From Flavobacteriales bacterium (GTDB lineage Bacteria; Bacteroidota; Bacteroidia; NS11-12g; UBA955): a DNA stretch of 48,630 nucleotides. The notes under the pieces are model-generated. The model worked only from the letters and a program-made list of their open reading frames with translations. It was not told the origin of the DNA and did no database searches. The position numbers were made by a program, and so were the translations under genes. The stretch is taken from the NCBI GenBank assembly GCA_947487175.1, contig CANKVM010000009.1:1-48630 (forward strand), given 5' to 3'. The first letter of the stretch is position 1; every line of letters begins with the position of its first letter. Positions 1 to 48,630 of this stretch are shown here, piece after piece.

Positions 1-1111
1 TTAATGAACCTACCAAATCTAACGGTCCGCCGTGAGGGTGACAGCCTACTGTAATACTTCCCAAATGATAACCATGGTTACAGCCGTGGGTTGTTTCAGG
101 ACGTAAAACACCTTCTTGCATGGCAATCAAGGCAAGAACCGTTTTTACTGTACTTCCGGGAGGGTAAGTTCCTTTTACAGCTCTGTTATAAAGGGGTTTC
201 TTTGGATCAATAAGCATTCGACGGAATGCTTTTCCACGTTCTTGGCCAATGAGTTCATTGGGATCAAAATCGGGTTTATTTACAAAGGTTAATATTTCAC
301 CAGAACTTGGTTCAATGGCAACAACAGAGCCTCTTTTACCGGTTAATAAGGCTTCGGCATATTTTTGAAGTTCAATATCAATGGCACAAGTTACATTTGG
401 TCCGGCTGTGGCTGGAAAGTTAAACGCATCGTTATTTACCACACCTCTTTCGGCGTAAGTTCTATCTTGCCAAACAGTTTTTACACCTTTTATTCCCCTG
501 AATACATTTTCATAGTACTTTTCTATGCCTGTGATCCCTACCAAATCACCCGGTTGGTAGTAAATATCTTCCTTCATTACCGATTCAGTAACTTCTCCCA
601 AATAACCCAGAGCATGTGCACCACCTGTTATTTCATAACGACGGTCAGTTTTAGGTTCAATGTAAAATCCCTTCAAACGAAACAAATTCTCACGTATAAC
701 AGTGTACTGTTGAATGGTTAAATCGGAATAAAATATAGCAGATCGGTTGAATGAATTGTTCTTTTGGCGTTTTTTGGATTTCAGTAGGGCGTCACTAATT
801 CGTTTTCTGAATTCTGCGGTATCAATTTTTAGCACCTGACATAAAAATGCAGGATTGGTATTTTTTACTTCCTTTGGAAACACCAAAAGGTCATACATGG
901 CAGAGTTACTTACAATCACTTTTCCAAATCGGTCGTAAAGTATACTTCTGGCAGGGTAAAGGGTGATTTTATTTAAGGCATTATTGACAGCTTTTTGCTC
1001 GTAGTGGTCGTCCATCAATTGGAGCGAGCCCACTTTATAGATAAAAGCCGATAAAACAACTAAGAAAATAATAACGAAGACTTTCGAGCGGTCTTTGTTT
1101 AAGTCTTGCAT
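1..1111 (-). CDS. mrdA: Penicillin-binding protein 2 (partial, C-terminus off window)
   Basis: This is the N-terminal 370 codons of a class B penicillin-binding protein; the 3' end lies beyond the window edge. The ATG at 1111 is followed by a short cytoplasmic stretch and one hydrophobic segment (about residues 10-27). A PBP dimerisation domain follows, and then the start of the transpeptidase domain with the active-site SxxK motif visible as G-S-T-V-K in the context YPPGSTVKT. PBP2 is the monofunctional transpeptidase of the elongasome, cross-linking lateral-wall peptidoglycan in the periplasm together with RodA. The gene starts 6 nt after mreD stops and is last in the visible mreB-mreC-mreD-mrdA operon; rodA would be expected next but is not visible. 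The family and the operon order support the call independently. Confidence 0.95.
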   Translation of the reverse strand, partial: MQDLNKDRSKVFVIIFLVVLSAFIYKVGSLQLMDDHYEQKAVNNALNKITLYPARSILYDRFGKVIVSNSAMYDLLVFPKEVKNTNPAFLCQVLKIDTAEFRKRISDALLKSKKRQKNNSFNRSAIFYSDLTIQQYTVIRENLFRLKGFYIEPKTDRRYEITGGAHALGYLGEVTESVMKEDIYYQPGDLVGITGIEKYYENVFRGIKGVKTVWQDRTYAERGVVNNDAFNFPATAGPNVTCAIDIELQKYAEALLTGKRGSVVAIEPSSGEILTFVNKPDFDPNELIGQERGKAFRRMLIDPKKPLYNRAVKGTYPPGSTVKTVLALIAMQEGVLRPETTHGCNHGYHLGSITVGCHPHGGPLDLVGSL

Positions 1112-1117
1112 CTTATT

Positions 1118-1624
1118 TTAGCTTTTAATTATTGATTTAAACAATAAGATTAATAAAAAAGAACCAATTGCACTGACTATAGTTGATAGCAACATTCTAA
1201 AGAAACTCACGAATTCAAAATAATCCAACATGAAAAATGTTAAATGATGAATTGCAATGATAGATAAGGCATAATAACTAAAAAACGCCCAACCTTTGGT
1301 ATTTACAGTAACATAAGTTTCACCTTGTAGTTTTAGTGAATCAAAGTCGATAAATCGTTGATCAATAAAGTTTTTGGCATATAAAACTGCCACAATACTT
1401 GCGGCGTGTATTCCAAAATTACCTGCCAAGATATCAATGAATAATCCGAAGAAAAATCCGCCCACCAAAATACCATATTTGTTTATGTTGATAGGAGTAA
1501 TGAAAAACAAAAGCAAGTAAGGCATTGGTCGCAACCAAACACCCATATCAACCTGCTGAATGATAAATGCTTGCAAGAAAGCAAGAACTGACGCAATTAG
1601 GAATAACCGTAAGAAAGCAATCAT
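1118..1624 (-). CDS. mreD: Rod shape-determining protein MreD
   Basis: This is a 168-residue, very hydrophobic protein with about five predicted membrane segments and few charged residues, the usual size and character of MreD. It is an inner-membrane component of the elongasome that works with MreB, MreC, PBP2 and RodA to direct lateral wall synthesis. Sequence conservation in MreD is low, so much of the support is positional: its ATG overlaps the mreC stop in an ATGA arrangement (1621-1624), implying translational coupling, and mrdA starts 6 nt downstream. Confidence 0.9.
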   Translation of the reverse strand: MIAFLRLFLIASVLAFLQAFIIQQVDMGVWLRPMPYLLLFFITPININKYGILVGGFFFGLFIDILAGNFGIHAASIVAVLYAKNFIDQRFIDFDSLKLQGETYVTVNTKGWAFFSYYALSIIAIHHLTFFMLDYFEFVSFFRMLLSTIVSAIGSFLLILLFKSIIKS

Positions 1625-2481
1625 TTTACTTCATCAATTATAGGGTTAGACAGAGAGTCGATTTCTAAATGGTAGTTATTTTTAATGCAATATACAGTTT
1701 GCAATCTACTGAAATCTGTTGATAGCTTAATTGTAATTTGATGGAAATTAGAATTGTTTTTTTGTGATACTTCTTTTATCGTTCCAATTGGAATATTTGG
1801 AGGGAAAATAGAGGAGTAGTTACTGGTAACCACTTCCATTCCCTTTTTTAACTGTTCGGTTCTATTCACTTCCTTTAAATCGGCCACGGTATAATCCATT
1901 CCGCTCCATCCAATTACACCTTGACGAAGTTCAATTTTAGGGATATAGGGGGTAATTTCAAATTTGCTATTTAAAACAGACATACCGCGTGAAAAATTAT
2001 CGGCAGTGTTAATAATGACACCTACAACACCTGTTGGTGAAATTACCGCCATTCCCTCTAAAACACCTTGGTTTTTACCTTGGTCAATAATGAAATAATT
2101 GTTTCTGCTATTTACCGTGTTTTTTACAATGTTAGCCCTGATATAGGTGTAAACTACTTTGTAATTGTTGAGTGATTTAGAAATAGAATCAAAATAGGTA
2201 GTGTCCTTAAATACATTGACAGCGGTTTTATTGATGGGTAATTGACTTCTTAATTTCAAATTTTCTTGGCGCAAGCCTTCATTTTCGTTTTTCAGATTCA
2301 AATAGGAAGAAACATTGTTTCTCCATTGATCAATGGTTCGAAAAAAGGAAATACTTGAATTGTAGTAATAACTATGTTGATAAATTTGAAATCGCATTAT
2401 TTGATTTACGGCAAAGCCGAACAAAAATAATGCAAGCAAAGGGTAGGAGTTTCTCTTAAGCCATTGCAGAACAATAAACAT
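1621..2481 (-). CDS. mreC: Rod shape-determining protein MreC
   Basis: This is a 286-residue bitopic protein. It has a short cytoplasmic N-terminus, one membrane helix (about residues 12-30), a coiled-coil stretch rich in Glu, Asn and Leu (about 55-80), and a periplasmic beta-rich MreC domain recognisable from the IIDQGKNQGVLEGMAVISPTG region and the later G-M-E-V-V-T-S strand. MreC links MreB to PBP2 and activates the elongasome transpeptidase. It lies 11 nt after mreB and overlaps mreD by 4 nt. Length and architecture are typical. Confidence 0.95.
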   Translation of the reverse strand: MFIVLQWLKRNSYPLLALFLFGFAVNQIMRFQIYQHSYYYNSSISFFRTIDQWRNNVSSYLNLKNENEGLRQENLKLRSQLPINKTAVNVFKDTTYFDSISKSLNNYKVVYTYIRANIVKNTVNSRNNYFIIDQGKNQGVLEGMAVISPTGVVGVIINTADNFSRGMSVLNSKFEITPYIPKIELRQGVIGWSGMDYTVADLKEVNRTEQLKKGMEVVTSNYSSIFPPNIPIGTIKEVSQKNNSNFHQITIKLSTDFSRLQTVYCIKNNYHLEIDSLSNPIIDEVK

Positions 2482-2492
2482 ACGTTACTGTA

Positions 2493-3518
2493 TTAAGCTG
2501 TCATTAAGAACTTGAATTTGCCAATATTTTTCAAAGCAGTACCGGTTCCGCGAACAACAGCGCGCAAAGGATCTTCAGCAATACTAACTTTTAATTTTGT
2601 TTTGGCAGCAATTCTTTTATCCAAACCTCTTAATAATGCACCACCGCCAGTTAGCCAAATACCATTTGTCAAAATATCGGCACTTAATTCTGGTGGAGCT
2701 TGTTCAAGCGCTCTAAGAATCGCTTCTTCAACCTTTATGATGCTCTTGTCTAAAGAACGGGCTATTTCATTATAAGATACATGAATAGACTTTGGAATAC
2801 CTGTCATCAAATCACGGCCAAATACGGCATAATCTTCTGGTGGATTTTCCAATTCTTGCAATGCACTACCAATATTGATCTTGATTTTTTCTGCGGTTCT
2901 TTCTCCAATAAGTAAGTTATGCTCTCTTCTCATGTATTCAACAATATCTAAGTTGAATTCATCTCCAGCAACACGAATACTTTCGTCGCAAACAATTCCA
3001 CCTAACGCTATAATTGCAATCTCAGTGGTTCCACCTCCAATATCGATTATCATGTTACCAGAAGGCTGTGTAACATCAATTCCAATACCAACCGCTGCTG
3101 CCATAGGTTCGTGAATCAAATAAACTTCTTTTGCACCGCTTCTTTCAGCACTGTCTTTTACTGCACGTTTTTCAACTTCAGTAATTCCTGATGGAATACA
3201 AATAACCATTTTTAATTGAGGACTGATCCAATGTTGGCGTTGATTCATCATTTTGATCATACCGCGAATCATATGCTCAGCAGCTTGAAAATCTGCAATT
3301 ACCCCATCTTTCAAAGGACGTATTGTACGAATCCCTTCATTTTCTTTACCAAACATTTGCATTGCATCTCTACCAATGGCAATTACATTGCCTGTATTGC
3401 GCTCAATTGCAATGATAGAAGGCTCGTCAACAACGACCTTATCCTTGTGTATAATTAAGGTATTAGCCGTACCTAAATCGATGGCTAATTCTTGTGTCAG
3501 AAAACTAAAGATTCCCAT
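2493..3518 (-). CDS. mreB: Actin-like rod shape-determining protein MreB
   Basis: This is a 341-residue bacterial actin homologue of normal length. The phosphate-1 motif DLGTANT lies near residue 15, the DIGGGTTE phosphate-2 motif is at about residue 160, and the adenosine-binding LTGGGALLRG is near residue 290. MreB forms membrane-bound filaments that position the cell-wall elongation complex. It is the first gene of the mre operon, and the TAnnTTTG box 30 nt upstream of the ATG marks a likely operon promoter. Nothing unusual is seen in the protein. Confidence 0.98.
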   Translation of the reverse strand: MGIFSFLTQELAIDLGTANTLIIHKDKVVVDEPSIIAIERNTGNVIAIGRDAMQMFGKENEGIRTIRPLKDGVIADFQAAEHMIRGMIKMMNQRQHWISPQLKMVICIPSGITEVEKRAVKDSAERSGAKEVYLIHEPMAAAVGIGIDVTQPSGNMIIDIGGGTTEIAIIALGGIVCDESIRVAGDEFNLDIVEYMRREHNLLIGERTAEKIKINIGSALQELENPPEDYAVFGRDLMTGIPKSIHVSYNEIARSLDKSIIKVEEAILRALEQAPPELSADILTNGIWLTGGGALLRGLDKRIAAKTKLKVSIAEDPLRAVVRGTGTALKNIGKFKFLMTA

Positions 3519-3548
3519 TAAAAATTTGTTTATTATACTAAATAATTA

Positions 3549-3556
3549 CAAAAGTA
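3549..3556 (-). promoter_or_regulatory. -7 box TACTTTTG of the mre operon
   Basis: On the minus strand this reads TACTTTTG, a perfect match to the Bacteroidota -7 consensus TAnnTTTG. It lies 30 nt upstream of the mreB ATG, so a conventional short leader is expected. I do not see a clear TTG-type -33 box at the usual distance. Confidence 0.55.
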
Positions 3557-3585
3557 CAGCAATATTTATGAATGATGTATTTTTT

Positions 3586-6500
3586 TTAAAAATTCTTTCC
3601 GAAACCTAAGTGCAAAATAGGTTTTTGCCATTTATTTTCTTTGTAACCATTTCCATATTCAAGCCTAACATCGTACCCAAATATCTCTACATTTAATCCA
3701 TAACCTAGACCAATTAAATATGGATTTCTCGAAGATGTTACAGAAATTTGATAATTGGGATTAGTTAAAACATAGGTATTGAAAGGATTGGCATATTCTC
3801 TCGGTGTTTTTCCAATAAAAGCTGTGCCGATATCACAAAATGCAACAAGGGTTAACGTTTTGAAAAATCGAGATTCAATTACACCAATTGGTAAATATTG
3901 AATTGGACAAATTCTAAATTCTGTTTGGCTACAAATACTGCTGCTTCCAATTCTATCTCCAGCGTAAAACCCCCTTATGTATCCTGCATTTTGAATTTGA
4001 AGGAAATTTTCTCTGTTTATAAGACTAATTTGAGCGTCGTTGAATTGATTTTCATTGATCCAACCCCTGCTTCCCCCAATAAAATTTAAAATATATGATT
4101 CCCCCAATGCATATTTTGCATTTAACACACTTCGGAGTTTGAAATATTTTGAATTATATTCTGCCAAACTATTCAATTTTAAATAACTACTGTTTTTAAT
4201 TTCGTTGGCCTTGATTGTGATTTGAGGGACATAAGTAGCGCTAGTTTGAAAGTTGAAATTAGCATTTCTATGTAAAATTTGCTTGCTATCTATGTTTGCG
4301 CAAAATTCTAATCCTACAAAATGTTGATTTTTGTTTTGGAACTCAGATAATCCAGGATTGTTATTCAAATAAATGATTTGCTGAAATTGATAAGTTCCAC
4401 TTCCAGACAAACTAAAAAAAGGATACTTTTTGGTAATTTTTTGTTGAAATAAAAAGGTTCTATTCCTATTTTCCGATAAATTATTCTCTATTTTGTATTC
4501 TCTTAATCTGTATTCAAATTGTGTTCCGTAAGTTAATTTGGAATTCAATAAATATGAATGCACAAACGACAAACCTATCCTACGTCGGTTAAAATTTGTA
4601 AACGATGTAAAATCGAACTTATGCTTATTGTTCGAACTTGCCAATTTCCCATTGAAGAATATAGTATAAAAGGAATTAAAGAGTGATTTCATTGGTACAT
4701 CAATGCTGTACGGCAAATTCATTTCCTGATTACTCAATAGTAAATTAGCTTTTGTTGCGTAAAACCAATTTTCATAAATAGATATAATAGGTGATTTTAT
4801 ATTCTCGATTTTTAAATAATGGGTGCGTTTTCTATTCGGATAGATTTTGAAATTGCTTAAAAAATAACCATATGATGAATCTAATAATTTTGATTTGTTT
4901 TCAATTGCTACTTTTTTAACTGTATCGAAAGAATAAGATTTCGGTTGAAATGTATCCGAAAGAACAAAGTCTTCACCCAAACCCATTTCATTCATGTAAA
5001 AATGTTTATTGGAGTAAAATACTTCATAAATTGATTTTTTGTCATTGCTCAAGGTTTGAGCGTAAAACAATCCTTTGGTATCCAACGCCTTAATTGTCCA
5101 CGCGCTATTTTTGTTTTCTAAATAAATGAGTTTTTGTTTTGACTCACTGCTTCGAATGAAACTAATTCTATTCGGTGTTTCTTGAATGAAATTTTTTATG
5201 TTTACGGGAAAATCAACTTCTTTATCGGTATAAATGATATTGGAAATTCCATTTTTGAGGGATTCAATTTCAGATTTGAACTTGTCTAACTTAATTGAAT
5301 ATTTAATTCTAGATAATACAATAGATAAATCGGAATTGATTAGATAATCTTCAATTTTATCTTGGTTGTTGGCATTCAAGATGAAAGATTTCGAATCTCC
5401 AGACAAATTAACCAAATAACTAATTCCGCAGTTTTCAAAAATGGCATAAAAACTATCATTCAGCATTTTTAAACTTCTGTATATACCCACTTTGCCAAGT
5501 TTTTTGGATATTTTAGGTGAATTGAAATGCCATTCATGATTATTGAAATACAATAATGCATTATTTTGATTAGCACTATAAAATGACGTTTGATTTAAGC
5601 GAATTGATGGGTATAAACCTATGAAATTATTTTCAAGAATGCACGCATATTTATTGCCTTTTTTAGAGATGATTTTCTCTGATAAAGGGTATTCAATCCG
5701 AATCAATTTCCATGAATTTAAAGTATCACTTTGTAACAAAGTTATTATTCCATCGGGTTTTTCAGATGTATTAATCTGTAAGTCGTAATTTAAGGGTCGT
5801 TTCGACTTGAAGTTTTCTATTTCTTTGGTTCTTTCTTTTAACCAATCTTTAAAACTGATACCAAAATAATACCCAAAAGAATTATCAAAACTGTTAGCTG
5901 ATCTAATTAAATTCCAAAATGCACTGTTGAAATTTTTGCCTTTTTCTTTTTCAAATAAATACCACAGAACGGTACCAAAAATATGCTGTTCTGACTTAGG
6001 TATATTGTTGATATTACTAAACTTTCCGAGGTTGTTGTATAATTCAAACTTTTGAAAATCCATTACTTGAATACTGTTGGCAAAATAATTAACAAATCCA
6101 TACACCATCCAATCGGGTACCCTTTCTGCATAAGCATTGTCTGATTTTTCCCTTAAAGTTAAGCCGAATAAATACTCGTCAATGAATTGTTTCGCAATCC
6201 CATATCGCAATTGAATTTTGATATCAGAGATATTACCCATTAAAAAAACAGGGAAATAGATTCCAATATCCTCTTTTTCTGCAACTGAATTCTCGAAATT
6301 CCCTAAATAATGAAAACGTTGATAATTTTGATATTCTCCCAATTCATCAAATAAAATCAAACGAACTTTATCAGACATTTTATACAGTAAGTTTTTTTCT
6401 AATTCGAAAGTGGTATTTTGTGCAATTGCAAAAATACTATCAGTTAACTTGTGGTTTGAATCCAAACGACTAGACAAGTCGTGTGACATTACGATTTCAA

Positions 6501-6621
6501 CTTGTCCTTGAACACTGGTTTTTGAATTTCCTTCTATATACTGACCATAAGTAAATATAGAACATAGAAATGTCCCCAAAAACACAAATAGAACCTTATT
6601 CAAAACGAAAAATCGCGACAT
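3586..6621 (-). CDS. Large outer-membrane protein: degenerate peptidase-MA-like domain, TolB-like middle, beta-barrel end
   Basis: This is a 1011-residue secreted protein with a clear N-terminal signal peptide ending near the Gly-Gln at residues 26-27. Residues about 30-270 resemble the metallopeptidase-MA-like gluzincin domain seen in Bacteroidota TolB-like proteins. However, the position expected to hold HExxH reads L-R-Y-G-I-A-K-Q-F, and the downstream W-x-x-E-G-x-A motif reads W-M-V-Y-G-F-V, so zinc-binding residues appear lost. The middle (about 280-640) consists of repeated beta-strand segments that could be a divergent propeller. The last about 350 residues alternate in a transmembrane-barrel pattern and end in Phe, typical of an outer-membrane barrel. 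The function is unknown; I infer a non-catalytic outer-membrane scaffold or receptor. It is divergent from rocD and has its own -7 box at 6633-6640. Confidence 0.6.
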   Translation of the reverse strand: MSRFFVLNKVLFVFLGTFLCSIFTYGQYIEGNSKTSVQGQVEIVMSHDLSSRLDSNHKLTDSIFAIAQNTTFELEKNLLYKMSDKVRLILFDELGEYQNYQRFHYLGNFENSVAEKEDIGIYFPVFLMGNISDIKIQLRYGIAKQFIDEYLFGLTLREKSDNAYAERVPDWMVYGFVNYFANSIQVMDFQKFELYNNLGKFSNINNIPKSEQHIFGTVLWYLFEKEKGKNFNSAFWNLIRSANSFDNSFGYYFGISFKDWLKERTKEIENFKSKRPLNYDLQINTSEKPDGIITLLQSDTLNSWKLIRIEYPLSEKIISKKGNKYACILENNFIGLYPSIRLNQTSFYSANQNNALLYFNNHEWHFNSPKISKKLGKVGIYRSLKMLNDSFYAIFENCGISYLVNLSGDSKSFILNANNQDKIEDYLINSDLSIVLSRIKYSIKLDKFKSEIESLKNGISNIIYTDKEVDFPVNIKNFIQETPNRISFIRSSESKQKLIYLENKNSAWTIKALDTKGLFYAQTLSNDKKSIYEVFYSNKHFYMNEMGLGEDFVLSDTFQPKSYSFDTVKKVAIENKSKLLDSSYGYFLSNFKIYPNRKRTHYLKIENIKSPIISIYENWFYATKANLLLSNQEMNLPYSIDVPMKSLFNSFYTIFFNGKLASSNNKHKFDFTSFTNFNRRRIGLSFVHSYLLNSKLTYGTQFEYRLREYKIENNLSENRNRTFLFQQKITKKYPFFSLSGSGTYQFQQIIYLNNNPGLSEFQNKNQHFVGLEFCANIDSKQILHRNANFNFQTSATYVPQITIKANEIKNSSYLKLNSLAEYNSKYFKLRSVLNAKYALGESYILNFIGGSRGWINENQFNDAQISLINRENFLQIQNAGYIRGFYAGDRIGSSSICSQTEFRICPIQYLPIGVIESRFFKTLTLVAFCDIGTAFIGKTPREYANPFNTYVLTNPNYQISVTSSRNPYLIGLGYGLNVEIFGYDVRLEYGNGYKENKWQKPILHLGFGKNF

Positions 6622-6632
6622 ATCTAAAATGT

Positions 6633-6640
6633 CAAAAATA
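6633..6640 (-). promoter_or_regulatory. -7 box TATTTTTG for the 3586-6621 gene
   Basis: The minus strand reads TATTTTTG, matching TAnnTTTG, 11 nt before the ATG at 6621. This predicts a leader of only a few bases. No convincing -33 element was found. Confidence 0.5.
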
Positions 6641-6723
6641 CCACTATATTATTAATTATTTTAAAAACGGGCTGTTTTTAGATTTTCAATTGAAAATAAC
6701 AAGCGATTATAATAGTTTGTTTG

Positions 6724-6731
6724 TAATTTTG
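6724..6731 (+). promoter_or_regulatory. -7 box TAATTTTG for rocD
   Basis: A perfect TAnnTTTG match ending 11 nt before the ATG at 6743. It faces away from the -7 box at 6633-6640, so the 121-nt intergenic region carries divergent promoters. Confidence 0.5.
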
Positions 6732-6742
6732 AAACAAATTAT

Positions 6743-7966
6743 ATGTCTATGGAAAATTCACAATATTATATTGATTTAGAAGATCAATTCGGCGCTCACA
6801 ATTACCATCCAATTCCTGTTGTTATTGAAAAAGGCGAAGGGATTTTTGTTTGGGATGTAGAAGGAAAACAATATTTTGATTTTTTATCGGCATATTCTGC
6901 TGTAAATCAAGGACATTGTCATCCAGCTATCATCAAAGCGTTGAATGATCAATCTCAAAAGTTAACACTTACAAGCCGTGCATTTCACAACAATATATTG
7001 GGTGAGTATGAAAAATACATCACCGAATTGTTTGGATATGATAGGGTATTGCCGATGAATACCGGTGTTGAGGGTGGTGAAACAGCCATCAAGCTTGCAC
7101 GTAAGTGGGCATATGAAGTAAAAGGCATTGCAGAAAATCAAGCTGAGATAGTTTTTGCTGAGGGAAATTTTTGGGGTAGAACAATTGCCGCAATTAGTTC
7201 AAGCACAGATAGCGATAGTTACAATAACTTTGGTCCATTTGTACCAGGATTTTCAATTGTACCATACAATGATTTGGCAGCTTTAGAAGCAAAATTTCAA
7301 AATAAGAATGTCTGCGCATTTATGGTTGAACCTATTCAAGGTGAAGCGGGTGTAGTAGTACCAGATAATGGATATTTGAAAGGGGTGAGGGACTTGTGTG
7401 ATAAATACAATGTGCTTTTGATTGCCGATGAAGTACAAACAGGTATAGCAAGAACTGGTAAATTATTTTGTTGCCAGCATGAAAATGTAAAACCCGATTT
7501 GTTGATATTAGGAAAAGCATTGGGTGGAGGAGTTCTTCCTGTTAGTTGTGTTTTAGGTAACAACGAAGTAATGTTAACATTGAAACCTGGACAACACGGC
7601 AGCACTTTTGGAGGGAATCCTCTGGCTTGTGCGGTAGCAATGGCCTCTTTAAAAGTAGTTGAAGATGAGAAATTGGTAGAAAACGCAACCAAAATGGGAG
7701 CGTTGTTCAGAGAAAGATTAGAAAATATGAATTTTCCTATTTTCGAATTGGTTCGTGGCAAAGGATTGTTAAATGCAGTTGTTGTAAAGCCTTTTGGCAA
7801 TGGAAAAACAGCCTACGATATTTGTATTGCACTAAAAAACAACGGTTTGTTGGCAAAACAAACCCATACACATATTATCAGATTCGCACCACCGTTGGTA
7901 ATTAATGAAGCGCAAATCAATGAAGCTTGCGATATTATTGAAAAGACAGTAAAAGAAATGTTGTAA
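6743..7966 (+). CDS. rocD: Ornithine aminotransferase (ornithine--oxo-acid transaminase)
   Basis: This is a 407-residue class-III PLP-dependent aminotransferase that converts ornithine plus 2-oxoglutarate to glutamate semialdehyde plus glutamate in the cytoplasm. The N-terminal signature around [12 protein letters not shown] and the segment [18 protein letters not shown] are characteristic of ornithine aminotransferases rather than acetylornithine or GABA aminotransferases. The aspartate of [10 protein letters not shown] and the Schiff-base lysine in [10 protein letters not shown] (about residue 258) are present. Length is normal. An ATG two codons further in (6749) is an alternative start. 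It is a stand-alone gene: the previous gene is divergent, and the tRNA-Leu downstream has its own promoter. Confidence 0.95.
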
Positions 7967-7971
7967 TTGTT

Positions 7972-8003
7972 TTTGGATTGTAAAAGTATTTTTCCTATTT
8001 TTG
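7972..8003 (+). promoter_or_regulatory. Bacteroidota-type promoter of tRNA-Leu (TTTG-N20-TATTTTTG)
   Basis: A -33 element TTTG (7972-7975) is followed by a 20-nt spacer and a perfect -7 box TATTTTTG (7996-8003). The tRNA begins 16 nt after the box, giving a short precursor leader. Spacing agrees with the known 17-23 nt range and with the tRNA-Val promoters in this window. Confidence 0.75.
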
Positions 8004-8018
8004 CACTCCCTTAACAAC

Positions 8019-8107
8019 GCTCGGGTGGCGGAATAGGTAGACGCGCAGGACTTAAAATCCTGTTGGCAGTAATGTCAGTACGGGTTCGATTCCCGTCCCG
8101 AGCACCA
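8019..8107 (+). tRNA. tRNA-Leu (anticodon UAA), CCA encoded
   Basis: The acceptor stem pairs GCTCGGG with CCCGAGC. The anticodon stem CAGGA/TCCTG encloses loop CTTAAAA with anticodon TAA. There is a long variable arm typical of class-II tRNAs, and a T-loop TTCGATT. The discriminator A (8104) is followed by an encoded CCA (8105-8107). The final A of that CCA is also the A of the ATG that opens the following TPR lipoprotein gene. The tRNA has its own promoter. Confidence 0.97.
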
Positions 8108-9120
8108 TGCGGAAATCTCTTTTTCCGATATTAATTCCCCTAATCATTTTTGCATGTGGGAAGTCCTTGCCCGATGGTGCAAGGTATATATCAGACACCG
8201 ATACTACTTTCTCTGCCGATATTCGTTCAATCTCTGCAAAAATCAATCTTGAACCAAGAAACGCTGAAAATTATTACCTGAGAGGGAATTCTTTTTACTT
8301 TTCTAATAAATTCAAAGATGCAATAATTGATTTAAATACTGCGATAGTTATTGCTCCTAAAAACCCATTATACCACTTGCGAATTGGCGAAAGTTACTTA
8401 TTGTTAGATTCTGCAAATTATGAAGGGGCTAACAAACATTTGAATGAAGCCATTCAATTAAATCCCAAATACGATGAAGCCATATTTTTACTGGCAAAAT
8501 TGAATGTTGCGCGTCAACAATATCCTGAGGCTGAGAAGTTGTTAGATAGAATTATCGAAATGCCAGATTATAAAGAAAAGGTTCTTGTTCTTAAATCTGT
8601 TGCATTAAAAGAGCAGAAAGATACAATTAAAGCCATTCAAATGATTGATAAGGTTTTGGTGATTAATCCCAATAACTTTGATGCAACCATGCAAAAAGCC
8701 ATGTTTATATTGGAAAAAGATCCGTATATGGCAATGAAGTATATTGATAAAGCTATAGTGTTAAATGAATTTAGTGATGAAGCAATCTATACCAAAGGAT
8801 TATTAATGCAGCGAATGGAAAACTATAAAGATGCAGTAAAGCTCTACGAAAAAGTAAACAAAATAAACCCTTTCCATGTGTTAGCCTATTACAATAGAGC
8901 CGTGGTTGAGAATTTATTTGAAAATTACGATGATGTTATCAAATATTGCGATAAATGCACAGAATTGAATCCAATGTTCGACAAAGCCTATACTTTACGT
9001 GGTTGTGCAAAGATGTCACAGCATAAAAACGTTGATGCGATCGATAATTTTAACAAAGCATTGAAGTTGAATCCGAATTCTTCAATTACCAAAGAGTACT
9101 TGAATCAGATTAATAAGTAA
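8107..9120 (+). CDS. TPR-repeat lipoprotein
   Basis: This 337-residue protein begins with a lipoprotein signal peptide (lipobox I-F-A-C, lipidated Cys17), followed after about residue 45 by roughly eight tetratricopeptide repeats with the typical A-x-x-x-Y/F and P-N/P-K turn residues. TPRs mediate protein-protein contacts; the partner is unknown. No surface-export motif follows the Cys, so I would expect a periplasm-facing protein. The signal peptide fixes the start at the ATG at 8107, because the next in-frame Met is far inside the TPR region. That ATG overlaps the last base of tRNA-Leu, so no separate ribosome-binding region exists. A hairpin terminator follows 16 nt after the stop. Confidence 0.85.
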   Translation: MRKSLFPILIPLIIFACGKSLPDGARYISDTDTTFSADIRSISAKINLEPRNAENYYLRGNSFYFSNKFKDAIIDLNTAIVIAPKNPLYHLRIGESYLLLDSANYEGANKHLNEAIQLNPKYDEAIFLLAKLNVARQQYPEAEKLLDRIIEMPDYKEKVLVLKSVALKEQKDTIKAIQMIDKVLVINPNNFDATMQKAMFILEKDPYMAMKYIDKAIVLNEFSDEAIYTKGLLMQRMENYKDAVKLYEKVNKINPFHVLAYYNRAVVENLFENYDDVIKYCDKCTELNPMFDKAYTLRGCAKMSQHKNVDAIDNFNKALKLNPNSSITKEYLNQINK

Positions 9121-9136
9121 CAAATTTAAAAAGCAT

Positions 9137-9168
9137 AAAAAAAAGACCCGAATCGGGTCTTTTTTTTT
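9137..9168. terminator. Bidirectional rho-independent terminator
   Basis: A perfect 14-bp stem (A-tract + GACCCG, loop AAT, CGGGTC + T-tract) is flanked by A and T runs on both sides. It therefore serves both the TPR lipoprotein gene (plus) and the convergent lipocalin-like gene (minus). Confidence 0.92.
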
Positions 9169-9192
9169 ATAAACTTCAATTCTATTTGTAAA

Positions 9193-9666
9193 TTATTTAG
9201 ATAAAGTCATTCTCCAAGTGATTCCCTTACCGCTATTGTCAATTCCTCTAAATCTTAAAACAATAGAAGTGCCACTCATTGATTCAACAAACCATTCAAC
9301 AGTATTTCCTAAAAATTTAATATTATCAATTAAAACAATTTTACCAGCAGGATCAGGCATTGACCAGGTTCCATTTGCAGTTGCAGGTGCAGTTTTGTCA
9401 CATCTTGAAGCATTATCATTCCAAATGTAAGATGTAGTTGTAGTGAATTGATAAGTGTCATCTCTAGAACATACATCATAAGTTTCAACATTACCACTTT
9501 CAGAACTGTCTTTGAATGAAATTGATTTCCAAGCACGCATCATCAGAACTTGTTGTGTTGTTTTTCCTGTGATATCATCCGAGTCAGCAGCAGTTGTGCT
9601 GTCTTTTCCGCATGAAGCAATAAATCCTACTGCCACTAGCGCTAATCCTAAAATTACTTTTCTCAT
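9193..9666 (-). CDS. Lipocalin-like lipoprotein
   Basis: This is a 157-residue protein with a lipoprotein signal (lipobox I-A-S-C, Cys19), a low-complexity Thr/Ser/Asp linker, and a small beta-rich domain. That domain opens with a W-K-S-I segment and runs through G-T-W-S-M to I-T-W-R-M near the end. The pattern matches the lipocalin-like lipoproteins common in Bacteroidota, whose ligands are usually unknown. The C-G-K-D sequence after the lipidation site partly resembles a surface-export motif. It is a monocistronic gene with its own promoter and the shared terminator at 9137-9168. Confidence 0.7.
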   Translation of the reverse strand: MRKVILGLALVAVGFIASCGKDSTTAADSDDITGKTTQQVLMMRAWKSISFKDSSESGNVETYDVCSRDDTYQFTTTTSYIWNDNASRCDKTAPATANGTWSMPDPAGKIVLIDNIKFLGNTVEWFVESMSGTSIVLRFRGIDNSGKGITWRMTLSK

Positions 9667-9677
9667 ATTCTTAATTT

Positions 9678-9708
9678 CAAATATATGGTTTAATTAAAAC
9701 AAATTCAA
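9678..9708 (-). promoter_or_regulatory. Promoter of the lipocalin-like gene (TTG-N20-TATATTTG)
   Basis: On the minus strand TTG (9708-9706) is followed by 20 nt and then TATATTTG (9685-9678), the Bacteroidota -33/-7 arrangement. The box ends 11 nt before the ATG at 9666. Confidence 0.6.
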
Positions 9709-9750
9709 CGTTTGTATAAAATTCTTAGTCCTTTTTCATGATTTAATTCA

Positions 9751-10476
9751 TTAAGATTGCCTTAAATCATTGATAACTTCAGCAGCCATTTGCAATCCAA
9801 ATAGGGCTGGCATAAAGGAAATAGTTCCGTAAAAAGATTTTTTAAAATTTGAGCCATCGGTTAGCCTTAAGCTTTGTTTGTGTAGTGGGCCATAATTAAA
9901 GACAGTTTTAAAGCCACTGTAAATTTTATGTTTATGAAGGCGTTTTCTTACTATTTTGGCGAAAGGACAATTATAAGTTTTGGAAATATCTACAACCTCA
10001 ACAGCGCTGGCATCGGTTTTTCCACCAGCACCCATACTGCTAATAAATCGTTGATTTTGTTCAATACAGGTAATTATCAAAAATAGTTTTGGAGAAACAG
10101 AATCAATGCAATCCATTACATAGTCGAATTTATTATTTTGAATTAATGCAATTGTATCTGCAGGAAGTTGAAACTTATCAATAACGGTTAATGATAAGTT
10201 CGGATTAATATCCATTAATCTGTTTGCCATTACTTCTGCCTTGCCCAATCCAACTGTTGAGGATAGTGCAGGTAATTGCCTATTTTTATTTGTGTTGTCA
10301 ACAATATCACCATCAACGATTGTCATTTTACCTACGCCCGCTCTGCATACAAATTCAGCTGCAAAACTGCCAACGCCACCCAATCCAACAACCAAAACAT
10401 TGGAATTAATTAATTTGCCCAATTGATCTTCTCCCAATAGAAGTTCAGTTCTTTCTAGCCATGAAAAATCTGCCAT
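9751..10476 (-). CDS. tcdA: tRNA threonylcarbamoyladenosine dehydratase TcdA
   Basis: This is a 241-residue E1/ThiF-like enzyme that ATP-dependently cyclises t6A37 in ANN-decoding tRNAs to ct6A. The nucleotide-binding glycine loop V-G-L-G-G-V-G-S is near residue 31, with the acidic residue of IVDGDIVD following. The N-x-N-R-Q segment and the SSMGAGGKTD region are characteristic of TcdA/CsdL rather than ThiF or MoeB, and there is no rhodanese or zinc-knuckle extension. Length is slightly short but within the family range. It has its own -7 box very close to the ATG. Confidence 0.9.
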   Translation of the reverse strand: MADFSWLERTELLLGEDQLGKLINSNVLVVGLGGVGSFAAEFVCRAGVGKMTIVDGDIVDNTNKNRQLPALSSTVGLGKAEVMANRLMDINPNLSLTVIDKFQLPADTIALIQNNKFDYVMDCIDSVSPKLFLIITCIEQNQRFISSMGAGGKTDASAVEVVDISKTYNCPFAKIVRKRLHKHKIYSGFKTVFNYGPLHKQSLRLTDGSNFKKSFYGTISFMPALFGLQMAAEVINDLRQS

Positions 10477-10481
10477 AAGTG

Positions 10482-10489
10482 CAAAAATA
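10482..10489 (-). promoter_or_regulatory. -7 box TATTTTTG of tcdA, 5 nt from the ATG
   Basis: The minus strand reads TATTTTTG ending only 5 nt before the tcdA ATG (10476). Transcription should therefore begin at or almost at the start codon. No clear -33 box is visible. Confidence 0.5.
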
Positions 10490-10546
10490 ATGTCAGTTTT
10501 TCATTGTTTTGTTCATAATATTCTATTTTTTCATTAACATTGACTT

Positions 10547-12820
10547 GTGAATTACGCTAGAACCCTAATTTTTATAGCCAATTTGATGTTTTTTAATGCA
10601 TTCACTTTGAATGCTCAAATTCAGATAAATAACAATCCTTTAAATTCTCCTATACTTTCGCCATCAGCCAAACTCGTATTTAATAACAATGCAGGTTTCC
10701 GAAATTTATTCCCTCTATCAAACAATGGGAAATATTTTGTAGTTGCCCAACTTAATACAGGACTTGAAATTAACGATATTTCTGATTTGACCTCAAATGT
10801 TATTTCGGCCTATGGCGATATTATTCATTTGAATCTATCTAATCTTGAATTGCAGTCTATATCCCTCGATACAAGATTTAAATACATCGATGTTGCAAGT
10901 AGGTTTAATGCACCAAGGTTTCAAAATGACAAATCTAGGATTCACTCAAATGTACCGGAGGCTCAGTTTTTATTGGGTTCACAATCAAGCAATATAATAA
11001 AAGGGAAGGGGGTTTTGGTTGGAATTGTAGATATTGGATTTCAATTGGATCATCCAACTTTTTATGATGGAAATGGAAATCAATATAGGGTTTTGAGATT
11101 TTGGCAACAAAATGGCACTTCAGGTAAAAGCCCAGGAAACTACGGCTATGGTCGCTTATTGTCGAATCAAGCCGCAATATTGGCTGAATACGACAATGAT
11201 GGAACACACGGCACCCACGTGGCTGGAATTTCTTCAGGATCGGGCTTTCAATCACCCAACAATATGTACCAAGGAATGGCACCAGAGTCAAATATGGCAT
11301 TTGTTTCTATCAAATATGCCAACGATACTCTTGGTGGAAGTGCCAAAGGTGATTATTTGGTAGCTAATTCAACCATTTTAGATGGGTTTGATTACTTAAT
11401 TAAATATGCAGATTCTGTAAAAATGCCGGTTGCTTGTAATTTAAGTTGGGGAATGCATACGGGTCCGCATGATGGAACATCGGTATTTGATTTGGCGGTT
11501 AATAATATTGTAAATCAAAAGAGCAAATGGGGGGCAAAACCCTTCGGACGGGCAATCGTTGGTGCCAATGGAAACGATGGTAGAAACAATATGCATATAG
11601 GATTATCGTTAAATAACGATACTTTCCACACATTGGCAATGGATAGAAGCAGAACCAATTACAAAGATGAAAATATTTATTGTGATTTTTGGGCAGAAAA
11701 AGGCGCTACATTGCAAATAAAGGTGAGTTTGGTTGATTCCAATAACCAAGAAATTGTAAGCTCAGGCTTTGCCAATTTTCATCAGAATAATGTATTAAGT
11801 AATAATCTTATTTCTGGAGTTGATACTTTTAGTTATGTACTGTCTTTTCAAAAATCATATGTAAACAATGGGAAATCTAATGGTTTGTTGGTGGCGCAAA
11901 GCGCAGGACATAAAAGATTTATAAAAGTTTCCTTTACTGGAGTCGGTTATGTAAATGGTTGGAATTCAGGTAGAACTTATCAATGGACATCGGGAACATT
12001 TAGAAGTTACATAGGATCTTTATATCCTACTAATTTCATTGAAGGCGATGAAAATTCCTCCATGGGTGAAAACGGGGGTACGGGCAATTGTGTAACCAGC
12101 GTTGGTGCTTATACCAACAGAAAAGAGTGGGTTAATTTTGAGGGAAAACCAAAGTCCGACAATAATTTAAAGGTAGGTGAGTTGGCGTCGTTTAGTAGCC
12201 GTGGTCCTCGAATTGATGGTAGAATAAAGCCAGATGTTGCTGCACCTGGTCAACTTATTGCTTCAGCTGTGAATTTTAGACAAGTTCCAGGTTGGATGAA
12301 CGATGAAATTATCTATAAAACAAAACATAACGGAAATGATGTGGTTTGGGCGTTATTTAGTGGAACAAGCATGGCTGCTCCTCATGTAAATGGAATTGCA
12401 GCTTTGTTACTTCAAGTTTCTAGTACTTTAAATTCAGCAGAAGTTGCAGAAATTTTCAGAATAACCGCTCAAAGAGATAGTTTCACAACCCAAGATTCAA
12501 ATCATAATTATGGCTATGGAAAGGTAAATGCGCTAAATGCATTAAAATATGTACTCAATTTGAATACAGTAAGTTCTATTGAAAAGGATTTTCAACCCGT
12601 ATTGTATAAAAAAGATAATTGTTTTAAATTAAATGATTTAAATGGAATTACCGAAACATTCAATTTAAGCATTTACGATGCTTTGGGTAGAGAAATATTC
12701 AAAGGTATTTCACCAAATAACACTTGGAACTGTAATTCAAACTTTTCAGACGGTATTTATTATTACCGAGTACAAGGCTTTTCCAGATTTGCTAAAGGCA
12801 GAATTATTATCGAAAACTAA
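10547..12820 (+). CDS. T9SS-exported subtilisin-like serine protease (S8)
   Basis: This 757-residue protein has a signal peptide ending near A-Q (residue 24), a pro-region, and an S8 peptidase domain with the full catalytic triad: Asp162 in GIVDIG, His221 in the HGTH motif, and Ser608 in SGTSMAAP. A long insert separates His from Ser (about 295-520), as in Bacteroidota subtilases. The last about 80 residues form a type A T9SS sorting domain (IYDALGREI, then DGIYYYRVQG), so the enzyme should be exported and anchored or released at the surface. The only in-frame start that keeps the signal peptide is GTG at 10547, since an in-frame TGA lies just upstream. The stop overlaps the stop of the convergent acyltransferase gene. 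Confidence 0.92.
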   Translation: MNYARTLIFIANLMFFNAFTLNAQIQINNNPLNSPILSPSAKLVFNNNAGFRNLFPLSNNGKYFVVAQLNTGLEINDISDLTSNVISAYGDIIHLNLSNLELQSISLDTRFKYIDVASRFNAPRFQNDKSRIHSNVPEAQFLLGSQSSNIIKGKGVLVGIVDIGFQLDHPTFYDGNGNQYRVLRFWQQNGTSGKSPGNYGYGRLLSNQAAILAEYDNDGTHGTHVAGISSGSGFQSPNNMYQGMAPESNMAFVSIKYANDTLGGSAKGDYLVANSTILDGFDYLIKYADSVKMPVACNLSWGMHTGPHDGTSVFDLAVNNIVNQKSKWGAKPFGRAIVGANGNDGRNNMHIGLSLNNDTFHTLAMDRSRTNYKDENIYCDFWAEKGATLQIKVSLVDSNNQEIVSSGFANFHQNNVLSNNLISGVDTFSYVLSFQKSYVNNGKSNGLLVAQSAGHKRFIKVSFTGVGYVNGWNSGRTYQWTSGTFRSYIGSLYPTNFIEGDENSSMGENGGTGNCVTSVGAYTNRKEWVNFEGKPKSDNNLKVGELASFSSRGPRIDGRIKPDVAAPGQLIASAVNFRQVPGWMNDEIIYKTKHNGNDVVWALFSGTSMAAPHVNGIAALLLQVSSTLNSAEVAEIFRITAQRDSFTTQDSNHNYGYGKVNALNALKYVLNLNTVSSIEKDFQPVLYKKDNCFKLNDLNGITETFNLSIYDALGREIFKGISPNNTWNCNSNFSDGIYYYRVQGFSRFAKGRIIIEN

Positions 12821-13755
12821 TTGGCGTTTTTCCAATCAATATACGATTGAACGTGTCTAGTCTTTTTGTTGTCGTAGATGTCAGAGATGGTAACCATGAT
12901 TCCAGTTTCCTCAACATCACCAAAGTGATCATTGATAGCTGTACCGAAGGTTTTCATTGTTGGACTTAAATTCATGTAAGAATTAAAGAGGGGCGGGATA
13001 TTTTCTCCCATAGCCCTGACTCTTTGATTCAATATTTGATGGGCTTCCTTATATGGAAGACCTTTGATTTCTTTAATGAATTCAGCACAATCGTGTTTGC
13101 GATGAATTGGATTCAATGGGCGGGCCAATTCTTCTGTATCTGGGAATATCGTTTCCATAAATGCAAGAATTGTATCTCTAGCTTCAATATGAAAATCTGT
13201 GTACATGGTAATTTTTCCGAAAAAATAATTCATTTCTGGATTATCCATAACCAAAGCTCCCAAGCCATCCCATAAATTATCTAATGAAAATAATCCTTTT
13301 CTACTTTCTGTACTTGGTTGATAATCAGGTTGAACAAAGCTTCTACCTAATTCAATCGTTGAAGGAAAATAGTCTTGCTTTAACTTCTCGGAATATGTAA
13401 ATATTTCAGTTGTAGATAAATGATAGTTCCCTGTTTCATCCTTGGCATCTCGGCAAAGTATGAATCGATATCCACCAACAATTTCTTCATCTATTGGATT
13501 CCATACAACAAGTTGATTATAAGCGTATTTACCCGTATCAAATTCATCCAAATCTATAGATTTACCAGTGCCACCACCAGCCAATCTAAAAGATACTTCG
13601 CGCAACCGTCCAACTTCTTTCAATAAATTGGGTTTGTCGTTGCCATTGAATATAAATATATGATTACCAACGTTATTCGTTGGTCTAACAAAAATATCTT
13701 TGGTAAGTTCAGACTTTAAAATCTGCCTATCTATCTTATCAATGATTTTCTCCAT
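12817..13755 (-). CDS. GNAT/OlsB-type N-acyltransferase, candidate GlsB (glycine lipid synthesis)
   Basis: This is a 312-residue protein with an acyltransferase fold of the OlsB/hemolysin-like GNAT family. Visible features include LREVSFRLAGGG near residue 50, the central EIVGGYRFI strand, and ELGRSFVQPDYQ, typical of acyl-ACP-dependent N-acyltransferases. In Bacteroides a GlsB/GlsA pair makes glycine lipids: GlsB N-acylates glycine with a 3-hydroxy fatty acid and GlsA O-acylates the product. This gene follows a PlsC-like gene by 21 nt, the same pairing, so I infer GlsB. Ornithine or another amino acid could be the acceptor instead. It overlaps tail to tail with the subtilase. Confidence 0.7.
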   Translation of the reverse strand: MEKIIDKIDRQILKSELTKDIFVRPTNNVGNHIFIFNGNDKPNLLKEVGRLREVSFRLAGGGTGKSIDLDEFDTGKYAYNQLVVWNPIDEEIVGGYRFILCRDAKDETGNYHLSTTEIFTYSEKLKQDYFPSTIELGRSFVQPDYQPSTESRKGLFSLDNLWDGLGALVMDNPEMNYFFGKITMYTDFHIEARDTILAFMETIFPDTEELARPLNPIHRKHDCAEFIKEIKGLPYKEAHQILNQRVRAMGENIPPLFNSYMNLSPTMKTFGTAINDHFGDVEETGIMVTISDIYDNKKTRHVQSYIDWKNAN

Positions 13756-13776
13756 TATAATAGTTAAAACAGCAAG

Positions 13777-14619
13777 TTAAGAATTTGAAACGAATTCCAA
13801 TGTTAAATTGTTTTTAATCTGGTAAACAAAATTTTTCAATTGCTGTGCATCTGCCAATATTTTCTTCTTTGAAAATTTTGTGTATTCAATTGGTTTACCG
13901 AAATATACAGTTATTGCTTTACCTTTTTGTTTATATAGTTCATTGGGTAATAAAAGCATTTCAATATTAAACTTCAAAGATAAGAATTTACGAAAATTTG
14001 CCACATTATAGAACATTTTAGAGTTCTCTCCCTCTATAAAAGTAGGCACAATGGGTAATTGGTGCTCGATACTCTTACTAATTACACTTTTTTGCCAAGG
14101 CAAGTCCATTATTTTGCCATTTATTTTTCTTGAGCATAAACCAGCAGGGAATACCAATATGGCTTTATTTGATTTGTATTCATTTGAAATTAACGATAAA
14201 TGATTTTTGCTATTTTTACTCAGTTTGTTAACCGGAATAAAATGATCCTTTAAAGGAGCAATATGCATGAGTATGTCGTTTGCCAAGAATTTAAAATCAT
14301 CTCGCACTTTCGACACACCAACCATCAATGCCATTCCATCTAATCCACCCAAAGGGTGATTTGACGCTACAATACAACCTCCAGTTTCTGGAATATTCTC
14401 TAATCCAACAAATGTAATTTTAGCACCCATAACATCAATGGTATATTGTGCAAAATCAACACCATTCAAGTCTTTGCCTTCTCTAAGAACGCTATTCATT
14501 TCATCCTGATGAATGAAATTCTTGAACCATGTTACTATAAATTTAGGTATCCAAAATTTCAATTTTGGACTCTTTTCTTGCAAAATTTTGTCAATATCTA
14601 TTTGCAAGACATCCCTCAT
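13777..14619 (-). CDS. PlsC-family acyltransferase, candidate GlsA (glycine lipid synthesis)
   Basis: This is a 280-residue 1-acylglycerol-3-phosphate acyltransferase-like protein with the catalytic H-x4-D motif in SNHPLGGLDG (about residue 88) and a later F-P-A-G-L-C-S-R motif matching the family's phosphate-binding block. General PlsC proteins also fit. However, the neighbouring GNAT/OlsB-type gene 21 nt downstream makes the O-acyltransferase of glycine-lipid synthesis (GlsA) more likely. Its ATG overlaps the stop of the upstream phosphohexomutase gene by 4 nt, implying coupling. It would act at the cytoplasmic membrane face. Confidence 0.7.
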   Translation of the reverse strand: MRDVLQIDIDKILQEKSPKLKFWIPKFIVTWFKNFIHQDEMNSVLREGKDLNGVDFAQYTIDVMGAKITFVGLENIPETGGCIVASNHPLGGLDGMALMVGVSKVRDDFKFLANDILMHIAPLKDHFIPVNKLSKNSKNHLSLISNEYKSNKAILVFPAGLCSRKINGKIMDLPWQKSVISKSIEHQLPIVPTFIEGENSKMFYNVANFRKFLSLKFNIEMLLLPNELYKQKGKAITVYFGKPIEYTKFSKKKILADAQQLKNFVYQIKNNLTLEFVSNS

Positions 14620-16022
14620 TTTGTTTCTAGAATTGCTTTTTTTGTTGCCTCTAATATTTCAAACGCAGCTTCTGAACTGCTAGATTCTGAATAAACCCTT
14701 AGAACTGGTTCAGTTCCGCTAGGTCTAATCATTACCCAACTGCCATTGTCGAGTCTGAATTTAAATCCATCTGTATCTTCTGTTGAAACAACATTATATT
14801 TCCCAAAATTTGTATAACTATTTGATTTGCAATTTGAAATAATTAACTCTTTCAACTCATTGTTTAAGTGTAAATCATATCTCTCTACAGCAAATGTTCC
14901 TACTTTTTCATAGATCTCTGAGATCAATTGAGAAATAGACTTGCCGGTTTTCGCCATGTATTCCATTAATACCAATCCCATCCAAACACCATCTCTTTCA
15001 GGAATGTGACCTTTTATTCCAATTCCACCGCTTTCTTCAGCACCAATTAAAACATCATCGGTAACCATATATTCACAAATGTATTTGAAACCGATTTTTG
15101 TAGTTATGGATTCGATACCTTTAAGTTCACACAATTTCTGAACTTTATCACTCACAGAAAAGCTTTTTACCACTTTGCCAGAATAACCTTTGAATGTGGT
15201 TAGGTACTCAATCAATAACAATATCAAATGATGGCTATCAACAAAATTTCCTTTTTCATCAAAAAATCCAATTCTATCGGCATCACCATCAGTTGCCAAA
15301 CCACATGAATATTTATTCGAAACTCTAATTTCCTCAGATATTTCAGGTAAGTTTTTAAGAATAGGCTCTGGAGCACGTCCTAAAAAACCAGGGTTATTGT
15401 CACCGTGCAAGATTGTGCTTTTTGGCAATAGTCTTTTAACAATGTTTTTGCCCGCACCAAACATGGCATCGTAAATCAATTTCTCTGATTCTTTTTCCAA
15501 TGCATCCATATCAAAAGATTGTTTGCAATGATTTAAGTACAATTCTTCAAAGTCAGAATAAACAATCATTCCTGAATTTACCAATTCATCAAAGCTAACT
15601 TTATTCTCGATTTCCTCATCTAAAATAAGTTCCTCAACCTTTGAAACTTCAGAAGGAATAGCTGGTCCACCGTAATTGGCTTTAATTTTATAGCCATTAT
15701 ACGATGGAGGATTGTGAGAAGCAGTTAAAATAATACCTGCGCCCATTTTCAATCTGTTTGCCGCCAATGAAATCATTGGGGTAGACACATATCCTGTTGA
15801 TAATAATACTTTTATTCCGTTTGATGCCAATTGAATTGCAGTTTCTTTGGCAAACATTTCACCACCAAAACGACAATCGTAACCAACAGCACAAGATTTA
15901 TCTAAATCTGAGTTATTTAACCACTTAGCAGTTGCCAAAGCAACTCTTTTTACATTTGCAGTTGTGAAATTATCACCAATAATTTCTCTCCAACCGTCAG
16001 TTCCAAATTTAATTTGATACAT
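14616..16022 (-). CDS. Phosphoglucomutase/phosphomannomutase family protein
   Basis: This is a 468-residue alpha-D-phosphohexomutase with all four domain signatures: the phosphoserine loop TASHNPPSYNGYK (about residue 100), the metal-binding loop DGDADRIGF (about 245), the sugar-binding GAEESGGIG (about 330), and the phosphate-binding RPSGTEPVLR near the C-terminus. It interconverts hexose 1- and 6-phosphates. Glucose, mannose or glucosamine specificity cannot be settled from sequence alone. It sits 10 nt after gcdH and overlaps the PlsC-like gene. Confidence 0.9.
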   Translation of the reverse strand: MYQIKFGTDGWREIIGDNFTTANVKRVALATAKWLNNSDLDKSCAVGYDCRFGGEMFAKETAIQLASNGIKVLLSTGYVSTPMISLAANRLKMGAGIILTASHNPPSYNGYKIKANYGGPAIPSEVSKVEELILDEEIENKVSFDELVNSGMIVYSDFEELYLNHCKQSFDMDALEKESEKLIYDAMFGAGKNIVKRLLPKSTILHGDNNPGFLGRAPEPILKNLPEISEEIRVSNKYSCGLATDGDADRIGFFDEKGNFVDSHHLILLLIEYLTTFKGYSGKVVKSFSVSDKVQKLCELKGIESITTKIGFKYICEYMVTDDVLIGAEESGGIGIKGHIPERDGVWMGLVLMEYMAKTGKSISQLISEIYEKVGTFAVERYDLHLNNELKELIISNCKSNSYTNFGKYNVVSTEDTDGFKFRLDNGSWVMIRPSGTEPVLRVYSESSSSEAAFEILEATKKAILETK

Positions 16023-16032
16023 TTCTAATATT

Positions 16033-17250
16033 TTAATTAAAGGCGTTTTCGCCTGTTATTTCCATTCCTAAAATCAATAGGTGAATGTCGTGCGTTCCTT
16101 CATACGTAACAACCGACTCCAAATTCATCATATGTCGCATGATAGGAAACTCACCTGTTATTCCCATACCGCCAAGCATTTGTCTCGCTTCTCTGGCAAC
16201 ATTCAATGCAATTTCAACATTGTTACGTTTTGCCATAGAAATCTGAGCAGGAGTAGCCAAGCCTTTGTCCATTAATTGTCCCAAACGCCAAACCAATAAT
16301 TGTGCTTTCGTAATTTCAGTGAGCATTTCTGCTAATTTCTTTTGCTGAAGTTGAAACGCACCAATAGGTTTGTCGAATTGGATTCTCTCTTTAGAATATC
16401 TTACTGCCGTATCGTAGCAATCCATTGCTGCACCAAGAGCGCCCCAACTGATACCATATCTTGCAGAATTCAAACATGTTAATGGGCCCTTAAGTCCCTC
16501 TACACCAGGAAGAATATTCTCTTTCGGAACTTTTACATTATTGAATACCAATTCTCCAGTTGCGCTAGCTCTTAAACTCCATTTTCCATGGGTTTCAGGA
16601 GTTGTAAAACCTTCCATGCCGCGTTCAACAATAATTCCTTTGATTTTTCCTTGGTCATTCTTTGCCCAAACTACAGCAACATCTGCAAAAGGAGCATTGC
16701 TAATCCACATCTTCGCTCCATTTAACAAAACATGATCGCCTTTGTCTTCGAACTTTGTTGTCATTCCCGAAGGGTTTGATCCGTGATCTGGCTCTGTCAA
16801 TCCAAAGCAACCAAGCATTTCACCGCTTGCTAATTTTGGTAAATATTTTTGTTTTTGTTCTTCCGAACCAAACTTATAAATAGGATACATAACCAAAGAC
16901 CCTTGAACGGAGGCTGTACTTCTCACTCCGCTATCACAACGTTCAAGTTCTTGCATGATAATTCCATAGGTTGTATAATCCATGCCACCACATCCATATT
17001 CAACAGGCAATTGTGGACCAAAGGCACCAATATCTCCTAATTTTTTAACGATGTGCTGAGGGAATTCACTCTTTTGCGCAAAATATTCAATAATTGGACT
17101 TAAATCCTTTTTTACCCAATCTCTAACAGATTGTCTAATTAGTTTTTGCTCATCAGATAATAAATCATCTATCCCGTAAAAATCAGGAGCAATGTATTTA
17201 TCTTTTCCCCGATTCGCTTCATATAGATGCTCAATTTCTAAATTTTCCAT
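16033..17250 (-). CDS. gcdH: Glutaryl-CoA dehydrogenase
   Basis: This is a 405-residue acyl-CoA dehydrogenase. The FAD-binding segment G-C-F-G-L-T-E-P-D-H-G-S-N, with the RSTASVQGSLVMYPI block before it, and the catalytic-base motif YEGTHDIH near the C-terminus are those of glutaryl-CoA dehydrogenase. That enzyme oxidatively decarboxylates glutaryl-CoA to crotonyl-CoA in lysine and tryptophan breakdown. It is the first gene of a four-gene minus-strand operon (gcdH, phosphohexomutase, PlsC-like, GNAT-like). The functional link to the lipid genes is not evident. Confidence 0.88.
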   Translation of the reverse strand: MENLEIEHLYEANRGKDKYIAPDFYGIDDLLSDEQKLIRQSVRDWVKKDLSPIIEYFAQKSEFPQHIVKKLGDIGAFGPQLPVEYGCGGMDYTTYGIIMQELERCDSGVRSTASVQGSLVMYPIYKFGSEEQKQKYLPKLASGEMLGCFGLTEPDHGSNPSGMTTKFEDKGDHVLLNGAKMWISNAPFADVAVVWAKNDQGKIKGIIVERGMEGFTTPETHGKWSLRASATGELVFNNVKVPKENILPGVEGLKGPLTCLNSARYGISWGALGAAMDCYDTAVRYSKERIQFDKPIGAFQLQQKKLAEMLTEITKAQLLVWRLGQLMDKGLATPAQISMAKRNNVEIALNVAREARQMLGGMGITGEFPIMRHMMNLESVVTYEGTHDIHLLILGMEITGENAFN

Positions 17251-17263
17251 AATTATATAAACA

Positions 17264-17271
17264 CAAATGTA
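17264..17271 (-). promoter_or_regulatory. -7 box TACATTTG of the gcdH operon
   Basis: The minus strand reads TACATTTG, a perfect TAnnTTTG match ending 13 nt before the gcdH ATG, predicting a leader of under 10 nt. No convincing -33 box was found. Confidence 0.5.
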
Positions 17272-17312
17272 ATAATCTTAGTTACTTTGTGCATTACTTT
17301 TTAGTGAACGGC

Positions 17313-17681
17313 ATGTTAATAACAATAAGCGTTAAAGATCAATGGGCATTATTGCCAATAGGATGGTTTCCTGAAGAAATATCTGTAAAAACTGAACTAT
17401 TGATAAGTGCTTCAATCGTTTACACACAAACACAGATTGAAGATGATTTGAGTAAAACAATTGATTATCAATGTGTTTCAAATGAGATCAACTATTTAAA
17501 AAATGTAAAATTTAAACTATTGGAAACAGCTGGGGAGTATTTGATAAATAAATTGCATGTTGAACTGCACGAAAAGGTGGACATTCAGAAAATAACCGTT
17601 GAGTTTAAAAAATTGAATATTGCCAATTCGCATACAAATTGCGCATTTCATGGAATATTTATCGAAAAGTCTTTCATTTAA
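17313..17681 (+). CDS. folB: Dihydroneopterin aldolase-like protein (FolB family)
   Basis: From the ATG at 17313 this is a 122-residue protein, the usual size of FolB, which converts dihydroneopterin to 6-hydroxymethyl-dihydropterin in folate synthesis. By eye, its sequence aligns with characterised FolB at the catalytic Glu (in GWFPEE), the active-site Tyr (IDYQCV), the pterin-binding Glu (KLLETAGEYL) and the catalytic Lys (EFKKLN). The family's usual P-P-I-P-G loop is not conserved. An upstream GTG at 17289 would add eight residues, but it overlaps a near-consensus -7 box, so I prefer 17313. No other folate gene is nearby. Divergence leaves some doubt. Confidence 0.7.
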   Translation: MLITISVKDQWALLPIGWFPEEISVKTELLISASIVYTQTQIEDDLSKTIDYQCVSNEINYLKNVKFKLLETAGEYLINKLHVELHEKVDIQKITVEFKKLNIANSHTNCAFHGIFIEKSFI

Positions 17682-17704
17682 GTGAATCTTCAGTAACTAA
17701 TCAT

Positions 17705-17712
17705 TAAATTTG
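17705..17712 (+). promoter_or_regulatory. -7 box TAAATTTG of the TonB-receptor operon
   Basis: A perfect TAnnTTTG match that ends 8 nt before the ATG at 17721. The -33 element is not obvious. It would drive the TonB receptor, DUF4249 and uvrA genes together. Confidence 0.5.
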
Positions 17713-17720
17713 AATGATTC

Positions 17721-20048
17721 ATGAGAAAAACATTTTTTTTCATTATTTTATTGTCTTTAAAATCCTTGGTTTTCGCACAATCTGTGGGTATTACCGGTTG
17801 GGTTTTTGATTATAGTTCGTTAGAGAAAATATCAGGGGCAATTGTTTTAGACGATAAAAGTAATTTTTATTGTGAAACCACCGAACAGGGTTATTATCAA
17901 TTGGTTTCTAAGAAAGGGAAACGCGAAATAGTTTTTGCAGCACCTGGTTATAAAACGCAAAAAATAGTTTTAGACTTAACAGGATCACTCGTAAAGAATG
18001 TTTTTTTAAAACCCGTAGATTTCGATGAAGATGATTCGTCATCTGAGTTCACATCACTATTTAACGATAAAACGAGCTTTTACAAATTACTTCCTAGGCA
18101 AATCAAACAAGGAACATCAATATTTAGTATCAATGATCCTATTAAAATTATTCAATATTTACCTGGTGTTTCGGGGGGGATAGAAGGCCTTTCAGGTTTG
18201 TATGTGCGTGGTAGCAATTCCGATCAAAATTTAATTTTAATGAATGGATTGCCTTTGTATGGAAACGGTCATATTTGGGGATTAATGTCGAATTTCAATC
18301 CTGAAATTATTCAAAGCTGTGATTTTTATAGGGGTGTGGCTCCTGCGAGATATGGCGGCAGAGCGGGAGGAGGAGTTTTGGATGTTCAAACAACTGCAGG
18401 TAGTGCAGAAAATTGGTCGGGTTTAGTAAACGTAGATGTAGCAACATTTAACGTGGCCATTAATGGACCTATCGATAAACAAGGTAAAGTAACCACTTCA
18501 TTGGCATTTAGAAGGAGTTATTTGGATTGGATATTGGGTGATCAAAGCTTTTTGGTAGGAAATGTTCACGATTTTAATTTTAAACTCGGGTATAAGAAGG
18601 ACATCAAAAATCATTTTGATTTTTGGTTTTATAATGGTAGAGATAAGTACGGTGTTAATTTTAGCGCCAATGGTAAAGATTCTATTGGCAGAAGAATTGA
18701 TTTCACCTTAGGAATTGGTGCTGTTTGGCAAAACACTTTGGCAGGGATGAATTATTCACATGTGTTTAATTCAAAACATTATATGAATTTTTCAGCCGGT
18801 TTTTCAAGATATACCTATAAGTTTTCAAATTCAATTACCGGAAACATTTCAACCGATACCACATTTAGTACAGTACAAATCAGCGATATTTCTTTCAGTA
18901 GCATTACTGATTATTCGCTTAAAGCTGATTTCTTTTATATGTTGGGACCTGAAAGCAAATTGAGATATGGTTCGCAGTTGATTGTTCACGACATGAATCC
19001 CAACGCCGAATCATATTATTATAAAAATTCTCAGATAAATAAGGTAATTGACACTACTTACGGGCTGTTTAACAGGAAATTTGTAACGGAATTCTCAAAT
19101 TATGCCGAAATCGAATTTCATCCAAATGAAGGAATGAGTATGAATTTAGGTGGCAGGGTTTGGACGTATTTATCGGCTGATAAAACTTACATGAGATTTG
19201 AACCAAGGTTCATACTAAGTCAACAACTCGAAGGAAAAAAGAGAATTCAACTAGGTTTTTCTGTTGCCAACCAAGGAATCCATCAATTGTCAAGTGTTTC
19301 TGGAATCCTTCCCCAAGATGTTTGGTTTCCAACAACAGGAAATTTTATCCCTCAAAAAACGACACAGTTTACGATTGGATTTTTAAAGCCTTTACATAAC
19401 AGTTTAGAATTTTCTATGGAATATTATTATAAGGATTTCCAAGGAATTACTGAAATTACTGGTGTTGAAGCAGATCAACTACAAAAGTCCTACTGGGAAC
19501 AAACAATTTTACAGGGAACCGGTACTTCACAGGGTTTAGAATTTTTGATAACTAAAAAAACTGGTCAATTAAACGGTATTTTATCATATACAATCAGTGC
19601 AACGGATCGTAAATTTAATGATTTGAACAACGGTGAAAAATTTGATTTCCGTTGGGACAGAACGCATAAATTTAATTTACAAATGGCATATCAGGCTTCA
19701 CCAACCCTAACATTCAATTTTGCTGCAGTTGTGATGTCTGGAAATGCAGTTACTGTGCCAACTTCTAAATATTTCACCACAGATGGCACCATGGTTTTTG
19801 ACTACAGTCAAAAAAATAATTACAAAATGCCTCTTTATAAGAGGGTTGACATAGGATTCACCAAAGAAATAAAACCAGAATTCCATGATGATTACCATGA
19901 ATATTATGGCATCTATTTATATAATTTCTTTGGATGGGATAATCCAGTAATTGCAAGATTTCAAAAAGATGATGTTGGAATTACAAAATTAATGGGAGTG
20001 AGTTATTTTAAATTCGTTCCTTCGGCATTTTATCGTTTACAATTCTAA
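17721..20048 (+). CDS. TonB-dependent receptor with carboxypeptidase-regulatory-like N-terminal domain
   Basis: This 775-residue outer-membrane transporter has a signal peptide (to about residue 20), a CarboxypepD_reg-like beta-sandwich (about 22-95), and a plug domain with LPGVSGGIEGLSGLYVRGS and the LILMNGLPLYG motif (about 145-230). A 22-stranded-type barrel follows, ending in ...YRLQF with the terminal Phe needed for barrel assembly. TonB receptors import substrates using proton-motive energy. The substrate cannot be read from sequence. The DUF4249 lipoprotein 3 nt downstream is the usual Bacteroidota partner of this receptor type. Confidence 0.92.
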   Translation: MRKTFFFIILLSLKSLVFAQSVGITGWVFDYSSLEKISGAIVLDDKSNFYCETTEQGYYQLVSKKGKREIVFAAPGYKTQKIVLDLTGSLVKNVFLKPVDFDEDDSSSEFTSLFNDKTSFYKLLPRQIKQGTSIFSINDPIKIIQYLPGVSGGIEGLSGLYVRGSNSDQNLILMNGLPLYGNGHIWGLMSNFNPEIIQSCDFYRGVAPARYGGRAGGGVLDVQTTAGSAENWSGLVNVDVATFNVAINGPIDKQGKVTTSLAFRRSYLDWILGDQSFLVGNVHDFNFKLGYKKDIKNHFDFWFYNGRDKYGVNFSANGKDSIGRRIDFTLGIGAVWQNTLAGMNYSHVFNSKHYMNFSAGFSRYTYKFSNSITGNISTDTTFSTVQISDISFSSITDYSLKADFFYMLGPESKLRYGSQLIVHDMNPNAESYYYKNSQINKVIDTTYGLFNRKFVTEFSNYAEIEFHPNEGMSMNLGGRVWTYLSADKTYMRFEPRFILSQQLEGKKRIQLGFSVANQGIHQLSSVSGILPQDVWFPTTGNFIPQKTTQFTIGFLKPLHNSLEFSMEYYYKDFQGITEITGVEADQLQKSYWEQTILQGTGTSQGLEFLITKKTGQLNGILSYTISATDRKFNDLNNGEKFDFRWDRTHKFNLQMAYQASPTLTFNFAAVVMSGNAVTVPTSKYFTTDGTMVFDYSQKNNYKMPLYKRVDIGFTKEIKPEFHDDYHEYYGIYLYNFFGWDNPVIARFQKDDVGITKLMGVSYFKFVPSAFYRLQF

Positions 20049-20051
20049 TCT

Positions 20052-20906
20052 ATGAAAAAGTACTTTTTTTTGAGTCTAATTTTTCTATTTCTGTTTGAGA
20101 ACTGTTCAAAAGAACTTGATTCTTCAACCATTAAATATAAAGACAAATTGGTAGTGAATTTATTGGCATATGATAACGACGTTTTGGCTGTACATGTCGG
20201 TAAATCATTATCACTATTTGATTCAACTCCTGAAAAGTTAATAGAAACCGCCAAAGTTTTAGTTACCGATGCGAATGGCGTTGTAAGTCAGTTGAAATTT
20301 GATATGGTTCGCCAAAAGTATATTTCTACATGGATTCCAAAAACGGGAATGAAATATACTTTGCAAGTAGATTATGGCAATTTGAATTCAACCCTGAGTG
20401 ATTTTACTATTCCTATGCTCACATTGAATAACAAAGCAAAATGGACAGATAATACTTCCAAAGATTCTGTAGGTTTCCCAACTGGAACAATTGATTTCAC
20501 AATTAAAGACAATGGAACCGAAAGAAATTATTATGAAATTGGTTTATTTAGATTTGACGACGTTATTTCAGATTGGCTTCCTTTTCCAATAATTTCTGAG
20601 AATCCAGAATTTGTTGACAATCAAGTTAAAAACAAAGAGGGCGCTTTAATTATACAAGATGGCAGTTTTAATGGTCAATCAAAATTGTTAAAATTCACCA
20701 CGCCATACGGTACTGCGGGTACAGCTTATAAATATTTGGTAGTGATTAAGAATTTAAGCGAACAGTATTACAGATATTTTAAATCAATAGACAATTACAA
20801 GCAACAACAAGGTATATTTTCCGAACCGTCGCCAGTTTTTACCAATATTCGCGGTGGAGTTGGTATTTGTGCCGGAGCAAGTATAGTGAAAGATACCATA
20901 CAATAA
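20052..20906 (+). CDS. DUF4249 family lipoprotein
   Basis: This is a 284-residue lipoprotein (lipidated Cys18) with the beta-rich DUF4249 layout: an early VVNLLAY strand, D-A-N-G-V (about 75), and a late G-V-G-I-C-A-G-A stretch. C-S-K-E just after lipidation resembles the Bacteroidota surface-export signal. DUF4249 proteins are encoded beside TonB receptors and are thought to act at the surface as receptor partners, although their biochemical role is not established. It is tightly linked upstream to the receptor (3 nt) and downstream to uvrA (7 nt). Confidence 0.85.
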   Translation: MKKYFFLSLIFLFLFENCSKELDSSTIKYKDKLVVNLLAYDNDVLAVHVGKSLSLFDSTPEKLIETAKVLVTDANGVVSQLKFDMVRQKYISTWIPKTGMKYTLQVDYGNLNSTLSDFTIPMLTLNNKAKWTDNTSKDSVGFPTGTIDFTIKDNGTERNYYEIGLFRFDDVISDWLPFPIISENPEFVDNQVKNKEGALIIQDGSFNGQSKLLKFTTPYGTAGTAYKYLVVIKNLSEQYYRYFKSIDNYKQQQGIFSEPSPVFTNIRGGVGICAGASIVKDTIQ

Positions 20907-20913
20907 AAGACAA

Positions 20914-23727
20914 GTGAAAAAGCAACATTCAGATCATTATATTTTCGTAAAAAATGCGCATCAACACAATCTAAAAGGGATTGATGTTTCAATAAAACAC
21001 AACACATTTACAGTAGTAACCGGGGTTTCCGGTAGCGGAAAATCTTCGTTGGTATTTGATACTTTATTTGCTGAGGGACAAAGACGTTACGTAGAAAGTT
21101 TAAGTTCATATGCCCGCCAGTTTATGGGCAGAATGAAGAAACCTAAGGTTGATTATATTGAGGGACTATGTCCCGCTGTAGCCATTGAGCAAAAGGTAAA
21201 TACACATAATCCCCGCAGTACAGTTGCTACTTCAACGGAAATTTACGATTATTTGAAGCTTCTATTTACCAGAATTGGTAAAACAATTTCTCCAATTTCA
21301 GGCAGAGAAGTTAAACGTGATTCTGTTCAAGATGTAATTAAAGAAGCGAAAACATTAGAAGATGGGAATAGAATTTTGGTGCTAACACCCATCAAACTAG
21401 AAAAAGTTTTAATTACCGATGTTGAAGCATTAAATCAAAAAGGGTTTAGTAGGTTGTTCTTCAATAACGAAGTTTATAGAATTTCTGATGTTTTAGAAGA
21501 AAATATCATTGTTACAAGCCCTGCCTATATTGTTGTTGATCGTTTGCAAATTGATTCTGAAGATGAAAATTCTGAATCACGTATGTTTGATGCAATTGAA
21601 ACTGCTTTTTGGGAGGGCGAAGGCGATTGTGCTATTTTCGTTGACAAAACAAAAGAGCTTAAAGAATTCAACAACCGTTTTGAGTTAGATGGAATTCAAT
21701 TTGAAGTTCCAACCAGAGATTTTTTAAGTTTCAACAACCCCTATGGTGCTTGTAAAACTTGTGAGGGATTTGGTAGCGTTTTGGGTATTGATGAAGATTT
21801 GGTTATACCAGATAAGTCTCTCAGTGTTTATGAAGGTTGCGTGGCTCCTTGGAAAGGCGAAATAATGGGAGAATGGAAAACCCATTTTTTGAAAAAAGCT
21901 GCTGTAATTGATTTCCCAATACACCGTCCTTACCATGATCTAAACTCAGAGGAAAAAGACACACTTTGGAAAGGGAAAAAGGATTTGTTGGGATTAAATG
22001 ACTTCTTCAATCATTTGGAACAGAATTTTTACAAAATTCAATACAGGGTAATGGCTGCTAGATACAGAGGAAAAACTCCTTGTACTGATTGCCTAGGAAC
22101 TCGATTGCGTAAAGAAGCCGGTTATGTGAAACTTGAAAATGTTTCTAACGAAAATTCGATTTCGAGATTCTCAAATATTCAGGAAATTCTGTTAATGCAA
22201 GTTTTAGACGCGCAAAACTTCTTCCATAATTTAGAACTTAGTGCTAAGGATACTGAAATTTCAAATAGAATCATCAATGAAATAAAAACCAGATTGAATT
22301 ACCTGTATGATGTAGGATTGGGTTATTTAAGTTTGAATCGCTTAAGCAATACATTAAGTGGAGGAGAAAGCCAAAGAATTAACTTGGCTACGAATCTTGG
22401 ATCAAATCTTACTGGTTCAATGTATATTCTCGATGAACCGAGTATTGGTTTGCATTCTAGAGATACAGAGAAGTTAATTCAAGTATTAAAAAATCTTCAA
22501 AATGAAGGCAATACCGTAATTGTGGTTGAGCACGACGAAGATGTAATGAAACAGGCCGACCAAATCATAGATATTGGACCAATGGCCGGAAGTTTGGGTG
22601 GTGAATTGATTTATAGCGGCGATTACGAAGGATTAATTAACAACGCACACAGCCTAACTGGAAATTACTTATCAGGTATTCAAGAGATTGAAGTCCCTCA
22701 AAACCCAAGAATATCAATGAATTATTTAGAAATTATTGGTGCCACTGCCAATAATCTAAAGAACATTGATGTAAAAATACCAATTGATTCATTTACTGTG
22801 GTTACTGGAGTTTCTGGCTCAGGTAAAACAACATTAATTAAGCAAATTCTTTATCCTGCATTGGCAAAAGAATTACAACAATTCGTTTCTGTAAAAACAG
22901 GAAGCCACAAGGCCTTGTTGGGAAACAAAAAATTATTAAAAGGAGTTGAACTCGTTGATCAAAATCCAATAGGAAAAAGTTCTCGAAGTAATCCAGTTAC
23001 CTATGTAAAAGCTTACGACGACATTCGTGAGTTATATGCAAATCAACCAACATCGAAATTTAACGGATATAAACCATCGCATTTTTCATTTAACGTTGAC
23101 GGTGGAAGATGTGATAATTGCACCGGAGATGGTGAAACAGTTATTGAAATGCAATTTATGGCCGACATCAAGCTACCTTGTGAAGTTTGTGGTGGCAAGA
23201 GATTTAAAAAAGAAGTATTAGAAGTTGAGTTCAACGAAAAAAGCATTTTTGATGTTTTAGAATTGACGGTTGATGATGCAATTGAATTTTTCCAAAAGGA
23301 AAAAAATATTTCCGACAAATTAAAGCCATTGCAAGATGTTGGTTTGGGCTATGTGAAATTGGGTCAAGGTTCCAACACTTTGAGTGGTGGAGAAGCGCAA
23401 CGTGTGAAATTGGCATTCTACCTAAGTAAAGCCAATCCATTCAAAGAAGGAGGCGCAATGTTTATTTTTGATGAGCCAACAACAGGATTGCATTTTCACG
23501 ATATTAAAAAACTGTTGAAATCATTCAATGCGCTTATTGAAAAGGGAAATACAATAGTTTGTATTGAGCACAATTTAGACGTGGTAAAATGTGCAGATTG
23601 GATTGTTGACTTGGGGCCAGAAGCCGGAGATAAAGGTGGGAACTTGGTTTATCAAGGCCCTCCAATTGGTTTGCTTGAATGTACTGAAAGTGTTACTGCT
23701 CCTTATTTAAAGGAAAAAATCAAATAG
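20914..23727 (+). CDS. uvrA: UvrABC excision repair ATPase subunit UvrA
   Basis: This is a 937-residue UvrA of normal length, which scans for helix-distorting lesions and loads UvrB in nucleotide excision repair. Two ABC ATPase modules are visible: Walker A GVSGSGKSS near residue 40 with signature LSGGESQR near 478, and a second GVSGSGKTT near 633 with LSGGEAQR near 825. Zinc-binding cysteines appear as CKTCEGFG, CTDCLG and CDNC...CEVCGG. The start is GTG at 20914, 7 nt after the DUF4249 stop. That places a DNA-repair gene in the TonB-receptor transcription unit, probably by chance proximity. Confidence 0.98.
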   Translation: MKKQHSDHYIFVKNAHQHNLKGIDVSIKHNTFTVVTGVSGSGKSSLVFDTLFAEGQRRYVESLSSYARQFMGRMKKPKVDYIEGLCPAVAIEQKVNTHNPRSTVATSTEIYDYLKLLFTRIGKTISPISGREVKRDSVQDVIKEAKTLEDGNRILVLTPIKLEKVLITDVEALNQKGFSRLFFNNEVYRISDVLEENIIVTSPAYIVVDRLQIDSEDENSESRMFDAIETAFWEGEGDCAIFVDKTKELKEFNNRFELDGIQFEVPTRDFLSFNNPYGACKTCEGFGSVLGIDEDLVIPDKSLSVYEGCVAPWKGEIMGEWKTHFLKKAAVIDFPIHRPYHDLNSEEKDTLWKGKKDLLGLNDFFNHLEQNFYKIQYRVMAARYRGKTPCTDCLGTRLRKEAGYVKLENVSNENSISRFSNIQEILLMQVLDAQNFFHNLELSAKDTEISNRIINEIKTRLNYLYDVGLGYLSLNRLSNTLSGGESQRINLATNLGSNLTGSMYILDEPSIGLHSRDTEKLIQVLKNLQNEGNTVIVVEHDEDVMKQADQIIDIGPMAGSLGGELIYSGDYEGLINNAHSLTGNYLSGIQEIEVPQNPRISMNYLEIIGATANNLKNIDVKIPIDSFTVVTGVSGSGKTTLIKQILYPALAKELQQFVSVKTGSHKALLGNKKLLKGVELVDQNPIGKSSRSNPVTYVKAYDDIRELYANQPTSKFNGYKPSHFSFNVDGGRCDNCTGDGETVIEMQFMADIKLPCEVCGGKRFKKEVLEVEFNEKSIFDVLELTVDDAIEFFQKEKNISDKLKPLQDVGLGYVKLGQGSNTLSGGEAQRVKLAFYLSKANPFKEGGAMFIFDEPTTGLHFHDIKKLLKSFNALIEKGNTIVCIEHNLDVVKCADWIVDLGPEAGDKGGNLVYQGPPIGLLECTESVTAPYLKEKIK

Positions 23728-23732
23728 AAAAA

Positions 23733-23760
23733 TCCCTCATTATTGAATTAATATGAGGGA
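23733..23760. terminator. Hairpin terminator shared by uvrA and the convergent T9SS gene
   Basis: TCCCTCAT pairs with ATGAGGGA around a 12-nt loop, with A-rich flank before and T-rich flank after. The right arm lies inside the 3' end of the minus-strand gene ending at 23740, so its last codons double as terminator sequence. Confidence 0.65.
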
Positions 23761-26379
23761 ACTTTTTACTTTATTGGCATATTCTAATTTTATTACATAG
23801 GTACCCGAAGCAATGTTTTGAGGTACAATCCAATTGTTATTTTTGTCTAATACAATATTTCCAATTATTGCACCGTTAATGTTAACCAAACTGATTTTTG
23901 ACTGACTAAAGTTAATAACTCCGCCAAAATTAATAGGCTCTCCTTTTGATACAGGATTGGGATTCAATAATAACAAATCTTTATTTTTGTATTGAATTCC
24001 TGAATAATTAAACACATCGAAATTAGCACTATCTGAAGCATAACAAATTACTTGACCAGATTTAATAGTTCTATCTGTCAATGTGAGCTTAATCTTTAAA
24101 TTCTTTTGTGAATAAGCACTTAGATCAGCCAAATATTTAATCAATTTAGAAGAATCAACCAAATTCCCATTGTCAAATAAATTCCATGAATGATAACTTA
24201 ATGTATCTTTAGGGATAAACTCATATTGGAAATTGGTTACGTATTTTGTAGTAAAAGATGCGTCCAAAGGATTTCTTAAATCTGCACGAACAATTTTACC
24301 AGTGGAAGAACAGCCATTGTTGTTTTTTCTAACCAGGTAAAAACTATCGCCTTTGATTAAGTTAATATTGAAACTCGCGGATTTTCCAGCATATGTTTTA
24401 TTACTGTTCATTACATAAAATAAACTATCTCCTGAGTTAACTTTATTCATAGTTACACCCAAAGAATATGATTTAGGTGCATTACAAACAACAAGAGTTT
24501 GTAAATTATCTAGATTCGATGAAGGTGCAAATCCTGTATCAACGGATACTGTAATTGACTTGGATGTGTAACCACAGATTAAATTACTTGAGTCAATAAC
24601 ATCAATTTTGAAAGTTTGATTTTTGTTGATATTGTATAAGAAATTCGTATCGGTTTGAGGTAGATTATTTACTTTGAATCCATATTTGGAATAGTTCCAT
24701 AATCCTTGAACAACTAATTTGTAATTTACATTAATACAAGGTCTGTTTTTTGAATTTGTAACATTAAAAACAACATCATTGCACCCTAAGCCTTGCCCAA
24801 TACTTGTAGCAATTTGGGTAATTCCGCAATATTTAGAGGTTAATGCATAAATCATGATGGTTTTCTTTTGCCCTTGCTGACTAACAATAACATCTTCAAA
24901 TGGTTCTAATTTACCAGAAGTAGGGGTTAACCAAGTTTTACCACTGTCTAATGATATTAAATAAGATGTTGCGTAAGGAACTTTTGTCCAAGTAAATCTA
25001 AATCCATTGGTAGCTTTATTTATCACTGAAACAATTGGCGCAGCTTGAGTATCTGCTCCAAAGTATTTTTTAGTTTGAGGGATACTCACGCAGCCATTTT
25101 TGCTTTTAGCCCATACATTTACGAAATTATTTCCCTTATTAAAATTGATTTTCATCAATGAATCTTTTGAAAAAGGTCCTGATTTAGAAATAACTGAAAA
25201 TGAATCGCTAAAGCCATTGGTGTTTTTTGCTGTAATATTAAGTTTCTGGTTAAAACAATTTGTATCGTTTGTCAAATCAAAAGAAGCAGATAAAACCGGT
25301 TTGGTATTTACGGTAACCAATGTTGGCGTTGATGAAACTGTGCAACCATTTGAAAATTTAGCCGTCACCAAATAAGATCCAGCTTTTTTCACATACATAG
25401 AGGTTGTTTTTTGTCCTGTAGGACTCCATTGATAGGTGTGTCCTGTACTTTGCTTCACTGAAAAGAGCATTGAATCTCCTGAACAAATTGATGCAGTGGC
25501 GGTAGATGGTGTAACCACCGGATTTGTTGCACCTTGAATAACAGTAAATTTCAAAGTGTCGGGCTGAGATTTGCCTTTGGCGTTAGTTGTTTCTAAGATT
25601 GCAATTTTTGCACCGGTAGTTGCATATGTAACCGTTGGGTTTTGTTGGGTTGAACTTGTAATAGATCCACCTGGGAATTTCCAAGAGTATCCTGTTGCAC
25701 TATTGGTTGAAGTTCCGCTAAAAGTTAAAGATTTAGATGAGCAATAAAATGTATCTGATATTGCTGCTTTTGCTTTAGGCAATAATGTTGAAGGAGAAAT
25801 TACAAATTTCTTGGTGTATATATAATCGTCGTTATCACTGCCATTGTTATTTGTAACATTCAATACCAAGTGCATTTTAATATTGCCCATATTAGATGAT
25901 GGTGCTTTCCATTCAAACACCCATGATACAGAATCTGTTGAAACTTTGTTAGTACCAGTGGACGTATGTTCAATGTAACCTCGGGTAGTTGAACCTATTA
26001 ATTGTGTAAATGCAGCAGTTCTCGAATCTTTACTCGTGAAAGTTCCGGCAGGAGTGGGGTAACTCACATTTTGATCTTGTAAAGCGGTTAATTGAAATCC
26101 AAAAACAGATTTACCAGTTTCTTTATATGTAACAGTAATTTTGTATGTAGAATCAGGAATATAGCCACTGCCAGTAAAATTTCCCTTGAGACTAATTTTA
26201 TTATGGTTTGTACCTGAAGTTTGCAAAGAGTATGTACCATGACAGGTAGTACAATTGCTTTCTGAAGGAGCTCCAGTATATGCAGAGGACAAACCATTTG
26301 ACTTACTTTTAATGGTAACCACCGAAAGAGCCAACAAAGAGACGGACAAAACACCAATTTTTAGAATTTTCGAATTCAT
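23740..26379 (-). CDS. T9SS-exported multidomain protein with choice-of-anchor V-like domain and CXXCH motif
   Basis: From the ATG at 26379 this is an 879-residue protein. A signal peptide (to about residue 24) precedes a segment with G-A-P-S-E-S-N-C-T-T-C-H (Cys43, Cys46, His47) and a beta-domain to about 200. This is the arrangement of Bacteroidota choice-of-anchor V / Reeler-like domains, whose CXXCH could bind heme or metal. PKD-like and Ig-like modules follow (about 215-800), including SWKFPGGSITSSTQQNPTVTY. A type A T9SS sorting domain closes the protein (LLLNPNPVSKGEPI to SGTYVIKLEY). An in-frame ATG at 26409 is rejected because a perfect -7 box lies between the two ATGs. Function unknown. 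Confidence 0.8.
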   Translation of the reverse strand: MNSKILKIGVLSVSLLALSVVTIKSKSNGLSSAYTGAPSESNCTTCHGTYSLQTSGTNHNKISLKGNFTGSGYIPDSTYKITVTYKETGKSVFGFQLTALQDQNVSYPTPAGTFTSKDSRTAAFTQLIGSTTRGYIEHTSTGTNKVSTDSVSWVFEWKAPSSNMGNIKMHLVLNVTNNNGSDNDDYIYTKKFVISPSTLLPKAKAAISDTFYCSSKSLTFSGTSTNSATGYSWKFPGGSITSSTQQNPTVTYATTGAKIAILETTNAKGKSQPDTLKFTVIQGATNPVVTPSTATASICSGDSMLFSVKQSTGHTYQWSPTGQKTTSMYVKKAGSYLVTAKFSNGCTVSSTPTLVTVNTKPVLSASFDLTNDTNCFNQKLNITAKNTNGFSDSFSVISKSGPFSKDSLMKINFNKGNNFVNVWAKSKNGCVSIPQTKKYFGADTQAAPIVSVINKATNGFRFTWTKVPYATSYLISLDSGKTWLTPTSGKLEPFEDVIVSQQGQKKTIMIYALTSKYCGITQIATSIGQGLGCNDVVFNVTNSKNRPCINVNYKLVVQGLWNYSKYGFKVNNLPQTDTNFLYNINKNQTFKIDVIDSSNLICGYTSKSITVSVDTGFAPSSNLDNLQTLVVCNAPKSYSLGVTMNKVNSGDSLFYVMNSNKTYAGKSASFNINLIKGDSFYLVRKNNNGCSSTGKIVRADLRNPLDASFTTKYVTNFQYEFIPKDTLSYHSWNLFDNGNLVDSSKLIKYLADLSAYSQKNLKIKLTLTDRTIKSGQVICYASDSANFDVFNYSGIQYKNKDLLLLNPNPVSKGEPINFGGVINFSQSKISLVNINGAIIGNIVLDKNNNWIVPQNIASGTYVIKLEYANKVKSSLILIQ

Positions 26380-26385
26380 ATTCTT

Positions 26386-26393
26386 CAAAATTA
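26386..26393 (-). promoter_or_regulatory. -7 box TAATTTTG, 6 nt from the ATG at 26379
   Basis: The minus strand reads TAATTTTG, matching TAnnTTTG, and ends 6 nt before the ATG at 26379. Transcription would start at or next to the start codon, which also argues against the longer ORF start at 26409. Confidence 0.5.
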
Positions 26394-26549
26394 AATGAAA
26401 TAAATTCATAATTTGAATTGTTTAAAGTTGGATGAATTTAAAATCGTAAATAATGACAATTGTTTAACATAAATTCCATCAAAAGTTAATCATTATTTTT
26501 CAAATGAATGAATTTCATAGAATGATTTCAAACAATCGTCCAACAAGTT

Positions 26550-26580
26550 TTTGAGATATTTGATTTTATGTCTACTTTTG
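26550..26580 (+). promoter_or_regulatory. Promoter of the M16 peptidase gene (TTTG-N19-TACTTTTG)
   Basis: TTTG (26550-26553), a 19-nt spacer and TACTTTTG (26573-26580) form a complete Bacteroidota promoter with the same spacing as the tRNA-Val promoters. The box ends 5 nt before the ATG at 26586, so the mRNA should be leaderless or nearly so. The upstream ATG at 26568 lies inside the promoter and is unlikely to be used. Confidence 0.65.
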
Positions 26581-26585
26581 AAGCT

Positions 26586-29504
26586 ATGAAAAAATTGCTA
26601 TTTTTAGCTTCATTAACAGTTTTGAGCGTTTGTTCTGTATTCGGACAAGCTACTTTGATTGAAAAAGTAGAAGCTCAAAAGGGATCGTTGAAAATTCCTT
26701 ATGAGAAATATGTTCTTCCAAATGGATTAACAATTATTGTTTCAGAAGATCATTCTGATCCAGTTGCACATTTAAATGTATCTTACCACGTAGGATCTGC
26801 TAGAGAAACTCCAGGTAAATCAGGTTTTGCGCATTTCTTCGAACATATGTTGTTTCAGGGTTCAAAGCATATTGCCGATGAAGAACATTTTAAAATCATT
26901 AAACAATATGGGGGAGACGTTAATGGGAATACGACCAGAGACAGAACCGTTTATATTGAAACTTTCCCTTCTAACTTTACAGAAACTGCACTTTGGATGG
27001 AAGCAGACAGAATGGGTTGTTTCTTGGAAGCGTTTACCCAAAAGAAATTTGAAGTACAACGTGAAACAGTGAAAAATGAAAAAGGCGAAAGATTTGATGG
27101 TCCTTATGGTTTCCTAATGGAAGTGAAAGACCAAGAATTATATCCTTCAGATCACCCATATAGTTGGTCAACCATCGGATTCGTTGATGATTTGAATCGT
27201 GCAGATAGCAACGATCTAAAAAACTTCTTTTTACGTTGGTACGGTCCAAACAATGCTTGCGTAATTGTAAGCGGTGATGTAAATGCATCAGATGTAGTAA
27301 AATGGTGTGAGAAATACTTCGGTGCCATCAAAAGAGGTAAAGAGGTTACCAAGAAAAGAGTAAAACCAGTTGTTTTTACCGAACATAAATTAAAAAGCTA
27401 CCCAGATCCAAATGCATCATTGCCTTTGATGTATATCACATATCCTGGTGCACCAGTTTATCACGAAGATGAGGCTGCAATGGATATGTTATCATATTTA
27501 ATGGCCGGAACAAAAAGTTCAGTATTATATAAAAAGTTTACCGATGGCGAATGGGCTTTACAGTCAGCTGCAGAAAACAATCCAATGAGTGCCATTAACC
27601 ATGAATTAGCTGGTGAATTTGGATTTACTTTGGTTGGTTATCCTTGGTCTGACATGTTTAAATTAAGAGATATGTTGTTTAGCACAATTGATTCATTTGA
27701 ATTTAAGAATTTTTCAGATGAAGATTTATCTCGTGCAAAATCAAATTTCTTAAGTCGTTATAGTGGTGGGCTAGAATCTAATTCAGTAAAAGCAAATTAT
27801 TTATCTTCATTTTGGTACTTGGGATTAAAAGGTTCTGATGGCAAGATGTATAACTTAGAGGAAGAAGCACAACGATATCAAAATGTAAAACGTGAAGATA
27901 TCATTCGTGTTTACAAAAAATATTTGAAAGGTAAATTCTCTTCTACTATTGAAATTACTCCTGCTCCAACTCCTGAAGGAGAAAAACCGGTGAAATACAC
28001 AAGTTTTAACCCAAATGCGAATTATAAAAATGAAGCATTGGATATTGAATATCAAAATCTAAAGTACCAAACATTAGTTGATAATTTTGACCGCGCTGTT
28101 CGTCCAACACCAACTGCTGTAAAGCCTGTTTCTGTACCTAAAACTTTCAAAAACAAATTTAACAATGGTTTGGAACTTTGGGGATCAAACTTTGATGAAA
28201 CACCAAGAGTGTTTGCTCAAATTGTAATGAAAGGTGGAGAGTTATTTGAAAACGGTAAAGATATATTGCCAGGTACCTCAGAAATGTTGGCAACAAGTAT
28301 GTCTAATGGTACTAAAAACAAAACTCCTGAACAATTAGAAAATGCATTAGAAAAATTGGGTGCAAATATTTCATTTAATCCAGGGGCAACATCATTTGTT
28401 GTGAATATTGGATGTGAAAAAGATAAGTTAGATGCAACGTTGGCTTTGGCTAAAGAAATGATGTTCGAGCCTCGTTGGGATAAAAAAGAGTTTGAAAAAG
28501 ACAAAAAACGTATCATTGAAGGTGCAAAAAGTCAATTATCAAGCCGTGGCGTTGGTATGTCAAACGCATGGAAAAGATTGGTTAACGGTGAAAAAAATCC
28601 TTTGGGTAGATATGTAGGTTCTGATGATTACATGAAAATTGGCATGTCTGATATTCAAAATTATTATAACAAATATTTTACTCCTGACAACGCAAAATTA
28701 GTAGTTGTTGGTCCACTTACAAACGATGAAATGAATGCTAAGTTTTCATTCTTAATGGATTGGAAAGCAGGAAATGTAGTTGTTCCTAAACCAGAAGTAG
28801 CTCAGAAATTCGAAACTTCTCAATTGTTTGGAGTAAACTATTACGATGCAGAACAAAGCGATATTGTTTTAGGATTCAGAAGTTTGCCTTATGATGCAGC
28901 TGGTGAATACTACAAAAATACAATCATGAACTTTGCATTGGCTGGTAATTTCAATAGCCGTATGAACTTGAAGATTAGAGAAGAAAAAGCATGGACGTAT
29001 GGAATTAGAGGTGGATTTGGTGCATCGTATGATGATTTGCCAGGTATGTATCAAATTTCTGCGGGCATCAAAGCGAGAGCTACTGATAGTGCCATTCATG
29101 AGATTTTATGGGAGGTTGAAAAATTCAAAGAAAAGGGATTAACCCAGGAAGAATTTAGTTTCACTAAATCTGCTTTATTGGCTAGTGAAGCGTTGGAATA
29201 TGAATCTTTGGGTCAAAAAGTTGGATTTATTTCTTTGATGGCTAACAGAAATTTACCTACAGATTATGCTGAAAAACAATTAGAAATTTTACAAAACATT
29301 AGTCTTGCAGAATTAAATGCATTGGCGCAAAAGAATTTAAATACAGATCAAATGGTATTGGTTATTTCGGGTGATGTAATTCAAATGAAAGCAAAACTTG
29401 AAAAATTAGGGTTTGGCAAAATGCAACTTCTAAATAGAGATGGTTCTGGTAAAGTGAACTATATGAAGGCAGGTGCAACCAGTCATAAAAAGAATTATAA
29501 CTAA
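26586..29504 (+). CDS. M16 family (insulinase/pitrilysin-type) zinc peptidase, two-module
   Basis: From the ATG at 26586 this is a 972-residue exported protein with a signal peptide (MKKLLFLASLTV to Gly-Gln at about 20). Two M16 modules follow. The first holds the inverted zinc motif H-F-F-E-H (His83, Glu86, His87) and the downstream Glu region ETVKNEKGERFDGPYG; the second module (from about residue 530) lacks an HxxEH and serves as the structural half of the clamshell. M16 enzymes degrade unfolded peptides, and Bacteroidota periplasmic members of this length are common. A strong terminator follows. Confidence 0.9.
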   Translation: MKKLLFLASLTVLSVCSVFGQATLIEKVEAQKGSLKIPYEKYVLPNGLTIIVSEDHSDPVAHLNVSYHVGSARETPGKSGFAHFFEHMLFQGSKHIADEEHFKIIKQYGGDVNGNTTRDRTVYIETFPSNFTETALWMEADRMGCFLEAFTQKKFEVQRETVKNEKGERFDGPYGFLMEVKDQELYPSDHPYSWSTIGFVDDLNRADSNDLKNFFLRWYGPNNACVIVSGDVNASDVVKWCEKYFGAIKRGKEVTKKRVKPVVFTEHKLKSYPDPNASLPLMYITYPGAPVYHEDEAAMDMLSYLMAGTKSSVLYKKFTDGEWALQSAAENNPMSAINHELAGEFGFTLVGYPWSDMFKLRDMLFSTIDSFEFKNFSDEDLSRAKSNFLSRYSGGLESNSVKANYLSSFWYLGLKGSDGKMYNLEEEAQRYQNVKREDIIRVYKKYLKGKFSSTIEITPAPTPEGEKPVKYTSFNPNANYKNEALDIEYQNLKYQTLVDNFDRAVRPTPTAVKPVSVPKTFKNKFNNGLELWGSNFDETPRVFAQIVMKGGELFENGKDILPGTSEMLATSMSNGTKNKTPEQLENALEKLGANISFNPGATSFVVNIGCEKDKLDATLALAKEMMFEPRWDKKEFEKDKKRIIEGAKSQLSSRGVGMSNAWKRLVNGEKNPLGRYVGSDDYMKIGMSDIQNYYNKYFTPDNAKLVVVGPLTNDEMNAKFSFLMDWKAGNVVVPKPEVAQKFETSQLFGVNYYDAEQSDIVLGFRSLPYDAAGEYYKNTIMNFALAGNFNSRMNLKIREEKAWTYGIRGGFGASYDDLPGMYQISAGIKARATDSAIHEILWEVEKFKEKGLTQEEFSFTKSALLASEALEYESLGQKVGFISLMANRNLPTDYAEKQLEILQNISLAELNALAQKNLNTDQMVLVISGDVIQMKAKLEKLGFGKMQLLNRDGSGKVNYMKAGATSHKKNYN

Positions 29505-29525
29505 CCTTTTAGGTACTTTTAATGC

Positions 29526-29560
29526 AAAAAAAGGGTCGAACAGTGTTCGGCCCTTTTTTT
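29526..29560 (+). terminator. Rho-independent terminator after the M16 gene
   Basis: GGGTCGAAC pairs with GTTCGGCCC (one G-T pair) around loop AGT, flanked by an A-run and followed by a run of T. It separates the M16 gene from gyrA. Confidence 0.9.
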
Positions 29561-29654
29561 ATTGAAAAAATGTATAAAAAATGTGGGCAATATACTGACT
29601 GAATCCATATATTATTAAAGGTTTATCACTAAATTGCAATACTTATATTTTCAC

Positions 29655-32288
29655 ATGGAAGAGAATAACAATAACCTAGAAGAATTTAACGAAAGAATCA
29701 TCCCAATAAACATTGAAGATGAAATGAAAACGGCATACATCGATTATTCGATGTCTGTTATTGTTTCGCGTGCACTCCCCGATGTTAGAGACGGTTTAAA
29801 GCCTGTACACAGAAGGGTATTGTATGGAATGGTCGACTTAGGTTTGGCATCAAATAGACCTTATAAAAAATCTGCCAGAATTGTGGGAGAGGTGTTGGGT
29901 AAATATCATCCACATGGCGATAGCAGTGTTTACGACACAATGGTGCGTATGGCTCAAGATTGGAGTTTGCGTTATCCTTTTGTTGATGGTCAAGGAAACT
30001 TCGGTTCTATTGACGGTGATCCACCAGCTGCAATGCGTTATACGGAAGCTAGAATGAGGAAAATTGCTGAAGAAATGATAACAGATATCGATAAAAATAC
30101 TGTTAACTTCAAACCGAATTTTGACGAAAGCTTGCAAGAGCCAACAGTAATGCCAGCAAAAGTTCCTAATTTGTTAATCAACGGAGCGAGCGGAATTGCT
30201 GTGGGTATGGCAACAAATATGGCTCCACATAATTTAACAGAGGTTTGTGAAGGAGTTATCAAGTATATTGACAATAACGACGTTACCATTGAAGAATTAA
30301 TGGAAGTGGTAAAAGGTCCAGATTTTCCAACTGGCGCTGTAATTTATGGCGTTGAAGGTATTCGTGATGCTTTTGAAACTGGCCGTGGTCGTATTGTTAT
30401 GCGTGGTAAAGCCGAATTTGAGCAATCAAGTACGGGCAAAGAAATGATTATCATTACAGAAGTACCTTATCAAGTTACACCTTCGCAAATTATTGTAAAA
30501 ACAGTTGATTTAATCCATGAGAAAATTATTGATGGTATATCGGCTGTTCGCGATGAATCAGGTAGACAAGGTATGCGTATCGTTTTCGATTTGAAACGCG
30601 ATGCCATTCCGAATATTATTTTAAATCAATTATACAAATTCACCCCATTACAAAGTAGTTTTTCAGTAAATAATATTGCATTGGTTGCAGGTAGACCTGA
30701 AATGTTAAATCTAAAAGATATGATTAAGCATTTCGTGAACCACAGACATGAAATAATTTTACGTAGAACCAAATATTTACTTGAGGAAGCTAGAAAACGT
30801 ATTCATATTTTGGAGGGACTAATTATTGCGTTAGATAATTTAGATGCAGTAATTAAATTAATTAGACAAAGTAAAAACCCTGATGAGGCGAAAGAAGGAT
30901 TAATGTCGAACTTTGGATTGAGTGAAATTCAGTCTAAAGCAATCTTGGATATGCGTTTACAACGTTTAACAGGTTTGGAAATTGATAAAATCCGTGATGA
31001 GTACAATGCCATTTTAAAAGAAATCCAATATTATGAAAGTATTTTGGCAGATGAATCATTGAGAATGCAAATTATCAAAGATGAAACCAATGAAATGGTT
31101 CAGAAATATGGTGATAAACGCAAAACCAGGATTGAATTCAATGCAGAAGAAATCAATATTGAAGATTTAATTCCAAATGAAGAAGTTGTAATTACCATTT
31201 CTCACAAAGGTTATATCAAACGTACTGCCCTTTCTGAATACAAAGAACAAAATAGAGGAGGTAAAGGATTAAGAGGGGTTGCACACAGAGATGAAGATTT
31301 CGTTGAACATTTGTTCATCGCAAGTACCCACAATTATTTACTATTATTCACAGAGCAAGGTCGTTGTTTCTGGTTAAAAGTGTATGAAATTCCTGAAGGT
31401 CAAAAAGCAACCAAAGGACGTCCAATTCAGAACTTAATCAGTATCCCTCAAGACGATAAAATTAAAGCTTATTTAAATGTAAATAACTTAAAAGATCCTG
31501 AATACCTAAATAGTAAATCTATTATTATGGTTACTAAAAAAGGTACTGTTAAGAAAACTACATTAGAAGCATATAGCCGCCCAAGAACCAATGGTATCAA
31601 TGCCATTACAGTTAGGGAAGGAGATGAATTGTTACAAGCCCATTTAACTGATGGTGATAGCGAAGTTATCATTGCGAAGAAAAAAGGAAAAGCAATTCGT
31701 TTCCCAGAAGCAAAAGTGAGACCTATGGGTAGAACTGCTTCGGGTGTGAGAGGTGTTACCCTTGAAGATGACGAAGATGAAGTAATTGGAATGGTTTGTG
31801 TTAATCCTGCTAAGGAAAATACCACAATTTTGGTGGTAAGTGAAAAAGGATATGGCAAGCGTACCGATTTAGAAGATTACAGAATCACGGGTAGGGGTGG
31901 TAAAGGTGTGAAAACCATTTCAGTTACTGAAAAAACCGGCCATTTGGTAGGATTGATGAGCGTAACAGAAGAAGATGGGTTGATGATTATTTGTAAAAGC
32001 GGTATGACAATTCGTATGGCTGTTGACAAACTAAGGATTATTGGCCGTGCTGCTCAAGGAGTTAAGTTGATTAATATTAAAGACAAAGATGCCATAGCAA
32101 GTATTGCAAAAACGCCAAAAGAAGAGGATGAAGAAGAAGAAAACCTAGAGTTCATTGGCGATGGCACGATTGTTGAAGGAAGTGAATTAGAGGTAATGGA
32201 TTCAGAAATCGAAAATGCTTCTGATGAAGATACCGAAGATGCTGATGATAATGATGAAAACACCGAAAACACAGAAACCGATGAATAA
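29655..32288 (+). CDS. gyrA: DNA gyrase subunit A
   Basis: This is a type IIA topoisomerase subunit of 877 residues from the ATG at 29655; a TTG seven codons upstream is less likely. The quinolone-determining region around [18 protein letters not shown] and the catalytic Tyr in AMRYTEARM (about residue 126) are present. The C-terminal half forms the DNA-wrapping pinwheel with the GyrA box as Q-N-R-G-G-K-G (about residue 530), which marks it as gyrase rather than topoisomerase IV. The last about 60 residues are a very acidic Glu/Asp tail, known in some GyrA proteins to tune supercoiling. The stop overlaps the next gene's start by 8 nt. Confidence 0.97.
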
Positions 32289-33810
32289 AATCAACTTAAA
32301 AACACTGGTATTGGCCTTGCCAATGATGTTCTTTTATGCTTGTGGTGCCCAACCTAAAGCAATTAGCACTGCCGAATTTAGTTTGGAGAGTGGTCAAATT
32401 GATGAACTACTAGTTGCTAAAGAAGAAATCGACAATGCATCTAAACATGAAAAAACCAAAAATTCTGCGAGAATGTGGTTTGTTAGAGGCAAAGTTTATG
32501 CGCGTATTTACGACAAAAGGAAAGTAGAACTAATCTCACCTGTAGCATATCTTTCTGGTATTGCTGCTGGTAAATCTTATTTGGAATTCTACAATAGTAC
32601 AGACTCCAAAAAAGGAGAGTACCTAGAAGAAGCAAATAATGAACTAAAGTTTGGTTATATTTCAACTTTTTACGAGTCTCAAACCTTTGGTGAAAAATAT
32701 TCTAAAGCTACAGACGCTATTTTAAAAGCAAAATTGGCAGATACTTTGGTTGAATACTACCAAATTATGTTGACTCTTTATGATAAGTTGGATACCGGTA
32801 TGATCAACGATTTTAAACGTTCTCAAGTTGAGAGAAAATTCTTCATTGAGCGTTTGGCATTGTATTCATTGGGGAATTCAGATGAAACGTCAAGAATGAA
32901 AATTCTTTCGGATTTATCTAAAAACGAAAAACCAATTGCTGCTGTAGTAGAGAGTTTATCTCACATGTATCTTGAAAAACATGATACCTTGGGTGCTAAA
33001 GTTGTAATTAAAGAGGCCTTGGCTAAATCGAATGGCGATAATGATATTTTTCAAGTCTTGGTAAACTATTATATTTCAATACATAAGGAAACTGAATTAT
33101 TTTCAGATATCAATGATCAAATTAAGTTAAACCCTACAACCAAAAGCTATTGGATTCGTGGTTATTTGAATGAGCAACAAAGCAAATACAACGAAGCAAT
33201 TGCGGATTATTATGATTCTAGAAAATTGGATGAGTTTAATTATGATGCAAATTGGAATTTGGGTGTGGCTTTGTATAAATATAAAGTGAGAGAATTGCGT
33301 GAAGAGCAAGGGAAAGCAACTCCAGATGTAAAAAAACAAATTGAAAATCAAATTCAGGCAATCTTTACTGAGGCAAAAGGTTATTTAGAATTTGCTGCCG
33401 AAAATACCAATTATTCAGTACAAGAATTAAAAGACATAGCAAAAGCAATCAAGAACGTATGTATCGAAGTAAATGATAAAACATGTATGACTGCTCAACG
33501 TGATCGAATTCGTTTGCTAGATGGTATTTCAATTGGTGTAGGAACTAAATTCAAATATGTTGTGTCAGGAACTGCTAGTAGTTTTGATATTTCATATACA
33601 AACAAAATGAATACAGTTTCTGTGTTGACTGACATTAAAGGAAATTGGGAAAAAGAATTTGATTATATCGACAAATCAGATATGCTTTCGGTTGGTGCTC
33701 GTAACAATGGCAAATCTGGAACAGTTAAAGTTCAGATTTTTGTTGATGGTGTAATGGTAAAAGAAATGGAAGCAGAAGGAGCGGGCAAACAAGTTGCTGT
33801 TCAGATCTAA
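32281..33810 (+). CDS. TPR-containing lipoprotein coupled to gyrA
   Basis: This is a 509-residue protein starting at the ATG at 32281, within the last codons of gyrA, which gives translational coupling. The start is chosen because the lipoprotein signal peptide begins there (lipobox F-Y-A-C, Cys21); the longer ORF from 32215 would put the acidic gyrase tail region in another frame. Helical TPR-like repeats run over about residues 30-400, the clearest being [22 protein letters not shown]. The last about 80 residues form a beta-rich domain. Function unknown. It has no surface-export motif after the Cys, so it probably faces the periplasm. A long terminator hairpin follows. Confidence 0.82.
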
Positions 33811-33833
33811 TTGATTTTATATTAGAACCAAAT

Positions 33834-33871
33834 AAAGAATAAGGATTGTAGAAGTACAATCCTTATTCTTT
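33834..33871. terminator. Strong hairpin terminator after the gyrA unit
   Basis: A perfect 17-bp stem (AAAGAATAAGGATTGTA with its complement) encloses loop GAAG and ends in T-rich sequence. It lies 24 nt past the TPR lipoprotein stop. Confidence 0.88.
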
Positions 33872-34114
33872 TACAATACTATTTAACATAATGTAAATTA
33901 TAAAACAATTAAGCTGAAATCAAAGAATCATAAAGTATTCATTATATATTGCTTACATTATTCCTGAATTCATAATATTACATCCTTGTAGCATCCATTC
34001 TCAATCACAAATCTAAAATAGAATTCTTTGGCTGCCCACAATTGAAATTGTTTTAAATCTATTTTCATTCATGCCAAAATAAATTTATCAAATAATCTAA
34101 ATATACAAAGTTCA
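33872..34114. other. AT-rich convergent intergenic region, no gene seen
   Basis: Between two terminators lies about 240 nt of AT-rich sequence with stops in all frames and no ORF of note. The only structure I see is a short inverted repeat ACAATT-GA-AATTGT (34038-34051), with too little stem and loop to call. No promoter-plus-terminator pair suggests a small RNA. Confidence 0.6.
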
Positions 34115-34145
34115 ATAAAAAAAGAGCCCGCAGGCTCTTTTTAAT
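34115..34145 (-). terminator. Terminator of the Asp-box T9SS gene
   Basis: AAAGAGCC pairs with GGCTCTTT around loop CGCA. On the minus strand it is followed by a run of seven T, a good intrinsic terminator for the gene ending at 34180. Confidence 0.88.
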
Positions 34146-34179
34146 AATTGATTTAGGATAAATTCTTATAATTGAGTGT

Positions 34180-37100
34180 TTAATTCACAAGCAATTTATC
34201 AATCTGAATATACGAATCATCTGTTCTTACCATAATTAGGTATTCGCCAGGTATTAAATTGCTAATATTCAGTTTATATGACTTATTTACTTCAATGGTT
34301 TCATTCATTATTAATTGACCCAAAGTATTTAATATTTCAAACTGTCCATTTACTTTCGAATCAAAACGCACAAAGTCTTTTGAAGGATTTGGATAAATGC
34401 GACTGCCATATTTTAGAGGATTATTTTTAATTCCCACAGACATTAATACCAATCTATTTGTAGAATCACTGACACAACTGCCATTCTTATAGATTACCCT
34501 GTAACCGCCTTTTTTAGTGGCATGAATGAAGTTATTTGTGCCAGTTCCAATCTTGACGCCATTTAAATACCAATCAAGTTGACCACCAGCTGGTTTGTTT
34601 AAAACAAACAAAGTATCGTTGCTACAATAAATAACAATATTTCTGTAAGTCAATTTCACATTCATAACATTACTAAATGCTGTTTTAGGAAATGCACATT
34701 TGTAAGTTGAAGCCGCTGAAATTTTATATGCCACACTATCTTTTTGTTTTGGTAACACCTTCATGAAAGTATTTGTATCTGATGTTCCTGAAACTCCGTT
34801 TTTATACCAGGTATATTTTAACTTCAAATTCTTCATCATTGTATCAGCATGGGTTGATGTTAATCTTAATGTATCGTCTCTGCATATGCTTAGTTTATCG
34901 GCAAAGGCATTCATTTTCATTCCAATGGTATCAATCACCGTAACACTCTTTGTTTTGCTATTCATTCCAGAATTATTAGAAACCTTAAGCGTAATGAAAT
35001 ATCTTCCTGCCTTTGATAATTTAATTTTCGGACTTTTAGAATTACTATCACCAGTTGTGAATTTTACATTAGTGCTCGGATTAACAGTCCATTTCCAATT
35101 TAATGGATTATTCATTGACGAATCTATCAAATTCACAATTTGATTTGAACAAGGCAATGTATCAGAAATGCCAAACTTTGCAATAGGATCCTTAATGGAC
35201 CAAGCATTTGAGGTAAACACCCCTCTCCCATGTGTTACCGCCATTAAAAGCTGATCTGAAGACCTGTATTTAAGTTGCAAAGTTTTTACTGCCGACATGC
35301 CCAAATTATAAGGTGTCCAAGTTGGGCTTGACGCATAAATATTGTCTGTTCCATATATTCCTAGCTCGGTTGCTATTAATGCTTCTCCTAATTTTGAGGG
35401 ATTTAAAACAATTGACCAAACCGGAACATCTGGCAAATCTCCATCTTTTGCGGTCCAATTCGAACCACCATTTATTGAAATATAAATATTGTTAATACCA
35501 TAGTTAGAAACGGTAGCTGCCATTGTGTCCGTTGTTTTATGCCTAAATAACGATGAAGCATTTCCGCTTGCAAGTGTACCCATTTGGGTAAAGGTTGGCG
35601 TAGTAGCCCAAGCATCGTTTGTTTTCCAAACCGTTCCAATATCAGTTCCTACGTAAAGTACTGACTTTAAAGTTAATGGATCTTTATTAACCCAAAAACA
35701 ACTCCCTTTTCCGGGTGAACCACTCGATTTTACAGTAATTGTACTCGGTGTAACGGCGGCACCTCCTGTAATTTTTGTTCTATATAAGGTTAATGCATCT
35801 TTTGTAGAAATTAATCCAGATCCATTATCATCCCAAATTGCCGGATTGATGAATTTACCAGTGGCCCCATCATTCAATAGATAATCACTTGATGCCCAAT
35901 TATCAGTTGTGTAATAATATGTATTATATACATATCCAGTTATTTGAGTTTGGTTATTTGAAGCACTTATAAAACAAAAAGAACCATCGCCACCTGTTAC
36001 CATATTCCAATTTGAAACGCCTGCCCCAACTAGTTGATGGGTGCCATTATCCTGCGCTCCAGCTAGATACAAATCATTCGATGCCGTTTGAGACAAATCA
36101 CCCGCATAAAACTGAGTTGCAAAATATCCATTATTTCTTTGAGCTGTTATATCTTTTGTAGCAGGACTATTTGTAATATTGGCTGAATAGAAAACTCCAC
36201 CATCGCAGCCAAACATAATTTCACCTAAACTTTTTGGCTTAAATACTGCAACATGTTGGTCTGCATGTACATATGAGCAATTTAAGCTACCTAAGCCTGG
36301 ATTATTTGACCATTTGCTAATTTGCGCCCAAGAAGAACCGCTATTACTAGAATAAAACAAATCAATTCCACCAACAATAACAATGTTTGAATCCAATGGA
36401 GAAACACTTATTGTTAAATCGTACCAAGCCTGTCCCCTCGTAAAATCTGTACCTGGAATTCCATTATCAGCATCCTTTGGTTTTTTCATAGATGACCATG
36501 AAGATCCTTGATTTCTTGTTTTTATGAGGGTATCTGCTTTTCCACTTGATTCAAACAATGCATAAACTGTATTAAAATCATTTGGAGCTACTGCAATTTC
36601 AACCCTTCCCAAATTGTTCGTATGAGAATAATTGGTTGTCCAGGTTGTTCCATTATCTGAATACATAACCCTACCTCCACCTCCATCAGATGATGAGGAA
36701 CCATAAGGAGAGTTTCTTGTACCAATCCAAAGTCTATTGTCTTCAGCTATTTCTATGTCCGAAACCGAATAGGTATATGTTTTACTAGTTACATTCCCTA
36801 ACGCCGATGACCAACTTGCGCCACCATTCGTACTTCTCTTTAGTCCGTAACCTGAAATTCCATTCCATTGACCTTGGAAATACAAGGCATCAACAGCCGC
36901 ATAAACAACCGAAGTTCCTGACTCATTGCGAACAGCAATATCATTTATATAATAAAATGCAGAAGTGATTGAAATTAAGTTAAAAGTTGCTCCACCATCG
37001 GTACTCTTATATATTCCTTGTCCCCTTGAAGAACTAGAGCTTGATCCCCATCCCTCACCAGTTCCAATGTACATTATTTTAGAATCGTTTGGATCAAATG

Positions 37101-37632
37101 CGATACATGAAACTGTAACATTTGCCCAAACATCACTCACAGAAACCCATGAACTTGCTGCACTCGTGATATCATTATTATACCATAAACCACCTGTAAC
37201 AGCGCCGGCCCATACTTTTTTGCCTTTGGCATCATTGGGATCCCATGCTACAGCACGCGTTCTTCCACCCACATTATTTGGACCTCTTAATTGCCATTTA
37301 GAATTCGAAGTTCCTGGCTGAAGTGCAATTGCATCATTATTATTAAGTAATTTATGAATCTCTGCTGTTAAAACTTCTGGCGTTGGCCTGCCCAACTTAG
37401 GATTTATCGTAGTTAAATATTCTTGTTCCCAATATTTATCAGGAGTCGCATATTTCGCAATTTTCTCAGTTTTGGATTTTTCTTGACCCTTAAGGAATTG
37501 TTTTGAAATACGTTTTTGCATTCTTGCGTATTTTCGGGTGCTAATATTATCGCAATTGTTAACTTGAGAATAAGCAAAGGTACATACTAAAGTTAGCAGA
37601 GCTAGAAAGACTGATTGTCTTATGTTTTTCAT
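34180..37632 (-). CDS. T9SS-exported Asp-box (BNR/VPS10-like) beta-propeller protein
   Basis: This 1150-residue secreted protein has a signal peptide ending near Y-S-Q (about 23). Residues about 110-780 form sialidase/VPS10-type propellers with at least five Asp-box motifs (STDGGATF, STNGGASW, SDNGTTW, SSNSGSSW, SINGGSNW). These are followed by a PKD-like domain (about 830-920), an Ig-like module, and a type A T9SS sorting domain (YPNPSKDFVRF to GEYLIMVRTD). No sialidase RIP or catalytic Tyr/Glu set is evident, so a glycan-binding or structural role is more likely than hydrolysis. It begins 5 nt after hmgA, so the two may be cotranscribed. Confidence 0.8.
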   Translation of the reverse strand: MKNIRQSVFLALLTLVCTFAYSQVNNCDNISTRKYARMQKRISKQFLKGQEKSKTEKIAKYATPDKYWEQEYLTTINPKLGRPTPEVLTAEIHKLLNNNDAIALQPGTSNSKWQLRGPNNVGGRTRAVAWDPNDAKGKKVWAGAVTGGLWYNNDITSAASSWVSVSDVWANVTVSCIAFDPNDSKIMYIGTGEGWGSSSSSSRGQGIYKSTDGGATFNLISITSAFYYINDIAVRNESGTSVVYAAVDALYFQGQWNGISGYGLKRSTNGGASWSSALGNVTSKTYTYSVSDIEIAEDNRLWIGTRNSPYGSSSSDGGGGRVMYSDNGTTWTTNYSHTNNLGRVEIAVAPNDFNTVYALFESSGKADTLIKTRNQGSSWSSMKKPKDADNGIPGTDFTRGQAWYDLTISVSPLDSNIVIVGGIDLFYSSNSGSSWAQISKWSNNPGLGSLNCSYVHADQHVAVFKPKSLGEIMFGCDGGVFYSANITNSPATKDITAQRNNGYFATQFYAGDLSQTASNDLYLAGAQDNGTHQLVGAGVSNWNMVTGGDGSFCFISASNNQTQITGYVYNTYYYTTDNWASSDYLLNDGATGKFINPAIWDDNGSGLISTKDALTLYRTKITGGAAVTPSTITVKSSGSPGKGSCFWVNKDPLTLKSVLYVGTDIGTVWKTNDAWATTPTFTQMGTLASGNASSLFRHKTTDTMAATVSNYGINNIYISINGGSNWTAKDGDLPDVPVWSIVLNPSKLGEALIATELGIYGTDNIYASSPTWTPYNLGMSAVKTLQLKYRSSDQLLMAVTHGRGVFTSNAWSIKDPIAKFGISDTLPCSNQIVNLIDSSMNNPLNWKWTVNPSTNVKFTTGDSNSKSPKIKLSKAGRYFITLKVSNNSGMNSKTKSVTVIDTIGMKMNAFADKLSICRDDTLRLTSTHADTMMKNLKLKYTWYKNGVSGTSDTNTFMKVLPKQKDSVAYKISAASTYKCAFPKTAFSNVMNVKLTYRNIVIYCSNDTLFVLNKPAGGQLDWYLNGVKIGTGTNNFIHATKKGGYRVIYKNGSCVSDSTNRLVLMSVGIKNNPLKYGSRIYPNPSKDFVRFDSKVNGQFEILNTLGQLIMNETIEVNKSYKLNISNLIPGEYLIMVRTDDSYIQIDKLLVN

Positions 37633-37637
37633 AACTT

Positions 37638-38795
37638 TTATTCAACCCAAGATTTATAATAATTAGGATCTTCAACAGACATGGCTTCTTCCGTAATCAT
37701 CAAAGGATAAAACGGATCTATCATTACGGCGAGTTCTTGGGTTTCTTTTTTACCAATACTTTTTTCAACGGTTCCAGGATGTGGACCATGGGGAATTCCT
37801 TTAGGGTGTAAGGTTATCATTCCCCTTTCAACATGTTTACGGCTCATAAAATCGCCAGCAACGTAATACAATATTTCATCGCTATCAACATTGCTATGGT
37901 TGTATGGTGCTGGTATTGAAAGCGGATGGTAATCATAAAGCCTAGGAACAAAACTACAAATTACGAAGTTACGTCCCTCAAAAGTTTGATGGATTGGAGG
38001 TGGTTGGTGAAGTCTGCCTGTAATAGGTTCAAAATCGTGTATGCTAAACCCGAAAGGATAAGCATAACCATCCCAGCCTACCGCATCAAAAGGATGAGAA
38101 CCGTAAGTATAAGGGTAAATGATATTTTGCTTTTTAATCAATACTTTAAAGTCGCCCAATTCATCATGCGTTTGCAAATTCTGTGGCACTTTTATATCTC
38201 TTTCGCAATATGGAGAATGCTCAAGTAATTGACCAAATGAGTTTTGATATCTTTTTGGGGGATAAATTGGCGTTGGAGATTCAGTAATCATCAAACGATT
38301 TTGAGTAGTATCAAATTCAAATTGATAAATTGTACCTCTAGGAATTACTAGATAATCGCCATATTCAAATGGAATTTCTCCAAAAATAGTTTTCAGCTTT
38401 CCAGTTCCCTCATGAATGAAAATAACTTCATCGTTGTCGCTATTTTTAAAGAAATAATCAGAGTTTCCTTTAGTTGGAGCCGCCACAGATATGGTTAAAT
38501 CACTATTTGTCAATAAAGCTTTTCTGCTTTTCAAGTAGTCATCTTCCGGTTTTGTGTTAAAAGTGACAAAACTCCTGCTTTGCATATTTTGTTTCAATGC
38601 AATTTTGGGTTCAACACTATACGGTGTTCCTATTTCCTTAACCAAAGTTGGTGGATGGCAATGATATACCAATGAATATAAGCTATTAAACCCTTCAGTA
38701 CTTATTAATTCTTCCGAATATAAAGTCCCATCTGATTTTCTAAACTGAGTGTGTCTTTTTGGAGGGATATTTCCCAATTTGTAATAAAATGCCAT
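37638..38795 (-). CDS. hmgA: Homogentisate 1,2-dioxygenase
   Basis: This is a 385-residue cupin-fold iron(II) dioxygenase from the ATG at 38795. The ORF extends 18 codons upstream, but conserved sequence begins at MAFYYKLGNIPPKRHTQFR. The enzyme opens the homogentisate ring to maleylacetoacetate in tyrosine and phenylalanine breakdown. Likely iron ligands are the His of YNHSNVDSDE with the acidic residue after it, and the His of IPHGPHPG. GWDGYAYPFGFSIHDFEP is typical of the shorter bacterial HGD branch. Other tyrosine-catabolism genes are not nearby. A large T9SS gene follows after 5 nt. Confidence 0.9.
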   Translation of the reverse strand: MAFYYKLGNIPPKRHTQFRKSDGTLYSEELISTEGFNSLYSLVYHCHPPTLVKEIGTPYSVEPKIALKQNMQSRSFVTFNTKPEDDYLKSRKALLTNSDLTISVAAPTKGNSDYFFKNSDNDEVIFIHEGTGKLKTIFGEIPFEYGDYLVIPRGTIYQFEFDTTQNRLMITESPTPIYPPKRYQNSFGQLLEHSPYCERDIKVPQNLQTHDELGDFKVLIKKQNIIYPYTYGSHPFDAVGWDGYAYPFGFSIHDFEPITGRLHQPPPIHQTFEGRNFVICSFVPRLYDYHPLSIPAPYNHSNVDSDEILYYVAGDFMSRKHVERGMITLHPKGIPHGPHPGTVEKSIGKKETQELAVMIDPFYPLMITEEAMSVEDPNYYKSWVE

Positions 38796-38916
38796 ACAGA
38801 ATGTTATCGAATTACGAATATAATTATTGTCTTCCAATAAATGAACCAAATGCCAAAAGTCTTAGTTAAAATATATCTATTCAACGAAAATAAAACAGTT
38901 TTAAATTTTAAATTAG

Positions 38917-38924
38917 TATATTTG
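38917..38924 (+). promoter_or_regulatory. -7 box TATATTTG of the six-gene surface operon
   Basis: A perfect TAnnTTTG match 17 nt before the ATG at 38942. No other clear promoter is seen until the NFACT gene, which fits one transcript for the genes from 38942 to 46566. Confidence 0.55.
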
Positions 38925-38941
38925 ATATAATTGATTGCAAA

Positions 38942-39859
38942 ATGAAATCCATAAAATTGACATTTCGATTTTTATTCATCTCTTTTCTCTTTGTTTCATG
39001 TACCAAAGAAGAAATTGTCATTCGCAACAACAACAATCCTCCAAAGTATTCAGAGGTATCCACCTTAATGGTAGAAAACTACATTAATCGATTATTTATT
39101 GATATCTTAGGCAGAGAGGCTACCGATGTGGAGCGAACTGAATATGTTTTACAGTTAAGAAAAGGCAAATTAAGCCAGAACTCAAGAGATTCACTTGTCA
39201 AAATATTACAACTCGATACAGTATTTAGAATTGGAGATTCCAGCTATCGAAAGGCATATACATCAAGAATTTACAATATTTGCAAATCTAGATTTCTGGA
39301 AGGAGCTGCAGACATGGACATTGCTCAGCAATCATCAAATTTAGGATTTGGAATTTATTTAAGTCAATTAGACGGCGATTCGGTTACAATGTATACCTAT
39401 ATCAACCTAAAAAAATACTATGACCGCATCTTAAAAAGCAATTATTGGTTAAGTCGCAATAAAATTACATACAATCAGCTTTGCGAGTATATGTTGAATA
39501 ATGGAATTTACGACTTAATAAACATGGGTTCCTTTAATTTCGTGAATGCTACCTACGATAATATTTATGGCAGAAAGCCAAATGCAGACGAGTTTAATCG
39601 TGCTTATCAGATTATAGAAAAAAACAATCCTAGATTTATATTCAACAGGGTAATTTCTAATAAAAACGAGTATTGCGAAGGCATAACTTCCAATAATGGG
39701 TTCTATGAAGCCGAAATTAGGTGGTGGTACTTCCAATTTATAAGAAAAGAAATAAACTCAACCTTTTTGTATCCCATTTTGACCAATTTCTTAAAAGATC
39801 ACAACTTTGAAAACATGCAACGCAAGATATTAATCACCGACGACTATGCGCAATTTTAA
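38942..39859 (+). CDS. Lipoprotein with DUF4214/DUF1549-like helical modules
   Basis: This is a 305-residue predicted lipoprotein (lipobox V-S-C, Cys20, followed by T-K-E-E, a likely surface-export motif). Two regions share a helical pattern: YINRLFIDILGREATDVERTEYV (quoted in part, about residues 42-65) and NATYDNIYGRKPNADEFNRA (about 200). Both resemble the Y-x-x-h-h-x-R-x-P-x-x-x-E core of DUF4214 modules and the start of DUF1549 domains. I do not recognise a characterised family over the full length. It is the first gene of a tightly packed operon and overlaps the next gene by 14 nt. The function may be as a binding partner of the DUF1501 protein; that is inference. Confidence 0.7.
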   Translation: MKSIKLTFRFLFISFLFVSCTKEEIVIRNNNNPPKYSEVSTLMVENYINRLFIDILGREATDVERTEYVLQLRKGKLSQNSRDSLVKILQLDTVFRIGDSSYRKAYTSRIYNICKSRFLEGAADMDIAQQSSNLGFGIYLSQLDGDSVTMYTYINLKKYYDRILKSNYWLSRNKITYNQLCEYMLNNGIYDLINMGSFNFVNATYDNIYGRKPNADEFNRAYQIIEKNNPRFIFNRVISNKNEYCEGITSNNGFYEAEIRWWYFQFIRKEINSTFLYPILTNFLKDHNFENMQRKILITDDYAQF

Positions 39860-40349
39860 TACTAAACATATTATTAAAGTGGCGATTTTCAATATATTGA
39901 TAATCAACATATATTGCACGAAAGAAATCCATGTTCAATACCAAGTTAATTCCGCTTATATTTATGAATCAAAAGCGCAAAAATTCAAAAACAAGAATGA
40001 AGCTGAGTATATTTCTATCCTCTATACTGGTCTTTACCAAAAGGCAATTGATCCTATGGAATTATTTCAAGCACAAAGTGTATTATACAGCATTGGAGAC
40101 CAAAATGTAGCCAAGGAAATGTTGCTTAGTGGTTACTTTAATAATCCCAAAATCATTATTCCAAGCAATGCTGAAATGAGAAATGATATTCCTTCTTTTA
40201 TTACTGAAACCTATAAGCGATTCTATTTAAGATACCCGTCAGAAGCGGAAAAAGTTTATTTCACAAATTATATTAAAAACAATCCAGAAGTCACTGTTGA
40301 GTTGATTTACACTTCATTTTCAACCAGCGATGAATATTCATTTTATTAA
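39846..40349 (+). CDS. Small lipoprotein with DUF4214-like modules
   Basis: This is a 167-residue protein with a hydrophobic signal and likely lipidation at Cys24 (context N-I-Y-C; Tyr before Cys is unusual for a lipobox), followed by T-K-E. Two helical repeats resemble those of the upstream protein: EYISILYTGLYQKAIDPMEL (about 55) and ITETYKRFYLRYPSEAEKVY (about 118), the latter ending in the S-D-E-Y typical of DUF4214 ends. It overlaps the previous gene by 14 nt and lies 6 nt before the DUF1501 gene. Function unknown; the shared fold suggests the two proteins act together. Confidence 0.65.
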   Translation: MRNFNTKHIIKVAIFNILIINIYCTKEIHVQYQVNSAYIYESKAQKFKNKNEAEYISILYTGLYQKAIDPMELFQAQSVLYSIGDQNVAKEMLLSGYFNNPKIIIPSNAEMRNDIPSFITETYKRFYLRYPSEAEKVYFTNYIKNNPEVTVELIYTSFSTSDEYSFY

Positions 40350-40355
40350 AAAGAC

Positions 40356-41696
40356 ATGAGAAGAAAAGAATTTATAAAAAAATCTACCCTTACTGTTGGT
40401 GCTGGTATTGTTGCACCGTATATATTGCCTTCAGGTAGATTATTTGCAAAATCAGGAATAGAAAAAGCAGAACATGTAGTTATGGTTATGTTTGCTGGCG
40501 GTGTTCGTCAACAAGAGAGTATTTTAGGTAGGTATTTAGAAGATAGCCAGGGAGTTTCAGGTGTGGCAGGAAATATTATGCCCAATTTATTCAATGGCAA
40601 CGCTCCTACTAAAAAAATCGTTTATGGTCAAGATATCCCGGGTCAAACAAGAGGTTCTGATCCTATTCCACGTTTGCTTTCCGACGCTTTAGCAAATAAA
40701 GGAATGACATTTAATGAGGTTCGTGCGCAAAGTGCAGGGCATTATGTAGGTTTAAATACCTTACTTACTGGAAGTATCAGCACGGCGCAAGGTTTGAAAA
40801 CTAGGCCATTATCCCCCACTATTTTTGAATACTTGAGAAAACACAGAGGGTTCAAAGCTACTGATTGTTGGTTCGTAGGAAATGGCATAGGCAATAGCAC
40901 TCCTCTTTTAAACGCAAGTACAAATGAAAATTACGGACTCAATTTTGGCGCAAATATGTTTATCCCTCCTATTACTTTTGGAAGCTACGGTCAAAATACA
41001 CTTTCGAATTCTAAAGCATATTCAAACAATGAATTAAAGCCTATGTACGAGATGAAAAACTTCTTAAACAATAGTTTTGCTTTAGAAAACTCTCGACAAA
41101 CTACTATTAAGAATACAGATGATGAAAGAACGCATATAAAAGAATTCATGAGAGCAACCTATACCAAACAAAGTTTAGGTCAAATTTCAATGCCACCTGC
41201 TGTTAGTTCCACAGATGCTTTCAATGTTGCCTATTCAGCTGAAATATTGAAAGAATTTAAGCCAAGAATGCTTGCTGTGAATATTTCAGAGGTAGATGGT
41301 TGCCATTCTAATTTTACAGGCTATTTAAGGAGTTTACATAGAGCCGACCACATAACTGCGTGGCTTTATGATTATATTCAAAATAATATCCCCGAAATGA
41401 AAGACAATACGGTATTTATTGTTGCTCCTGAGTGCGGCCGAAACTTGAATCCGAATCCAATTCTTGACGAAAACGATTGGATGGCATTTGATCATTCAGA
41501 CGCCAATTCATTGAGAGTATGGAGCTTAATGGTTGGTAAAAATGTACCTAAGGTTTCTGTTGGTTCTGAGGGAAATCCAATTGGAAGATTAACAGATTTA
41601 GTTCCAACCATTGCGGATATATTTGGAGTTTATGATGATGTAATGAATTCAGGATATATTGACCCTATGGCTATGAGTCAATTTTTGAGAGTGTGA
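40356..41696 (+). CDS. DUF1501 family protein (alkaline phosphatase/sulfatase superfamily)
   Basis: This is a 446-residue protein matching DUF1501: an N-terminal export signal (RRKEFIKKS then a hydrophobic stretch with G-A-G-I-V-A-P-Y), the family segment VVMVMFAGGVRQQES (about 47), and near the C-terminus VAPECGRNLNPNP followed by MAFDHSDANSLRVW, holding the acidic and His residues of the superfamily's metal site. DUF1501 proteins are usually Tat-exported and paired with DUF1800 or DUF1549/DUF1553 proteins; no enzymatic reaction is established. Here the partner genes are small DUF4214-like lipoproteins instead. The Tat-like motif reads R-K at the normal twin-Arg register, with RR one residue earlier. 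Its stop overlaps the next GTG start. Confidence 0.8.
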   Translation: MRRKEFIKKSTLTVGAGIVAPYILPSGRLFAKSGIEKAEHVVMVMFAGGVRQQESILGRYLEDSQGVSGVAGNIMPNLFNGNAPTKKIVYGQDIPGQTRGSDPIPRLLSDALANKGMTFNEVRAQSAGHYVGLNTLLTGSISTAQGLKTRPLSPTIFEYLRKHRGFKATDCWFVGNGIGNSTPLLNASTNENYGLNFGANMFIPPITFGSYGQNTLSNSKAYSNNELKPMYEMKNFLNNSFALENSRQTTIKNTDDERTHIKEFMRATYTKQSLGQISMPPAVSSTDAFNVAYSAEILKEFKPRMLAVNISEVDGCHSNFTGYLRSLHRADHITAWLYDYIQNNIPEMKDNTVFIVAPECGRNLNPNPILDENDWMAFDHSDANSLRVWSLMVGKNVPKVSVGSEGNPIGRLTDLVPTIADIFGVYDDVMNSGYIDPMAMSQFLRV

Positions 41697-42625
41697 AAAA
41701 CATAATTATATCTATATCGCTAATTACAATTTGTATTTATTTAGAATCATGTTCTAAAGAGGCCTTGCCTATAAACCAATTTGGTCCCAACCAACAAGAT
41801 ACCAACAAATTGGATACGAACAATTATGATCCATATTCAATATTCTCAATTCATAAAGATGTTTTGAAACCAACTTGTGCAAATTCAGGATGTCATGACG
41901 GGAATTTCGAACCAGATTTCAGAACAGTTGAAAGTAGTTATTTTGGATTGATCAACGTAACACCAATTAAATCAAATGTTTCTGGAGGATTCCCTTTCAG
42001 GGTTGTTCCTGGTGATGCTTCGAAAAGTATGTTGTTACAAAGAATGACAATTGATTTGAACGGCAATTCTGGTATCATGCCTCTTGCTCTAGAGCCTAAA
42101 TCAACTTATAATCAACACAAATCCGAGTATTTGCAAAGAATCACAAAGTGGATAAACGATGGAGCAAAGGATTTGGCTGGAAATTTGCCCACTGCTCCGA
42201 ACTTCCCTCCAAATATTCAAGGAGTTGTGTTTATTCAAGGAAACAATATTTTGGCAAGACCCGGATTATACGAAGCAGCCAATGCCACAGCAGGGATAAA
42301 TACAACTGTATATTTTTCATTATCCGATGATAAGATAGATCAAAGCCAATTAAAAAACTGCACAATTAATGTAAGTGTAAACCCTGATTCATTCAATGTG
42401 GTTAATGAAAAATCTCTTAATGCTGGGCCTGAAAAATTCATGAACGATTTAAATGGGAAATTAGTGAAATATTGGTATAACTACGATTTGCAAACAAGTG
42501 CCACAATTTCGTTAGATGTTTTGTGGATTCGCATTACAGTTACAGACGATGTTCAAACTGTTCAATTGCCAAATGAAAACTCTATGTTTCCAATAAAAAA
42601 ATACTTTGCTATAAGATTTAAATAA
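41693..42625 (+). CDS. Lipoprotein with cytochrome c-like CX4CH domain
   Basis: This is a 310-residue lipoprotein starting with GTG at 41693 in a GTGA overlap. Lipidation is at Cys20 (E-S-C), followed by S-K-E. Residues about 50-165 match the planctomycete-type cytochrome c domain found in Bacteroidota: VLKPTCANSGCHDG (Cys62, Cys67, His68), V-V-P-G-D-A-S-K-S-M-L (about 108), a Met-containing segment G-I-M-P, and W-I-N-D-G-A. The heme motif is CX4CH rather than CX2CH, a variant recurrent in this domain family; whether heme is attached is unknown. A second beta-rich domain follows to the C-terminus. Operon position suggests a role with the DUF1501 protein. Confidence 0.75.
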   Translation: MKNIIISISLITICIYLESCSKEALPINQFGPNQQDTNKLDTNNYDPYSIFSIHKDVLKPTCANSGCHDGNFEPDFRTVESSYFGLINVTPIKSNVSGGFPFRVVPGDASKSMLLQRMTIDLNGNSGIMPLALEPKSTYNQHKSEYLQRITKWINDGAKDLAGNLPTAPNFPPNIQGVVFIQGNNILARPGLYEAANATAGINTTVYFSLSDDKIDQSQLKNCTINVSVNPDSFNVVNEKSLNAGPEKFMNDLNGKLVKYWYNYDLQTSATISLDVLWIRITVTDDVQTVQLPNENSMFPIKKYFAIRFK

Positions 42626-43080
42626 TGACTTTTAAAATATACAATATATTACATATAGCAATATTTATGGCTTTGTTGTTTCCTATCTGTAAGGAAGAAA
42701 TAGTTTCTAATGTGGATCCTATTCCAAACATACAATTTATATCTATTTCAAGCACCAAATTGAAGCAATTTTCGGATAGTTTGGTGGTTACTTTGAAATA
42801 TAAAGATGGTGATGGCGACCTCGGTGATGTATCAGCCGATACCCTATCTATCTATGTAAGAGATTCGAGACTTTCAAAGCCAGATTATTATCACTTATTT
42901 CCTTTATCCCCAATTAACAATAAACTGAGCATTGATGGATTGTTGAATATCAAGATCAAAAATATATTCCTGCTATCTACAAGTCCCTCAGAAACTACAA
43001 AATTCGAAATCAAGCTCAAAGACAGGGCGAAAAACTGGAGCAACACTATTTTTACTCCAAATATTGAAATTATTCCATAA
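42625..43080 (+). CDS. Small putative surface lipoprotein, function unknown
   Basis: This 151-residue protein has an N-terminal hydrophobic stretch and a likely lipid-attachment Cys22 (context F-P-I-C, a weak lipobox) followed directly by K-E-E, resembling a surface-export motif. The rest is beta-rich with a D-G-D-G-D-L-G acidic turn (about residue 70), a feature seen in many uncharacterised Bacteroidota lipoproteins and suggestive of calcium binding. The start overlaps the previous stop (TAATG), and the next gene begins 6 nt on. I do not recognise a named family. Confidence 0.65.
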   Translation: MTFKIYNILHIAIFMALLFPICKEEIVSNVDPIPNIQFISISSTKLKQFSDSLVVTLKYKDGDGDLGDVSADTLSIYVRDSRLSKPDYYHLFPLSPINNKLSIDGLLNIKIKNIFLLSTSPSETTKFEIKLKDRAKNWSNTIFTPNIEIIP

Positions 43081-43086
43081 TCAAGT

Positions 43087-46000
43087 TTGAAATTCACTGG
43101 ATTCATAACGCTCCTATTTTGTTCAATATTTTGTGTAAATGTATATGCTCAAACTATTCAAAATCAACAAAATGGAATATATAGAATTTGCAAAGGGAAA
43201 ATTAGAGATTCCGAAAAGGGTAAAACCACAGGATATTACGATCACAATGAAAAGATAATCATGACGTTAGCGCTACCTGGTGCTAAAAATATCACGTTAT
43301 CTTTTAAAAGTTTTTGCACTGAAAAAGACAATGATGTTTTAAAAATTTACGATGGTAAAGATACAAACGCTACATTAAAAGGATCATACTCAGGTAGCGT
43401 CAGTATTGGAAATATCACGAGTAGCGACAGCTTTATAACTTTGTATTTTGTGTCAGATAAAAGCGTTTCATGCACGGGATGGGAAGCTGAAGTGATTAAT
43501 AATATAAATATCCCAACGGCCACCAAAATTACTTTAAACAGTTCTCCTATCTGTTACGACTCAACATTGGCAATTACGCTCGATTTTACAATACCTTGTG
43601 ATTCATTAAATATTAGCAATACCAAAATCAACGGAAATGACTTTAATTACATCATTCCTCTTAATTGTGTCAATAACAAAGCTTCTAGATTTAAATTAGG
43701 TTTAAAAAATCCATTAAATACAAACGGCACATATACAATTACCCATAAACATGGATATCGAGACTATTGCGATAGCGTTTATCAATTATCAAGTAGCCAA
43801 ACCTTTGTAATTTCAAACTGCCCCATTTTTGTTGATATAAAAAGCAACAAGGATACTATATGCCTTGGTGAATGCATTTCCCTATCTATCAATATTAGTG
43901 GCGGAAATGCAGCTAAATACACTTATAATTGGACTCCTAAGACATTATCAGGCAAGGGGCCATTCAATATCTGCCCAAAGGTAAATACCAAATATAAACT
44001 TACTGTATCAGATGGAAATGCAATTCCAGGATCAGACTCTTTGCAAATAATCGTGCTTCAGCCACCTGTTGCACCTAAAGACACACAAGTTTGTTATTTA
44101 TCGTCTAATATTTTCTTAAAAGGCTTCCCTAGTGGAGGGAAATGGTTTGGACCTGGTATTGTCAATTCAATAAATGGAGAGTTTAAACCATATGGCCAAT
44201 GGGGCGATGTGAAAGTTTGGTATAAAATAGGTGGCTGTGCCGATACCATGATTATCAATGTGACTTATCCTTACAATTACGACAATGTATTCTGCCCGAG
44301 CAAAACTGCTTCGCCAGTAGTTTGGTACGGTCCACTTGGAGGGACATGGTCAGGTTTAAAAATCACCAAAACCGGCATGTTTACGCCTGATAGCGCTGGA
44401 AAGTATGTATTAACCTATACCTGGAAAGGCTGCGTATCTCAGAAAAACGTGGTAGTCCAAAATGTTACAGTACCGCAATTTGATACAACGTGCGAATCAA
44501 AAACATCAGATACACTAGAATTCAAACCCTATGGAATATATCCATACTATTTTCCAGGACTAATTAATGGGTATTACGGATGGTATAATCCCAGTTTAAT
44601 GGGTGGTCCTGGTAATAGAAACATTATTTTCACCGCACTCGGTGGCTGCACTGACACCACTAAATTAACTATTTTACCTTGTTATGCTGGAAAAGATGAT
44701 ACGATTTGCCCCAATACAAATAATTATAACTTGTTAAACATTAGATATTTGAATGCATTCGACTGGACTGGCAAGGGAATTAAAAACTCTAAAGTAAGTA
44801 ATTATGATGCAAGTTGGACAAATGGCAAAAACGGGATTGATACATTGGTGTTTAAATCAGGCAAATGCATTGATTATAAAATAATTAAAATCATAGGCAC
44901 TGCCATCAATTATGCCGATACAATGGATCTTTGTAAAGATGCCGATACATTTATTTTGTCAAATAAAATCCCTGTCAACCTTCCTAAAGGTACATGGTCG
45001 GGTACTGGTGTAATAAATGGGGTTAAATTTGCTCCTAAAAACTTATCATCAGGCAATTACAATGTTTCATATTCTAAAAACGGTTGTTCTGACAATATCA
45101 TTTTACGTATACTTCCGAAACCAGTCGTGCCAAACGACACAAGTATTTGCATACAATCAAATCCAATTGCACTAATTCCATCTATAAAAGGTTCTGTGTT
45201 TTGGGGTACAGGCATGCAATATGGTTTAAAACAAGAATTCAACCCTTCCCTTTCAAAATCTGGATTATTTAAAATCAATTACTTAACCCCTCTTGGTTGC
45301 ACAAGTTATTTCAGTATCACTGTCGATACTTTGCCAATTATTAGCTATAATTACCCTACTAAAACATTTTGTTTCAAAGACTCCTCTATATTGTTATCAA
45401 TGAAACCATTGGGAGGAAAATACGAAATTGATGGATATTTAAACACTTTATTTAACCCTGGAAAGTTAAATATTGGCAATCATAAGCTCATTTACCTTGT
45501 AAACAGCAAAAGTTGTTTCACAAAAGATTCATTTGATATTGTCATTTTAGATAGTATTCATTTAATATTATCGCCAAATAGCGATAGTTTATGTAAGGGT
45601 GAAATGGCTATTTTGCAGGCAAACGCCACTGGAGGCATCGGAAACTACACTTTTTGGTGGTCAAATGGTCAAAATGGATACAAAACCATCGTCTCACCTA
45701 AGACCAATATTACATATACATGTTATGCAAGTGATGGATGTAGTAATATTGTAAATCAATATATTAACATATTAGTGCATCCAGTTGTATGGAGCAAAGC
45801 ATTTGTAAACGATCCTGTTTGTTATGGGCAAAATGGATATGCCTATTTAAGCAGTGGAAATGGCAATCCAATTAGGAAAACTTGGAATTACCCCGGAAAG
45901 GTTTCCAATGATACCTTTTATGCACCAAGTGGCAGTTCTTATAAGGTTTTTTTGATAGACAGTGTAACCAAATGTTTTTCAGATACAACAATTTATCTTC

Positions 46001-46566
46001 CGGGATTTGCAGCCATCAAAGCGCAATTCACAATGCAACAAGCATTAAATCCACCTTGCTACACGCCCGAAGAGGTTCCACTAATAATTTACAATGCCAC
46101 AACCGGAGCAACCAAAGGAACTTGGTTTGTGAACTCAACGCCGTTAGATACATTTATTTCTGGCTTCAACCCTATTTTCAATAATGATTTCAAGCAAAGT
46201 AAATACACTATAAAACTTTCAGTTGAAAATAATATTGGCTGCAAGGATACAGCTGAAATCAAAATATGTTACAAAGACACCGTTATTCTTTATATCCCAA
46301 CTGCATTCACCCCGAATAACGATGGATTAAACGACGTTTTTCAGTGGACAAGCTATGGTTGTACTCAAATTGGGGTGATTATTTATAATAGATGGGGCGA
46401 AATCATTCACAAATCAAATGATTTAAAGGGAATTTGGGATGGGAAAATTAACGGAAATGACTGTCCCGAGGGTGTTTATGTTGTTTATGTTGAATACAGA
46501 GGATTGCGATTCGCTAAAAAAACTTTAACACAATCCATCCTATTGCTGCGAAATATTAATAAATAA
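43087..46566 (+). CDS. Giant CUB-domain surface protein with seven repeats and type B T9SS signal
   Basis: This 1159-residue protein starts with TTG at 43087: an in-frame stop lies 9 nt upstream and a clean signal peptide (to A-Q-T, about 24) follows. Residues about 30-140 are a CUB-like domain (LSFKSFCTEKDNDVLKIYDG, then FVSDKSVSCTGWEAEV). After Ig/PKD-like segments, residues about 329-821 hold seven about 70-residue repeats, each with a D-T-x-x-C start and a G-C near its end. A PKD/SprB-like unit follows at about 835. The end is the gliding-motility-type C-terminal domain (IPTAFTPNNDGLNDVF, then NRWGEIIHKS), a type B T9SS signal. It is expected at the cell surface, possibly as an adhesin. 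Last gene of the operon. Confidence 0.85.
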   Translation: MKFTGFITLLFCSIFCVNVYAQTIQNQQNGIYRICKGKIRDSEKGKTTGYYDHNEKIIMTLALPGAKNITLSFKSFCTEKDNDVLKIYDGKDTNATLKGSYSGSVSIGNITSSDSFITLYFVSDKSVSCTGWEAEVINNINIPTATKITLNSSPICYDSTLAITLDFTIPCDSLNISNTKINGNDFNYIIPLNCVNNKASRFKLGLKNPLNTNGTYTITHKHGYRDYCDSVYQLSSSQTFVISNCPIFVDIKSNKDTICLGECISLSINISGGNAAKYTYNWTPKTLSGKGPFNICPKVNTKYKLTVSDGNAIPGSDSLQIIVLQPPVAPKDTQVCYLSSNIFLKGFPSGGKWFGPGIVNSINGEFKPYGQWGDVKVWYKIGGCADTMIINVTYPYNYDNVFCPSKTASPVVWYGPLGGTWSGLKITKTGMFTPDSAGKYVLTYTWKGCVSQKNVVVQNVTVPQFDTTCESKTSDTLEFKPYGIYPYYFPGLINGYYGWYNPSLMGGPGNRNIIFTALGGCTDTTKLTILPCYAGKDDTICPNTNNYNLLNIRYLNAFDWTGKGIKNSKVSNYDASWTNGKNGIDTLVFKSGKCIDYKIIKIIGTAINYADTMDLCKDADTFILSNKIPVNLPKGTWSGTGVINGVKFAPKNLSSGNYNVSYSKNGCSDNIILRILPKPVVPNDTSICIQSNPIALIPSIKGSVFWGTGMQYGLKQEFNPSLSKSGLFKINYLTPLGCTSYFSITVDTLPIISYNYPTKTFCFKDSSILLSMKPLGGKYEIDGYLNTLFNPGKLNIGNHKLIYLVNSKSCFTKDSFDIVILDSIHLILSPNSDSLCKGEMAILQANATGGIGNYTFWWSNGQNGYKTIVSPKTNITYTCYASDGCSNIVNQYINILVHPVVWSKAFVNDPVCYGQNGYAYLSSGNGNPIRKTWNYPGKVSNDTFYAPSGSSYKVFLIDSVTKCFSDTTIYLPGFAAIKAQFTMQQALNPPCYTPEEVPLIIYNATTGATKGTWFVNSTPLDTFISGFNPIFNNDFKQSKYTIKLSVENNIGCKDTAEIKICYKDTVILYIPTAFTPNNDGLNDVFQWTSYGCTQIGVIIYNRWGEIIHKSNDLKGIWDGKINGNDCPEGVYVVYVEYRGLRFAKKTLTQSILLLRNINK
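44071..45549 (+). repeat. Seven degenerate ~70-codon tandem repeats within the CUB/T9SS gene
   Basis: Each unit begins with a cysteine block (DTQVC, NVFC, DTTC, DTIC, DLC, DTSIC, KTFC). Most then carry a G-G/G-x-W-x-G-x-G-like turn, an F-x-P or N-P motif and a G-x-Y-x-V-x-Y strand, ending in a Cys, usually as Gly-Cys (GGC, KGC, GGC, KC, NGC, LGC, SC). Two Cys per unit suggest one disulphide or cross-link per module. The units are divergent at DNA level, so this is an old protein repeat rather than a recent expansion. Confidence 0.75.
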
Positions 46567-46581
46567 CCCGAATTTTGAATT

Positions 46582-48189
46582 ATGTATTCTTCTTTTTGGA
46601 TTTATCAGCAGTGGGCTTCTTTTTTATTTAACAGGATACATAAATACAAATTAATCCATTCACTCAGTTACGATAAGGATTCTATTTTCTTATTCTTTCA
46701 ATCTAATAGCGATCATTTTGCATTAGAATTGAAATTTATTGGTGGTGAATTGTTTCTTTTGCAATCAGATAAAATCCCAAACGATTCCAAAACAAAAGGA
46801 CATTTCCAATTTAAACAACTTGACAATGCAACTGTAACCGACGTTGGAACCAGAATTTTTGACCGTTTAATTTACATCGAATTCAATAATGGGTGGAAGC
46901 TTTGGCTGAAAGGATTTGGCAGATTTGGCAATGTATTGTTGCAAAATCCAAATTCCGAAACGGCTGAGAGTATATTTAGGCTCAATATTAAGGCAGATTG
47001 GGAGCAAAATATCAATGAATGGGATAATTACAAATTATCGTTTTTAAACAATAGGATCATTGTTCCGGATAAAAATATCATTGATTTGGCTTTTTGGAAT
47101 ACAATGGTTAAATCAGTTACTTTCGAGAAATTGGTTGAATATGGATTTGATGCAGATTTCTTTCAAATGTTAGATTACAAAATGCAGTGCAGAAGTATTT
47201 TTATCTTTCTAACTCAGAATATTCGCAATATTTATTTCGGAATTATTGAAAAAGGTAAGAAATTAAATGTTGAATTCCATTTCGATTCCTCGGTTGTTCG
47301 CACGACTGAAGATTGTATTATAAATATAGAAAATGTAACCAGTGAATTTGTTAGATGGTACTTTTTCCATACTTTCAAGGAAACATTTATCGACGCTACT
47401 ACAAAAAAGATCAAGCAAGACAAATCCCTTTTGAGTGGCTATGTAAAAAGGTCCCTCGAAATCAAAGAAAGGCGCAGTTACAGAGAAATTGGTGATTTGA
47501 TTTTGGCGCACGCACACAGCATTGGCAAGGGTGTAACTAACGCGTTGGTTATGGATTATTATACCAACCAAAGAATTAGGGTGAAACTTGATTCGCAATT
47601 GTCGGCGCCAGAAAACGCACAAAAATATTATCGCAAGGCAAAAAATGAGTACTTAGAACTTCAAAAACTAGATGAAAGTATTCAAATGGTACAAAGCAGA
47701 ATGCGAACCAATGCTGAGGATTTAGAAAAAGTAACTGATGCTACGCAATTCAAAGACATCAAAGAAATTGCAAAGAAAAACGGCACACCATCATCAAAGT
47801 CAAATACCAAAACAATCCAAACCTTACCATATAAGCTTTATGATTTTGAGGGATATGAAATTTGGGTTGGAAAAAACGCGCGCTCCAATGATGAATTAAT
47901 TCGTTTGTCGAGCAAAAATGACTTATGGCTTCACGTTCGCGATTATTCTGGATCACATGTTATAATTAAGCAAAAAGGCAGAGACTTTCCTCAATCAATT
48001 ATCGAAAAAGCGGCAAATTTGGCTGCATTTCATTCGAAGGCAAAACATCAAAAATTGGTTCAAGTAATTTATACCTTGAGAAAGTATGTTTCTAAGCCTA
48101 AGAAATCACTCCCTGGCGAGGTAAATGTCTTGCAAGAGGAGTTCATTGATGTAGAGCCAAAAGATTTTCAATTAATAAAAAGCGAATAA
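46582..48189 (+). CDS. NFACT family protein (RqcH-like)
   Basis: This is a 535-residue protein with NFACT architecture: an NFACT-N domain containing F-D-R-L-I-Y-I-E-F (the Asp-Arg pair conserved in RqcH, about residue 93), a central coiled-coil region (about 335-400), and the C-terminal NFACT-R (DUF814) domain with DLWLHVRDYSGSHVIIK (about 450). RqcH/NEMF proteins bind stalled 50S subunits and recruit tRNA-Ala to add alanine tails in ribosome-associated quality control. The role in Bacteroidota is inferred from homology. It begins 15 nt after the T9SS gene. A near-consensus -7 box GAATTTTG 6 nt before the ATG suggests it may have its own promoter. Confidence 0.88.
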   Translation: MYSSFWIYQQWASFLFNRIHKYKLIHSLSYDKDSIFLFFQSNSDHFALELKFIGGELFLLQSDKIPNDSKTKGHFQFKQLDNATVTDVGTRIFDRLIYIEFNNGWKLWLKGFGRFGNVLLQNPNSETAESIFRLNIKADWEQNINEWDNYKLSFLNNRIIVPDKNIIDLAFWNTMVKSVTFEKLVEYGFDADFFQMLDYKMQCRSIFIFLTQNIRNIYFGIIEKGKKLNVEFHFDSSVVRTTEDCIINIENVTSEFVRWYFFHTFKETFIDATTKKIKQDKSLLSGYVKRSLEIKERRSYREIGDLILAHAHSIGKGVTNALVMDYYTNQRIRVKLDSQLSAPENAQKYYRKAKNEYLELQKLDESIQMVQSRMRTNAEDLEKVTDATQFKDIKEIAKKNGTPSSKSNTKTIQTLPYKLYDFEGYEIWVGKNARSNDELIRLSSKNDLWLHVRDYSGSHVIIKQKGRDFPQSIIEKAANLAAFHSKAKHQKLVQVIYTLRKYVSKPKKSLPGEVNVLQEEFIDVEPKDFQLIKSE

Positions 48190-48265
48190 CTCAAAGACAT
48201 TCAAACCAATATGGTTTTTTCTGTTACTTTAAAACAGAAGGGCTTCAATTTTTTGTTTAATTATA

Positions 48266-48296
48266 TTTGCAAATATTGAACTTTTATCTATATTTG
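48266..48296 (+). promoter_or_regulatory. Promoter of first tRNA-Val (TTTG-N19-TATATTTG)
   Basis: TTTG (48266-48269), a 19-nt spacer and TATATTTG (48289-48296) form a full-consensus Bacteroidota promoter; the tRNA starts 19 nt after the box. Confidence 0.8.
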
Positions 48297-48314
48297 CACC
48301 CTCGTTAAGAACAA

Positions 48315-48389
48315 GGGAGATTAGCTCAGCTGGTTCAGAGCATCTGCCTTACAAGCAGAGGGTCACTGGTTCGAACCCAGTATCTCCCA
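48315..48389 (+). tRNA. tRNA-Val (anticodon UAC), copy 1
   Basis: A 75-nt cloverleaf: acceptor GGGAGAT/ATCTCCC, D-stem GCTC/GAGC, anticodon stem TCTGC/GCAGA with loop CTTACAA (anticodon TAC), T-stem ACTGG/CCAGT with loop TTCGAAC, discriminator A. CCA is not encoded (the following bases are CCC). Confidence 0.97.
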
Positions 48390-48395
48390 CCCTTT

Positions 48396-48422
48396 AAAAG
48401 CCTCAATTTTTGAGGCTTTTTT
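48396..48422 (+). terminator. Terminator after tRNA-Val copy 1
   Basis: AAAAGCCTCA pairs with TGAGGCTTTT around loop ATTTT and runs into T residues, closing the first tRNA-Val unit before the second promoter. Confidence 0.9.
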
Positions 48423-48431
48423 CATATTAAT

Positions 48432-48462
48432 TTTGAATAATAAAAACTTAACAATATATTTG
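48432..48462 (+). promoter_or_regulatory. Promoter of second tRNA-Val (TTTG-N19-TATATTTG)
   Basis: TTTG (48432-48435), exactly 19 nt, then TATATTTG (48455-48462), the same elements and spacing as the first copy although the spacer sequence differs. Confidence 0.8.
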
Positions 48463-48473
48463 CACCACCGAAA

Positions 48474-48548
48474 GGGAGATTAGCTCAGCTGGTTCAGAGC
48501 ATCTGCCTTACAAGCAGAGGGTCACTGGTTCGAACCCAGTATCTCCCA
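48474..48548 (+). tRNA. tRNA-Val (anticodon UAC), copy 2
   Basis: Identical over all 75 nt to copy 1, with anticodon TAC. CCA is not encoded. It has its own promoter and terminator, so it is a separate transcription unit. Confidence 0.97.
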
Positions 48549-48551
48549 CAT

Positions 48552-48581
48552 AAAAAAGCCTCACAATTTGAGGCTTTTTTT
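48552..48581 (+). terminator. Terminator after tRNA-Val copy 2
   Basis: AAAAAAGCCTCA is followed by a short loop and TGAGGCTTTTTT, sharing the GCCTCA/TGAGGC stem with the first tRNA terminator. The remaining bases to the window end show no further feature. Confidence 0.9.
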
Positions 48582-48630
48582 ATTCTAATGATTTTGATTT
48601 CAATCAATAATTGAATAAATTGCATGTTCA

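Follow-up and report, generated by a model that had tools for sequence, protein, structure and literature searches.

Why are six genes for exported proteins packed head to tail at one site of this Flavobacteriales genome, and do they form a single system or a chance assortment? The preliminary description saw in them a surface operon built around a DUF1501 protein with unusual partners. To judge this, one needs to know whether the six genes are inherited as a unit, what the third of them encodes, and how the partners relate to families that are already known. The window (the whole stretch of 48,630 nucleotides that was analysed) contains the following features at this site.

Gene A, 38942 to 39859, forward strand: helical lipoprotein of 305 residues with a predicted DUF4214 / phycobilisome-linker-like fold.
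Gene B, 39846 to 40349, forward strand: helical lipoprotein of 167 residues with a DUF4214-like repeat.
Gene C, 40356 to 41696, forward strand: exported protein of 446 residues, predicted to belong to the alkaline-phosphatase superfamily.
Gene D, 41693 to 42625, forward strand: lipoprotein of 310 residues with a CX4CH c-type haem domain and a C-terminal region of unassigned fold.
Gene E, 42625 to 43080, forward strand: lipoprotein of 151 residues with an acidic turn.
Gene F, 43087 to 46566, forward strand: T9SS type B protein of 1159 residues.
hmgA-like (cupin) gene, 37638 to 38849, reverse strand: points away from the operon and borders the variable site on the left.
NFACT (RqcH-like) gene, 46582 to 48189, forward strand: begins 15 nt after F and borders the variable site on the right.

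From A to F, successive genes overlap by 14 nt, lie 6 nt apart, overlap by 4 nt, overlap by 1 nt and again lie 6 nt apart; the coordinates of the reading frames and all five junctions are as originally claimed. A scan for sigma-70 promoters was uninformative, as it found fewer sites than in shuffled sequence.

The A-F operon is real and has evolved as a unit. Searches for C covered 108 genomes of the order, and those for A and D 107 each; the three genes are single-copy in almost all genomes. Of these genomes, 64 are of high quality (completeness of 90% or more, contamination of 5% or less). Taking high-scoring orthologues only, the same 43 of the 64 carry C, A and D, and all three are absent from the other 21. 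Even within one genus, some genomes have all three and others none. These genome-by-genome searches covered A, C and D, while for B, E and F inheritance was judged from the regions retrieved around C. A-B-C-D-E keep a constant order and strand in almost all loci of sufficient length; F stands downstream of E in those that extend far enough, also in distant lineages; and the short junctions are retained in most loci. Conservation extends out to loci of Saprospirales, where C is 46-48% identical. One exception (genome G073, locus L032) has D cut short, no visible E and a short frame for F, which reflects either a deletion within the operon or faulty assembly. Sampling 392 genomes across the phylum added only one genome with an orthologue of C, and there too A, B, D and E are its neighbours; the remaining matches to C are remote genes of the alkaline-phosphatase superfamily.

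The conserved order and strand, the retained short junctions and the matching genome distribution of A, C and D put the six-gene arrangement far beyond chance. A, C and D are inherited together, and B, E and F are their conserved neighbours. Far from being rarely neighbours, homologues of the six genes are regularly so in the loci examined, and the proposal of a single system located at the surface or in the envelope is well supported by this co-inheritance and conserved neighbourhood.

Is this system built around a DUF1501 protein? Gene C had been described as a DUF1501 member of the alkaline-phosphatase superfamily, and in our opinion only the second part of that description can be kept. AF2 models C with low overall confidence (mean pLDDT 55, pTM 0.67), and the core of the model matches PafA with a VIA Z of 16.0 (3.6 A over 242 residues) and sulfatases with a Z of about 15, within a range of Z 14-16 across the superfamily. 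The alkaline-phosphatase-superfamily fold is thus a well supported prediction for C. The profile closest to C is that of superfamily lipoproteins with Phosphodiest and Sulfatase matches (HH probability 99%, E 7e-20). Pfam and NCBIfam gave no convincing family match for C, and the Pfam DUF1501 model (PF07394) matched none of 21 members, that is, C and 20 relatives. Run over the genome of the window, PF07394 finds two other loci (L001 and L002), C not being among them; run over 59 genomes of the family, it does not list C. Against the DUF1501 genes that share a genome with it, C scores near zero (HH probability 1-3%). Membership of the family is rejected on the negative PF07394 result and this near-zero match. 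A separate N-terminal match between C and DUF1501 proteins was due to similarity of signal peptides and was gone after trimming.

A looser resemblance of C to DUF1501 lies in its motif pattern. The order D-x-H, E-x-GR, DH in C resembles that of DUF1501, and a profile of C combined with the lone C genes described below matches a broad DUF1501 profile in motif register (score 44.1 over 246 columns, HH probability 67%; shuffled controls reach at most 24.2 and unrelated profiles 11-16). Since the fold matches, since the closest profiles belong to the alkaline-phosphatase superfamily, and since the register match is only to the broader profile, we conclude that C is an alkaline-phosphatase-fold protein, DUF1501-like in motif pattern, and not a DUF1501 member. 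That, as first read, it is nevertheless simply a DUF1501 protein accompanied by small partners seems to us very unlikely: the motif register, a similar R-[RK]-x-F-type signal and the moderate score to the broad profile would fit, but this reading already fails on membership in both the Pfam searches and the same-genome comparison.

GG48-49, R51, H129, D314, H317, E359, GR361-362 and H380 are invariant in C. In a remote alignment with the superfamily, His129 takes the position of the Ser/Thr nucleophile, Ala47 takes that of the Asp, and Glu359 replaces Asp in the D-H pair; a Ser/Thr nucleophile with the full set of two-metal ligands is not seen in C in this alignment, and D, H and H of one metal site are apparently retained. 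C shares its predicted fold with PafA, the sulfatases and Phosphodiest proteins, with an active site that is changed according to this alignment. Because the usual nucleophile is missing, hydrolase activity of C should not be assumed.

The two loci that PF07394 did find, both on other contigs, are observations in their own right. At L001:832-1935 there is a true DUF1501 gene, and the reading frame after it resembles, as judged by eye, an MBOAT acyltransferase; at L002:670-2253 there is a true DUF1501 gene with a T9SS tail. A DUF1800-DUF1501 pair has been reported adjoining bacterial chitin synthase genes (PMC5122149). Such a pair resembles the operon in joining an exported DUF1501 protein to a partner gene; it differs in that DUF1501 proteins, some of them T9SS-tailed, are found at other loci of the same genomes.

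If C is not a DUF1501 protein, what are its partners? Gene A has a lipobox cysteine (Cys20) within a signal-like CTKEE and matches Pfam DUF4214 (PF13946) with 24.6 bits, over the cut-off of 23.2. B, with its lipobox at Cys24, reaches 19.3 bits in the window, below the cut-off, and all but one of 21 relatives of B match DUF4214 at E<=0.1. The notion of two DUF4214-like lipoproteins therefore holds for A and weakly for B. The AF2 model of A is of high confidence (pLDDT 88) and matches phycobilisome linker domains with a VIA Z of up to 10.7, unrelated entries staying below 7, so that a linker-like fold is well supported as a prediction for A. The likeness to the phycobilisome linker domain (pfam00427) and DUF4214 lies in this fold, and in DUF4214 being detected in A and B; A differs in being a lipoprotein, and in an identity of about 8-14%. 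The N-terminal domain of RsaA was too weak a match for A (Z 5.9), and DUF4882 and similar matches on A, each from a single member, were taken as chance.

Pfam also hints at another relationship. Relatives of A have weak PSCyt2 and PSD1 matches, and 6 of 21 relatives of B match PSD1 weakly; these weak matches do not reach the DUF1549 or DUF1553 cut-off in A or B. Comparison of profiles goes further. When set against fused PSCyt1-PSCyt2-PSD1 proteins, the profiles score 47.9 for D, 36.0 for A and 35.1 for B, where shuffled profiles score at most 23.2 (at most 21.9 for D) and unrelated real profiles 13-21. D aligns on the PSCyt1 domain, A by its first helices on the start of PSCyt2 (DUF1549) and B on the end of PSD1 (DUF1553). 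By HH probability the links of A, B and C to the module are remote (A 22%, B 35%, and 67% for C with DUF1501), and the matches of A and B could come through a generic helical hairpin. A longer match of D to the fused proteins, over 141 columns, was set aside since it included signal peptides; trimmed alignments retain a shorter one. The fused PSCyt1-DUF1549-DUF1553 gene itself adjoins a DUF1501-type gene in 11 of the 12 Bacteroidota loci checked, most of these neighbours being recognised by a home-made DUF1501 profile and one by its signal, size and place.

We take these remote profile matches to support a correspondence of A, B and D to DUF1549, DUF1553 and PSCyt1, with C linked weakly by profile to DUF1501. 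Together with the DUF1501 neighbour in 11/12 fused-gene loci, they suggest that the operon is a split and diverged version of the module. The partners called unusual in the preliminary description are probably diverged forms of the usual ones, as profile comparison indicates. The operon and the widespread planctomycete-type module (PF07635-PF07583-PF07587 with PF07394) have in common a haem domain, DUF1549- and DUF1553-like helical parts, an alkaline-phosphatase-type partner and export. The operon differs in having separate small lipoproteins, in its CX4CH in place of CXXCH and in a C that fails Pfam DUF1501, and it adds E and the T9SS protein F. The PSCyt/DUF1549/DUF1553/DUF1501 group has been reported without known function (PMC5615132, PMC4452313), and the literature that we searched gives none.

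The haem motif of D was read correctly as CX4CH, not CXXCH, and in an alignment of 22 members C62, C67, H68 and M129 are invariant. Pfam PSCyt1 (PF07635) matches none of the 22, yet a PSCyt1-type pattern is there, consisting of the haem ligands and, in the C-terminal half, VPG..S.L..R...MP...WI..GA. A VirK match on D came from a single member and was taken as chance. E has a lipobox cysteine (Cys22) and, in an alignment of 22, a conserved acidic turn Y.DGDGDLG. No family was found for it, and in Pfam and NCBIfam neither D nor E has anything beyond chance-level matches. The idea that E is a paralogue of the C-terminal region of D was not supported.

Could D be the centre of a surface electron transfer system, with C and F as accessories? 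The invariant CX4CH and Met would suit this, as would the haem-attachment (cytochrome c assembly) family PF01578, present in all 64 high-quality genomes. But these genomes have the attachment machinery whether the operon is present or absent, and the operon shows only one haem site, with no multihaem or porin-cytochrome parts. We regard such a system as highly improbable.

The predicted place of the proteins in the cell is better supported. The lipobox cysteine is conserved in A, B, D and E, and many members of C have the R-[RK]-x-F-type signal, with TatC encoded in the genome. The surface export signal (LES) of lipoproteins has the consensus C-X-K-(D/E)2 after the lipobox (PMC5080379); residues after the cysteine resemble it best in A and B, most members of which have K, R or Q two residues after the cysteine and an acid close behind, and less so in D and E. 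With the T9SS sorting domain of F described below, the lipobox cysteines and the signal of C well support the prediction that A, B, D and E are lipoproteins and that C and F are exported, and likewise an envelope or surface location for the operon proteins.

The site between the hmgA-like and NFACT genes has three states among relatives: the full operon, a lone and fast-evolving C, or nothing. A lone C of about 290-365 residues occupies it in G105, G097, G102, G061 and G062 (L132:11884-12927, L133:2575-3591, L134:2553-3416, L137:5203-6300 and L138:9574-10662), genomes that have no A or D; G103 and G096 have no gene of C type between the two flanking genes. All five lone C proteins keep GG48-49, R51, H129, D314, H317, an acid at 359, GR361-362, N367, D371 and H380, and they are missing certain residues and about 100 amino acids that the C of the operon retains. 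Their very long branches make the exact placement in a tree unsure. The occupation of the site by a lone C suggests that the core chemistry of C can function partner-free; this chemistry may also outlive the partners, and the missing parts would then have served the partner proteins.

Gene F fits its description as a CUB-bearing T9SS type B protein. Pfam detects CHU_C (55.8 bits) and CUB (40.5 bits), and NCBIfam TIGR04131 (48.8 bits); with CHU_C and TIGR04131 both over cut-off, F is identified as a T9SS type B client. It combines the CUB domain and the CHU_C sorting domain with tandem Ig/PKD-like repeats and 38 cysteines. It is also fast-diverging, with 27-29% identity between lineages, against about 47% for C. 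Many of the 38 cysteines are invariant between lineages, which together with the steadiness of C, the place of F directly after E and the short junctions of most loci would agree with A-E being a dedicated assembly set that folds, modifies or places F as a disulfide-rich T9SS fibre. D would be a redox partner for the disulfides, and C would add or remove a group on F or its anchor. Yet A-E showed no thiol-disulfide domain, D is of a mono-haem cytochrome type that is not a known disulfide oxidase, and a lone C can stay at the site where F is absent. We think this arrangement rather unlikely.

It may instead be asked whether an A-E module and an adhesin-like F were joined early and merely share a transcript. 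F is the most variable member, and CUB, PKD and CHU_C are common building blocks of T9SS proteins. Indeed, Aureispira GhpA, which like F has tandem Ig-like repeats and a T9SS C-terminal domain, has only these in common with it; GhpA has 5898 residues to the 1159 of F, the CUB domain belongs to F, and nothing in F points to hook formation as in GhpA. We rejected the GhpA match as one of generic repeats and sorting domain. But the place of F after E, in the loci that reach it and across distant lineages, is too constant for a passenger, and we hold two separate units to be quite improbable.

Our preferred reading is that A-F form one exported envelope system, a split and strongly diverged relative of the PSCyt1-DUF1549-DUF1553 and DUF1501 pair to which F and E have been added, acting on a surface or captured polymer. 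We give this statement as a whole an even chance, its structural and evolutionary parts being more secure than the biochemical ones. What the operon does biochemically we infer as follows. In the outer membrane, A and B would provide a helical scaffold to keep C and D in place; C, exported and probably folded with metal, would carry out chemistry on an envelope or captured polymer bearing phosphate or sulfate; D would pass electrons or sense redox state at the same place; and F would reach the surface via T9SS and bind outside material. The role first suggested, binding or processing of a polymer with a redox component, is possible. A bolder version, which we consider unlikely, is that a T9SS fibre or captured polymer is modified or mounted by an alkaline-phosphatase-fold enzyme that has an invariant His at the nucleophile position and works together with a CX4CH cytochrome and linker-like lipoproteins, a surface machine absent from the papers that we found. 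If it were true, the whole PSCyt/DUF1549/DUF1553/DUF1501 group would gain its first function. The parts of the fused module are hard to study singly, while in the operon they are separate genes; with full, lone-C and empty states occurring naturally at one site in one genus, the contribution of each part becomes testable.

Some observations concern the surroundings of the site. NFACT borders the operon in the family of the window and is not adjacent to it in more distant lineages. Homogentisate dioxygenase models match the hmgA-like gene with scores far under the NCBIfam cut-off, yet in the relatives examined its identity is about 77-97%, operon present or absent. Beside or near it in these relatives is a T9SS type A protein with a PKD-like domain, encoded in the window at 34180-37632 (1150 residues). 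At the other end, 3' of NFACT, the window has a tandem pair of tRNA-Val (tac) genes at 48315-48549.
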